Source: Ceratorhiza oryzae-sativae
Lineage: Eukaryota > Basidiomycota > Agaricomycetes > Cantharellales > Ceratobasidiaceae
Assembly: GCA_030998015.1 (NCBI GenBank)
Contig: JARWMV010000233.1
Location: 1,426,001-1,490,000, forward strand
Reading direction: 5' to 3'
Length of the DNA: 64,000 bases
Each line of letters opens with the position of its first letter. Within the stretch, counting starts at the first letter, position 1. Under the pieces are notes generated by a model. It was not told where the DNA came from, did not search any database, and was given only the letters and a program-made list of their open reading frames with translations. Positions 1-64,000 of the stretch are shown here, in pieces. The translations under genes were made by a program, and so were the position numbers.

Positions 1-948
1 GCAGATTCTGGTAATATTTGGGTCAAGGTGCTCCCTTGCATCCTCAGACTAAGATATTTGAATACTAACTCATTTCATAGATTCAAGAAGATGGGTACGA
101 TGCGGTAGGGATTTAATAGGCATCATAAACCCTCAGTCTCTCATCTGTCGTCCGTCTGATCAGAGCCAACCGATTCCTTGGGCTTCTAAGCGCCTTCCGA
201 CCGTCAATAGGTGGGTTGTATCTCTAGATCTTCGACTGTTGAGTTCCTTAACAGCCCTTCAGTACATGGTCTGCAACTATCCCAAAAACTCTCCAGAGCG
301 GAGAATACATCCTTCGCCGTAGGTCTCTTTTCGTCTTGCCACGACTCGCAGTCATTGAAAAAGCCACAGATGAAATTCTTGGACTGCAACGCGCCAGCGA
401 AATTGGCCGAGCTCAGTTCTATCCTGCGTGCCATCAGATCGCAGTCACAAATGTGAGTTAGCAACGGTTTCTTCTGCACACCAAAAACAGGATACTGTGA
501 TTAAACATGTAAGCTAGGGTGGAACAAAAGCGCTCCCCACAGGAATTGCACTTCCTGGCGCATACACGCTGACAGATCCAGGGGTCGGTGCATCATTGTT
601 CACGCGAGTTAAACCTTGTCGGCTAAAAAATGGGGGATTAGATACATCTTGAATACCGAAACATCTCTGCGACGAATCCTTACACCCCACCAGGTAGGTT
701 TTAACGCACGGCGCTTTGGTTGATTGCACCGCTTATATGCGTACTTTGTTTTAGGCGGCCGCCCTTGGACCGGCTAGGGTATCTAAGCTGGAGTCGAACA
801 CTGGTTCCCAGGCGACGCTATAAGAACTGACTTCAAATCAATTTCGTACTTTTCATACATGTTTTACATCTATTGTGATTACGACAAGCCCAATTAAATG
901 GCAACTGGAACCAACCTCTCAGGTAGCTCATGAATCTTTTGTGGACTC
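1..948. other. no gene recognised
   Basis: I see no supported gene here, only short overlapping open frames. A minus-strand frame at 204-479 contains an RPTA-type stretch that faintly resembles the end of a protein kinase domain, but nothing upstream supports a kinase. The DNA next to 949 is the 3' flank of the tyrosyl-tRNA synthetase gene. Confidence 0.4.
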
Positions 949-2584
949 TTAGGCCTGAACAGATGTTGCTTCATGAGAGTTGAGCCCTTCCACGGTTGAC
1001 TCAGGAGTTGGACCAGCCTCAGTTAACTCTGTCTTGGGGGCATCGGGACCTGTACCTGGAGCTGCCTGCGCAGGCCTTTTACCCTTACCTGGTGGGGGAG
1101 GGTGGTACACCTTTTCCTGTAGCAACCAAACCGCACATTTATTTAGCGTGATTTTTCGTCGACCATTCGGTATTTTTATTTACCTTCTTTTTCTTGACCT
1201 CCACGACAGGTGGGGGGTAGGCCAATTTCTCGACTTCCTTCCACTCTTCGCTCGCCTCGAAAGCCTTTTGAATTGGCTCTAGCAAAGACACAACCGCATC
1301 CGCGACCGCGGCCTTCAAATCTCCCGGATGCACCTCCTTAGCTACGAAAGCGTCTTCTAGTTGCTTTGCGCTCGAAAAGTGGATCGGACCACCGTACTCG
1401 GGTTTTCTGGAGATAGTGAATAGAGTCCCCTCTGGAGCATCGGTTCCAACAAGTGGCGCCATCTGGGTGATTGGGATTCCCCGCGCAATACGACCCTGAA
1501 CAACCTGCATAAGGACCGCCTTGACGAACGCAAGAACCCCGTTGCCTTCCGCCACACCCTCTTCACAGAACGCAGAGCGGATCTTTTTCCGGATTGTCGC
1601 CGGCGGATCGAGGAAGTCGATTTTGGAGTTAGCGTCGGAAGAGGACATCTTCCCTCCCGTTAGACCTGGAACCATTTCGTTCATGAGATGCGCGCGTTTA
1701 CGGTAGCCCAACTTCGGCAAGTAGAGCTCTGCGAATGTAAAGATTTTGCGCTACATGAAAGGTCATGAGGTCCCGTTACACAATCGCATATGCTCCAACT
1801 CACCTGGTCCGCTCCACCAAACTGGAAATCGCAATCCAAATATTGCTCATCCAAGGCTTGCAGGCCGGGATACAACAAACCACTGAGCAGAGGGCTAGCA
1901 ACCTGCTTCACAACTTCTGCACCGGCCTTTTTAGCATCATGCTCGGTGACGGTTGCACAGAGCCGATAGTTGTCCATGTTATATTCCTTGCTGAGCTGGT
2001 AAGAGGATCCAATGACGAACTTCAAGCGATCGAGTGGGACCCCGAGAGAGGTGAATATTGCCTTAAGAAGATGAGAGTAATATTTCACTCTGTGGGCAAC
2101 GAGTTCCACTGGAGCTTTGAGGTTATCGAGGAAAGCATGAAGATCTAAGTGAACAGGCATTAGCATCAGGAAACGCAACTTCCAGAATCAGAGGTTCAAC
2201 CTGCGAGGAGAATGGTAACCTAACAGGATCTTTATGAATCGTTCCCAAAGTAACAGATGGACTAAACTTACTTCTACCCCTGCTTGTAAAAAATCTGCGA
2301 TCTTCATCAGGGGAACAAAGTAGCCGATATGAGCTGTTCAATGATTATTAGTATTGCGGCTTCCACTGTCATCCGAGGACCAGCACTCACGTCGGCCAGT
2401 AGTGGCGGTTCCTACACTCCCCCGCGTATGAGTCGAAGATCAATATGTAGGATATTTAATACATACCCCAATAGCATTTTGGATTCCTTCCCTCGCTTAG
2501 TATTGCCTTGATTATATCGCCTCCGAGTACTTCTTGAAGATTTCTGGTGATGATTTCGAATCTTGTGTCTGCGCTGGCAACCAT
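949..2584 (-). CDS. TYS1: cytoplasmic tyrosyl-tRNA synthetase
   Basis: This class I enzyme charges tRNA-Tyr with tyrosine in the cytosol. The start is the ATG at 2584-2582. Exons I can place: 2467-2584, 2391-2411 (21 nt), 2272-2333, a core exon of roughly 1804-2150, 1184-1750 and 949-1116. The first three join in frame to give YWGTATTGRPHIGYFVP, where HIGY is the class I HIGH-type signature. The core exon has [19 protein letters not shown] and QFGGADQ; the next has [17 protein letters not shown], the KMSKS loop. The C-terminus is a basic and Pro/Ala-rich tail ending SVQA. Oddity: between GVE at 2272 and DLHAFL near 2150 the usual strand with its VTVLLA-like residues is not readable in frame, so this stretch holds a frame problem or a microexon I could not resolve. 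The family call is very secure; the integrity of the gene is less so. Confidence 0.92.
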
Positions 2585-4027
2585 GGTCGAGTCAGAAGAA
2601 ATGAAGTTCTTAACGCTCAGCGTTTGGGTGCCCCCTCCATCATAATCAGGGTCTTCTAATTTGTGTTTGCAAATTTGTCACTGCCCCATTGGGTCAACCA
2701 CCTTGCTTCCAAGAAATGCTTCATACAACCTACCGTAAAATCTGGTGAAAATATGAGCTACATTCTGAGGCCCAAATTGCAGCCGTGGATTGGTTGAATC
2801 TTGGCTGATGCAAGAAGCAATCGAGGCATATTGGATGAATGACTCTTGCGTACAAGTTTGTACGGACTCGGGGGATTGGTGCCAGTGTGGAATCCAAGGG
2901 CTAATTGATAGATAGGGAATTGGCAAAGATAGAATATTCCTAATTTCACAGGGAGCAAAATGCTCATTAAGCTGTCAATCGTATTCGGCCTGGTTGCTCC
3001 GGTTTGGACGACCGGGTGCATACGTGGCGCGCCCGGGAAAGTTAGAACTGCTGTGAGCGAACCGCCCAGATTGAAACTGTGAGGACCGCCTCAGCGAACA
3101 CATTATGGGCTGTACTGTATTCAATCATGTGCATATATACCTACGCGACATTTAGTTAATTTATGAGTCAAATTACAGGTAGGCGGCGGGCTTTTAAGGA
3201 TGAAGCGAGGCTGGACATAAGCGCACCTCGTCCTTGGCCTTGCGAGGCCCGGGGTTTACGTGCATCGGCCGCTAGACGGTAGATCGAGAGTGCGCGATGC
3301 TTCCGTCGCAAGCTATGTCCATCGCCCCATGGACTAATTGGGAGAGGTCTAATTTTAATTGCTATATGCACACCATAGCAGTATCGACACATCATTATCA
3401 GTTTAAGACTCATGGTACTGTATTCCATAATAAAAATATCCCTGACTCTTCTTAGTGCACGCATAGGTCGCATCTTGCGGAGACACGAGACGGGATACTC
3501 AGCCTCAGCCAAATCGATGCGTGAGTACGAGCGCCGCATTATCAGGAGTGGTCACAAGGAAGACGCCATGAGCACTCCTGATAATATTTTGCAATCATAA
3601 GCGACATGTTTGCTTATGAGCGCTCGTGGCCACGAGTGGATTCTTGCGTCGACCGACGTTCACAAGAGTCGCGGCACTCACGTGCATACCCCTCTCCACT
3701 CGTAGCCTCACCTACCGCTTGTTCCCACCCGTACCTAAATTTCAAGTTCCAGGCGCCCCCCTCCTACACGTGCTTTGACTTTGCTCATGTAACGTGTTTC
3801 TATTTCCCATACAATTGAACGAATGTAGCCTAAAAAACCAGCAGCCCCGTTGGGACTTCGTTGGAAATCGCCCCACCGCTCGACACATACGCAGCTCCTT
3901 GGGCAAAAGCAAATTTCCTAGTTAGGGCTATTTAGAGCCCTGGTTCTACCTAAGCGGATCTGACGCCCGGATAGCTCATATTAGCACGCACTACTAGCGT
4001 TTATTCTCCTTAGGTAGAACGGGCACT
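2585..4027. other. gene-free stretch
   Basis: This is the upstream flank of the tyrosyl-tRNA synthetase gene followed by DNA in which I see only short frames without recognisable domains, including around 2678-3021 and 3168-3539. No repeats or RNA genes were recognised. Confidence 0.35.
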
Positions 4028-4450
4028 GTGACTAAACCTCAGTCGCGAACTGGATTTTGGCCGAGGATCACATTACACAAACCAACCACCTGTAAGCTAC
4101 ACCGCATCCATGACAGATTTAGAGAGCATATTGCCGAGATGCAAGGGCGCGAGGTGCATTCTCGAACCATTCAGGTCATCCTCAGCCATTGTTTCCCGGG
4201 CGCATACAATCTCAAATACCGCTCTCACAATATAGACAACATCCCTGAACCTTCGTGTCACCGCAGTGACACCACCCTACAGGCTATTAAGCACGTTCTA
4301 CGAGAGTGTCCCCTGTACTCGGAATCACGTTGGCTTCTTCGCAAAGGATCCCCGTTGTGCATCGTTTCTTATTGTTTGTGTCCATTGTTCTGTTAGACCA
4401 GCTCCAGAGTTGTGCTCGTATAGGTCTTTAGATATGTATAAAAAAAAAAA
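4028..4450 (+). mobile_element. 5'-truncated LINE remnant with poly-A tail
   Basis: The frame at 4028-4396 reads like the extreme C-terminus of a fungal non-LTR retrotransposon reverse transcriptase polyprotein: an RIHDRFREHI and QVILSHCFPGAY segment, then HVLRECPLYSESRWLLRK, the region that normally forms a small Cys/His motif. Only one cysteine of the usual CxC pair is present. An 11-A run at 4440-4450 follows within 50 bp of the stop, as expected for a LINE 3' end, and there is no upstream reverse transcriptase, as expected for 5' truncation. A related fragment lies at 54606-55101 on the opposite strand. It is a non-functional remnant. Confidence 0.6.
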
Positions 4451-6983
4451 GCGGCAGTCGCGTGCTGTTATTATTGTCGTCCTTCTCCCCTCGACCACAC
4501 TTTGGTCCCATTCATACGAGACACGACGCCGCGCGGGCACGGGCGCCATCCATAGTCACCTATATGCTGCTCTTCCGGGATTTGTCCCACCACCCACACT
4601 GTTTCTGGAGAATCAGGATTTGCCACCCGCCCATGAATCCCGTTCGCGTGGCTGGCGGCCCAGCCACACATCCGCGAAGCGCGTTCGGCACCTCTCGGAT
4701 CCCCCACTCCACCGTGTCTTGTTTTCCATGTAGACAGATCACTAATCATATTACACCTGACTATTTTACTTGCACTCGGCTCACCATCGAACCAAGGCTG
4801 AGTGAACCCGTTTCGAGGCTAGTGGCGCTCAGATGGTAGCAGCTTATATGAAGATGAAATAACAAGGTTAGTTTGGGTTCATTATGATAGTAGCACCAGT
4901 GCAAATTAAACTTCGCTGAATATCTAGTATCCATCATTGATGTTGAGAATCATTGGTTGATTCAGCCACATGTAGCTATCTCGAACTTATCTGCCCCACT
5001 TCAAGGAGTATGGCCAATTGATTTCGACTTTCGGAGCGCCCGGCCCTTTTCTTAAACCCACCAAGCTAAGTATATTAGCCACCGTAATGTGAACCTCATT
5101 CTACCTGGGCGACTCCGAGTTGCTTTGGCGCTCGTAGGGTGTGAGCTTGAGCTATGCATAAATTCGACACGGGTTGACTCACCGAACACTTTGGATAAAG
5201 ATTGAGCTACCCTGCATATTATTCAGAGTGGATGAATCGTAAAGACGAATTCAAATTGAAAAAAAAGATATAACATGGCGCTGCCGGCTACAATACACGA
5301 TTCAAGATCAAGAGTAACTACCTAGGAGACCCATTGCGTCGCCCAATACTTTGGATTGGATTATTAAGATCATTGAGGTACACCCCTGCGATCACGGCGG
5401 TTGGCTGGCTGTGGTGGGTAGTTTGGGCTATCGACCCTAGGCCGCTTTGGCTCGCTACACTGAGGCTTCTTGGGCCTTTGACAGCTATGCCAGTCTTTGA
5501 AGTACTCGTCACAGAAGGTGCATTTATGCCACGTCATCTGAATTCCAGAAAATGTGTTAGCCAGCCCACTACACATCGGTGTTCGAAAAGCCGCACGGTG
5601 AGCACGCAAGTCTCAAAGAAATACGAGAGGGGAGGCATCGCGACGAGTTGAAGAAACAGTATTTCCACTGGGTTAGGTACCCTAGGTCCGCAAGATGATA
5701 TTTGAATCGTTTAGTCCAGGCTAGTAGTCAGAGAACAGTGCTTCCACAGCATTCAAAAGGCCTCGATATATACCCTGGCTGAGCGAATTTCGTCGTCCTG
5801 TCACTACACACGCCATTAGACGAGCAAATACACATTTATTCCCTTAGCAGGCTACCCTTGGCTGTATTTCAATGTTACAATATGCTAATCTATGTTAGGC
5901 AATATTTCATGTGATGGATTGGCAAGGGCGATATATTGCACCTGGACTCTTTCCGAACACCCACATCCACATGGAATCAATCCCACAGTTTGATTGATAA
6001 TGCAAGAGAAGCGAATCATACTAGCAGACTCACCTAGGATCTCATTTGAACAATTATCAGCCATTAAACGTACTTCTCTTGACCTATTATTGTGCGTATC
6101 CGTCTAGGACAGCATTGCCCGCGCATATATGCGGACCAAGAGCAGCATTGGAGCAATTGCCTACAGCCAGAATCATGCCCCAAACAATAAGCCAAGCAGA
6201 GGGATTTCTGGCAGGGTCAACCTTTCGCAGGATCATCAACTAGCCAAGCCAGGTGAGATGTGTGATCAACAGCTAGCGCTCAGCTTTGACAGTGCACCTC
6301 ACATGGGAGTGGCAACAGCCTCACGTCTTGGAAATGCTACAACCAACTACGAGCCAATCGTGCCACTCACGAATTAGGGTCATATTCGAGGGGTGCAGTT
6401 CCTTGATTAGATGATATGGACATATGCGCTTGTTGGGATATGGATTTTTCAGTTGCTACATGGACCCTCTATTTTCCAGTTAGGTATGCTACTCCCTCGC
6501 CACACCCCGAACTTCTGTCACGAAGACAGCCTATGCCTGCCTTAGGTACTGGCCTTAGAAGCAACCTTCGTACACGCAGCGCCCTCCCGGAACGTTCCAG
6601 TCTCCATCAATCTTACACAGCGCCCCACCCACCGATCGATCCAAAATGTGGTACTAAAGAATGCTTTCATGATGGAATCTAAGAGGTTCTTCCGTCCTAG
6701 TGCTCAAAGAATGTTTGAAAGCAGCCCACTTGATTCATTTTAATTCAGGCATAACTCTAGCTTTGATGTCACACTCGCGTATTTTATATGTTTAATGCTG
6801 CTCTGTACGCATGTCATGGACGAATCCAGTGTGCGGCCTGTCAATCGCCACCCGCTTTGCTATTTCGTTTTATTTTCAAATTTTGATCCTTGAAATGTTA
6901 TTACTTTAGACAACCCAGGCATATGAAATCGGTTAGACATGGATTTCTTTTCTTCCCTGTTGGACGGGTCGAGGTTTGGCTGC
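4451..6983. other. gene-free stretch
   Basis: No supported gene was seen. Short open frames occur on both strands (for example 5334-5651 plus and 5370-5609 minus) but have no introns, partners or domains that I recognise. The final bases are the 3' flank of the thioesterase gene. Confidence 0.35.
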
Positions 6984-8430
6984 TCATAGCCTCGCCAAGG
7001 CATTGGAGCGATCATTCAATTGCGCTCGCACCACCCCTTCTTGAGTAATGACTGCAATGAGGTCGCCCCGCTGCGTATATATCTTTGTTAGTGTCTAGTT
7101 AGCGTAGTTCGAGCGGCATATCATGATAACGAGCTTACTCTCCCATGGACTATGCCTCTTCCCATTCCGACCAATGGCGAAACCATCTACCACGGGAATT
7201 AGAAATGATTATCATCAGGCGGAGGGCGTAGACTCACTGCAAACATCATCCATTCTGTACAATCAAATTCATTATCATAGAACCAAACCGAGTGGTCTAA
7301 TGATGAAGCCATTGCTAGACGGTTCGGTGGAGCTAATCCCCTATAAAGGCCCACAGCTCGTGCAGCCGCGAATATGCTAGGAAGATACAGTTGAGGCAAT
7401 CACGAAAAAAAACCCCAATATACTCACATGCCCCAGTCTGACAAAAATGCGAGCACACACTGGTGTCCGTCAGCTGCGACGCTTCAAAACAAGCATGAGA
7501 ATTCTGTAGGCACCTTTCGAAAGCGAACATCATGGTCTGGCATTGCCCGTATGCGCATCCAAAAGATGTCCTCGGTAAGATCGTCGCTTATCGGGCGGGA
7601 TGTAGCAGTCTTTACCGCAATCGGAAATCCACCCAATTGCTGAACACCTCACAAGAATCATTCACGAGAAAATGCTAACATCTCGAATAAAAACGTACCT
7701 CGGCATGACCCAAAAGCGCATATCGACCTTCAGCCGCAACCCCCAGTTGCTCCGCCCCCTTTCTAAACACATCCTCCTGATTTACACACTCATCGGGCGG
7801 AGGAACATCGGGGGGCATAATCTGCCAGTGCGTGGGTTGGCCAAACTCTGGCCGTTGGAACGAGCAGATGGCCGAGAAGACCCATCGTTGGTTTTGTTGG
7901 CCTTTGACCATCATTGTGCAGTAAGTTTTCCCTACCGAGTAGAAAAACCTTTCAATACAATGACGGCGAGGGAGAAGTGGAATTCGCACCTCGACGCATA
8001 GGTTCCACCGAATATGATATTGGCTGTGAAGGATCTGCACTGGAGAGAAAATGACACTGGGGGGTCGTTTAGTAGAAATCCAGTCGAGTCAGCGAGATAT
8101 ATTTACATGGATTGACTAGTAATGGTCCGTAAATATCTGGGTGCAATATGAGGAAATATGGTGCTTACGTTGGCCGAAAATTCGACGCTCACAGAGCGCG
8201 TTGCGGCGAGTAACGCTTGTCCGATTAACTGACCACCAAATACTCCCCGTTCTTGTTGAGGTCTCCACAATGAATCACGTAGGAATCTACATAAATTATG
8301 AGTGCCGAAACATAACACAGGCCAAACTAAGGAGAAGAAGAACTCACGAATGAGTATCAAGCTGCTCCAGTTCCAGGAAGCTCGCAATAGGTTTATGATC
8401 CTGAGGAATCTCATGGGTTGTTTGCGACAT
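6984..8430 (-). CDS. TES1: peroxisomal acyl-CoA thioesterase (TesB type)
   Basis: The enzyme hydrolyses acyl-CoA to free fatty acid and CoA, and in fungi it acts in peroxisomes beside beta-oxidation. The start at 8430 gives MSQTTHEIPQDHKPIASFLE. After an intron comes LWRPQQERGVFGGQLIGQAL, the first hotdog-fold signature, then VEPMRRGKTYCTMMVKGQQ and FSAICSFQRPEFG. The second half has ISDDLTEDIFWMRIRAMPD, DGHQCVLAFLSDWG, SLDHSVWFYDNEFDCTEW and ITQEGVVRAQ, so both hotdog repeats are present and in the family order. The last codons are GCG AGG CTA followed by TGA, giving C-terminal ARL, which fits the PTS1 peroxisomal import consensus. At least six exons are separated by introns of about 30-70 nt. 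The reading frame can be followed throughout without a break. Confidence 0.9.
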
Positions 8431-8766
8431 AATCAAGAAAAGACTGAAGAAGCGCGGGTATGGATCAAAGACGGAGTGAGGCTTGGTCGTCAACAAAAGC
8501 TCGGTTTATGAGCCGGAATTTTATCATTGTCACGCTTGCGGCGAGTCGGCAAGTCTAGCCCGGCTAAACGGGCTTCCGAATAAGCCCGGGAACCGAGAAC
8601 TTGGTCGTTATTATGAACCCGCCCCTCTTGGGTCATCCATGTCCGCATGGAGATCATCTCATCGGACACGGAAATGAACTAAACATCGATTCATTTCATG
8701 AATGTCTGCAAGTATTAGATACAGAATTAAATTCTATATGCTTCATTCATAATCTCGTACTCTGAT
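8431..8766. other. intergenic spacer
   Basis: This is the region between the thioesterase start and the J-protein stop. No gene is supported. It must hold the thioesterase promoter, but I see no clear TATA box. Confidence 0.4.
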
Positions 8767-10840
8767 TCACGTTCCCCCAGCAGCTTTCTCGCGACTCGCC
8801 CGAGTCTCGACCCTCACGTACTCTTCCTCTGCTCCGCCATCCTCGTCCTTTGTCACGTTGAGATAAGCCTCGCCAAGGATTTGCAGGCCCTGCGCTCGCA
8901 GGTGGAGTTTGCTCGACTGGAGACTTGGGTCTGACAGGACTCGGTCACAGACTTCGCGAAGCACAGACTCTATCTCAAGCTTGGCGCCTTTGAAAAGTGC
9001 ACGCAAGCCCTGTTGAAATGGTGAACATTAGCAAACCGAATTGACCCGGCATTTCTATGCTTGCGCACCTTCTCGGCAGCTTGTTCCTCCAGCTTCTTCT
9101 TCTCCTCGGGGCTTACGCCCGCTTTCTCAGCCTCCGCAATTTGGTCAAACACTTGTTTAAGCTCAAGCGCTACATGATAATTATTAGTTGGGATCGATGC
9201 CATCGGTATAACTTGATCATTTACCTGATCGCACGGTCGATACGCTAAAAGGATGGGATACATAAATTCATTCGCCAAGTGACGAACGCGAGAACTCACG
9301 TCTCGCTAAACACATGGTATTTCCCTTGAATATTATGAAGCCATCCTCCCACACCCATGAAGGTTTGATTGGCCGCCAGGTAATGTTTACTCTTGGCGGT
9401 ATACACGAATCCAACAGCGTGCAGGAGTTCGACTCCGTACGACTCTGACTTGAGCTGCCTGGTTTGAGGATAAGATATATTCAATCAAAGGAACAGATCA
9501 ACTCACTCGGCCTCAATCTCACATATTTGCCTCCAGCTATGAGCCACGTCTGCGTCTTGTCGCGGAGATCCTGTTGCGCTCTCGGTGTAGATGGAAAGCT
9601 TTCGCGAGAGCTCAGTGACGAGTTGACTGACTCGCTCGGCGCGAGCTTTGGATTTCTGAAATGCCGAAATGGGACGGGGGAAAGTGCAAACGAGTGAACA
9701 AACGCCAAAAAGACCAATCTAGTCAGGATCATTCCAAAATTAGCTTGCTGTGTCAAGACGCACCGCAGCCTCGACTTGTCGGTCCCGTTCCTCCTTACGT
9801 CGTCTCTTCGCATCCCGTCGAGCTCGTTCTTCAGGAGAAATGATTTCTCGTCCTTTGGCATCTCTCTGAACGGGGGTGGCTTCCTCTACAAAAGGCAGTG
9901 TCATAAATTGGTAATTCGATGAGAAATTTACGGAATGAAAGTGAGTAAGTTAAAATCGTGGGATAGAAATGGCCGAGTGAACCAACCTTCATTGTCGCTC
10001 TCCTCGTTTTGGAGAGCGTCTTTCATATCCTTGCCTAGCGATATGTGGCCAATAATTGGTATGAAGCGCTCGCCACCGAATATCGCGCCGAATATCTCTT
10101 CCGGATCCACCTATGAGGGCGAGTGAGGACAGTTCGCAAAGCGTAAGAGGCCCGAGACATACAAATCCAGCATCGGGAGTCCCTTCCTTGGGCCCAAACT
10201 CGTTGTACTTTTTCCGCAGGTCAGGATCGGAGAGAACTTGGTAGGCTATTGATATTTGTTTGAACTGCAGATTCACAGGCGGAGTGAGCTTCTGTGTTCT
10301 AATTTGTCTCGGAACGCTGTACCGTTTCCTCTGCACTAGGGTCATCTCGGTTCTTGTCTGGGTGGTGCTTGATCGCCAAACGCCCTTCGCCACAGGATCG
10401 TCAGTTTCGCCGAGGTAACTATATTTGAACAGAGCTCACTGTAGGCTTTCTTGATGTCTTCGGTGGTCGCGGTAACCTCGACTCCAAGAATCTCGTAATA
10501 CGCAGTCTCGAGCGGTCGTTCTTGGGTCCCTATCTTGCGTTTGCGTTGTTGCGGCTGGGGCGTTGAGCTATGAGGCAGCGTTCCGTTTGAACTCGGGCCT
10601 AAATGCTTTGTTATTCCAACTCTAGTACGCGAAACAGAACCACTCACCAGCTTGTGTTTGGGCAGCTCCGGTTCGGTGCGTAATGATAGATGAACACTTG
10701 TAGCATCGAACGCGAAGGGCGGTGTTGGGTGGCGGGGGCGGAGTCGGAGCAAGAAATTCGATAGGAGTTGCGCATTGGGGACATGTGAGCGGAACGTGGG
10801 GCACTTGGGCACGCGAGGGCAATACTCCGTAATCGCTCAT
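8767..10840 (-). CDS. J-domain co-chaperone, CAJ1/DnaJ-X type, with N-terminal zinc ribbon
   Basis: This is a type III-like Hsp70 co-chaperone. The start at 10840 gives MSDYGVLPSRAQVPHVPL, followed by CPQC and, about 28 residues later, CYKC, a likely zinc ribbon. The J domain begins at YYEILGVEVTATTEDIKKAY (about 10450-10500), continues through IKHHPDKNRDD with the essential HPD tripeptide (about 10340-10375), and ends at ISIAYQVLSDPDLRKKYNEFG. It is followed by PEEIFGAIFGGERFIPIIG, the start of the DnaJ-X region, then a Lys/Arg-rich helix, EAEQLKSESYGVELLHAVG, and a C-terminal acidic region ending AAGGT. Several short introns interrupt it. The order J domain, IFGGE..F..IIG, long helical region matches yeast Caj1/Djp1-like proteins; the zinc ribbon in front of the J domain is unusual for them. 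Its promoter holds a CACGTG box at 10859. Confidence 0.88.
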
Positions 10841-10858
10841 GGTGGGTCAACGCCAAGT

Positions 10859-10864
10859 CACGTG
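10859..10864. promoter_or_regulatory. CACGTG E-box upstream of the J-protein gene
   Basis: A perfect CACGTG palindrome lies 19 bp upstream of the J-protein ATG. The same hexamer sits close to the starts of the M3 peptidase, PAN3/AP-1 beta and PRP43 genes in this window. It is the consensus for bHLH factors such as Cbf1; binding here is inference. Confidence 0.45.
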
Positions 10865-11766
10865 GCTAGAGTCACCCCTCAAGAGCCTGGGCGCTTAGCC
10901 ACGCCATCGGCATCCGAGACTGAGCGACGTGGACATGGAACTACAGTATATGCTTCGTTCCGTCACTGTGACTCCATTGCCGCCCTCTTAAATCAACATT
11001 AATGCACACTTGGCGCTCGAACAGGTGGAGCTCTTCATCTGCCGCTGTGCCGACACCACATGATTTCCTTGCTTTCCTCGGCGCCGAGCTGGCCGTTCTT
11101 CATCCTCAGTCCCCCCAGCCTTCTGGTCCCCTTCTCTTCGGATTGGAATTTCTGGCACGTTCGGCTTCCTCGGTCAGGCATTCTCGAATCCGGATCCACC
11201 TGTCGTGCAAGAATCCATCTGCCGTTTATCTGCCGCGCAATTGCTAGATCTCAGACAAATCTGTAATGGCCGAGTGCATAGCACTCGTCTAACTGATTAG
11301 CCCCTATGCTTTTTTACCAATATTTATGATCGGAAGGAGGACCATGGGGGTTCTGAGTATTTTGCGTTGTTATGTGCGAGCCTGCTTCCGGCGCGTCGAC
11401 GACTCCTATCACAACGTCACCCATTCATGATCGATACTAGCTCCAACGCATGGCACAGCAAGTGATATCACTATAAACAACGCCACCGGCACTCCTTGCC
11501 GGCTCCTGGCACGAGACATCCAATCGTGCGCGGCTTCGGTCCCGAGAATCTTCATCTGTCGGCCACTTTGTGTCTAGAACGACCCCTTATGACCCAATTA
11601 TCGGCATCTTGACCCGGCACGATTACTCCACATGACGCTTTCCAACGGAGCAACAACTAGCATCGAGCGTCATAGTTCAGCACGGCAGTGCTCAGCCTCT
11701 CTCGTTCATGGAGCAACAATTAAGTTGCGTAAAGTCAGGAAACGTGCTTGGCTTGGTCTGGGGGCA

Positions 11767-11772
11767 TATAAA
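11767..11772 (+). promoter_or_regulatory. TATA box of secreted protein gene A
   Basis: TATAAA lies 89 bp upstream of the ATG at 11856 in a region that is colinear with the promoter of the paralogue at 19962. Confidence 0.5.
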
Positions 11773-11855
11773 TGCTGGCGGTTAAAGGCTTTTGGATACC
11801 ACTCCCCATCGTTTCTGTGTTCGTCCAGCTTCAGAACTCTCAATACTAACCTGCA

Positions 11856-12429
11856 ATGCGATTTTCCTGCGTCGCCATCCTTTCTCTCTTGGCCGGCGTC
11901 ATTGGCGCACCTGCCCCCTTAGCGCCTCGTCAAATCCCAAAAGTTGAGTTCTGCGATGGTATCGAATTTGCTGATCCTTGTGTAAGCCCAAATCAATTTA
12001 TGCTATCACACCCTACTAATTAATGCATCTTCACATCGCCACCCAGGGGTACCCCGACGTTCAGTAAGTTCGATTCTGTTCACCACAAATTGGACGGGCT
12101 CACCAATATCTTCAGAACTACATGCTTCAACCTACCAGACGAGTGGTCCAAGATCATTAGCTCTTTCAAGCCACCCGAAGGCTACGTCTGCTTGCTTTGG
12201 AGGCAAGTCTCATGCGACTTATCGTGTTCAACACCTCTAACTTGGTACTCTAGCGAGCCCGACTGTACTGGAGAGAATCCAGGTGGATGGCTTGCCTCTC
12301 CAGGTAAGCGTCGAATATAGGGAGAGAGTACGAAATGCGATACTTAACATGGGCAATATAGGATCGAACGACCTTAGAAAAATCCAATTCAACGACAAGA
12401 CTGTATCATTCCAATGCAGAGAGGCGTAA
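11856..12429 (+). CDS. small secreted cysteine-rich protein A (candidate effector)
   Basis: I do not recognise a named family. Four exons (11856-11981, 12047-12063, 12116-12303, 12362-12429) give 132 residues. The N-terminus MRFSCVAILSLLAGVIGAP is a classic signal peptide. The mature part has eight cysteines in contexts EFCDG, ADPC, TTCFN, YVCLLW, VSCDL, LSC, PDC and FQC, enough for four disulfides, and a conserved core ISSFKPPEGYVCLLWRQV. Exon lengths are identical to those of the paralogue at 19962. Small size, secretion and paired cysteines fit a fungal effector or another extracellular protein, but no function is shown. It lies on the plus strand, tail to tail with the F-box pseudogene downstream. 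Confidence 0.75.
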
Positions 12430-13214
12430 CGACACCACTGGTCACATCCGATACGAGCCCATAATCTCACGATCACACACGATTTTCTTGGAAGCTCTCA
12501 CGATCGCCTCGCTAATTAGCTGTATAATATCATGCCTTGTACAAATCGTAGTGTATGTTACTCGGATAATCGGAAGCTTCAGAAACATTTGCCGGACACT
12601 ACAACATTCAAAGACTCTATCTCTTTTAGACCGGATAGAATATCTGGGGCTACCTGCACGAGCCTATACCTCGAGACGTTTAGTTGATGCTTGCGCGAAA
12701 GAACTTGACTCACCGGCAAAAGAATCCCATTTACTCCCCACGTCTGAGCAACGTCAACATCCGGTGCAAGGGGCTCCACCTCGTCGTTGAAGAGTATAGT
12801 GTCCCGATAATCCAACACGTCTAAGGTATTGAGCATCGCCAATAACATGAAACCCTGCCTTTACGCAGTAGCAAATGTTCCAGATCGAAGGTGCTCGGTA
12901 CAAAGGGGGCCTTGAAATATAATGCTATCGCATATCTGATGCAAGTCTGAGGTATTGGGGCATTCGGAAGCGCACTACTCACTTGTAGAACGAGGCTTGT
13001 TCTAGAATACATTCAAAAACGCCAGAACATCCGACCTCCAACTCGCGCAAGCAAGTATGCTTCAACTCACCAATCTGGCCAAGGTCTAGCTTTCGTGAGA
13101 CGAAAGCCATCTCAAGGTCCACGCCCAATTGTCAGAGCCGAGGCATATCCTTTGCAGGGTTGCATAGTTCTTCCATTTTAATGGGTTGCAATGGCAACTT
13201 GAGGAGCTCCATCG

Positions 13215-13222
13215 CCGGGCAC
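13215..13222. repeat. 8-bp target-site duplication, left
   Basis: CCGGGCAC lies immediately outside the left terminus of the hAT element and is repeated exactly at 17168-17175. An 8-bp duplication is the hallmark of hAT insertion. Confidence 0.9.
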
Positions 13223-16200
13223 TAGAGTGCGGGAACTTACTCCGGAATCCCAAGGTAACAGTTACTTACAGTTAGTTACCATAAAGGTAAGTAACCGGGG
13301 GTTAGTTACCCAGATGTAAGTTACTCAATCGTTTGTATAAGTGTCTATATACATATTTTAATCTAATCCCAATCAACATCTGCTACCTTTCGAACAACCT
13401 GTTCGTGGCCGAAATCCTTCTGGCCACTTTGCCCTGTAGTCTCATCCAATAGCTGGGCGGTGTCAGAAAGAAAATCTTTGAGTGCCGGAGATTTGAGGTC
13501 GACGAACTCAAGGTGATCATAGGAATGTGAGGGTGGCTCATTATCAGATACATCGTTGTCCACCAAACGAGCTCCAGGCTCCAACCAATGATCGCCTTCT
13601 TCATCATTTAAAGCCACCGGAATTGCCCCTTCGTTTCGATCTACCCGGCCATGTGAGTGTTTCTCGAGCGAGATGTTGCGGAACTTGAGCACAGGGCGTC
13701 TCTTCTCCGGTCGTTTCACGTTGCCAACATATTCGTCGATCTGGTATGTAGGTGATTAATGTGCATCAAATAGCCGTAACTTTACATACCATTTGATACC
13801 ATTGCTTGACCTGAATTTGTTCGACCATTGTATTGATATCGGTACGTGAGCGAAGTTTTGAGAACAGGAAAGTCATTCGTGACCCAGTGCGCTCGTCATT
13901 CATCGAGTTTGGTACAGCAGCAAACAACTTTGTAAATATAAACTGCACAGTTGGAATGGTAATCAGCGATAGAATTGTCAAATAAAAGTGAGCAACATAC
14001 ACCAAGCACCTTCGTGTCCGGTCGAGACATGTATTCGCTCCAATACTCTAATACGGTTTGCTGACCAAGTGGTTGGTCGAACGGATACAAGCTGCATGCG
14101 TATTGAACAAGACGGGAATCAAGCTCGCTCTTTGCCTGCTGGGCATCGAGATATTTTGACAATGGGTGATTGAGTGATGTTTCTGCGAAAGTGAGCTCAT
14201 TCTTAAGAATACCCAGTGCTGCTTTCCGGATGCGAGTCCACGTAGAGTCTGAGATGTAACCAATTGGTGACGCATTGGCTGGTCGTGGAGGGCCACGCGG
14301 AGCAGGGAGGACAATTGAAGGGGCTAATGGGTTAGAAGATCGATAAATGCGCATTCCCCGCATACCTGGATAAGTGTAAGGCGTGTTGTACCAGAAAAAA
14401 GAAGCTAATATAGACTCACGAGGGTCACCAAACGAGGATAGAATATAAACATCATCTGGCGGAGTATTGATTGTCTGGTTGAATCGCTTGTTGATGATCG
14501 TGAGCATTCTCGTCTTCTCGTCATCCTCAAACGGAGAGTCTTGTGCATTGAGAACGTCATTGGCCATGGCCAAGCCGGCCATCCACATGAGGTGGTTATC
14601 GGCTATTGTTGCATTCAAAGATTCAAGGCACAAGAGCGGTCGGGTGAAGGGTTCAAGAATGCTGACCAGCTTCTTCAGGCCGAACAAAAAGTTCATTGCG
14701 GGTCGTGTAAGCTCTTTTGTAATCCGCCTCACATCCTATGCAGATTGGTCAGTCAATTGGATTCGTCATGGATAAGTATAAACATCAGGCTCGTACTTCA
14801 GGGGCTGTATCTAAATGTCCAGCGTGGTTCATACGATATAGGCCAGGCATACAGACAATTACAGAGGTGGCACTGATTTTGATAGTAGCAAATCGTGTTC
14901 TCCCAATACTCTGCAGCCCTGTTGAAATACCCAAGATTTTGCACGCCGCCTTGAGCAAAGCGGTGGCCTGAGTCGAATGCTTGAAATGGACAAGCAAAAT
15001 CTTCATCAACCGGATTACCTGGACGGTACAGTGATTAGCCATTGTAAATCAGGTTCCAGTCGAGCTAATAGTTTGGATCTCACATCAGCAAACATTGGGT
15101 CAGCGCATATGTCTTGAACAACAAGGTTGAGCTTGTGGCATGGATCGGCCAGATTTATAATCGTTGGGTACATGGTCGCAAAGTCTTTACGAGCCTTCCT
15201 GGTAGCGGCGGTGTCGTCCGAAACCATAGATTTGACACGATCGACTCCTATCTCTTGCACAACCTATGCATATATCCTCAATTAGTGCACACAGGGTGTT
15301 TAGAGCAAGACATACCTCGTCAAGAAGGTTTGTCATGTATGCAGAGGTATGCGAGCCATAGTAGACATCTCCACGCAGAAGGAAGCTCTTGCGATCGGAG
15401 GTAGAGACGTGAACCGTGTAGACCGGTTGGCTCCCTTGAGTAAGTCCGTCAAACAAGATGCTGAGATTGCGCTGTGTCTGTAGAAAGCGACGTGCGTTCA
15501 AGACAGCTTGACGAGCTTCTGCGGGAATCAGACTATCACGAAGTGTTGTAGAGCTTGGGGGAGCATAAGATAGGCGAGGATTGATAGCATAAAAGAGAGC
15601 CTTCCAGTAGCGAGAGTCGGCAATAGACGGCGGAACACCCGAAGCACAGAGCAAACGGACAATAGCAAGGTTGATACGAGTAAAATTATCAAGCTTGCCC
15701 TGCTCATTGAATGTTGAAAAAAGCTTTTCGCTGCCTTCTTGACTTCTACGGGCGTTTTGACTGCAACAGAAGTGGAAGGGGCGGGCGGTGGGGTATCCTA
15801 CAGACAGGTTAACACCGCATATATCAGCAATTTCGCGTCCATACCTCATGATTGCCTGGTAGATCGCTACCACCTTGCAGATCAGTCCCGCTAAGCCCAG
15901 ATCCCGGTGCTCGCTGGGCGTAAGCAACTTCAGCCTCAGCATACAAGGCAGGCTTCCAGTTACGAAGCCAACGACAGCGAACAGCGTGACGGAGGATCCG
16001 ATCCATCTGTCGTTTGGTGTTAGCGAGAGCAAAGTCGCACAATGAACTTGCGACGCATCGAAAGCGGTGGTTCTTATCGATGTGCGATTCGCCCTTCAAG
16101 AAGCAGCTAATCACAAGTCGATCCGCAAGCAGATTACGAGGAGCGCCCCCTTGCAGGTTCCGTGGTGGGGCAGGCTTGTTGTCTGAGTAGCGCTCGTCGG

Positions 16201-17167
16201 TGGGGTTGGGAATAGCGTCTGGTGATGGGCCAGCCTTCTTGACCTTCTTTGCTGGGCGAGTCTTGGAAGTCGAAGGAGTTTGAAGGGTAGTTGAAGCCGT
16301 AGGAGCGGGCTCCTCGAAATCGTCGAGCGAATGTCCAGACTCGGAAAGAGCATCAATTTCGGTCACCGAAATCGACGTATCGCTAGTGTCTGGGGCCTTG
16401 CGTTTGAGATCACCCTCGCGGGCTTTCTCCGTCTGCTTAATGGGGCGCTTTGGACGCTTTGGCAATATTAGCTATCTGATACCTAGTTGAATTGCTCACT
16501 CACTAGCTCCCGAGCCGCTGAGACGAAATCCAAAAGCCATTTTTGAAGAATAATATCTCCAGGATGACGCTTTAAGGATTTCTCGAGCAAAGGCACAATC
16601 GACTCGATACCCTTGCCACGTTCGACAATCTTCAATCCATCTTGACGATGGCCAAACGCACGCTCCAAGGCGGTGTTGACGGCACCAACATAGCCCCGTT
16701 CGTCAACAAGCTCGGGATCCGGCACGAATCCCACAAAGCACCCGTACTTCGATTGAGAGAGTTCGACGTCAGGGAGGGGGGCAGATAGCGTAGAGAAGAG
16801 GGCTGCCAACTCGGTAAGTAAAGCCTCCACCTCGGAAGCAGGCAGGACTCGGACGGGCTGGGCATCAGCCATCACTACCAAAACCAGTGTCGGCAAACCA
16901 GGTCCACGGATTATCAAGACACATACCTGCGGTTCGACTGAGTGAAAACAGCAAGAGTGGATCCGGATTGTAGGTCTAGTTTTATATCCGGCCTGGAAAG
17001 AGTGGCTTAGGTTTGTGGTTCTATGCAGTTGAATTTAAAATTTGGTTCTGCATAGGAGTTACTTACTCGGGCCGATTTTCCCCGAACCAAGGTAACCGTA
17101 ACTTACAAGTAAGTAACCTGTGGTAACTAACTCCAAGTAAGTTACTCCTCAAAGTTCCCGCACTCTA
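13223..17167 (-). mobile_element. complete hAT-family DNA transposon, 3945 bp
   Basis: The left end begins TAGAGTGCGGGAACTT and the right end is its exact inverse, giving 16-bp terminal inverted repeats bounded by perfect 8-bp duplications CCGGGCAC. Just inside both ends (about 13250-13330 and 17050-17155) are many GTTAC/GTAAC and AAGTAAGTAAC units in both orientations, the kind of subterminal repeats that transposases bind. One spliced transposase gene runs on the minus strand between them. Intact ends and a still-perfect target duplication mean a recent insertion. It disrupts an F-box gene. Confidence 0.9.
13363..16872 (-). CDS. hAT transposase
   Basis: The transposase cuts and joins the element ends. 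I take the ATG at 16872 (MADAQPVRVLP), with an N-terminal exon to about 16498. A canonical intron beginning GTGAGTGAGC then leads in frame into LPKRPKRPIKQ. A basic, Ser/Pro-rich segment follows, then HRFRCVASSLCDFAL with a later HAVRC, a BED-like Cys/His pattern. The catalytic core has a DSRYWKAL segment, then RNLSILFDGLTQGSQPVY with the first acidic residue, and DPCHKLNLVVQD. The C-terminal part has NSMNDERTGSRMTFLFSKLR, the conserved hAT dimerisation signature, and an acidic tail to DVDWD. At least seven exons can be followed in the correct order. I saw no obvious inactivating break, but I have not verified every junction. Confidence 0.82.
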
Positions 17168-17175
17168 CCGGGCAC
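17168..17175. repeat. 8-bp target-site duplication, right
   Basis: CCGGGCAC directly follows the right terminus of the hAT element and matches 13215-13222. Confidence 0.9.
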
Positions 17176-18503
17176 GCTATTGCCAACAGCTTCGCACTAA
17201 CATCCTGCGTGGACCTGGTTTTGAGAAATTTGAGTTCGATCAAAGGCAAACTGGCAAGAGCTGCCAGGTTCCGACGCGTTAAACCGAACGCAATCAGTTT
17301 CCCGGACCGTTCTTCGCGTACATGTTGGAATGTGATCGTGCATTGCATCAGGTGGGGGGCAGTTTTTTCATAAACGTCGAATAAAATCATTTTGGATCTA
17401 GGTCGCGTGCCCAGTCAGTCTAAGATGGGATTCGACAACAAGTGTCGTAAGCCTTTGCAAAAAAAATTAGGCTATTCCCCACACAGAATCGGTGTCGCAC
17501 GGAATATAGCAACGGCTGACGTAGACAAGGAAAACCATGCTCTTTGACTTTTTTTTTTTTTTGCTGAACTGGGTGGATGATTGAGGACCTCCTCGTTATC
17601 ATGTTATGCCAATGGAAGACATTCAAGCTTTCTCAGATGTGGTAACCGTTCAAGAGATACAAAGAAGCCACGATCCAGTGGTACGGAACCCCGCTGTGAC
17701 ATTTACGAGTTCAAACAGCCGTTCAAAACATAATGACAAGCGGTTTTGAGACTCGGGCATTTTTGGGTAGCATATTTGACCAAGGAGGATGCAACGGATA
17801 TTGGGACCAGAGGAAGGGAACTGTGCCTTGGCGATACGATCGGCCGAACGTCGAGCAAAGAGTAGCAAGTGAATGATCTGAACTAGAAGTGATATGCGAC
17901 CCTCCACCCTTCCTCGGCATTCATCGTGAACAGCTGAAGTTTTGGTAGCATCTCGAGTGGGCTCGAGATGAGCGATTAAGACCGAGGCGTTGGTTAGATC
18001 ATTGTAAACCTTCATGGACTCCAAATATGTCCAAGCGTTTGATGAATGGACGTAGAAATTTGATTGAGCGAGATCGCCTTGCGTGAGCGACCCGTGGATA
18101 TCCCAGGTGAATCATCGAACGAACGTCTTATTCATACCAGAGTTTAGCATGCGATCGGTATCACTTTGTCATCACCCTCTCCTTTGTCCAACTCAATGGT
18201 GCACACTTTGACAAGCGTGAATATATTGACGACACCATTGGCGTAGCACCATGCAACTGGCATCGCGAACAAGAAGAAGCGACAACCTGCCAAGCCAAGG
18301 CGGGTGGCAGCTGGGGAAGGTAAGAAGCCGCATGTGGTGATTGAAGGCTTGAGTAAACCCGAAAATTCTTTCGCAATGTTGAACATGAGAAAGCTTTGAA
18401 GAACCAGACTTAGTTTCGATCCAGCAGTGGTCGTAAGTTTCGTGCCACACTTTGGCTGATCGCAAACATGAACAAACTTAGCGGCCAAAATCTGTCCCCT
18501 CAT

Positions 18504-19019
18504 GACTGAATACTTCCGATAAGCCGATTCTCAGCCTTTAATCTCACCGCCCCAAAATCGATCTAAGAAACCAGGGACCTCCACCTGTCCCACCCTTTCT
18601 GAAAATTCGTGGTCATGGTTTGCAAGACCTATTGGGTGCAAAAGTGTTAACGATGGAACTATGTGAGCTCAATAACAAGATCTGCCACTGTAAGTGGAAC
18701 ATTGGAAGAACAATGTCTCCTCGCACTTCGGCAGCCCTAATGCGTCAGGGAAAAGGTCTCAGGCAAATTTGGGCAAATTACATCCAATTTGCACATTTGC
18801 CCGCTTTGCCTTCCCGTGGGTGAAACCGGCCGTTATCTACCGCGGTTTACCCAATTCGCCATGGGTAAACCAGATAAATTTGTGGAGATTACACAGCCCG
18901 AGCGCATACATGATGTAACCGACACGGTTTGCTGCACCGGGGCAAATTTGCCCCGGGGCTTTTTCCTGACGCACTGGTGGGGGGTCGACAGTTCTTCGTG
19001 TGACTGTGGCAGTGCACCA
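18504..19019. other. gene-free stretch with AAATTTG-rich palindromes
   Basis: No gene is supported. The stretch has several copies of GCAAATTTG/GGGCAAATT between about 18760 and 18800 and a perfect 20-bp palindrome at 18937-18956. It may be the remnant of a small element, but I found no clear paired ends. Confidence 0.35.
18937..18956. repeat. perfect 20-bp palindrome
   Basis: CCGGGGCAAATTTGCCCCGG reads the same on both strands. It lies between the F-box pseudogene and the second secreted-protein block, close to degenerate copies of its AAATTTG core. Confidence 0.8.
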
Positions 19020-19872
19020 GGAACCCTGAGCGCTTAGCTACGGCATCTGGACGTGGATTAAATCCACCACAGCACGCATATATGCTTCATTCGGCCACTG
19101 AAATTCCGTTTTTGTAATCTTAAACCGGAATGAAGGCCATATTAGCGCTCGAAAATGTGGCGTTCTTAATCCGGCGTTGATTTCTGCCCGCCTCAGGGCC
19201 AAGGCATTGGCTGTGCCTCCGGAGTCATCACTCCTGCAGCTCGATTTGCAGCTCTTTAAAATAAGCTTCTGTAGCGCCTACGGTCTCGTCGGCCATAATT
19301 TTTCAACTCTAGAACTGCCTCCCCCGATACAGATTCACCCCTTCGTTGTTGCGCTGTCCATAATCCCTGAAACCCCTATTCACGATAGCCCCCCAACTAG
19401 CCTACGTCTAAACTGGGACCAGGATCAAGCAATATCAGACAGAGTACTATATAAGTCGTAGATATTTTGTAAGAGTCTTACTTCGAGCACGTTTGACGAC
19501 CCCTATCACGGCGAACCGCATTAACGATCAACACAACTCTAACACATAGCACCGAAAGTGATCTCCCCACATATAGTGTTACCCGCATGTTTTTCTGACG
19601 TCCAAGACAAAAATTTCAAACACGCAAGGCTTCAGAGTGCACAACCCCAGGAATGTTCATCAACGGCCTCTTTCCTGTACAGAGCAACCACGCCGACAAC
19701 TCAGCGCTCGCTTCCCGGCCGGCAGGATCACCCTGCCTTAACGTTACCAGTAAATCAACACCATGGTTCGAGTGACATAGCGGGCACGGCAGTGCTCCAG
19801 CCTGCTGTGGCGGATGAGCAGGAAAAAACTAGTTACGCCAAGATAGGACGCCCGCAGAGCCTGGCCTTGTAG

Positions 19873-19880
19873 TATATATA
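19873..19880 (+). promoter_or_regulatory. TATA element of secreted protein gene B
   Basis: TATATATA lies 89 bp upstream of the ATG at 19962, the same distance as in the paralogous gene A. Confidence 0.5.
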
Positions 19881-19961
19881 TGACCTTGGCTGAATGCTCT
19901 TTGAACGCCAACCCTCCCTAATTCAATACTCTAGCTCCATAGCTCTTAATACTCAACTACA

Positions 19962-20536
19962 ATGCGCCTTTCCTACACTGTTACTCTTTCCCTCTTGACC
20001 GGTGTGCTTGGGGCACCCGCTGGCCTAGTGTCCCATCAGACCCCAAAGGTCCAGTTCTGCGACGGTATCAACTTTACTCCGCCCTGCGTAAGTCCGAAAG
20101 AACTTCACGTGCCCTCCCACACTCATTCAAACTATCTCGTTCTCTACATTCAGGGCTACCCCGATGTTCCGTGAGTTCTGTCCCGTAGATACATGCCCCC
20201 CCCCCCACTCATAAGACGTTCAGTTTGCGATGCCTTAACCTACCGGGCGACTGGCTTAGGAAAATTAGCTCCTTCAAGCCGCCTGCAGGCTATGTCTGCA
20301 TGCTTTGGAGGCAGGTCTTGTGCGATTTCCCTTGCTCAAGATCACTGACGTGGTATACTAGTGAATTCGGCTGTACCGGAAAGAACCCAGGCGGATTCCT
20401 TGCCCCTCCAGGTAAGTGGGAGATACGGACAAGATTGCCAATTATGACACCGAACATGAACAATATAGGCTCAAGCGATCTTAACCGCTACCACTTCAAT
20501 GACCAGACTGCATCACTCCAATGTAAACTCGGGTAA
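19962..20536 (+). CDS. small secreted cysteine-rich protein B (candidate effector)
   Basis: This is a paralogue of the protein at 11856-12429. The exons 19962-20087, 20154-20170, 20224-20411 and 20469-20536 have the same lengths (126, 17, 188, 68 nt) and again give 132 residues. The signal peptide is MRLSYTVTLSLLTGVLGAP. The eight cysteines are conserved (QFCDG, TPPC, LRCLN, YVCMLW, LCDF, FPC, FGC, LQC), as is the core ISSFKPPAGYVCMLWRQV. Differences are concentrated in the linkers between cysteines. No family name is recognised; secretion and disulfide-rich character are what the sequence shows, and an effector role is inference. It is followed by a decayed F-box fragment on the minus strand, as gene A is. 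Confidence 0.78.
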
Positions 20537-21179
20537 TGTTTCCCGGCAACAATCCCGGTACTAGCTCCTCAACTAATCACCATGAATGATCTTCTCGAAA
20601 CATGACATAAACCCTTAGCCCATTAGTTGTATATTATCATGATTTACAAATCACACTATGCTACTTGGAGAGTAGAGAAGCCTGAATGGCTTTGCGAGGT
20701 GGCGCGATATTTTGGACTATATCTGATTGAGAGATTGCCGCAGCCCGCGGTAGGAGTTCAGACATCGGCGAGCGCCCGAGTTAATCCTATGGAGGCCAAG
20801 GCATTTACCTGTGGGCGACTACGCATCACCACTTTCGCATAATTTCGCTTTTATTTTATTTTATTCCCTGCCTGCTTGGGCTTCATCGTCGCCCAGGAGA
20901 CCAGGGCGCTACCAGGCGTACTTGTTTCATATGGGCACCAGCCCTCATAACATTTCTTCGTTCACAATGCACGTCACTAATGGGTATTAGCGCATACGCC
21001 TGCAATAACAACCTAAGCTAAGGTCTCTTCCGTCATATTCGGGACTCAATGTTCTATTCCCATAATCTATGTGGACAAGTGTTCGAAAACCTCCACCTAC
21101 CATAAAATCGTAAACCTCCTTTACCCTCTATACAAAAACAATTGCTGCCTCGGGCGTAAGTAGATCAGTCTCAAGGTTG
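20537..21179. other. intergenic spacer
   Basis: No gene was recognised between secreted protein B and the F-box fragment. Short frames such as 20627-20842 have no supporting features. Confidence 0.35.
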
Positions 21180-21840
21180 AGGAACATTTCGCTGCGATAT
21201 GCTAGCAAGAGAATACTACATCAGTCATAGGACTTGGAGCAAAGAATGGCACGAATACTCTGAACCAAAAAATATGTGCATTACTGTGGCTGTCCTCGGT
21301 GCTCATTATGAGGATTTGAAGGTTTGGTAGAAGCTCGGTGTGCTCGGTATATGCGAGTAGAACCGGAACGCTGATCATTTCGTCGTTAACCTCCCCGTTC
21401 TGGATTTTACTTGAGTCCAAGATTCTAATAAAAGCCGCATAGAGGTTCAATCGAGAGAGATTGTCTTGCGTGAGCAACTGAGGGGTTTCCTAGGGGAATC
21501 ATCAAACGGACGACCAATTTCGTCCCGAAGCTTAGCTGTCACTTCACCACGGCCCTCGCCTTTTTCCAGTTTGATAGTACACCCTTTGACAAGCTTGAAT
21601 ATATCCAGGATAGCATGGGCGCGATACTATGCAAGTAGCATTGCGATCTCGAAGAAGCGATGATTTGTCAAACCAAGATGGGTAGCATCTCCTGGATTTA
21701 AGAAGCTGCAGATGGTGGTTGCGAGCTCAAGTAAGCCTAAAGCTTTCGTTTCAAGGTCGAACTTGACAGCGACGTTGTCAGACTAGACTTGGGTTGAATC
21801 GCAATTGTGGTTGACAATCTCACGCCACCCCAATGATATT
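21180..21840 (-). pseudogene. F-box-type gene fragment
   Basis: A minus-strand frame at 21202-21477 reads LNLYAAFIRILDSSKI, then VPVLLAYTEHTELLPNLQIL, matching LNVYAPWVKSLEIVD and VLSSYVQHTELLPDLRCL in the intact F-box gene at 22011-23914. Upstream to about 21840, degenerate sequence corresponds to the N-terminal part of the same protein. The remainder of the leucine-rich region is missing, so it is a truncated copy. Its place downstream of secreted protein B mirrors the F-box pseudogene downstream of protein A. Confidence 0.6.
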
Positions 21841-22010
21841 AGCCGCTGATGTGAATAATCTTAGTGGTTATATAAATTCGATTATAGAAAATCTTAAGAA
21901 AGCTCGCATATATCCGTCGAGCATTTCGTTTTGCCTGAGCGAGACACGCGTCAGCCACAAATGAGCATACGTACAAAAAACGGACATTTAATCCAATTTA
22001 TGCTACACAT

Positions 22011-23914
22011 TTAGTTTACATGCTGTAGTTCGCACAAGAGGTTAAACGCAAATGATTGAACTGTGGCCGAGTCGGGTTTTCAATCCGCACTTTTCTGCTC
22101 CCACAGGATGGCAATTGCTTCCTTCAGACTGAGGCGCCTTCCCACATCGGGTAGTCTATCACTGAAATACACTAATGGCTCGGCCTCATTGAGAGCCGTG
22201 ACAAACGCGAAATCTCTCATGATAAGCGTGCGCCCATGGCCCCCAAAATCGAACTGGGTGGTGAACCGAACGTTCGGATAGAGTGTTTTCAGGTATCTGG
22301 GGGTTTTATCAGCGCGAAAAGACTTGGGGTGTTCTTCCTACGAACCGATAAAGCATGTATCCCTGTGTAGCGGTAAACTTGGCCAGATTTCTCCACCCGC
22401 CATCCAACTTCACCAACAAAGTGTGCACAAATGTGTCGAAAACGCCGACGTCGAAATCAAGAGGTAACGGATCCATCTCGAGGCAAATTTTCAAGGATCG
22501 AAGGCGAGGCATACCGCATGTAAAGTACGGTAGCACATCGAGGTTAATCTTTTGTGACGGAAGGGCGAGTTCTTCCATATTTGGCCATTCCGGCGCCGCC
22601 CATTCCGCCCCCCATTCGGGCCTGATTTTCATTCGTTCAAGAGTAAGCTTTCTCAAGGGCAACGCAGCAAAAAGGTTTAAATTGTCCTTGGTCATTGTCT
22701 GAATCCCCATGCAGCCGTTCTGTAGGGGTAAAATGAGCGAGACCACTTGGAGGTTTGGGCAACCTTGGCACAACAATGGAATGAAGCGGCCTTGGATCCA
22801 TGAAGCTTCACGATAAGTCGCTTGATCCAAGAACGAAATATAGATGCAAGTGAGCCTGCGCACTAGGGATGGCAGCCCCCAAATACGCATAATATCTGCT
22901 CGACGTGCACAATGCAGGCTAAGGCGGCGGAGGGCGACAAAATCATGGATGTCGGTCTGTTGGATAGGGGTTGGCGATTGATCTTGTGAGGGCCATGGAT
23001 AAAATAGTTTTAGATGAGAGATTTCTGGAAGTCGCGCCAAGGCTGCAAAAATATGTCGATCGAATAGCATACGGTTGCCGAAGATCGTTTTTAAGCCTGT
23101 GGCTTCTCCCAAGGCACGGGCAATTGACTGTTCAATGTATTTTCGAGCGTCAAGATCAAAACCCTTTTTGGGGCCGCGATCAGGGCCAACGTAAAGAAAT
23201 AGACCCAATTTTTCTATCGTGTGACACGTTTGGACAACATGTTCAAGTTGAGAACTCGCGGTAGGTATAGCGGTGCGTGGCTTCGTTAGGCGGCCAACGT
23301 CGATAGAATACATCGTCCGTAAGGAGCGAGACGTGAACACTTGAATCCAGAAACAGGAGTCGATTTCCTGGAGGGGATGGTGATCCATGGTTAAACACCG
23401 GAGATCGGGTAACAGTTCGGTGTGTTGAACGTAGGATGAAAGCACTGCTTTCCCTTTAACAATCCACTTATGCATTCGCGTTGGATGATCGACTATTTCA
23501 AGACTCTTGACCCAAGGAGCATAGACATTCAAGCGGATTGTATTATCCGAAGATATTGAGCTAGGTAGGCACTAATACAGGCTTCGATAATACAAGTATA
23601 GCTGCAAGTAGACGGCTTACGACACTCGTTTCCTCGTAGTGATTTTGCCTACGTATGAAGTTCACACCTTTGATCAGGCGAAGGATATGAGTAACGCCCT
23701 CGACGTGGTTCCAGGCGACTGGCATCGCCAACTGGAAAAACCGGAGGTTTGTACGACCTAACCGAGCTGCATCTTCACGGAGGCAGAAACTGCAGATAAT
23801 AGAAGCCAGTTCCGGTATATCGAGAACTGTGTTAATGTCTCTGTTCATTTTTGGGAGTTCTGGTGGGGAGGTAGTTGGGACCGGATGACAAATTGGGTAT
23901 CCAAACATGTTCAA
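22011..23914 (-). CDS. F-box-type protein with leucine-rich region
   Basis: Three exons: 23621-23914, one from 23560 to about 22340, and one ending at 22011. The start MNMFGYPICHP is followed by VLDIPELASIICSFCLRED, an F-box-like helix, and by ARLGRTNLRFFQLAMPVAW, the typical end of the motif in basidiomycete F-box proteins. The large middle part is a degenerate leucine-rich array, with SHLKLFYPWP, NLQVVSLILPLQNG and MPRLRSLKICLEM. The last exon reads YLKTLYPNVRF, then KEAIAILWEQKSADW, and ends CELQHVN. Such proteins usually act as substrate receptors of SCF ubiquitin ligases; the substrate is unknown. Decayed relatives lie at 12579-18503 and 21180-21840 on the same strand, so this is a local family. 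Confidence 0.72.
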
Positions 23915-24092
23915 ACCATGTGAAAAGCCACCAGCCTAGAAAAGGGCATATCAGGTGGGACGACCATGTAGCCCGAGCTCACCAGAAAACCAATTGAATC
24001 ATCTGTAATTTTTCTCTGCGGTCAACATGGGGAATGATCCACTGTTCCGGACGCCAGCCACCAGCCACATCATCAGCTCGATGGGGTGAGAT

Positions 24093-24098
24093 CACGTG
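24093..24098. promoter_or_regulatory. CACGTG E-box upstream of the M3 peptidase gene
   Basis: A perfect CACGTG lies 30 bp upstream of the ATG at 24129. The hexamer recurs at the starts of other housekeeping genes in the window. Confidence 0.45.
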
Positions 24099-24128
24099 GA
24101 CGACTTCCTGATCTGTGGGTCTGTATCG

Positions 24129-27072
24129 ATGCGCGCGCGTGCTCTGGGACTGCTCTGGCGGCCGACCACAGCAGCTCGGCGGACACTCCTCAGCATCACC
24201 GTAGTCGGCGTCGGAATCGGACTTGCACCAGCCACATCCCGATTTGCTTCGTCGCTCTTCAAGCCGAGACCCATGTCCATCAGTCGGTGGCCTCATTTGA
24301 TCCCCCAGAGTGGCATTTCTAATGGTCTCTTTACAAAGAAATCGCCGCAGGCACCCCTGCGGTGGGATCATACACCTGAATCCATCCTCTCGATCACCAA
24401 GGAGGCCATCGCGACATCCCGCACCCTCCAGGACCAGATTGCCGCCCTGCCGGCCGAGAAATGCACGTTTAGCACCGTGTTTCTTCCCCTTGCGCTCGCC
24501 GAGGCGCAGCTCGACGTGACGACCGAGCCTCTCTCGTTCTATCAAAACGTGTCTACCAACAAAGAATTGCGCGATGCTTCGACCGAAGCGGAGAAACTCG
24601 TTCGAGATTTCGGAATCGAGAGTTCGATGCGGGTCGACGTCTACAATGCGCTTCTGGCCGCCAAGGAAAAGGGGGAGAAACTCAGTCTCGAAGAGCAGCG
24701 GCTGGTGGACAAGATGATTTTGGACGGAAAACGAGCGGGTTTGAGTCTGCCCGAGGACAAGCGCGAAGAATTGATGAACTCAAGAAGGAACTTTCGATCG
24801 TTTGTACCGATTTCGGGAGGAACTTTAACGAGGAAAAGGTGAAATTCAGACATCCGAACGTTCGCTATCATCATTGTTTATTACCAAACGTCAGGGAACC
24901 ATTGCTTTCACTCGTGAGGAGCTCAAGGGTGTTCCCGAGGACGTCGTCAATGGATACACTCCCGTTGAAGGCACCACAAGCTCGCAGTCACGTTCAAAAC
25001 GCCAGATATCTTCCCCCTGGTAGGTCTAATAAATCAAACCATTGAAATATTTGCTTAAATCTGTTGCCCTCCAGTTCAAATATGCGCAAGACCCCAAAAC
25101 TCGCGAACGCGCTCACGTCGCATACGAGAATCGCCTCGAGGTGAGCCTTTATCTCACAATACTGTAGATCCCCAGCTGATCGCGCAAAAGATCAACGTTC
25201 CTCTCCTTGCACGCGCGCTCGAACTTCGTCGTCTATGCGCCGAACTACTTGGATACCAAACCTGGGCCGACTTTGTTGAAGAGGAAAAGATGATCAAAAC
25301 CTCAAAGGCTGTTATCGACGTGAGTAAATTGGATCGTACCCGGAATCTTACCTAAGCTCGTTTTTGCGGTAGTTCCTTGATGATCTAGAGCAAAAGCTGC
25401 GACCTGTCGGTATCCGGGACAGGGACACTCTCTTGAAGCTCAAGGAAAAGGAACACGCAAAGGCGGGCATTCCGTATGACGGCCAGTTTTACATTTGGGA
25501 CTACAGGTATGTTTCCTGTGCGAGGTTAGGCGCTCACTTGCTGAGAGCTGGGTCCAGGTACTACGATCGTTTATTCATCGAAGAGTCACTGTCCCTCGAC
25601 GATGCTCTTGTAAAAGAGTACTTCCCTGTCGATGTCGTTGTTCCCACTATTCTGGAGATTTATCAAGATTTGTTGGGAGTCAAATTTGAGGAAGTCAAGG
25701 GGAACCTGTGGTATTCTGGTATGTGTATTGGATATATGTGTTTCCTCTACCGTTTTACTCAAAAGGATATCAGAGGTTCAACAGTTTGCGGTTTGGAACG
25801 CAAACGCCAAGGACGAAAGCGACTTTTTGGGTTGGGCGTATCTGGATTTGTTCCCGCGTGGTGTGTTGCTCTCGACTCATCCGATCGTGCCATGCCACTC
25901 AATAACGTCGATTTTGGTGCGCAGAATCCAAGTACTCGCATGCCGCTGTCTGGCCCCTTCTCCCGGGATACACGGGTCTAGGTGGAGAGCGCGCATACCC
26001 AGTGGCTGCAATGGTGGCCAACCTAGCCAAGCCTACTCCCGGACGTCCGGCCTTGATGCGACATGATGATGTGGTCACCTTTTTCCATGAAATGGGTTAG
26101 ACCTTGCTCCCCCCCCCCCCCCACGTGTAAAGTGCCTTTTGCTAATTATGCGGTTGTAGGTCACGTTTTCCATGGCCTGCTGAGCAAAACGAGGTTCGCA
26201 CGATTCCATGGGACGAGTGTAGCGAGGGACTTCGTCGAGGCGCCGAGTCAGATGTTGGAGAACTGGTAGGTGGTGTGCTTTTGGGATGCCAAACCGAGTG
26301 TTCACGATTATTGACGTCTTTAGGTGCTGGGAACCCGAAGTGCTGAAGAAGATGTCCAGTCACTATGAGAAGAAGGAACCTCTGTCGGATGACTTGATCA
26401 AGAAGCTTATTGACAGGTATGCTGGTCCGTATCGCTGTAATATTTGTTCGCTGAATGCACGTTCTGTAGCCGGTATGTCAATGTTGGTCTTTTCTACCTC
26501 CGCCAAATCTTCTTTGGCAAGTTCGACATCAAGGTTCATACTCAGAGCGAACCCGGTCAGCCTCTCGCCCGACCTGTTCTAGCGCATACATTGACTCGCG
26601 CCTCTTGCTTTCGTAGCCAACATCGACTACAGCCAACTCTGGGGCAAACTCCGCGAGGAGACTTCGCTCGTCAAGTCTGGTACTGCCGTCACACATGGTC
26701 AAGGCACCTTTGCGCACATCACGGGTGGATACGACGCTGGCTACTATTCATATGCGTACTCTCTGGTGTTTGCTGCGGACATGTACAAGACTGTTTTCAA
26801 GGGTGCACCGTTGGATCCCGCTAAAGGTGGGTTGCGATCATGGTAGCGCCTAGTACGAGGTTGAACGTCGGTCCTAGGGAAATTGTACCGAGAAAAGATC
26901 TTGAGGCCGGGTGCGAGCAGGGATGAGCTCGAATCGCTTAAAGTTCGTGGATGGAACTCGAGGTTGACGAGGCTTACTCACGTTGATATTCACTTGACAG
27001 GACTTCCTGGGGCGGGAGCCCAATTCGGATGCATTCTTGGAGAACCTGCTCGGTAGCTCGAAGAAAGCCTAG
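24129..27072 (+). CDS. PRD1: M3-family oligopeptidase (saccharolysin/thimet type)
   Basis: This zinc metallopeptidase degrades short peptides in the cytosol and, in yeast, the mitochondrial intermembrane space. The start at 24129 gives [20 protein letters not shown], an Arg-rich targeting-like presequence; an internal ATG at 24273 (MSISRWPHL) could give a cytosolic form. Family landmarks follow in order: [43 protein letters not shown], the zinc motif HEMGH followed by [42 protein letters not shown], and [20 protein letters not shown]. The C-terminus is [15 protein letters not shown] is split by a 64-nt intron (26096-26159) inside the Gly codon, and that intron holds a long C run. Oddity: near 24773-24781 the frame must shift by one base to continue from EELMN into [20 protein letters not shown]. 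Confidence 0.9.
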
Positions 27073-27344
27073 GAGGTGCCAGCTCGGCCATGGTATATGA
27101 ATGTGTGTGTGCTTTCGTGATGTATCGTTACCGATATATCAGCTGTCGACGGTGCTGTGAAATGTATGAACGAAATGAATCAAATACAAATGAACTGGCT
27201 TTCAGCTACGATTTATTCAGTCATCTTGGACTGAGTCGAGCATTGCTGTGACGGATGATAATTATAGAGCAAACGTTGGTCCAGCGTTGTGCAAATAATT
27301 ATATGCGTTTCGAAATTGAATTTAGTATCCCGATGAGCAGGATG
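27073..27344. other. intergenic spacer
   Basis: This is the 3' flank of the M3 peptidase gene up to the target duplication of the next mobile element. No gene was seen. Confidence 0.4.
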
Positions 27345-27349
27345 TATTG
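27345..27349. repeat. 5-bp target-site duplication, left
   Basis: TATTG directly precedes the left terminus and is repeated at 30154-30158, directly after the right terminus. Confidence 0.6.
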
Positions 27350-27396
27350 CTGGGGGTCGGCACCCTTCGGGTGCCGTGCCTGTGTATTACATAAGC
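27350..27396. repeat. left terminal inverted repeat with hairpin
   Basis: This 47-bp terminus contains GGCACCC, loop TTC, GGGTGCC, a perfect 7-bp stem. Its inverse at 30107-30153 differs at about five positions, three of which are the hairpin loop. Confidence 0.75.
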
Positions 27397-27865
27397 GGAT
27401 CTGATCCATGAAATGGTACCAGAATTGACCCCCTTAGCTCTTTGCAAATTGTTAAGTTAAAGACTCTGGAATAGGCGGAATAGACTCGTGTTGCATCTGT
27501 ATGATTGACCTTCAAGCCAGTTTAGTGATTTTCTGTGTGGTTCTGAAACTACAAGTTGGGCCCTATAGAGTACTTCCACACCAGAGCTGAAGTGAACAAA
27601 CAAAATCTAAGGCATTATTTGAGAACTATACAAATGATCAATGGTCAAATATCTTGACTGCTTTATATACAGGAGGTGGAGCACTAAGGCATATACTCCG
27701 CAATCTTATTTGCTGTGGCTTGTTTGGCAACATGGATTGGCAATGGCCAATGTGCCACCATCATTCAGTTTCCTGTGGCTAACCAAAATATAGCATAATA
27801 TCAGCTGTTACAGAATTCCCTCAAAATTTCAGGCATGACCAAAGAGGTACCTACAGCTCTCAGGT

Positions 27866-29933
27866 GTGGTAAAAAGGGCTGATCAGCAAACCAGTGTCTC
27901 CCTGGGGGTGGTGAATACTACTGCTGTGATAGGGGACATTTCGAAGGTATGCACACTGTTACAGCTAAATCTAAGACCATTTCTTCACATAAGGACTCTT
28001 GTTGTTACAAAAGAATACACCAGGCGAAAAAAGGAATGTGCATATACAAAGTGGACTGTCAAAACTTGTCTCAAAGCTGCAGAAAAAGAACTGTTCTCTA
28101 GCTGCTTGTAATCAACATGAGCTTGTGCAGAAACACAACCTTAGCTGGGTTGTCAGGCGAATGAAGGTAGCAGCTCAGAGGCTTGTCAAAGAGAAGCAAA
28201 AACTAGTCTTGAGTATCAAGAAACTCTCAAATCAGCTAGAAATGTGCAACATAGCTACAAAAACAAAGAATACACATCATAATCAAGTATTGAATCATGT
28301 TATCAAGTCTAAAACATCTTGGAAGAAGTGTGCTTACACTGCAGAAGAATCCTGTCAGTACTTGCTTGCAAAGCAGTGTGGCTTGACTGGTTCACAGTGC
28401 AGCTTTAAATTAAAGCCAGGTGTTGCATATAGTAATTTGATTTGCAGCCTGTCACATTGCCTAGTCATGTCTGGAGTCACTGCTACTCAGGTTCTGAAAG
28501 TGATTAGAATGTGTGCTCAGGCTTTTGGCATCACTATCAGTAAATTACCTTTGCCTCAGTCAGTTGGCCAATTTATCCTTGAGGGAGGTGTGAGTGCCAG
28601 AGTTCAAGCTGGGAACATCTTAGCCAACACGCAGGGTATGTTAGAGATGTATATAGTGTTCAGTGCACTGACAAAACTATTCAGGAGTCACAACCAGTAT
28701 GGATTCGACTTCACAGTGTGGTGTCAACTTCAGTAGTATGCATATAATGGCCAATTTGGGAAACTCTCATCAACAGCTTTACCTTGCAGTCAAATCAACA
28801 ATTGACCATACTAGCAAAACACAGGTCAAGGTCTTACAGAAACAGCTACAAGGTCTATGCAGTACAGTCAAGTGTGCTCCAAAAAGCAAATCAAGCCCAG
28901 CACTTCCCTTCAGTGCACAAGATATTGCACGAAAGCTCTACGGATCTAATGGAGATCATGCTAACGATCAGATCAAAGTGGCTCGATTACAAAGGCTCTG
29001 GAAGACTAACTCTTGGATAGAGCAACTAGGTGAAACTGCGTGGTCGAATCTTAGCACTGATGACTTAAATGTTGTTTACAAGCTGATACAATCGAAATCT
29101 GAAGATTCAGCTGGGGGTGTTTTGGCTTTTGATTGCTTGACGTCTGCTACTCAAGATGTTCTGCACTTGGCTGAACAATATAAATATGTTTACCAGCTTG
29201 GGGAGACAGCATTTACTCAGTCCTCCCCCATTCTTCAACACAACATGACTTGTGTAGTACAAGGCAGATGCTGCATGCACAAGGACATGAATGGAGTGAA
29301 AGGGGGGGCTTTGGCTATGTCAACATTCTGGAAGGAGAACAAAAATCTACCACAGCCTACAATCCTTTACAACAAGGATAACGACGCAGTAATGACACTA
29401 ATAGATCACTCGCCTGAGACGTCACTTATCAAGCAGCGCACTATCTCTGTCTCCGAAGCTGGGCCATCAAGCTCTGTAGCCTTTCAGGTGCAGCATTCAA
29501 TCACAAAGACGACAAGAAAGGCCACCAAGATGGCCACACATATTGGTTCAAGGCAAAATATGGTCAATCACATTGCTTCCTGGATACAAGCAATGTATGG
29601 TATAGCTCATTTATTGATGCTTCAACCGAACTCTGTGCTTTCCATGGCGCATATATCGACTATATGGAGCATGTTCGCTGTAAAAAAGCGTCAGGAGTCC
29701 TTAATCACCTCGAACAAAACATCCTTAAAGCATTGAAGTGTCCGGCGACACTTGCAGAGCTCATCGTTATTGCCCTATATGGGCAGGTCATCTCGAAGCC
29801 CTATATGCGACTAGTTCGCACTACCAGCGAGCTGAAGGCCATGGAGAAGAAGGCTTTGGTTTCGAGGCTTGCTTTTGAGTATTCCCATGCTTTACCGAGC
29901 TCTGAAACAGATTTGTCGAGCAAGTCCGTATGA
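27866..29933 (+). pseudogene. unnamed transposon protein, frame-broken
   Basis: Three overlapping plus-strand frames (27999-28736, 28699-29736, 29664-29933) are pieces of one protein. Readable conserved-looking blocks are KLYGSNGDHANDQIKVARLQ, GRCCMHKDMNGVKGG, LYNKDNDAVMTL, AFNHKDDKKGHQDGHTYWFK, LDTSNVWYSSFIDA, LNHLEQNILKALKCPATLAE and ALYGQVISKPYMRLVR. Near 29467 the frame must shift by one base within a G run to pass from SVSEAG into IKLCSLSGAAFNHKDD; more shifts are needed upstream. From memory, this block order recurs in large families of unnamed agaricomycete proteins. I know of no assigned function. Clustered Asp/His and Cys residues and its position between inverted repeats suggest a transposase, which is inference. 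Confidence 0.6.
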
Positions 29934-30106
29934 CGGTGATCAATGTATTATTTCACGAGCAATTGTAATTCAAGTATCTTAATTATTGAGCTCTAGGTTC
30001 TACTGGGATACCAATGAAAAGTATCAGGTATCATTTAGGAGACTATTATACAAAACGCCGTCGTATCTGCGCGGTCTGACTGAGTACCACTTTTTCGACC
30101 AAAATG

Positions 30107-30153
30107 GCTTATGTAATCCACAGGCACGTCACCCTTCGGGTGCCGACCCCCAG
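30107..30153. repeat. right terminal inverted repeat with hairpin
   Basis: This is the inverse of 27350-27396, ending GCCGACCCCCAG. Here the hairpin has a shorter perfect stem, CACCC-TTC-GGGTG. Confidence 0.75.
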
Positions 30154-30158
30154 TATTG
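30154..30158. repeat. 5-bp target-site duplication, right
   Basis: TATTG directly follows the right terminus and matches 27345-27349. Confidence 0.6.
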
Positions 30159-30303
30159 CTGCTCATCTCGAGTGGGAGTTGATCGAATAGGATCAGCATA
30201 CGCTTACGTAAGAGCTGACCTCTTGCTTCCAACTGCCACCACAGGTCGAGTGACTCTTAAACACAAAGCTGTTTGATCGTATCAGCACAATATTCTAATA
30301 TAC

Positions 30304-31154
30304 ATGCGCTCTACCTCTACTCCTCTGACAAGTGCGACCCCTTCGTCACCCGCACTGTCGTTGGAGAGCTTCGATGATGACTCTGACGCGCCGGTCTCAC
30401 GAATTCGTATAGCCCAAGAACCAGGCCATGTGTGAGCGATTACATCTACAAGGCGACCTCTGAAAACTCACCTTTCATAACAAACCCCCAGACCAGCCCC
30501 GGTCTCTACAGTTCGAAACAATAGCGTTCATGTGGCTAGCCCTTGGATACCCCAAGACCTTGCCACGCAGTCGGACATCGCACAACTACGCACCATGATC
30601 CAACACGAGTTTTCGCTCCTCAAAGACCGGTTTCCCGCGCCTTGCGACGTCTCGGTTCCAGAAACGGACAGTTTGGTTCCAACCCCCGCCGGCGTCACCT
30701 CGGTTCTGGAAACGGCATTTGCAGACGCGCTGCGCGCTGAACTCGCGGTGCAAATGGCCAAAGTCTCTGTGCTCGAAGAAGAGGTGCGAAAGTTGAGGAG
30801 CGAGAAGCAAGGGCTTCGTATCGAGCTTGAGCGTGTCAAAGATGGGCAGCCGATGCGTGCTCAGTTGGATGCGGCAAATTTTGAGTTGGAGCGTTTGTAT
30901 GTCGAGAGGAAAGGGTTGTGGGAGGAGAGGGCTGATTTATGGAAGTGAGTGGGAGAGCTGGATTTTCGAATGTGGGTACTAACCAGGATGGTTGTGATAG
31001 GGAGCGACAGTCCTTGTGGGAGGAGAGGGCGGATCTATGGAAAGAGAGGGGTGATCTGTGGGCAGAGCGAGGGGATTTGTGGACTTTGCGCGATAGGCTC
31101 ATGGGACAAATTGAGTCGCTGACCGGAGAAAAGGTCGATCGGGCCGCTAAATGA
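30304..31154 (+). CDS. coiled-coil protein with LWxER repeats
   Basis: I do not recognise a family. The start at 30304 gives MRSTSTPLTSATPSSPALSL, a Ser/Thr/Pro-rich head with an acidic SFDDDSDAP patch. A first intron (donor after GHV, acceptor before PAPVSTVRNN) and a second inside LWK|ERQ keep one frame to the stop at 31154. From about 30720 the protein is a continuous charged helix (KVSVLEEEVRKLRSEKQGLR). It ends in seven-residue units of the type LWEERAD, LWKERGD, LWAERGD, LWTLRDR, with a Leu-Trp pair at each heptad step. A homo-oligomeric coiled coil is the likely structure. There are no membrane or signal segments. It starts only 150 bp from the terminus of the mobile element, so part of its promoter may come from the insertion. 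Confidence 0.6.
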
Positions 31155-32664
31155 TTGTTGCTTGAGCTAACGTGGCCCCAGAGGTTTGAGGTTTGTAGAA
31201 CTGTAGTATCTAGTTGAACTGTACAATTACTCTTGTGACCATCGAGGATGATATTTGTTTATTCTTGGATACTCGTCGTGCTCGCGCTCACCCAAACTCG
31301 ACCACTATCAATACACGCCCAACCGACTGCGCACAACTATGTGATAGATACTGCGATCTAATTACATGGCACTCGATCGAGTAGACCCCCGACCTACGGC
31401 GCCTGTCAAACATACGCCCATCCCCACCGTCGATCCACACAGCTCCGATATAACCAGAGTGTCCTCTCGACACCCAGTTATTTCATCGCGCAAGGCCAGG
31501 ACGTGGTAGTAAAAGCCAGTAGTAATAGTTACGCCGCAATTTCGAATCATCCAAAGGTGATATATTTCATTCATGTTGGGCTTCCACTAGCTTAGCGCAG
31601 TGTAGAAACCAAGAGGCTCCAATTTACGGAATAATAGCTGGAAGGAGAGCCATAAAAGAGGCTCGCTTAGAGATAGCGGCTCAATTCCTAGTTCCGTGGC
31701 AAATTGCCGAAACTCCGGGTTGTGTTGCATGGCCTCAGCGAAGTTATAGGCCTAGCGAAACCGCAATTCAAAGGCTCACTAGAAGTAGAAGCAGTGAGAG
31801 TTGATTGGCAGAAAAGTTGAGCCGAGCTAGATCGATCCGGCGGTGTGGAGGGCAGGGTGAGCCGGATGGGGCGAAACGAAGTAATCCAACGCATCTGGCA
31901 ACTGAACATGCGCCCGACGTGGCTGAAATGAGAATGGGTGGGGGATTATAGCCCTCATGTCAACCGTGTACAAAGCTTGTGTCTGCGGGATGTGACCCTC
32001 TATTCACCCGCTCGGACCTTTCAGCACGAATGCGGGACTGCACTCACCATCGGCGCGATAAATCATTTCTTGTCTCGATCTATTCATATGCCACTAGACC
32101 AACACACGTCGTAATTTCCTCCTCCTAGGTCTCAACTCGAATCAACCAGCAGAGGCATACGTCGGACAGTGAGTACGGCATGAGAAACTGTATTTTCTCC
32201 ACTCTGACCATGGCTTCATGGTGAGCAGACACGTACCTGGCGATCAAGATATGCATACTTATGAACTGCGACGCCATCCATCTGCCCGTTCTCTGTGTGT
32301 GCCGTCGCTGCTATCGTCGTCGAGACCACAACGCGGCCAGCTCGCTGAATCATCCATCACCCGCTCGCCGATCAGTGCATGCCTCACGATCACTCCATCT
32401 TGGCGGACACCAATATATGCGCGTCACATATTTCGGTCCCAGATCAATTTTACACTCCCTGGTGAATAGAAATACCCCTTCGTCTTGGGGCTGTTGGAAC
32501 GATGCCAAACCACTTTTGCTTATTGGCAGACATTAATACAGAACGAAAATGTCACAACAACGCAGCCAGGCTCAACGGGCCGCAAGAGAGGAAAATGGGC
32601 AGACGAAAATCTGACAATGCCGTGACTAACCTGGAGGTTTCGGCTGGCGAGCGATTCGTACCCG
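31155..32664. other. gene-free stretch
   Basis: I see only short frames without domains on both strands, for example 31688-31909 minus and 32218-32536 plus. No RNA gene or repeat was recognised. Confidence 0.35.
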
Positions 32665-33255
32665 TCACCTAGGCCGGGGAGCGGCGGCTAGGCAAGAATA
32701 TGGCTATCAATGCCCACACACAGGCCGAAACACACTAAATACATACCCGTAGTAGACTGGAGAAAAGCTTCGCTTGGCCGAGGATTGACAATGTTGTTGG
32801 TTGTCACACCCTGAATCATCCGAGGTTAGCTCATATCCACGGGTGGCGAACATATCTCCGATACTTACAACATTGTTGCAAGCCTGCACGGCATAGTTGT
32901 ATGCGGTAGTCCAGTCCGCATGGCTGCACCTGTCACGGGTTCAAGTAATAAGCACAAGTTCTGGTTAAGTGGACTTTTCTTTTGGTCAACTCACGAAGTG
33001 CTGAAACAGTCGTTGGTAGGGTTGGTGTAAGCGGCGTTGTTGCACAGGCAAACGGTGTCGTCCAAGCTGCAACTGCCCGGATCAGCCTGACCCAGGCAAG
33101 CTAGGAAAATCAAAGGTCGTCAGTACCAGATGGCATAGCCAAAAAAAGAGCCCGGTGTATCTCTTACCTTGAGCGCAAGCTGGGTACTGAGCGTGGACAA
33201 CCGAGGCAGAAAAGACAAACATGGCGGCGACGACGGGGAACAAACGAGCGAACAT
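32665..33255 (-). CDS. CFEM-domain secreted protein
   Basis: The ATG at 33255 gives MFARLFPVVAAMFVFSASVV, a signal peptide ending near VHA. The mature protein has YPACAQAC, DPGSC, DDTVCLC, NDC, TSC and VQAC: eight cysteines in the CFEM order, with Asp residues before the VCLC pair where CFEM proteins that bind haem have their iron ligand. Four introns (donors after ACAQ, after STS, after NNV and after STT) can be placed. The C-terminus is short, ending AAAPRPR at 32665, with no GPI-anchor signal that I can see, so it is probably soluble. Length is about 112 residues. CFEM proteins serve in haem/iron capture, adhesion or host interaction; which applies here is unknown. I chose this ATG over an upstream frame extension because only it exposes the signal peptide. 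Confidence 0.82.
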
Positions 33256-34620
33256 TGCGACGAAGGGAAAGTGGTTACTTGGGGATATACAAGGGAGCGA
33301 GGCAGATACTACTGGAGAGCCAAGATTGCCCACCCCCCGCTTTATAAACGCTGCAACGGGTTGATCGAAAACGAGACGGCACCCTCAGACACTAATTGGA
33401 TCATCGGACCCATCAAACCACTCGCTTCGGTCGTCCCTGAGCTAGTCGATACCAAGTTTAGCACCGACAGATCGTTCGGCGAGAAAGGGAAGAACGGGAC
33501 CCAACGATCCCTCCGCGTTACCAAATACAGCTGATCTCTGGACCTGTCGTGGCTTCTAGGCTTGCGTTTGAATCGGGTGACTGACGTCTGTGTTGTTTGA
33601 CATGTTGGGAATAGTGGCGATATGAGAAAACACTATCGTCAGGGGAAAATATAGGGATAAAAAACACGCTAGTGTCTTCGGCGGTCATGGATTGGCGAGA
33701 CTGGGGACTTGAACTAGGAGATTCGAGGGTGATGATCAAACCAGGCCATTCGTCCGCATTGAAGATTGATGAAAAAAATGTCGAGCGCCGTCGCGTTGGG
33801 GGACTAGAGCGTCCTCCTACCCCAATCGAGCCGCGGCGATGACTTGCGTAAACGCATTTCGGGTGAACGGTCGTGCTTTCGGATAGTTCAATTTTCTCAC
33901 CTAGTGTATGCCGAATGGCTCTTGTTCGCCTAGTTCTTGCGTTCGACTTTGGTTCAGTATAGCGCAGAGCCTAGGGGAACACCGTTCAACGGCCTTGGTG
34001 CGGGTTCTTGTCTCCTGGCGCGTCGTGAACGATCGGTGACTCTAGCATCTTGATACAATATCTGGTGACTCGACGGCGGGGCAGTCCAAAACTGGGGCGA
34101 GGATGTTATTGTACATATCCAAATTAAAAAAACTGGGCTAAAAGATTTCGGGCTGATGTACACTACCAACAGTGTTAAAACCCATCAACCAAGGAAGCTC
34201 GCGCCGTATTAATGCCACGAATAGGTGGCTGGCAATGGTTCAATGGTGAGCGGGGGCACTTAGTGGTTGGATATCTGTACCAGTCTTAGTTCAAGGAACG
34301 CGGCCACAATAGACGCGAGTACTCAACTAATGTAATACAGCATCACGAATCATTACGACCTAACGTTAATAATCCTGGTTCAAACTCGGACTTGCGATCG
34401 CCAAACTGGAAAATCCCGTTCTCCTGACAGGGGACTCGACGGAACATTCACGTAGAGCCTGGTAGTATTTAGTCTAAATACTCGATTCACGCTCTCAGTG
34501 ATCGATTATAAGGTTATATCCTGGAACGAGAAACCCGGTACAAGATTGTTCGTCATTGAGTCCAGATGCCTGATGGATGGCGAGGCAAAATAGGCCATAA
34601 TTATGAATAGTTCGAGTACA
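33256..34620. other. gene-free stretch
   Basis: This is the promoter side of the CFEM gene and further DNA with no recognised gene. Frames at 33169-33534 and 33518-33739 have no supporting features. Confidence 0.35.
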
Positions 34621-35115
34621 TGTAGAACGTTCATGTATTCTCTAGAATGTACAAGAAGAACGAGTCATGAATCGAGTGAGCAATCGAGTCAAGTGTATAT
34701 GCGCAGCACCATTTAGCATTACTCACTCATAACCGCAGGGCATATATAAGGGCTCTGCGGGCCCCTCGCCCCCGTCGATTTACTCAACCGTTCACTTTGT
34801 TTTGTAAATCCATTCCATATGTTTTATAATATACATTTGGTTTCAACAGCACGGTCGGCCTATATTTGTTGTAGGAAGTACCCCTTGTTCGTAAACGTCG
34901 CAACAGCGGATAAATCGAGAGAGTGTGTGCCGAAGGGATGTTGATATCGTTACTACGAATATATGTATATATCATGCTATATGGGCGGAGCGCAGTGTGA
35001 TTAAGACGAGTGAAGGTATTTTATATTCAAGTGTGTGTGTGACTACCTACGGAGCGAAGCAGAGCTCCTTATATACACGAAAAAGAGACGTTCTGGTACA
35101 TCGTAGAACGTTACA
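34621..35115 (+). mobile_element. possible solo LTR, 495 bp
   Basis: The segment starts TGTAGAACGTTC and ends AGAACGTTACA, so it has TG...CA ends with short imperfect inverted termini. It contains a TATATAAGG element near 34743, as LTR promoters do. The flanking 5-mers are GTACA and GTAAG, which match only partly. No gag or pol coding is next to it. The same core, GTACAT(C)GTAGAACGTT, occurs as a direct repeat at both ends, which could also mean a tandem-repeat origin. Confidence 0.4.
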
Positions 35116-35674
35116 GTAAGTACGAGATTCGTGCTACACGAGTCATGCAATTGCTAGTTAATTATGGTATATTCGATATATATATATATCTATTCGTATA
35201 TTTGTATTTTACGATAGGGACATACGTGAAACCGAGGGGCCTGGGTGTGTGCGGAATTCCTGCTAAGAGAGTCTGCGCGGATCGGAGGTTCAATTGAGTA
35301 GTGCGTGGCTGAGTGGGATTAAGCCGAGAAGTATGCTCTCCTTCGTTGCCTGAGTTTCCTTTCGATGATCAGTCCAGGGGTGCGGCTAGGGGGGGTGCTT
35401 AGTCAGCCGAGCCTATCTCGTGTGTTCTCCACCGGAATGCTGCTCGCACGACGCCCATTGATGCAATATAGTGCGACATGGGAAATCATTGCCCTTGGGA
35501 ATTTCGGTTGATTCCCCTATGACAAGGCTGTAATATCTTGTATGCGAGGGGCGCCGCTTAGTTTGTTCATCTTTGGATCGCTAAGGCAATGCTTAATCCT
35601 CGTGGCTGCCAAAAGCCCATCTCTCCCAACCACCATCTTGCTCTAGTCGATTACAAAGGCTTCGAAAACTACTT
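35116..35674. other. upstream region of the receptor gene
   Basis: There is AT-rich sequence with TATATATATATAT near 35180 and no gene. It should contain the promoter of the receptor gene. Confidence 0.4.
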
Positions 35675-38600
35675 ATGTCGTACGAAAGGAATGGCCGAGG
35701 GGTGTCAATACTTGTTGCGGGTGAGCCAGAGTGGAGCTTGTCAAAAGGCTCGGTGCTAATCTTTATATATTTCCATAAAGACAGTAGCGGTGCAACTGGA
35801 CTGTCCATTGCTGTCATGCTCCACCGACTCATGCAGAGAGTCCAACAAGAAGAAGGGCTTGCCGAGATCCCTCTAGTGCGGGAGTACTTTGATGTCGTCG
35901 CGGGCGCCGGCGCTGGAGCGTAAGTGGGCTGTAACTTCCGAATTTGATCGACGCTCATCGTTTTGCCTCCTGTAGCATTACAACCACGCTGGTCGGACGG
36001 CTCGGATTGACGACCGAGCAGGCTATCAGGACGTTTGGAGCTTTGTCAAAGCAAGTTTTCTCGACGCCAGTATGGTCGGAATGCCTGTGTTCAAGGCGTC
36101 AAAGATGGAAAAGGCACTGAAGGATATCGTGCGAACACACACCGGAGATGAAGATGCGCTGATGGATAATAATACAACGTCCAGGGAGTGCAAGACGTGA
36201 GTGCGTTGGCTGATTATGCGTTGCCCTCTATCTCACTTTACACACCGTGTTATCAAGTATGACGTTTGCCATGTCGAAACATAACATGAACGCCGGCATA
36301 CCTACCATCTTTCGCTCTTATCCCACGAGTAATAATCCCACTGCAAATTGCACCATATGGCAAGCACTACGCGCAGCTACTGCCCATCCTGAGATGTTCG
36401 ACAGCATGGAAATTGAAGAGCATGGAATCAGCCAGCCGTATGTCGACGCAGCCATGGGGTGCGGCAACCCGATCGAGCACGTGTTGAAAGAGGTCAAACG
36501 GATTTACCCGGAACAAAGGATCGCGTGCGTCGTGAGCATTGGAGGTGGACATGCTCGCACCATTCGAATTCCGGATCCGAGTCCGTTCGATAGGGTGTTT
36601 CCCACAAACGTCGTTCTTGCGGTGCAAGGCATTGCAACCGACAACGAGCGAGCAGCACAGACGGCGGAAAGCCGGTTTCAGGGAACGACAAATGTTTACT
36701 TCCGACTGAACGTGGACCAGGGCTTGCAGAGCATGCGGCTCGGTGACTGGGATCGACTAGGGGAAGTAAAGGCGCATACAGACGCATATCTGCAGAAGTC
36801 CGGCATGGAAGAACTCATGAAGCAAGCGGGTAAAGCGATCAAGAACAAGAATGGTGCGATCTCGACTAAATACATTGGTACGTGCGATTGCGAATTGAAG
36901 GGGATGAAATGCGGGACTGACGGCTGACCCCCCAGACGGTGAAATCCAGGTCGACGCTATGCCACAGGTTTTCGGTATCAAAGAATGCCCTGCCCCAACA
37001 TCCTTTTACACGGAACGAAGAGCTCCAATAGAGCGAGCGATCGCTTGCCTGAAAGACGATTCGAGGGGCCGAAGGGTATTCGTGTTTCATGGCCTCGGTG
37101 GCGCCGGAAAGACCCAGCTTGCCCTGCAGACAGTCGAAGAGACACGAGAGTATTGGTCGGATATCATTTACGTCGACGCCACTTCGACGGATACTGTGAG
37201 AAGTGCGCTGAAAGGATTTGCAGCTGCGAAGAATCTCGGGGAGGCGTACGAAGAGACAATACGCTGGTTGGACTCATACGACAAGCGATGGTTGATGGTG
37301 TTTGACAATGCTGACGACACTTTGGTCAAGCTACGACAATACTTTCCTAAGAGCGCGCAAGGGAGAATTCTGATTACAACACGCTCACGCGAGCTGGTGC
37401 AGCTGGCTGTGGGCCCGAGTTCTGAATACAACGTATCAGACATGGAGCCTGATGAAGCGACTCGGCTTCTTCTAAAGGTGGCTAGAAAAAGTGCGGCAGA
37501 GCTGTCTCGCGAAGAAAGGGATGCAGCCACGTCGCTTGTGCATGTAGGCACCGCATATTTGGATTTGACGTTCTGCTCATGCGATACGTGTCGTTCATAG
37601 GATCTCGGCTTTTTAGCTCTTGGAGTAGTCCAGGCAGGCGCATACATATGGCGCACGTCTTGTGGGTTCGCACAGTACCGAGATATATACGCTGCTTGGC
37701 CGGAAGAAACGCTGGAGTCTTTCTGTGAAGAGCCGGTAGAGCTGAGTGGATATGAAAAGACCGTCTACAGAACGTGGAGGATGAGCTACGATAGGCTGAG
37801 CGAGAGGGCACAGAAGACACTATGGCTGTTGACGTATCTACAGCGTGACAGGATCAGTCAGGAGATGTTTCAGCGAGCGGCGACGCGAGCCGAGAAGTTC
37901 ACTACGGTGTTACCTCTGACCGAGACTGAAGGACGCGCGCTCAATGACCTGAAGAAGTATCTCAGTAGCTTCCTTGATGGCGAAAAGTGGAACTCTGGTG
38001 CATTCTTGAAAGTGATGGCAGAGATCATGGAGTATTCGCTAATATCTTATGACTCGACGAACCGGATGTATGTGCTGCACATTCTAGTGCAAAACTGGAC
38101 ACACACAGTCATACCATACTCGCCTGAACGAGCACTCGCACAATCATCCTTTTTACTTGGCATTTCGATCAATAGGGAGGGAGACACCTCGGACTACAAC
38201 TATCGTCGGTCAGTTGAGCTGCATGTGTCCAAGGCGATTTGTTGTCAGCGGGGCGTAAACCAGCATATGCTAGTGGCGTTTGCCGATGTGATGCAAGAAA
38301 ATGGACAGTACAGCGAAGCCGAGAGACTCCAACTACAAGCCTACGAGTTGCACAGTACACAGCTGGAGCCAAATGCCGAATCTGTGGTTGATATTCAATC
38401 AGACCTTGCTGCTACATACAGGTACCAAGGTCAATACAAGCAGGCAGAGGCACTACAGGTGCAAGTACTAAAGGCCAGGAAGCAAGTGCTAGGTGATCAG
38501 CATCCTCACACACTCTCTGCCATGGCCAACCTTGCCAACACATACTTGCGCCAAGGCCAATACAAGAAGGCAGAGACACTACAGGTGCAGGTACTAGAGG

Positions 38601-40419
38601 CCAGGAAGCAAGTGCTAGGTGACCAGCATCCTGACACACTCTCTGCCATGGCAACCTTGCCAACACATACTTGCCAAGGCCAATACAAGCAGGCAGACAC
38701 TACAGGTGCAGGTACTAGAGGCCAGAAGCGAGTGCTAGGTGATCAGCATCCTGACACACTCTCTGCCATGGCCAACCTTGCCAACACATACTCCGCCAAG
38801 GTCAATACAAGCAGGCAGAGACACTACAGGTGCAGGTATTAGAGGCCAGGAAGCGAGTGCTAGGTGATCAGCATCCTCACACACTCTCTGCCATGGCCAA
38901 CCTTGCCAACACATACTCTGACCAAGGCCAGCACCAGCAGGCAGAGACACTACAGGTGCAGGTACTAGAGGCCAGGAAGCAAGTGTTAGGTGATCAGCAT
39001 CCTGACACACTCTCTGCCATGGCCAACCTTGCTGTCACATACTCCGACCAAGGTCAATACAAGCAGGCAGAGACACTACAGGTGCAGGTACTAGAGGCCA
39101 GGAAGCGAGTGCTAGGTGATCAGCATCCTGACACACTCACTGCCATGGCCAACCTTGCTATCACATACTCCGACCAAGGTCAATACAAGCAGGCAGAGAC
39201 ACTAGAGGTGCAGGTATTAGAGGCCAGGAAGCGAGTGCTAGATGATCAGCATCCTCACACACTCTCTGCCATGGCCAACCTTGCCAACACATACTCCGAC
39301 CAAGGCCAGCACCAGCAGGCAGAGACACTACAGGTGCAGGTACTAGAGGCCAGGAAGCGAGTGTTAGGTGATCAGCATCCTGACACACTCACTGCCATGG
39401 CCAACCTTGCTATCACATACTCCGACCAAGGTCAATACAAGCAGGCAGAGACACTAGAGGTGCAGGTATTAGAGGCCAGGAAGCAAGTGCTAGGTGATCA
39501 GCATCCTCACACACTCTCTGCCATGAACAACCTTGCCAACACATACTCCAACCAAGGCCAGCACCAGCAGGCAGAGACACTACAGGTGCAGGTACTAGAG
39601 GCCAGGAAGCGAGTGCTAGGTGATCAGCATCCTGACACACTCTCTGCCATGGCCAACCTTGCCAACACATACTCGCGCCAAGGCCAATACAAGCAGGCAG
39701 AGACACTAGAGGTGCAGGTACTAGAGGCCAGGAAGCGAGTGTTAGGTGATCAGCATCCTGACACACTCACTGCCATGGCCAACCTTGCTGTCACATACTT
39801 GTACCAAGGTCAATACAAGCAGGCAGAGACACTAGAGGTGCAGGTACTAGAGGCCAGGAAGCAAGTGCTAGGTGATCAGCATCCTGACACACTCACTGCC
39901 ATGGCCAACCTTGCTATCACATACTCCGACCAAGGTCAATACAAGCAGGCAGAGACACTAGAGGTGCAGGTACTAGAGGCCAGGAAGCGAGTGCTAGGTG
40001 ATCAGCATCCTGACATACTCTCTGCCATGGCCAACCTTGCCAACACATACTCCGACCAAGGCCAGCACCAGCAGGCAGAGACACTAGAGGTGCAGGTACT
40101 AGAGGCCAGGAAGCGAGTGCTAGGTGATCAGCATCTTCGCACACTCTCTGCCATGGCCAATCTTGCTGTCACATACTGGCACCAAGGCCAATACAATCGG
40201 GCAGAGACAATACAGGTGCAGGTATTAGAGGCCAGCAAGAGAGTGCTAGGTGACCAGCATCCTGACACACTGAGGGCAAAACGGAATCTGGCAATTACCT
40301 ACAAAAGCCTTGGACGAAGTCGTCGCCAACAATACCAAGCACTCAAAGCAGAAATCAACCAACAGGAGCCACCCCGCCCATCAACCCGCCGCCGCATTCT
40401 TGATTTTTTCCGTTTTTGA
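35675..40419 (+). CDS. NLR-type receptor: patatin-like / NB-ARC / TPR
   Basis: Exons 35675-35720, 35781-35919, 35976-36196, 36258-36877, 36936-37537 and 37601-40419. The patatin-like domain comes first: GVSILVADSSGATGLS aligns with the usual DGGGxRGLS anion hole, EYFDVVAGAGAGAITT with the GxSxG nucleophile elbow, and YVDAAMGCGNPIEHV with the DG(A/G) Asp. The elbow Ser is Gly and the anion-hole Gly/Arg residues are changed, so lipase activity is probably lost. The NB-ARC part has GLGGAGKTQLALQ (P-loop), RWLMVFDNADD (Walker B), GRILITTRSREL, MEPDEATRLLL and LGFLALGVVQAGAYI. The C-terminus is about 15 TPRs. In fungi such proteins act in non-self recognition and regulated cell death. One-base frame breaks occur near 36045-36060 and inside the third TPR unit (38650-38800), so it may be a pseudogene or carry assembly indels. 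Confidence 0.82.
38400..40290 (+). repeat. array of about 15 nearly identical TPR units (126 bp each)
   Basis: GDQHP(D/H)TLSAMANLANTY recurs every 126 bp (42 residues), 15 times between about 38490 and 40270. Most units differ at only a few positions, notably Y/H in GQYKQ/GQHQQ, S/T in LSAM/LTAM and D/H after HP. The first and last units are the most diverged. The unit type is the kinesin-light-chain/TPR_10-TPR_12 kind. Near-identity at nucleotide level, synonymous sites included, shows recent unit duplication or gene conversion. Unit 3 (about 38640-38800) carries several small deletions. Long open frames on the opposite strand here are by-products of the repeat. Confidence 0.92.
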
Positions 40420-40696
40420 TTCCTGGCTGTTCTTACCGGTCGTGCTTGTTGCTTGTTCTATTTGAGATCTCAGTCGTGCTTTCTGCCAGACTGAAATTTG
40501 GACGATGCGCGTTGGTCGAGTGGGTATCACTGTCCGGCCCTACCCCTTGTCTAATCACAATCCGAATCAAGTTGATACGCGTTTGGTTGTTCTCGTTCTT
40601 ACGGCCATGTGCGACTTCTCGAAATATTTTCTATTGTTTTTGTATATTCCAAAATATGAATCCGAAGCTTCTGAGTCCAATCATGCTCCACGCCTT
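40420..40696. other. convergent intergenic spacer
   Basis: Both flanking genes end here (the receptor from the left, PAN3 from the right). No gene was seen. Confidence 0.5.
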
Positions 40697-43225
40697 TCAC
40701 TTTGCCAAATCCCTAACCAAAACCTCAATACACCATCGGAACAACCAACGCGAAACAAACCATACCTATATGCGCTCTCGATACACGTCTTGACTTCCTT
40801 GTACGACACCACCAGACAGTTTCTCTCGTCTCTCGACACCAGCATCAATCGCTCCTCGCTTCCTGCGTCCAGCTATTTTAACCAGCCCAAAAGGTGAATG
40901 AATATATGCAATTCGTTAGCACGGATCGACAACAAACCTTGTTGAGATTCGTAAACACATGCGTGAGATTCAGAACCGGCTTGCCACGGGTATCGAGCTG
41001 ATGGAATACGTGATCGCGGAACAACTTGATGATGTACCGATCACCCGTCTCGGCCCATCGAGGATCGTGGTCGAACCTAGACGAGATCAATCGATGCCGG
41101 TGACGCGGGTAGCATGGACATACTCGGGCCGCTCGTTGATGAATCCGAATTTGCATAAAAGCCTCACCAGTCGTCCGTTTTCGAGTTCTCGGGAGAGTTC
41201 GTTCTCGAGCGAGTCGGCGTGCCTGGGGTGGCAGGTGAGATTATATCAGCATTCAGCCGTGAGACCGTGTATATGCATGGGGGATGGCGTGTCGTAGGGA
41301 GCAGGGCTCGGGATCGATAGCGATTCGTGGGGTAAAGGACCTACTCGAGCATCGCATTCATCTCGGCGTTGATGATCTCCGGGCTTATCTCCTTCCACAA
41401 GTGGTCTATCGTCTGCCGTAAACCACGTACATTAGAAATCAACTCGTTCCGCAAGACTTGAATACAAACCCACCTTGCCAACCCCCGGCGTTATCAACCA
41501 CACCACCGCTTGTCTCAACAGAGGCGAGAACCGACTTAGCGCGCCGACTGCCGCAGAACGAGGTGATTGGGGTGGCGAAGAGGACGACGTGAGCTGAAGA
41601 AGCAACGAGCCTAGAGCGATTAGGTCTTCTTGCTGCCGTTTGACATGATGAGGTTGATTCGGCCAGTGAATCAGCAAGTTGCATTGAGGGTATGCGGGAA
41701 GCGAACAAGGACGCAAGGGTCGTTAGTTATTTACAACCGCTACTCGAATGCCCCAGACCTACCAGGTAGACCTCTGGCGTACGCTGTCCATCGTACGACA
41801 TGATATCAATGATCCCGACCGTGTTGATCCGTACACGTCCTATCCCGGTCACTAGCACCCTTCTTGGATCCAGACATCGTATGGCCAGCCCGCGCGCATG
41901 GGCGGCCCTCACGGCGCTCGCGAGCTGCAACAAGTATGTCCAGACGAGTCGTTCGTCCACGGGCTGAACACCTTGCTGTTGGCTAAATCCGACCGGTTGT
42001 GTGTATGGCGTCTGGGGAGAAAAGCCGAGTTGCGGAGAAAACTGGTAAGACGATGATTGGGATAGGGTTTGTGAGATCGAGTGGGCAGGTGGGCGCTGGA
42101 GGCTTGGCTCTGGAGCGAGTAGTTTGAAAAGCTTGGAGGGAAGCCGTACGACCCTAGTGGACTTCCCGGACCGGAGAAATGAGACGTCGGAGAACTCATA
42201 CGGGTCGGGGAGAACGTGCGTTGTTTGGATGGAGAGGTATGAGCCGAGTGGGATTGGGGTGGCGGCGTCGAGGGAGAGAGGTGGTTGGACTGGAGGGTGC
42301 GAGCAAGCGGATGATAGTCGTAAACAACCACCAAGGCTGGTGTGGAAATGATATGAGTCAGAGGGACGAGCGCATGATAGACAACGCACACTGGTCGTTG
42401 AACGCGCGAGTGGTGAAAGCCTCGTGTGGTCGAACGATGGACGGGTGGGGCATTGTAGACCATGCCTCGATAGCTGATAGCGCAGAGTCGTGTGGAAGTC
42501 GACAGTCTGGATCGGTATGAGTACTTACTATACCACGAAAACGTGGTATCATGCTTACTCTCGACACGGTATAACACATAGCAGTCTCCATCGTTCTTGC
42601 TCACAGCCCTATATACACTCGTCGTGAACCCCCCAAAGAATCCTTGCCCAGGTCCGGGCTCTAAAGTGGCCAGGGAGTGGTACGCATGTACCTCGTCGGG
42701 GAGGGGCGGATTCGGATGGCCGTATGGTGTCTGATGTGCCGCGTCCTGCCTACGTTGCAGCTCGTCCCGCAGATTAGGTGTCATAAAGTAATCCCTTGGA
42801 GGGGCAGACCGAGGCGCAGAGGGATGGTAGTTGTGGAAGTCCAGGGGTTCTAGTGTGTAAGCTGGGAGAAGGGGCGCATAATACGGGGTATACGCGCTTG
42901 ACTCGTAGGGGACGTGGTGCTGATACGATGGCGCAAACGGGTCGTCGGACGCGCCTGGCTGGGGGGTGTCGTGCCCTCCATTCTCGGCCGGCGGGGCAGA
43001 AAAGCGCGGGACAAAGACGGGAGCATGTACGCCGAGCGACTTGAGCGCGGTCGGAGATTCTGGCGGCGACGTTGGACTGCGGTTCGGCGGTGTCAGAGCC
43101 GGAACAAGCGGGGGTGGGGGCTTACCCGCTGGGGGGCGGCGTGGTGGTGCGCTTGGTCGGTGTGTGTTGGTGCGCGAGCCCGGGGCGACGATGGGGATGG
43201 CCGACGACGTGCGCGGCGGCAGCAT
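40697..43225 (-). CDS. PAN3: PAN3, subunit of the PAN2-PAN3 poly(A) nuclease
   Basis: PAN3 is a pseudokinase adaptor that recruits PAN2 to mRNA poly(A) tails for deadenylation in the cytoplasm. The start at 43225 ([17 protein letters not shown]) opens a Pro/Ser-rich disordered region. [17 protein letters not shown] is the conserved segment in front of the kinase fold. The pseudokinase part includes [53 protein letters not shown] and [12 protein letters not shown]. The C-terminal knob has [38 protein letters not shown] and [19 protein letters not shown] last 53-nt intron gives an end in RDLAK at 40697. There are many short introns. No CCCH zinc finger is seen at the N-terminus, so this resembles the short form. 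It is divergent from the AP-1 beta gene, with 83 bp between the two ATGs. Confidence 0.93.
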
Positions 43226-43252
43226 CGCGGTGCAGGGCGGGTCACGAAGCAC

Positions 43253-43302
43253 CACGTGACGGCATATTATGTGAGTATTAGATCAGCGGGCGTTTGCACG
43301 TG
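43253..43302. promoter_or_regulatory. bidirectional promoter with two CACGTG boxes
   Basis: Two CACGTG palindromes, at 43253-43258 and 43297-43302, lie within the 83 bp between the divergent PAN3 and AP-1 beta start codons. The second is 7 bp before the AP-1 beta ATG. Spacing centre to centre is 44 bp. Confidence 0.55.
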
Positions 43303-43308
43303 ACCATT

Positions 43309-46300
43309 ATGTCCCGCCCAGCGCCCCGCAAGGGTGAGTCTGCCGTGTCGGTGCTGTGCCGGTGCTGAGGCGCATGTGCAGGCGAGAACCATGAGCTGCG
43401 TGCGGACCTGAACTCCGAGTACCGCGACCGCCGCAAAGATGCCATCAAGCGCGTCATCGCCAACATGACCGTCGGCAAGGACGTCTCCGGCCTCTTTCCC
43501 GACGTCCTCAAGAACATGCAGACCGAGGACCTCGAGCAAAAGAAGCTCGTCTATCTCTATCTCATGAACTACGCGAAAACTCAGCCCGAGCTTGTCATCC
43601 TCGCGGTAAACACGTTTGTCAAGGCAAGTTAGCTACGCGTCCTCGGCGATATATTCAGCCTGACTCCAGCTAGGATTCGAATGACCCCAACCCTCTGGTT
43701 CGAGCGCTGGCGATACGGACTATGGGATGTCTTCGTGCCGAAAAAATTATAGACTACCTTTCGGACCCGTTGCACAAGGCACTCCGGGACCAAGATCCCT
43801 ATGTCCGAAAAACGGCTGCGCTGTGCGTCGCCAAGCTTTACGAGCTCAAACCAGAACTCGCCATAGACAACGGCTTTCTCGAACAGCTTCTAGACATGGT
43901 ATCCGACAGCAACCCAATGGTCAGCCACCTCGCTCGTTCTCCATCATAGTTTAACCCGAAATGTGCATATGCAGGTCGTATCCAACGCGGTCGCAGCCCT
44001 CGTCGATATCCATACCACGACCCAGGAAATGCCCGACCCAGACCCGCGTGGCCGATTCGAACTCACTCAGGACATTCTCTCTAAACTCCTCATTGCCCTC
44101 AACGAATGCTCGGAATGGGGCCGAGTGACGATCCTGAGCTGTCTCGCCCGATACAAGACTACGGACGAGAAGGAGGCTGAACACATCTGCGAGAGGATTA
44201 TGCCCCAGTTTCAGCATGTGAATGGGAGTGTTGTTTTGGCTGCCATCAAGGTACGTCTGCTCCGGCTTTCGATTAGAAGAATGCTGATGAGGAGGATAGG
44301 CCATCATGGTGCATATCAAGTATGTATCGAGGCAGCAGCTCAAGACTCAGCTTATTCGGAAGATGGCACCTCCGCTTGTCTCGCTCATCTCGGCAGAGCC
44401 CGAGGTACAGTGGGTCGCATTGAGGAATATCAATCTGTTGCTCCAGGTACGCTCGCCTCAACGATCCATTTTGTATCGTATCATTCTAACAGCGTGTAGG
44501 TCCAACCCGACCTCCTTCAAAACGAAATGCGAGTATTCTTCTGCAAATACAACGACCCACCTTACGTCAAAGTCGAAAAGCTAGATATTATGGTTCAAAT
44601 CTTCCACGCTTTTCTGATCCTGCCCACTGATCCTCGATATAGGTCCGGCTAGCCGCAGAGAAAAACGTAGACACCCTCTTGAGTGAACTAAAAGAGTGCG
44701 TACCTTGTTTCCACCACCCTTTCACCATGCATTTCTTCACCATGGACGCACTGCTGATGTTTTTCTCTCCCTCGTTCGTCTCCCTCGCATCCCTTGCTCC
44801 AAACCGAACCCACACCTTCGCCCCGCATTTCAAACTTCTGAACCGCACCGTTTTACTGGTCGCAACCGTTTGATTAACTCGCCTTCCCCTTTCCACCCCC
44901 TTCAGATACGCATCCGAGGCGGATGTCGATTTTGTGAGGCGAGCGATCAAGACCATTGGGTACTGTGCGATCAAGATTGAGGCTTCGGCTGAACGCTGTG
45001 TGAATGTCCTACTCGACTTGATCGCGACGAGGGTTAGCTACGTCGTGCAAGAGGCGATTGTAGTCGTCAAAGTATGCTCTCGACTTGTCTGGCGTCTCGT
45101 GGCTTCTCGACTGACAGAGTCTCAGGACATTCTACGAAAATACCCGTCTCGATATGAAGGCGTCATTCCGATCGTGTGTACGGCTCTGGAAGAACTCGAC
45201 GAACCCGAGGCTCGTGCGAGTCTGGTTTGGATTGTGGGCGAACACGCCGAGAAGATTGATAACGCCGGGGAGCTGCTCGAAGGATTCGTCGATTCGTTTT
45301 TGGAAGAGGCTTATCCTGTGCGTTTTTTTTTTTTCGTCTATTCAGTGCTCGTTTTCTCCTATCAAGTTTTTTCTCCGAGCCGGGTTTGCTTGTTACTCAC
45401 GCTTGTTGGATGGGCTTAGCTAATTAATCGTGCCTGGATAGGTTCAATTGCAAATTCTCTCCGCAACTGTCAAGCTGTTCTTGAAGAAACCCGGTCCATC
45501 TCAATCGGTGGTTCAGAGAGTGTTGCAGACTGCGACCCGGGATTGCGATAGTCCAGACGTGAGGGATCGAGCGTACATCTACTGGAGGTTGTTGTCATTA
45601 AGTTCAGACGCGGGAGCTGGTGAGTATAATATCTTCTCGGTCTAAGAGTAGCAGAACCCTTGCGACCTCTGCCATTCTCCCAGATGGGATCGTCTTGTTT
45701 CGTTCTCCTTATGGCACGTTGTCCTTGGTTCTTATCTTGCTTGCTTAGGTAAATCGGTCATCCTCGCTCTCCGTCCTCCGATCGAATTACCTCGCACGGC
45801 AATCCCCGTTCCTGTGCTTGAGGAACTCATCCGGGATCTGTCGACGCTTGCAAGTGTATATCACAAGCCTGCCGAGACATTCATCGGCAGTGGGCGTGTC
45901 GGTGCTGGTGGATCGAGAGGACTAGGCGCCGAGTGAGTAGTTTGTCCACGTTTCGTTTGCTTTCTCTCGACACCATCGGGGGATGAAACCTGGGCTCGGT
46001 TTCATGTCCAGGAGAAGATCTCGCTTGAGCAATGTCGGCTCGCGCTTGTCACGCGCCCGTTCCGCTTAGCTCTGGGCATCGGGTTCGGTCTCTATACCCC
46101 CGCGTCACGACATGTCTTGAGCCTATCGTCGATTTATACCGATCGCTGATACATCATAACTTACCCGTCGCTTCCCTTTTCCAATTTTCTATCTCGCAGT
46201 CTGGAAGAGGATGTCGAACGGGCTCTACAAACCGTCGCCGCCGGCCGCAAGGCCGAAAATCTACTCGACTTTGATGAGCCTGCAACCGGAACCGGCACTA

Positions 46301-46590
46301 CAAACTCGCTTGCGAACCTCAACTTGACGACGAGCCCAGCCGCGATTCTTACCTCATCCAACCCGCTCGCCGATTTGGCCGACATCTTTGGCGGTGATTC
46401 GATGAACCTCGGCAGCGCGGGTGTGGTCATGTCGCCAATCGCGGGCTCGCCGAGCGTAGGAGGTAATAGCATCATGTCTCCAGTTGGCGGTGCAGGCGGG
46501 TTCGGTTCGATGGGTGCGTTGGGTGCTCAGCCTCAGCAGCAGCAAAAGCCCCCACAGCAAGCGAATGATGATTTGTTGGGACTGTTTTGA
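43309..46590 (+). CDS. APL2: AP-1 clathrin adaptor beta subunit
   Basis: This is a large subunit of the AP-1 adaptor, which sorts cargo into clathrin vesicles at the trans-Golgi and endosomes. The start MSRPAPRKG is followed after one intron by [20 protein letters not shown]. The trunk HEAT repeats then run through [129 protein letters not shown] and [13 protein letters not shown]. The hinge holds NLLDFDEP, a clathrin-box-like motif, and a Gly/Asn/Ser-rich stretch with Q-runs. The protein ends NDDLLGLF with no appendage domain, as in other fungal AP-1 beta chains. There are at least twelve exons. AP-2 beta is the main alternative; the missing ear favours AP-1. Confidence 0.9.
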
Positions 46591-47177
46591 GGAGATTTTG
46601 TGTTTGTTAATGTCTGAGAATTGATTGTTTTATGATTCTTTCATTCGGTCAGGCCTATGCGGTGGACAGGGGGTTGTCAAGCCAAACTTCGGAGCGTATG
46701 CTGCCTTGCACTTAATTTGCCTCGTCATCTAATTCTGGCAACACGGCGCTTAGTTCGAGTTGAATGCACACACATGAGCGCTCTAACCGAGCACCGCTTC
46801 GCGATAGCCCGAACCTCGGTTCTCGAGCCTCCGCCCCTTGCGAACTCGTATCCTCGTGTTGCAGGCATCGCGCTCATTTGGTTTGTGTTGCTTGGTTTCT
46901 CCGAATATAGCTGACTCAATTGGGCTTGGTAAGGCAGAAAGTGCGCATCTGGGCCGTATCAAACGACAAATTCTATCCGAGAATGCTGTTCTGAGAGCGT
47001 GCTCGTGTGGATTGTACACAGAAGCCGAGTCGGTTCGTATCGGTTATAGATGCCAAGCTGGGGTGTCGCTACGTGCGACGCTGGCGCCCGGCCGCTGAAA
47101 CCGTATCAGACGGTTCATATGCATGCTTGCCCGTATTCTTTTATTTAATTTCTAGATAGATTGGGCGGAATTGGGAG
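46591..47177. other. intergenic spacer
   Basis: This is the 3' flank of the AP-1 beta gene and the upstream region of the chitinase gene. No gene was recognised. Confidence 0.45.
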
Positions 47178-47184
47178 TATAAAA
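47178..47184 (+). promoter_or_regulatory. TATA box of the chitinase gene
   Basis: TATAAAA lies 77 bp upstream of the ATG at 47255. Confidence 0.6.
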
Positions 47185-47254
47185 CGCCACGGAGGAAGCA
47201 GATCTACTGGTCTTCAGCTCTCTCTCAGTTCTCCCCGAGTCGGTCACAGACAAT

Positions 47255-49434
47255 ATGCACTACCTGACTCTTGCTCTCGCCCTTGGAGCTGCCCTCTCGG
47301 CATCTGCCACCCAGATTCACCACCGCCCCGAAAACTTCCTTACCAAGTCAACCCCTAACACACCTCTCTCGAACCGAACAGTGACTCCACAGCCTGTTCA
47401 CGAGCGTCGTGCCGTCTTGGACAGACGTGCAAACGGCAAGGTCAACATCGGATATTTTGTCAACTGGGGTATATATGCGCGTGCCTTCTGTGAGTATATG
47501 CTTTGTGGCTTTTGTCGAGCTGAGACTGACCAAGCCGTGCAGATCCTCAAAATATCGACACGTCCAAGTTGACACACGTGTTGTACGGGTACGTGGTACT
47601 TTTGTTCATATTGGGGTCAGCCCATGGTCGGTCTGAGGCGTTTTGATCGAAATAGCTTCGCCGATACCGATGCCAGCACTGGCCAGGTCAAACTCACCGA
47701 TACTTTCGCGGACCAAACTGTGAGTCCAACGCCTGCCTCCTCGCCTGACGCTGACTTGTTTTTTTTTTTTAGAAACACTGTAAGCAAATTTGTTGAGCCT
47801 CTTCAGACTGTATGTTAATTTCAGGATAGATGACACCGATTCCTGGAACGATGTCGGAAACAACGTTTACGGCAACTTCAAGCAACTTTATCTTCTCAAA
47901 CAGAAGAACCGTTCGCTCAAGGTCCTCCTTTCTATTGGTGGCTGGACGTACTCCCAGGCCGGCCACTTCAACTTCGTCACCAACTCGGCCGCACGTGCGA
48001 CTTTTATTTCGAGTGGCATTAGTATCCTCGAAGACAACGGTTTGGACGGAATGTGAGTTATATTGAACTTCATCACAGAAACCCGTTGATGTTGTTCGAA
48101 AGTGATATCGATTTTGAGTACCCTACGGCTGGTGCTCAAGCTCAGGGCTTTGCATCTCTCCTGAAGGAACTACGTGCTGGCCTTGACGCGCATGCATCCA
48201 AGAAGGGCGAGACTAACCCTTACCTTATTACAGTACGCACCCCTTTTCTACAGTAGGGTTGCGGAAACTCACCATTCTATTAGGCTGCTGTTCCTGCGGG
48301 ACAACCAAACTACTCGAACCTTCTCGTCTCCCAAATGGATCCTTATCTCTCGTTCTGGAATTTGATGGCTTATGACTATGCGGGCTCTTGGTCCACTACT
48401 GTACGATTTCAACCCGTAGGCCTTGAGCTAATACTGAAATTGCATGTAGTCCGATGATCAGGCCAACTTGTATGGACCTACCAACTCTGCTACTGATACG
48501 GATTCCGCCATCAAGTGGTACGTTGCCAACGGTGCCACTACTAGCAAAATCGCCATGGGTGGGTTTCATATCTAGCGTTTCTAGAGAATTCAGACTTACA
48601 TGTTATTAAGGCATGCCTTTATACGGACGTGCGTTTGAGCAAACCAACGGTATTCGTCAACCTTTCAACGGTATTGGTACTGGCACTTGGGAGGCTGGCG
48701 TCTACGACTATAAAGCTCTCCCCATGGCTGGTGCTCAGGTTATCGAAAACTCGGCTCTCGGCTCCAGTTACAGCTACGACTCCTCAAAGAAGGAACTAGT
48801 CTCATATGATACCCCCAACATCATCCGCCAAAAGGCTGCATACATCAGGAGCAAGGGCCTCGCAGGAGGTCGGTTCTATACTTCATATTCAACAATTATC
48901 GCTTATATGTTGCTTAGGCATGTTCTGGGAGCTCTCGTCGGACAAGACCGGTGCGGATAGCTTGGTTGCAATCTCTGCCTCTAACATTGGTGCCCTCGAT
49001 ACCACCCCAAACCATCTCTACTACCCCTATTCTCAGTTTGATAACATCAAGAACAACATGGGTGCCGGTACTGGAGGACCGAACACCACGGTCAAGCCCA
49101 CCACGACGGCCCCTCCCGCGTCTACGACTTCCAAGCCCCCTACCACCACTACCCCTCCGACTTCCAGTGGATGCTCTGGTATTGCTGCATGGAGCTCTAG
49201 CATCCCTTACACAGGTGGTCAAATTGTAACTTACGGAGGTACGTATCCCAGCGCTGTTTCGAAAGCCGTCGCTCATCCGACTGGGCTCTAGGCCACAAGT
49301 GGACTGCCAAGTGGTGGACTCAAGCCGACGTCCCGGGTGGAGCCGCAGGGTCAGTAGTAACCCAATACTATCCTAGAGTCATAACCCGATTCTTTTTCTA
49401 TTGCAGATCGTGGACCGACAACGGCGCATGTTGA
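47255..49434 (+). CDS. secreted GH18 chitinase with C-terminal chitin-binding module
   Basis: This endo-type chitinase hydrolyses beta-1,4-linked N-acetylglucosamine. [20 protein letters not shown] is the signal peptide, followed by a propeptide-like stretch with ERRAVLDRR. The catalytic barrel starts at [15 protein letters not shown]. Landmarks are [12 protein letters not shown], the active site DG-I-DIDFEYP formed across an intron whose donor follows GGAAT, with the catalytic Glu intact, then [27 protein letters not shown] and [14 protein letters not shown] Thr/Pro linker near 49080-49160 leads to [11 protein letters not shown], then [21 protein letters not shown] and the end WTDNGAC, a CBM5/12-type chitin-binding domain. 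About ten exons with introns of 50-70 nt. Roles could be cell-wall turnover or mycoparasitism; the binding module favours action on insoluble chitin. Confidence 0.93.
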
Positions 49435-50129
49435 GCGGTCTACGCAGTTGTATTCGCTCAAAGGCTTGGTTAAAAGGGAACTTAGATTTTCGGTCATTAC
49501 CATAGTTCAAGGCGATTATGTGGTCAATTTTTGGTACTTTCGCCTTCAAATGACAGAAAAAAAAGGATGTCGCTATTCCTGCGTTTATGCCGAGTCTGAA
49601 CTTGAAGCGGAGTAATGCGTCATGAACTCGGCTTTTAATGGAAGAGTGTATGAAACGACCCCATCTTTCAGACCAGCGAAAGGTATATTTAACTGTCTAA
49701 ACACTTGCTTCATTCAACCCTAGAATCGATAACTACTAAAATGCTATTAAGTTTGACTATTCAACTCTGAATGTGCCAGCAATTAAAGCCTACCGATGCG
49801 AACAGAATTGGAGCAACTGATGAGACAGAAAAGAACTGAATCAATAGGGCGCTAGTCATATTCCAACTGTCCGACAGGCCTAGCGGATAGCCGATGGTCG
49901 TTGAATCACAGGCAATCCAGAAGAAGTTCACGTGCACGCTTCTCATCGCGAGAGTTTCTGGGCCTCCTTGGCTTGATTCGACCATCAACCCCGATTAACG
50001 GCATTGAGAGCTGTGATCGGGCGTCGGTACACAACACATTTCATGTTTGATTGGTTGTTATAAAGGGGGGGACAGGATGTTTAAGCATATATCCGTATTT
50101 GTCACGCGAAAAGTAGCAGTCAGGGGCCC
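49435..50129. other. intergenic spacer
   Basis: No gene was seen between the chitinase and the duplicated block. A minus-strand frame at 49761-49988 is unsupported. Confidence 0.4.
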
Positions 50130-50209
50130 CTCCGAGGAGAGGGGAAATATATTCAAAGTCAAATGGCACATGAGGATAAAGAGAATGTACGAGACAAAAA
50201 TCAAGTAAG

Positions 50210-50231
50210 GCTGAGCTGCCAGCAGCTCAGC
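50210..50231. repeat. stem-loop downstream of the duplicated gene, copy 1
   Basis: GCTGAGCTG, loop CCAG, CAGCTCAGC is a perfect 9-bp stem with a 4-nt loop, 113 bp beyond the stop codon of the minus-strand gene, so probably in its 3' UTR. It is conserved exactly at 56394-56415 although the surrounding sequence differs. Confidence 0.6.
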
Positions 50232-50343
50232 GATGTTGCCGGTCGACGGGTGCCCAACTATCTGGCACCCCCATCAAAATCTCTCGCAAAAACATACAAA
50301 TTATGAAAAGAAACCACCTCTCATTGCGCTCAGAGGCTTGCTC

Positions 50344-51802
50344 CTACGCCAAAGTCTTCCCATAATCCTCTACACTCCGGAAGACGTCGCCTGGAAAATG
50401 TTAGCGCATTCACCCCATCCAAAGCAAGAGAGAGACTTACCTTGGTATTGGAGATCTGTCTGCCTGGCGTCGACAGAGTCCCCAATCTGGCCCCAGGATG
50501 TGACCCTCCGAAGGACCACCGCCATGAGGCGGACATTCCCGCTGTCCTCCAAACCCGACTTGACCAGCCTTACAGAGCTTTGGAGGTAAGCGAGCGCACG
50601 AGCCTCCATGCGCGCTCGTTGCTCCTCCGGTACGCTCCTCATAGGATACTCGCGTACGACCCTATAGAAGGCCGGCGAGTATCGGTTATGGTAGGCCCGC
50701 ACCTCCAGTCGATACGACAGCTTCACATAGCGCTGTGGCTGCCGCTCCTGGGTTGGGTCTGGGGTGGGGCGGGATGACGGCGAGGACGGGGATAGGGGGG
50801 GCGGGGATGGTGGCTCGACCGAGAACCTCGAGCTTATCGTTCTTCGTCCGAGGAGGACCAGTGCGCCAGCGAGCGCGATGGACAGTGAAGCCCACGCGGG
50901 CCAGGTCGGCAGCTCGAGCATGCCGACCGAGCCCCTGAACCTGATTAGCCACGCGCACTCGGATATCCGAGCACACAGGCACGTTATCAAGTCCAGGAGC
51001 CTCGCCTTGGAGCCTCGCAAGACCAAGAGCAAAGACCGGAAGGCGTCTTCGCTCTGGCTACGCATAGGCTCAGGCGGGGGCGGGTTCGAGGACGGGGGCG
51101 ATGGTGAGGCAGGGGGCGGGGGTCTCGGCTTGGCGTGGGCGGGGCGCGGCGGAAGCGGGCAGTCTTGAGTGGTGCGCTCCGTCCTTGTTGGGACGTGGAC
51201 GATGCGCGTGCCTGGAGGCGGCAACATCGGGACGGCTCGGGGAGGTCGTTGAGATGGGAGCTTCAAGGCTGTTCGAGGGAGCGAGTCGATGAGTGAGGGT
51301 GAAGCGCATAGTCGAAGTCGCAAGAGGAATAGCCGGTGGTATACTTGTTTCGCCCTTGGAGTGTGAATCAAGGCTGCATAAAATCTATCGTTAGCTTTGA
51401 CACATCGCTACGCACTCCATAGTCTACTCACGCGGCCGGGTATGGCACAGATCCTGTGCCAGGGAAAATCGGGTATCTTTCACCCACTGTCCAGCCTGTT
51501 CGGCACTCCTCGCCAGTCGTGCATACACGAGCTTCGCGGACGAGGGGGGTGGGACTGTGGGCGGGGTCGATGGAATGACCGACCGCAGGGATGTCGAGAC
51601 CCTCACGGGTCCGACAGTCGCGAGAGTCGGGGCTCTCGTGCTGCAACATAACCGTCAGCTTGCCAACCATACAAACCCGTTGCTCCAAGTAGACTCACAT
51701 CGCCTGCGGTACGTGTGTTGGTGCTACGAAAGCAAACCCGAGCAGCAGGTGGAGTGCGCTCAGGGTGTCGTGCACGGCGAAAAGGGTGGCGAAGAAACGC
51801 AT
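50344..51802 (-). CDS. unrecognised proline-rich membrane protein, copy 1
   Basis: No family is recognised. The start at 51802 gives MRFFATLFAVHDTLSALHLL, a signal-like or membrane N-terminus. After an intron (donor GTGAGTC) come VSTSLRSVIPSTPPTVPPP and RSAEQAGQWVKDTRFSLAQ. The next exon, from ALIHTPRAKQVYHRLFLLRL, holds a long Pro/Arg-rich region, then LLDLITCLCARISECAWLI and WASLSIALAGALVLL, two hydrophobic segments. Another Pro/Ser-rich stretch precedes a conserved-looking C-terminal part, YRLEVRAYHNRYSPAFYRVV, EEQRARMEARALAYLQSSV and LMAVVLRRVTSWGQIGDSVD. The last intron begins GTAAGTC, and the protein ends DVFRSVEDYGKTLA at 50344. Hydrophobic helices point to an internal membrane; function unknown. 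It is nearly identical to the copy at 56529-57999. Confidence 0.6.
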
Positions 51803-52850
51803 TTCGATTATATCGAATGGGATGGATGGGGGGTAAAGGCGCAGGGGGAAGGTTTCAAACGTCCGAGCCTGGAGCTATATAGTGAGCGCTTGCAGCGGGG
51901 ATGGTGTAGGCCCGCATGAGTCGATCAAAGCACTGAAATAGGAGTCGAACCTCTCAGTTGGGACGAAAGCCCAGCGCGCTCGGCAGGTGCAACAGTATTG
52001 CGGACGTCATTTCTATATTCTGTAGAGTTAGTTTATTCTCTGAGATTGAGCGTTCGCCTGGAATAGCTACGGCTTCAGCGAGACTGGCGCGTTGAGCTGG
52101 AGGAAGACGTTACCTTGAGTCAAAAACGCCATTGATGATCGAGGGGTTGTTGGATGATCTTCATTACCCCGCAAAAGTTTAATGGAAATCACATGACTTG
52201 GCCGACCCAGAGGTATGGAACAACTCTCAGGAGCTGGAGAGACCAGAGGGAGAAGCGAGGGCAATTGGAATGGATTGAGCAGATGGAGGGAATTACAATC
52301 GACAATGGATGACAGTCGGGAGTGAACATGGACAGGGTTAACGGAAGATCCTAACGCGTCAACGATGAGCGTGTGATGGAACATGTGGAGAAGTGGGCGA
52401 AAGAGGAGAGCGGACGAAAGGTCCCGTTCTGGTTATAGAATTGAAAAATATCTTCTCTCCAAATGTTATCGCAGTGAGAATGTTAGAGGAATTGAAGTCA
52501 AACATACTCATGGCTATTGGTCTCACGTCCCGTCTTGTATAATCCCCCCACCCACCCCTCCCTTCTGCCCTCCAGTTGCTTTCGGGTGACGGGCCTATTC
52601 AGCACAATCTAGCCGAGTCAATGAACTCACTTGTTGACGCACCGATGTCGCAAGGAAGCTGTGATATTTCAGCTGATGACCAATCGGCCAATGCCACACC
52701 GAATAAAGTGATGGGCACCTGCCTGATGAGCATGAGTAGCTCGAAAGAACAATGGAAAAAGAAATCTCCAAAGAAACATTCTTGATGCAACCGTCGAGAC
52801 GTGGGGCTGTTGGGCCCCAAGGTTCCTATACAGATTGTCTACGAAACCTC

Positions 52851-53518
52851 ATTAATTAACAGGTGACCTATATACTAAACCCACTAACACTCACCCCTTG
52901 AGCGCTGATCTGCGCTATTCAGAATTGCTGGTAAACTTTTGAGACGTATCCATATTTCCTTGTTTGATAACCTGGCGGTATCATGGCAATAAGCAAGGAG
53001 GGAGGGAACAAGGAAGCTGACTGGTGTAACCGATGTAGTAAGGTGTGCCTGGATGGTGGCGATTGAACGCCGAGAGCATTTAGCTAAGGACGATACGACC
53101 AATTCGGTGAGCTAGGATCGACAATATTGTAACAAGAAAGCTTAAAATCAGCACCGTTCTATAATTGACATCAATTGACCAATAAACGTGTTCATTGGTT
53201 CATCGATCATTGAGTTGTAAACCAAGCCTAGAGGTGCACGCTGTTGGAAAGAGCTTGCGAAAAAAACAAATGAGGCACTGCACAAAAGGTAGAGGAGGTC
53301 TTTCTGAGAGGCGTTGGCAGTGGTTATAGTTGAAGCCATTGCAATGGGAAATTACACTAATGTGCAGGCAGAATCCAATGTTATCGCCCACGGCGCAGAC
53401 CCAGACATGTTACACTTTGTTGAGTTGGGAGTAGTGCGATCGTGAGGGGGGGGGGCTTTTGAATGGCCACGAAATGGAAGATCCACGAAATGGCCAATTA
53501 TAGTGGGCTATTGATTCA
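52851..53518. other. gene-free stretch
   Basis: No gene was recognised between the duplicated block and the MITE. A run of nine G residues is present near 53450. Confidence 0.4.
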
Positions 53519-53526
53519 TCTTCGAT
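53519..53526. repeat. 8-bp target-site duplication, left (MITE)
   Basis: TCTTCGAT precedes the element and is repeated exactly at 54219-54226. Confidence 0.85.
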
Positions 53527-54218
53527 TAGGGCTCTGTGACAAACGCAAATTTGAAATCATGTTTGACACAAACAATTATAAACGCTGTTTTCAAACAGTA
53601 ACTCACCGTTTGAAACCGGTCACTCTCGAAAGCTGCACGTGGCATGCAGCCATTAGTCAGCGTCGTGCCATTGTGGCAGAGACAACCGCATTCATACTTA
53701 CATTTCGCCACAGCCTATTCCCCAGCCTCTATCGACAGCGATGCCAGTACCAAGCGGTCAGGGCTCACCAAGCCAAGTGCCAATTGACCCCCGTCTCCTG
53801 GAACTTTTGCGTCACCTTCGTACTTTGCCGGCTTTAAACTCGAGAAGCATGATATAGAGCACTATGGGTCAACACAGAGTGCTCTGGATTATAAGCTTCA
53901 GCTTATCTTTGGTTCTCGAGTTGAAGGTCGTTCGATTGAATTCCGGGGTCGTGGGCAGTCGCTTGAAGCAATTGTACATACATTTTCAAAATACATAGAC
54001 GGGGAGGAGGGCGAGAATAGGACTCTAGGGTGGTGGGTGAAAGAACTGGCGGTTGCAGCCAGTTCAATCTCACGCTCATGTAATTCTTTAAAGATTTATC
54101 AAACGAATTACCGGTCACGGGCTATCATCATTGAAAACGGTTTCAAACTGTTTTTATGCGTTTGTCACAACGTGAGTTTTCGGTTTGAAACGTGAAAACC
54201 GTTTGTCACAGAGCCCTA
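53527..54218. mobile_element. 692-bp hAT-type MITE
   Basis: Both ends read TAGGGCTCTGTGACAAACG inwards (19-bp terminal inverted repeats), and perfect 8-bp duplications TCTTCGAT flank the element. GTTTGAAACC/GGTTTCAAAC motifs lie subterminally in both halves. No transposase is encoded; the short open frames inside are incidental. The termini share only the TAG-G beginning with the autonomous hAT element at 13223-17167, so a different hAT source probably moved it. Confidence 0.85.
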
Positions 54219-54226
54219 TCTTCGAT
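54219..54226. repeat. 8-bp target-site duplication, right (MITE)
   Basis: TCTTCGAT directly follows the MITE and matches 53519-53526. Confidence 0.85.
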
Positions 54227-54605
54227 GACATGTCACGTGACTCCCACATGACTTCATCCTCCGCATTCAACCAGTTCTGATTTGCAGAGGGGCCAGCAAA
54301 ACAGTCTCCAGAAAATATTCTGGGATTATTCATTTTAGATAGTGCTTAGAGCTTGGCTCACTATGAATTAGTTCCGCAACAGCGTTATGCAGGTGAAGAT
54401 ATGTATCACGTGATGCCAGTTTCATTTTTTTTGGTTACATTTGTTCCGTTGTATGGAAAATAGAAACATGTTACATGAACAAAGTCAAAGCATGTATAGA
54501 AAGGAAGAGCCTGGAACGAAAAACAGTTACGAGTAGGAAAAAGCGAGACGTGAGGCTACGAATTGGGAAGTACGGACAGCGCGTGAGGCGCGTAAAGACA
54601 GTAAA

Positions 54606-55101
54606 TTATTTGGAAAAAGCGGAAGATGCAGAGAGAAAATTGGTCATGGCTGTAAGGCCCGGAGTAGTGCTCAAATTTTCATGGCGCTGGAAGTATTTGG
54701 TCGCCCTCCTCAGTTTCATCTGAGCCACAGAGTGTAGAGGGCACTCCAGCACGACGTGCCATAGTGATTGCAACTCCACCCGTTCGCACGGGCAGCCGGA
54801 GTCCTCTGGGACTTCGAACTGATCGTAGTACTTGCCGCAGAACACGTGTCCGAGTATGAGTTGGATTAACCGAGAGTGTATGCGGCGCTCACGTGATCGC
54901 GGTGGGATCGAGCGGAGGTTCGGCGAGCCAAGAATTAGTTCCAGAGTCACATTGTAGGCTACGTATAGTCTGTGTTGTCTTCAAGCTACGTTTTTGGAGC
55001 CTAATAACTGTCTTCTGCTGGTTGCGGAGTAAACCACAGTTGCACGCTGTGTTGCACAGTGCAAGAAACAGACAGGCAACGGCAGAATGACAATCCGGCA
55101 A
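54606..55101 (-). mobile_element. LINE C-terminal fragment
   Basis: The minus-strand frame at 54606-54950 contains RRIHSRLIQLILGHVFCGKY, then GCPCERVELQSLWHVVLECP. This is the CxC...H...C arrangement at the C-terminus of fungal non-LTR retrotransposon polyproteins. It corresponds to the fragment at 4028-4396 but keeps the CPC pair that one has lost. A second frame to 55101 may be its upstream continuation. No reverse transcriptase core is present, so it is a dead fragment. Confidence 0.6.
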
Positions 55102-56299
55102 AAGGGGTTCTGTGAGAACAAGATAGTATCGCTTGGGCTCTCATGTACAGCTCCCACCCCTGTGCACTGCTATCCATAATATAGCTACAACCTGTTCACA
55201 CCTCCATGGATAACTCTACTTGTGATTACGTTTGGTTCTACGTGTTGAACAAATCTGACATCTTACATGCAAACCCGATACTTACGTTTGCGATTCTCTC
55301 ATGTTCCTTTTGTATGTTCCATTTAGCATACATGTGAATCGTGTCTCATGTACCATCGCTTTCACGAGCGATGTAGTCCCGTGTCTCCGCTCTGCTTCAC
55401 CCGTTGTGCTACATATATATAAGCCAACATGCCGTTGCCTGCATACTCAACGACGCATATAATTTCTCAGTCGCATAGTACTGTTAAGAGCTCAATCGCT
55501 ACTATACTCTGCGCTATCGTACATTGAAGTGGATACAGCTTAGTTCACTTCACCACTACAAATTTAGAAACCATGTGCTAGATATCCAAATGACACAGGA
55601 GGGCACCGCCAGTGTGGCCAGCTATATCAAGTGCAAACTCATTAAAGCCAAACATAACTTCATAGATGCCGATTCACATGCACCTGGGACACACGATAGG
55701 AATGGAAATCGAGGGAGAATCTAACACCATGGACAAGGGGACTTGGGCCAGGGCTTAAGCAGGCGGAAGGTTTAATTGTTATCCAATCTAAATGAAACTA
55801 TATTTAACTACACAATAATGAGGCTAAAGTGCATAGTGTAGCTTCTTATCTTACCCTCAACTGGCCCATCAATCAGAAAAACGCAACTCGTAAACTCCAG
55901 GCCCCAAACATGACTATGCTATATTCTACATACAGCATACGGTGGGATTTTTGTAGGTAAATCTCCTCTTGTTGGATCTCTCGCCCACATCCTGTGACGA
56001 GAATTCCTGCTCCGACCAATCAAGCTGAACCAAAACCTGAGTCGGAGCTGATTCGTGGCGAACTGAGCTCGAGGACGTACATACCCGCCCGTGTCACCTT
56101 CTTAGTGTTCAGCGCACGTATTGCTGAACCCCTCCAGTTTAGGTTACTACCTTGATTCACCTTTGTATGATTGCCGGCTACGACCAGCAATAACAGTGAT
56201 CATCTGGGGCTTCCCAACGTAGACTATCATAATTCGCCTTTGGTAGGGGAGGTTTAAGGTATATGCATACATGCATACATGTTTATCACACCATGAGTA
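55102..56299. other. gene-free stretch, possible LTR remnant
   Basis: No gene was recognised. Around 55245-55525 the sequence has LTR-like traits: TGTTGAACA near the left, a TATATATATAAG element near 55415, and an end near GTACA followed by TGGATACAGCTT, which faintly resembles a primer-binding site. The frame at 55524-55724 could be a gag remnant. I rate this as weak. Confidence 0.25.
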
Positions 56300-56393
56300 C
56301 AAGTCAAAGGCCCCTCACCGGGAGGGGGAAAATGTATTGTAAAAGAAATGTTACATGATTATAAAGACAAAATACAAATCACAAAAAGTCCGG

Positions 56394-56415
56394 GCTGAGC
56401 TGCCAGCAGCTCAGC
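56394..56415. repeat. stem-loop downstream of the duplicated gene, copy 2
   Basis: The same perfect 9-bp stem and CCAG loop as at 50210-50231, again about 114 bp past the stop codon. Confidence 0.6.
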
Positions 56416-56528
56416 GGGGTTGCCAGTCAGCCAGTGTCCAGCTATTCGGCGCCACGCAGTACCATCCCCCGTCAAAACATACGAATCGTAAAAATATACC
56501 ACCTCTCATTACGTCCGGAGGCTTTCTC

Positions 56529-57999
56529 CTACGCCAAGGTCTTCCCGTAATCCTCCACACTCCGGAAGACGTCGCCTGGAAAATGTTAGCGCATTCACTC
56601 CATCCAAAGCAAGAGAGAAACTTACCTTGGTATCGGACATCTGTCCGCCTGGCGTCGACGGAGTCCCCAATCTGGCCCCAGGATGTGGCCCTCCGAAGGA
56701 CCACCGCCATGAGGCGGACATTCCCCCTATCCTCCAAACCCGACTTGACCAGCCTTACAGAGCTCTGGAGGTAAGCGAGCGCGCGAGCCTCCATGCGCGC
56801 TCGTTGCTCCTCCGGTACGCTCCTCATAGGATACTCGCGTACGACCCTATAAAAGGCCGGCGAATATCGGTTATGGTAGGCCCGCACCTCCAGTCGATAC
56901 GACAGCTTCACATATCGCCGTGGCTGCCGCTCCTGGGTTGGGTCTGGGGTGGGGCGGGATGACGGCGAGGACGGGGATAGGGGTGGGGGCGGGGATGGTG
57001 GCTCGACCGAGAGCCTCGAGCTCATCATTCTTCGTCCGAGTAGGACCAGTGCGCCAGCGAGCGCGATGGACAATGAAGCCCACGCGGGCCAGGTCGGCAG
57101 CTCGAGCATGCCGACCGAGCTCCTGAACCTGATTAGCCACGCGCACTCGGATATCCGAGCACACAGGCACGTTATCAAGTCCAGGAGCCTCGCCTTGGAG
57201 CCTAGCAAGACCAAGAGCAAAGACTGGAATGTGTCTTCGCTCTGGCTGCGCAGTGGCTTAGGCGGGGGCGGGGTCGAGGACGGAGGCGGAGACGAGGGCA
57301 AGGCAGGGGGCGGGGGTCTCCTGGGCTTCACGTGGACGGGGCGCGGTGGAAAGGGGCCGTCTTGAGTGGTGCGCTCCGCCCTTGTTGGTTCGTGGACCAC
57401 GCGCGTGCCCGGAGGCGGCAACATAGGGATAGCGCGTGGGGGTTGTCGAGCTGGGAGCCTCCGGGCCGATCGAGGGAGCGAGTCGGTGGGGGACGGGGAT
57501 GCGCATAGTCGGAGCCGGAGGAGGAAGAGTCGATGGTATATGTGTTTTGCCCTTGGAGTGTGAATCAAGGCTGCGTAAAATCTATCGTTAGCTCTGACAC
57601 ATCGCTGCCCACTCCATAGTCTACTCACGCGGCCGGGTATGGCACAGATCCTGCGCCAGGGAAAATCGGGTATCTTTCACCCACTGTCCAGCCTGTTCGG
57701 CACTCCTCGCCAGTCGTGCATACACGAGCTTCGCGGACGAGGGGGGTGGGACTGTGGGCGGGGTCGATGGAATGACCGACCGCAGGGATGTCGAGACCCT
57801 CACGGGTCCGACAGTCGCGAGAGTCGGGGCTCTCGTGCTGCAACATAACCGTCAGCTTGCCAACCATACAAACCCGTTGCTCCAAGTAGACTCACATCGC
57901 CTGCGGTATGTGTGTTGGTGCTACGAAAGCAAACCCGAGCAGCAGGTGGAGTGCGCTCAGGGTGTCGTGCACGGCGAAAAGGGTGGCGAGGAAACGCAT
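56529..57999 (-). CDS. unrecognised proline-rich membrane protein, copy 2
   Basis: This is the paralogue of 50344-51802, with the same exon order and the same N- and C-terminal residues (start MRFFATLFAVHD, end VEDYGKTLA). The hydrophobic segments LLDLITCLCARISECAWLI and WASLSIALAGALVLLGRR are unchanged. Differences are mainly substitutions and small in-frame length changes in the Pro/Arg-rich part (a PALPSSPPPSS-type insertion against PASPSPPSS) and a few residues near the third intron. Both copies keep an open frame through the main exon, so both may be functional. Function unknown. Confidence 0.6.
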
Positions 58000-59020
58000 T
58001 TCGATTATATCGAATGGGATGGATGGGGGGTAAAGGCGCGGGGGGAAGGTTTTCAAACGTCCGAGCCTGGAGCTATATAGTGAGCGCTTGCAGCGGGGAT
58101 GGTGTAGGCCCGCATGAGTCGATCATAGCACTGAAATAGGAGTCGAACCCCTCAGTTGGGACGAAAGCCCAGCGCGCTCGGCAGGTGCAACAGTATTGTG
58201 GACGTCATTTCTATATTCTGTAGAGTTAGTTTATCCTCTGAGATTGAGCTTTCGCCTGGAATAACTGCAAGCTCAGCGAGACTGACGCGTTGAGCTAAAG
58301 GAAGAGGTTACCTTGAGTCAAAAACGCCATTGATGATCGAGGGGTTGGTGGATGATCTTCGTTACCCCGCAAAAGTTTGACGGAAATCACATGGCTTGGT
58401 CGACCCAGAAGTTTGGAGCAACTCTCAGGAGCTGGAGAGACCAGAGGGAGAAGCGAGGGCAATTGGAATGGATTGAGCAGATGGAGGGAATTACAATCGA
58501 CAATGGATGGCCGTGGCTAGTGAACATGGACAGGGTAGACTGAACATTCTAAAGCAAGCAAGGTGCGCAAACCACAAGCGAGCGACAGAGCACGGTGGGC
58601 AAGTGAGTCAAAGGGAAGGTGAAAGAGAACTGCCGTCTGATTGGAAAAAATAGATGAAGAATCCCTCGCCAAATACTCTCACGGTCAGCATCATTGCAGA
58701 GTGGAAACATAACGTACTTGGGGCAATCAGTCCCGCATCCTATCATATATTGACCCCCACAGTTATTTTGGAGTACGGAGTTTAAGCAGCGCTAGCCAGC
58801 GGAGCAATATCTTGGTATCCTCGCATGTTCATGATACGCCAGAAAACGTATAGTATCCGGGGTGTTCGCTGGACGATCAACCATCGCCGCAACAAGAGGT
58901 GGACATCTGCCTGACGGGAATGAGCAGCTCAAATGAAGATCTGGAATTACATATCTCCAGAGAAAGATTCTTGCCCCAACTGTCCGCACATTCGGCTGGT
59001 GGCTCCCGATAGTCTAACAT

Positions 59021-60136
59021 GGGTCGACAACAAAAACCTCAGTTGGTAACAAATGACCTCCAGACCAGAGTCACCCATACTAACCTCCTCGGACCACCGA
59101 TTGATGTCGCAAGGATCCCAGGAAATGTTAGACCTATGCGCGGATTGTCTGTCGATAACCCCGCAGCAGTATGGCGAAGACCGTGGGGGTTGAGGATGTG
59201 AACGGTCATAGCGGACGTTATGGCCGAGGGTGGTCTATCAATGAGAGTAGCCTAAGATGTGGCGACCAAGTGAGCATGTTAGGATCAAGAATGAGTCAAC
59301 GAAAGATCTTATCATTAGCTGGTTTCTCCAGTTGGAATTAATTGGGCAAGTGGGCACGGGCACAACCTACTGGAAGCGGTGAGCCACTAGCGAGAAATGG
59401 ACAATCATATCGTAGTATCACGCAACCTGGGACTTTCTGACGGGTAATTGGAGCGCGAAAGAGAGGTGTTAGCAAGTGTTGTGGTTCAGGTCAGCATGGT
59501 AGGATATTGGACCAGGGCACCAGCATACCTCGGTGGTCTCGAGATGGTAGTTCACGATGCAGAGGGGAGAATGAACTATTCTTCCGCGGGTTAAAGTGGT
59601 TCAATGGCCACCATCAATGCAATGTCCACGGAATAGCCAAGCACAGCGAGATATGGATTCACTCATTTGCGGGATGTCACGTGATTCCAGATCCGCCCTC
59701 ACGTTGACAACTCGCCCTGGGCTGTAATCAGTCCAGTGATAGAAGACTACCAAGACGGCCGCCTCGCATCTACAAGTTGGCCAACCTCTGGCAGTGCCGC
59801 TCCCGTTTACCATGTACTGTATTCATCTCAGCCATACCAACCATAAAACCATTGTATTCGACACGATTGCGCATACAAGTGCCTAGCCTGCATACAGTGG
59901 CCATCATGGCCGATTACTCCCCTCGATTAATGCATTATATAACCATCACGAACAGTACACCCAACAGCCCCGCGATGTCGTGTTGCGTTCCGATGAAACC
60001 ACTCTCTCTCGAATTCTCCGCTCGAAACGTAACTATGAAAGGACGAAGAGCTGCGTCTGAAAACGCGTCACTGGAATAAATGCCATCGAACGAGTAAGTA
60101 TATGCGTGCACCAACACCAGGGGCATCAGACAAACC
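59021..60136. other. gene-free stretch
   Basis: I see no supported gene; short frames at 59507-59707 and 59777-60079 have no domains. The last bases are the 3' flank of the helical-repeat gene. Confidence 0.35.
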
Positions 60137-62401
60137 TCAAACCGCACTATCAAAATCATACCTGTCCAAACTCGCCCGAGCCACCGCTTCCCGACTTGGC
60201 ACATGCTCCGATCCCAACCACTCGACAAGCCAAGCGCGCAGTGCTCCCTCGGGTCCGATTTCCTCGTCGTTTCCTGCACGCCCACGTTCCCGCGCATGCA
60301 AGACCCGTTCGACGAGGGTCTCTTGTGCGAGTACCACGGCCTCCCATCGTAAGAGTGCATCGATCAATGCAGACTTTTCGGGACGGAAAGTGTGGATGCC
60401 CGTAGCGGTGCTGTTTGGACGTCGCATCGACTCGTCCGCGGACCTCATCCAACCGAGCGCTTCCGGCAAGGATTCAACCGGAAGGAGCGCGAGATACGCC
60501 GACCAGGCTCGAACCGTCGGGTGGGCATTGGGAAACCGAGGCGTAGGAGATGGGTGAAGGGGCACAAGGGACAATGTACTCGGCGCTTTAGGTTTAGGTG
60601 AATGCGTCGGTCGAGGAGCGACTTTACGTCGAAGCGGACCAGGGACAAAGAGAGCCATGTTTCTTGGAGCGAGTATATTGTCAGTGTTTTGGTCCTTGCT
60701 TTCCATTGCGAATAGGATATCGATTTCTCGACCTGCAATGAATGGCCAATTTCCGAGAACGACGCTTCGGAAAAGGTCGATGGCATTTTGTCGGATTAGA
60801 GCCCGGTCTCGAGTCCGGTGGGCGGGATCCAATGCGAGATCTAGTTGTTCGTTGTACCATGCCCATTCGTCTGATGAGTTGGATTGGCTAGTCAAGAGAT
60901 TGCTAGAGCCTGATCTTGCCCTCGTGAGAATATCACGAAATCCTTCTCTGAATTCGCGCAGGTTGTCTCTGAAACTGACGTTCGCGGGGCCATTATGATT
61001 GTCTTCTCGATGGAGTTTAGCACTCTGCAATGCACTCTGCATGACAGTTTCAAGAGCTAGGCTATCGGGTTCTATTCCCCACCTTTGGGCAGAGTGAACA
61101 AAGACTAGATGTTGAGCGTGGGGAGGCAGGTAGGGCAATATGGCGTTGAGAGCAGAGGAGGTCACGTATGGGCGTGATCGAGTTGTGCGGTGCTTGGTTA
61201 TTGGATACGGGTTTGGGAATAGTTGGTCGGATTCTGGGTAAATCGATGCGTATTTGTCGAGCATTTCCAAGGCACGGTTTAGGTTTCCCGCAACGGCATA
61301 CGACGAAAGGCCAGCGTTGAACAAAGAGGGTGTAAGTGTGAGATAATGATCTTCAGATTCCGATGTTGTATTGGCCGGCAGGGAGATACCGTTGGACAGC
61401 GAAACCCTCCGCTCGGCATCTTTCCACACCGCCTGCGCTCGGTTGTATGCTTTACGTTCAACCAAGCCGTCGATGAGCGTTGCAATAAACTCCGCATCTG
61501 GTTGAATGTGAGAGTCTGGTGGTCTAGGATAAAAGCCGTGGATAAGAGAGTGCGCGATCGCAAGTAGAACTCGTGCGGAAATGTTTTTAGAGTTGGCAGC
61601 GGCGGTTAGGGAAGCCAAGGACGCATGCGACGTGGGGGGTTTATCCTTGAGGTATGCCGCTCCAGGGGTAAATGTCCTTTCAGGGGGGGACTGGTACGTG
61701 GTAATTGGTATAATTCCTTGTGCTCGCATTCTGGTTCTTAGCCAATCCGAAAAGACTGTCCCCAGCGCCCGGGTGTCACCCCATCGCTGCCAGACCTGAA
61801 GCCAAATTTGTCGGGAAAGCACAAGTGGAAGGGCCATGATGTCTTCGACCAAAGCGCGAAGGGTCTCGGTCATGAGAGGGGAGTGGGTCAAGTCCGATCT
61901 TGATAATAGTGCGACTACCCGGCTGTGATTCTTGACTGGGAGCGCCAACATGCGCGTGACAATCGCAGGGAGAGCGTACACGAGATCATATCGAGCTACG
62001 TGCTCTAACGCCAGAAGCAGGGGTGCCTCATGAGCAGGAGCAAGTGGCCTGTTTGACGGCACAGCGAGCAAGGCCAGGTGGGCAGCGAGCGAGGCATCCC
62101 CGGCATTATGGATCTTTCGACGGAGCATGTGGCTAGTGACCCAGAGCGGGGTGGCGATCTCGGCGCCACGGATATAGTCGAACGCGTGTCTGATGGTGGG
62201 GGCGACGCATGCATTCCGCCAACGCAGAAAGTCGACCTCGCCGACACCGTTGTTCGCCATCACGCGCCGCATGTGCCCTCGCTCTGCCGCATCGGGCAGC
62301 AGCTCCTCCAGACGCCAGACAGGGGTCGGCCGGGTGCCGCTGGGCGGGAACGAATTGACGATGACATGCTGCAGTCGGGTCCCTCTGGCGAGTCGCAGCA
62401 T
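60137..62401 (-). CDS. helical-repeat (PPR-like) protein, probably mitochondrial
   Basis: A single open exon of 755 codons starts at the ATG at 62401. The N-terminus MLRLARGTRLQHVIVNSF is rich in Arg with no acidic residues, as in mitochondrial presequences. The open frame continues further upstream, but without an ATG and across the promoter. Helical pairs typical of PPR/TPR-like proteins are seen, for example FIATLIDGLVERKAYNRAQA, LFNAGLSSYAVAGNLNRALE and LNAILPYLPPHAQHLVF. No catalytic motif is present. The C-terminal half has a Pro-rich linker (PRPTHSPKPKAPSTLSLVPL), and the protein ends SLDRYDFDSAV. Such proteins often bind organellar RNA. I cannot name an orthologue. It is divergent from PRP43 with an 85-bp gap. 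Confidence 0.65.
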   Translation of the reverse strand: MLRLARGTRLQHVIVNSFPPSGTRPTPVWRLEELLPDAAERGHMRRVMANNGVGEVDFLRWRNACVAPTIRHAFDYIRGAEIATPLWVTSHMLRRKIHNAGDASLAAHLALLAVPSNRPLAPAHEAPLLLALEHVARYDLVYALPAIVTRMLALPVKNHSRVVALLSRSDLTHSPLMTETLRALVEDIMALPLVLSRQIWLQVWQRWGDTRALGTVFSDWLRTRMRAQGIIPITTYQSPPERTFTPGAAYLKDKPPTSHASLASLTAAANSKNISARVLLAIAHSLIHGFYPRPPDSHIQPDAEFIATLIDGLVERKAYNRAQAVWKDAERRVSLSNGISLPANTTSESEDHYLTLTPSLFNAGLSSYAVAGNLNRALEMLDKYASIYPESDQLFPNPYPITKHRTTRSRPYVTSSALNAILPYLPPHAQHLVFVHSAQRWGIEPDSLALETVMQSALQSAKLHREDNHNGPANVSFRDNLREFREGFRDILTRARSGSSNLLTSQSNSSDEWAWYNEQLDLALDPAHRTRDRALIRQNAIDLFRSVVLGNWPFIAGREIDILFAMESKDQNTDNILAPRNMALFVPGPLRRKVAPRPTHSPKPKAPSTLSLVPLHPSPTPRFPNAHPTVRAWSAYLALLPVESLPEALGWMRSADESMRRPNSTATGIHTFRPEKSALIDALLRWEAVVLAQETLVERVLHARERGRAGNDEEIGPEGALRAWLVEWLGSEHVPSREAVARASLDRYDFDSAV

Positions 62402-62449
62402 CGCACCTAAATCAAATTGAAGCTGCACCTGGCTTTGTTGGCCCTCTGT

Positions 62450-62455
62450 CACGTG
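62450..62455. promoter_or_regulatory. CACGTG E-box in a bidirectional promoter
   Basis: The perfect palindrome lies in the 85-bp gap between the divergent starts at 62401 (minus) and 62487 (plus), in the context GTCACGTGACC. This resembles the PAN3/AP-1 beta arrangement. Confidence 0.5.
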
Positions 62456-62486
62456 ACCTCCCGCCCATCCTCCAAATTTCGCCACC

Positions 62487-64000
<1,514 letters not shown>

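Follow-up and report, generated by a model that had tools for sequence, protein, structure and literature searches.

The feature at nt 27351 – 30152 of the window (i.e. the whole 64,000 nt stretch of DNA analysed) is probably a hAT-like, cut-and-paste DNA transposon, in a decayed copy made non-autonomous by an internal deletion, and its chemistry would involve hairpins in the flanking DNA. The case is built on sequence features, namely palindromic TGGG termini, 7-bp target site duplications, empty sites, deletion derivatives and conservation of a catalytic triad.

The element in the window

The element begins with TGGGGG and ends with CCCCCA, and is flanked on both sides by the 7-bp duplication GTATTGC (nt 27344 – 27350 and 30153 – 30159), which is present only once at the uninterrupted site on contig C80. 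The flanking duplication was previously given as TATTG (5 bp) because the boundary had been set one base outside the element at each end, and the corresponding start, CTGGGGG, is corrected here to TGGGGG. The 47-bp inverted termini described earlier are present. By terminus alignment, the 5' repeat, TGGGGGTCGGCACCCTTCGGGTGCCGTGCCTGTGTATTACATAAGCG, occupies nt 27351 – 27397 (forward strand) and the 3' repeat nt 30106 – 30152 (reverse strand), and the two are 89.4% identical over 47 nt, or 80% when extended to 70 nt. Both harbor a palindrome. That at the 5' end (nt 27358 – 27376, forward strand) has the loop TTC and an 8-bp stem in which all 8 pairs are formed (DNA folding -10.8 kcal/mol, z -3.5), while that at the 3' end (nt 30127 – 30145, reverse strand) has an inward-read loop of GAA and 7 of 8 stem pairs (-7.6 kcal/mol, z -2.1).

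The coding sequence is disrupted. One open frame (nt 27993 – 28736, forward strand) carries the N-terminal part, up to ...QFILEGG and beyond, and another (nt 28672 – 29736, forward strand) carries the RNase H part, with the first D at nt 28702 – 28704 (in TTSMDSTS), the second at nt 28954 – 28956 (in NGDHANDQ) and a CxxH motif, CCMH, at nt 29269 – 29280. A second frame (nt 29418 – 29933, forward strand) provides FNHKDDKKGHQD up to an internal deletion and then the C-terminal tail. Both of the protein blocks reported originally, GRCCMHKDMNGVKGG and FNHKDDKKGHQD, were recovered, in two different frames. The deletion junction lies at nt 29820/29821 and, relative to copy L009, 759 bp are missing (L009 element positions 2474 – 3232). 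In L009 the third catalytic residue lies within the block TNDANEG (element positions 2809 – 2829), and this block is missing from every one of the three forward frames of the window copy. The sole Pfam match of the N-terminal frame, Acyl-ACP_TE (acyl-ACP thioesterase), scored 22.2 bits, below the cut-off of 23.7, and was taken as chance.

The protein family and its affinities

As had been proposed, the protein is a member of a large agaricomycete family that carries no name. There are 238 homologues, among them proteins of Trametes, Cubamyces and Infundibulicybe, and the 120 listed are without any Pfam domain and, where a source gives a name, are called only 'hypothetical', 'uncharacterized' or 'unnamed'. 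Homologues of at least 755 residues have a predicted RNase H fold with a large helical insertion, a CxxH motif and the acidic triad that the original prediction had suggested looking for, conserved as D-D-E. Two features of hAT enzymes are found: the helical insertion precedes the last catalytic helix of the predicted core, and the CxxH motif follows the second D, with C287 and H290 each present in 53 of 54 members. The best structural match, over model residues 56 – 625, was Hermes (a hAT element of Musca domestica), with 11% identity in the structural alignment; whole-chain Foldseek alignments to Hermes were loose (TM-score 0.21 – 0.31 according to query length, rmsd 13 – 25). Hermes alone stood out in the fold search, and P element, Transib and RAG1 were not among the VIA-align matches listed, an absence that excludes nothing.

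Sequence models did not retrieve this relationship. The Pfam families matched at E ≤ 0.1 by any one of 42 members numbered 7 and included no hAT model, and at E ≤ 1 none occurred in the 25 families listed (of 72) for 54 members. The hAT C-terminal dimerisation domain, PF05699, likewise had no match in the 42 members at E ≤ 0.1 and was not among the 25 of 72 families listed for the 54; it matches 26 other places in the genome, none of them at copies of the hairpin-ended family. A family-profile search of PDB sequences did not find Hermes at E ≤ 10, in a comparison that contained no deep hAT alignment. NCBIfam models matched only one of six proteins, always far below cut-off and in the N-terminal part, and the plasmid search, the PDB sequence search and viral contigs gave nothing informative. 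BED models were absent among the listed Pfam matches, the N-termini and first exons of the members being provisional; Hermes is described as having an N-terminal BED zinc finger (PMC10368747).

Taken with the predicted fold, these data suggest that the unnamed family consists of distant relatives of the hAT transposases. The element is accordingly described here as a hAT-like agaricomycete lineage with palindromic ends, which would work like hAT but is not filed as a member because tests for PF05699, for the 8-bp duplication usual in hAT and for similarity of sequence were all negative. The duplication is 7 bp here rather than 8, and duplications of 5, 6 and 7 bp are described for hAT5, hAT6 and hAT7 (PMC12730594). 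The original view of a transposase family with its own kind of terminus survives in part: the element is a transposon with a transposase-like protein, and its palindromes with flipping loops are unusual, but the predicted fold is a known one, that of hAT.

With Hermes the family shares the RNase H core, the helical insertion before the last catalytic helix, the CxxH motif and the proposed flank-hairpin chemistry. It differs in the duplication length (7 bp, the usual length being 8 bp), in its palindromic termini, in showing no hAT-type model among the listed Pfam matches and in a stretch of about 100 mostly helical residues that the model places between strands b4 and b5. Hermes is not known to have such a stretch. 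The hAT7 elements of rust fungi (Kojima 2025, PMC12730594) are also fungal, hAT-type and make 7-bp duplications, but their transposases are reported there to cluster with fungal and plant hAT (Ac, Tam3), whereas no hAT model matches here. Kat1 of Kluyveromyces lactis is a fungal hAT-type enzyme with a CXXH motif, described as necessary for hairpinning (PMC4763223); it is a domesticated transposase, however, and the likeness noted here is one of enzyme type and motif. A hAT among the active transposons of Marasmius oreades does not belong to this family, as it is reported to carry DUF659 and the hAT C-terminal domain (PMC9674265).

Two other assignments were weighed. Kyakuja elements (KDZ) are agaricomycete, and the Laccaria families are described as having 7-bp duplications, with TET-bearing Kyakuja in all five named orders of Agaricomycotina (PMC12730594). 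Membership of KDZ, and of Kyakuja in particular, is nevertheless improbable, given that the same source describes 5'-CA..TG-3' ends without inverted repeats, while the present element has TG..CA ends with inverted repeats, and that the KDZ model PF18758 has 7 matches in the genome, none among the family copies, and none in the 42 members at E ≤ 0.1. A place on the CMCT/Transib/RAG side would account for a DDE enzyme whose second D is followed by a C/H motif, and flank hairpins are described both for hAT elements and for V(D)J recombination (PMC6900584). The CMCT clade is characterized by C(2)C and H(3-4)H motifs, mostly CA..TG ends and duplications of 2 – 5 bp (PMC12730594), against CxxH, TG..CA and 7 bp here, and only Hermes stood out in the fold search (subject to the reservation given above), so that this second assignment is very improbable indeed.

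The hAT-like reading extends the hAT fold, by way of this family, beyond the detection of the sequence models used. It would also make transposases the likely identity of 'hypothetical proteins' that number in the hundreds in mushroom genomes, and would open their ends to searching. No published description of the hairpin-ended family was found in the literature search (Repbase was outside its scope).

Copies, target sites and inverted additions

The host genome (48.8 Mb, 253 contigs, some apparently allelic) contains 90 terminus-like sites at up to two mismatches, including some single palindromes counted on both strands, compared to one site for the reversed pattern. A translated search with homologue P0002 gave at least 80 matching segments (72 scored of 105 candidates), and copy numbers derived from it are lower bounds. 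As had been anticipated, other copies of the protein in this genome have the same kind of termini. Among the 24 copies with both ends, 17 measure 3,551 – 3,569 bp, and these full-length relatives (3.55 – 3.57 kb) encode one transposase. L039 and L040, at about 1.25 kb, are shorter copies derived by internal deletion. The copies read exclude ten genome regions with 28 – 57% identity to P0002. A more distant, second transposase branch (28 – 44% identity to P0002) is seen at C4:33359, C13:50739, C60:24434, C239:987403, C240:967883 and other places.

Exact 7-bp duplications flank 17 of 24 pairs of ends, compared with none of 552 cross-copy pairs. When lengths from 4 to 10 bp were compared over the same pairs, no length other than 7 gave more than one exact match. 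A 5-bp duplication was rejected, since only one of the 24 pairs has an exact 5-bp match right at both ends (ATATA, in L011, either chance or a scar); the consistent target duplications expected at copies of the terminus do occur in this genome, at 7 bp rather than 5. Of the remaining pairs, three have a 7-bp duplication with one mismatch (L017, L029, L039), three have it offset from one end by 5 bp (L011, L024, L036), and one, L037 (C241:208067 – 211822), has both ends but no duplication in its flanks, and is possibly a recombination product. The 24 pairs represent 23 loci, L017 being a second copy of insertion C3, itself counted as exact. They do not include L014, L027 and L033 (one end found), the inverted pair L020 and L035, whose flanks mismatch when each is taken individually, or L023, L032 and L038, which are second copies of insertions L030 and L031 and whose duplications match exactly.

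Empty sites were sought with 18 probes, each consisting of both flanks joined with one duplication. End-to-end matches at one scored place each were obtained for the window site (on C80, 99%), L011 (C63, 98%), L015 (C78, 97%) and L019 (C8, 100%), and all four sites were read. The probes for L022, L026 and L040 each had several end-to-end matches, and these insertions therefore sit in repeats. None of the other 11 probes matched end to end, although those for C30 and L021 had partial matches that span the junction; for L028, L030 and L034, also among the 11, only the best 40 of 1564 candidates were scored, and these were filled by repeats. No vacated site was seen.

The three offset copies, on different contigs, share a peculiarity. 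They read ATATATC-ATATA-element-ATATATC (L011), CTTAGAT-TCTAA-element-CTTAGAT (L024) and ATAGTAT-element-TACTA-ATAGTAT (L036), and the additional 5 bp correspond in every case to positions 2 – 6 of the duplication in reverse complement. In L011 the extra letters are absent from the empty site on C63. Only 191 of 200,000 random 12-mers from the window have such a form. Rates matched for base composition are higher, because the additions are A+T-rich, at 3/244 (up to one G+C, L011), 12/1401 (up to two, L036) and 18/4771 (up to three, L024), and three out of three is far beyond chance.

The predicted fold and the CxxH motif suggest a flank-hairpin chemistry, in which a Hermes-like transposase would nick next to its end, the freed 3'-OH of the flank would attack the other strand, closing the flanking DNA into a hairpin and leaving the element with a free 3'-OH, and the element would then join its target with a 7-bp stagger. 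The three copies with inverted 5-bp additions offer indirect support, as read from the sequence, for such hairpins during excision. We infer from these three cases that the additions are 'open-and-shut' scars, left when a flank hairpin was opened and then joined back onto the same end. In Hermes, the first nick falls one base into the flank. The odd centre of the additions fits a hairpin produced in this manner that was then opened close to its base and, after fill-in, joined again to the same end. The main rival is template switching during fill-in of the 7-nt gaps after insertion, where the added letters form part of the gap-fill product at the opposite end and both ends would be held together. 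Template switching should give varied lengths, while all three additions (and there are only three) have a length of 5 bp and share one centre, and we regard it as a possible but rather doubtful source.

Terminal palindromes and variation between copies

The terminal palindromes are distinct from the flank hairpins. Over 27 distinct termini, the 8-pair stem is kept in 91.2% of cells, compared to 86.3% in shuffles and at most 47.7% for a slid stem, and 18 stem cells are changed on both sides (9.9 in shuffles); the shuffles ignore the relatedness of the termini, and two of five measures show no excess, i.e. the number of pairs in which both sides have changed (4 vs 3.8) and that of further pair types (13 vs 12.4). 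In one subfamily the 3' palindrome extends to the first base, forming a structure of 33 nt (-18.5 kcal/mol as DNA).

The palindrome CACCC-TTC-GGGTG, as originally described, is found at both ends of the window element, with TTC on the forward strand twice, but this same-strand orientation does not hold as a family property, since both orientations are found among other copies. Across 50 ends of 25 copies (alleles included), the loops are TTC (20), GAA (20), TTT (6), AAA (3) and AAG (1), the last being out of register as the L035 end is short of one base. Several ends are the same at all 57 other letters and have the loop inverted, namely the 5' ends of the window element and L009, of L019 and L023, and of L020 and L035, and the 3' ends of L019 and L037. 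L023 and L030 are one insertion, with the same duplication and 96.4% identity over a stretch that starts 18 bp ahead of the element and runs more than 3 kb into the other flank, and have opposite 3' loops, so that inversion can happen in place, without a new insertion. Loop inversion is therefore a recurrent process, with the transposase and replication as candidate agents.

The palindromes probably serve as binding or structural signals for the transposase. There is an about even chance that they are ordinary dyad binding sites, with loop inversion a by-product of replication unrelated to transposition, as would agree with the L023/L030 difference and with the two pair-count measures that lack an excess; against this, several subfamilies show the inversion, at 5' and 3' ends alike, and the two states are equal in number (20 and 20 of 50 ends), although replication is still compatible with that pattern. 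A more far-reaching proposal, put forward tentatively and with some doubt, is that of a widespread agaricomycete superfamily, sister to hAT and not within it, in which the last 26 – 33 bp of each end would be extruded and processed in vivo as a loop-flipping hairpin, and the transposase would at times cut one end, hairpin the flank and reseal it to the same element, leaving the 5-bp scars. If so, these scars record abortive transposition in the genome. Neither flipping palindromes nor 5-bp inverted scars were found described in the literature search; if confirmed, both would be traces of hairpin intermediates in a natural genome, and would bear on the comparison of hAT with V(D)J recombination.

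The copies also differ by base substitutions. In the eight-copy L019 subfamily, C/T or G/A accounts for 260 of the 276 variable columns with two states, and 224 of the 260 are at CpG; the share at CpG is 136/195 and 127/384 in two other sets, the latter being the window's own, with 150 at CpA. CpG methylation may be the cause of the excess in the eight-copy subfamily and the 136/195 set. Cytosines before G, counted on both strands, number 110 in the window copy (2.8 kb) and 354 in L019 (3.6 kb). The low CpG of the window copy, together with the way C/T and G/A differences fall at CpG within the L019 subfamily, suggests decay of methylated CpG.

Several copies are enlarged. L012/L013 (C30:42866 – 52666) is a 9.8-kb copy with the duplication CTGAATG, in which the open frames, inspected by eye, make the extra length resemble a nested retroelement. 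L041/L016 (C241:910025 – 925441, 15.4 kb) and L042/L018 (C3:245516 – 255776, 10.3 kb) have the exact 7-bp duplications TTTACAG and GGGGCAA, respectively, and were probably enlarged by nested insertions. L020 and L035 (C249:564666 – 569531 and 587370 – 590920) lie in opposite orientation, with near-identical inner flanks (100% over 600 bp) and TTGTTAT on each side in the outer flanks. The arrangement resembles a 26-kb composite that has a 5' end at either border and a 7-bp duplication of its own, though it may be an assembly artefact; on contig C198, L027 matches the L035 half at 99%.
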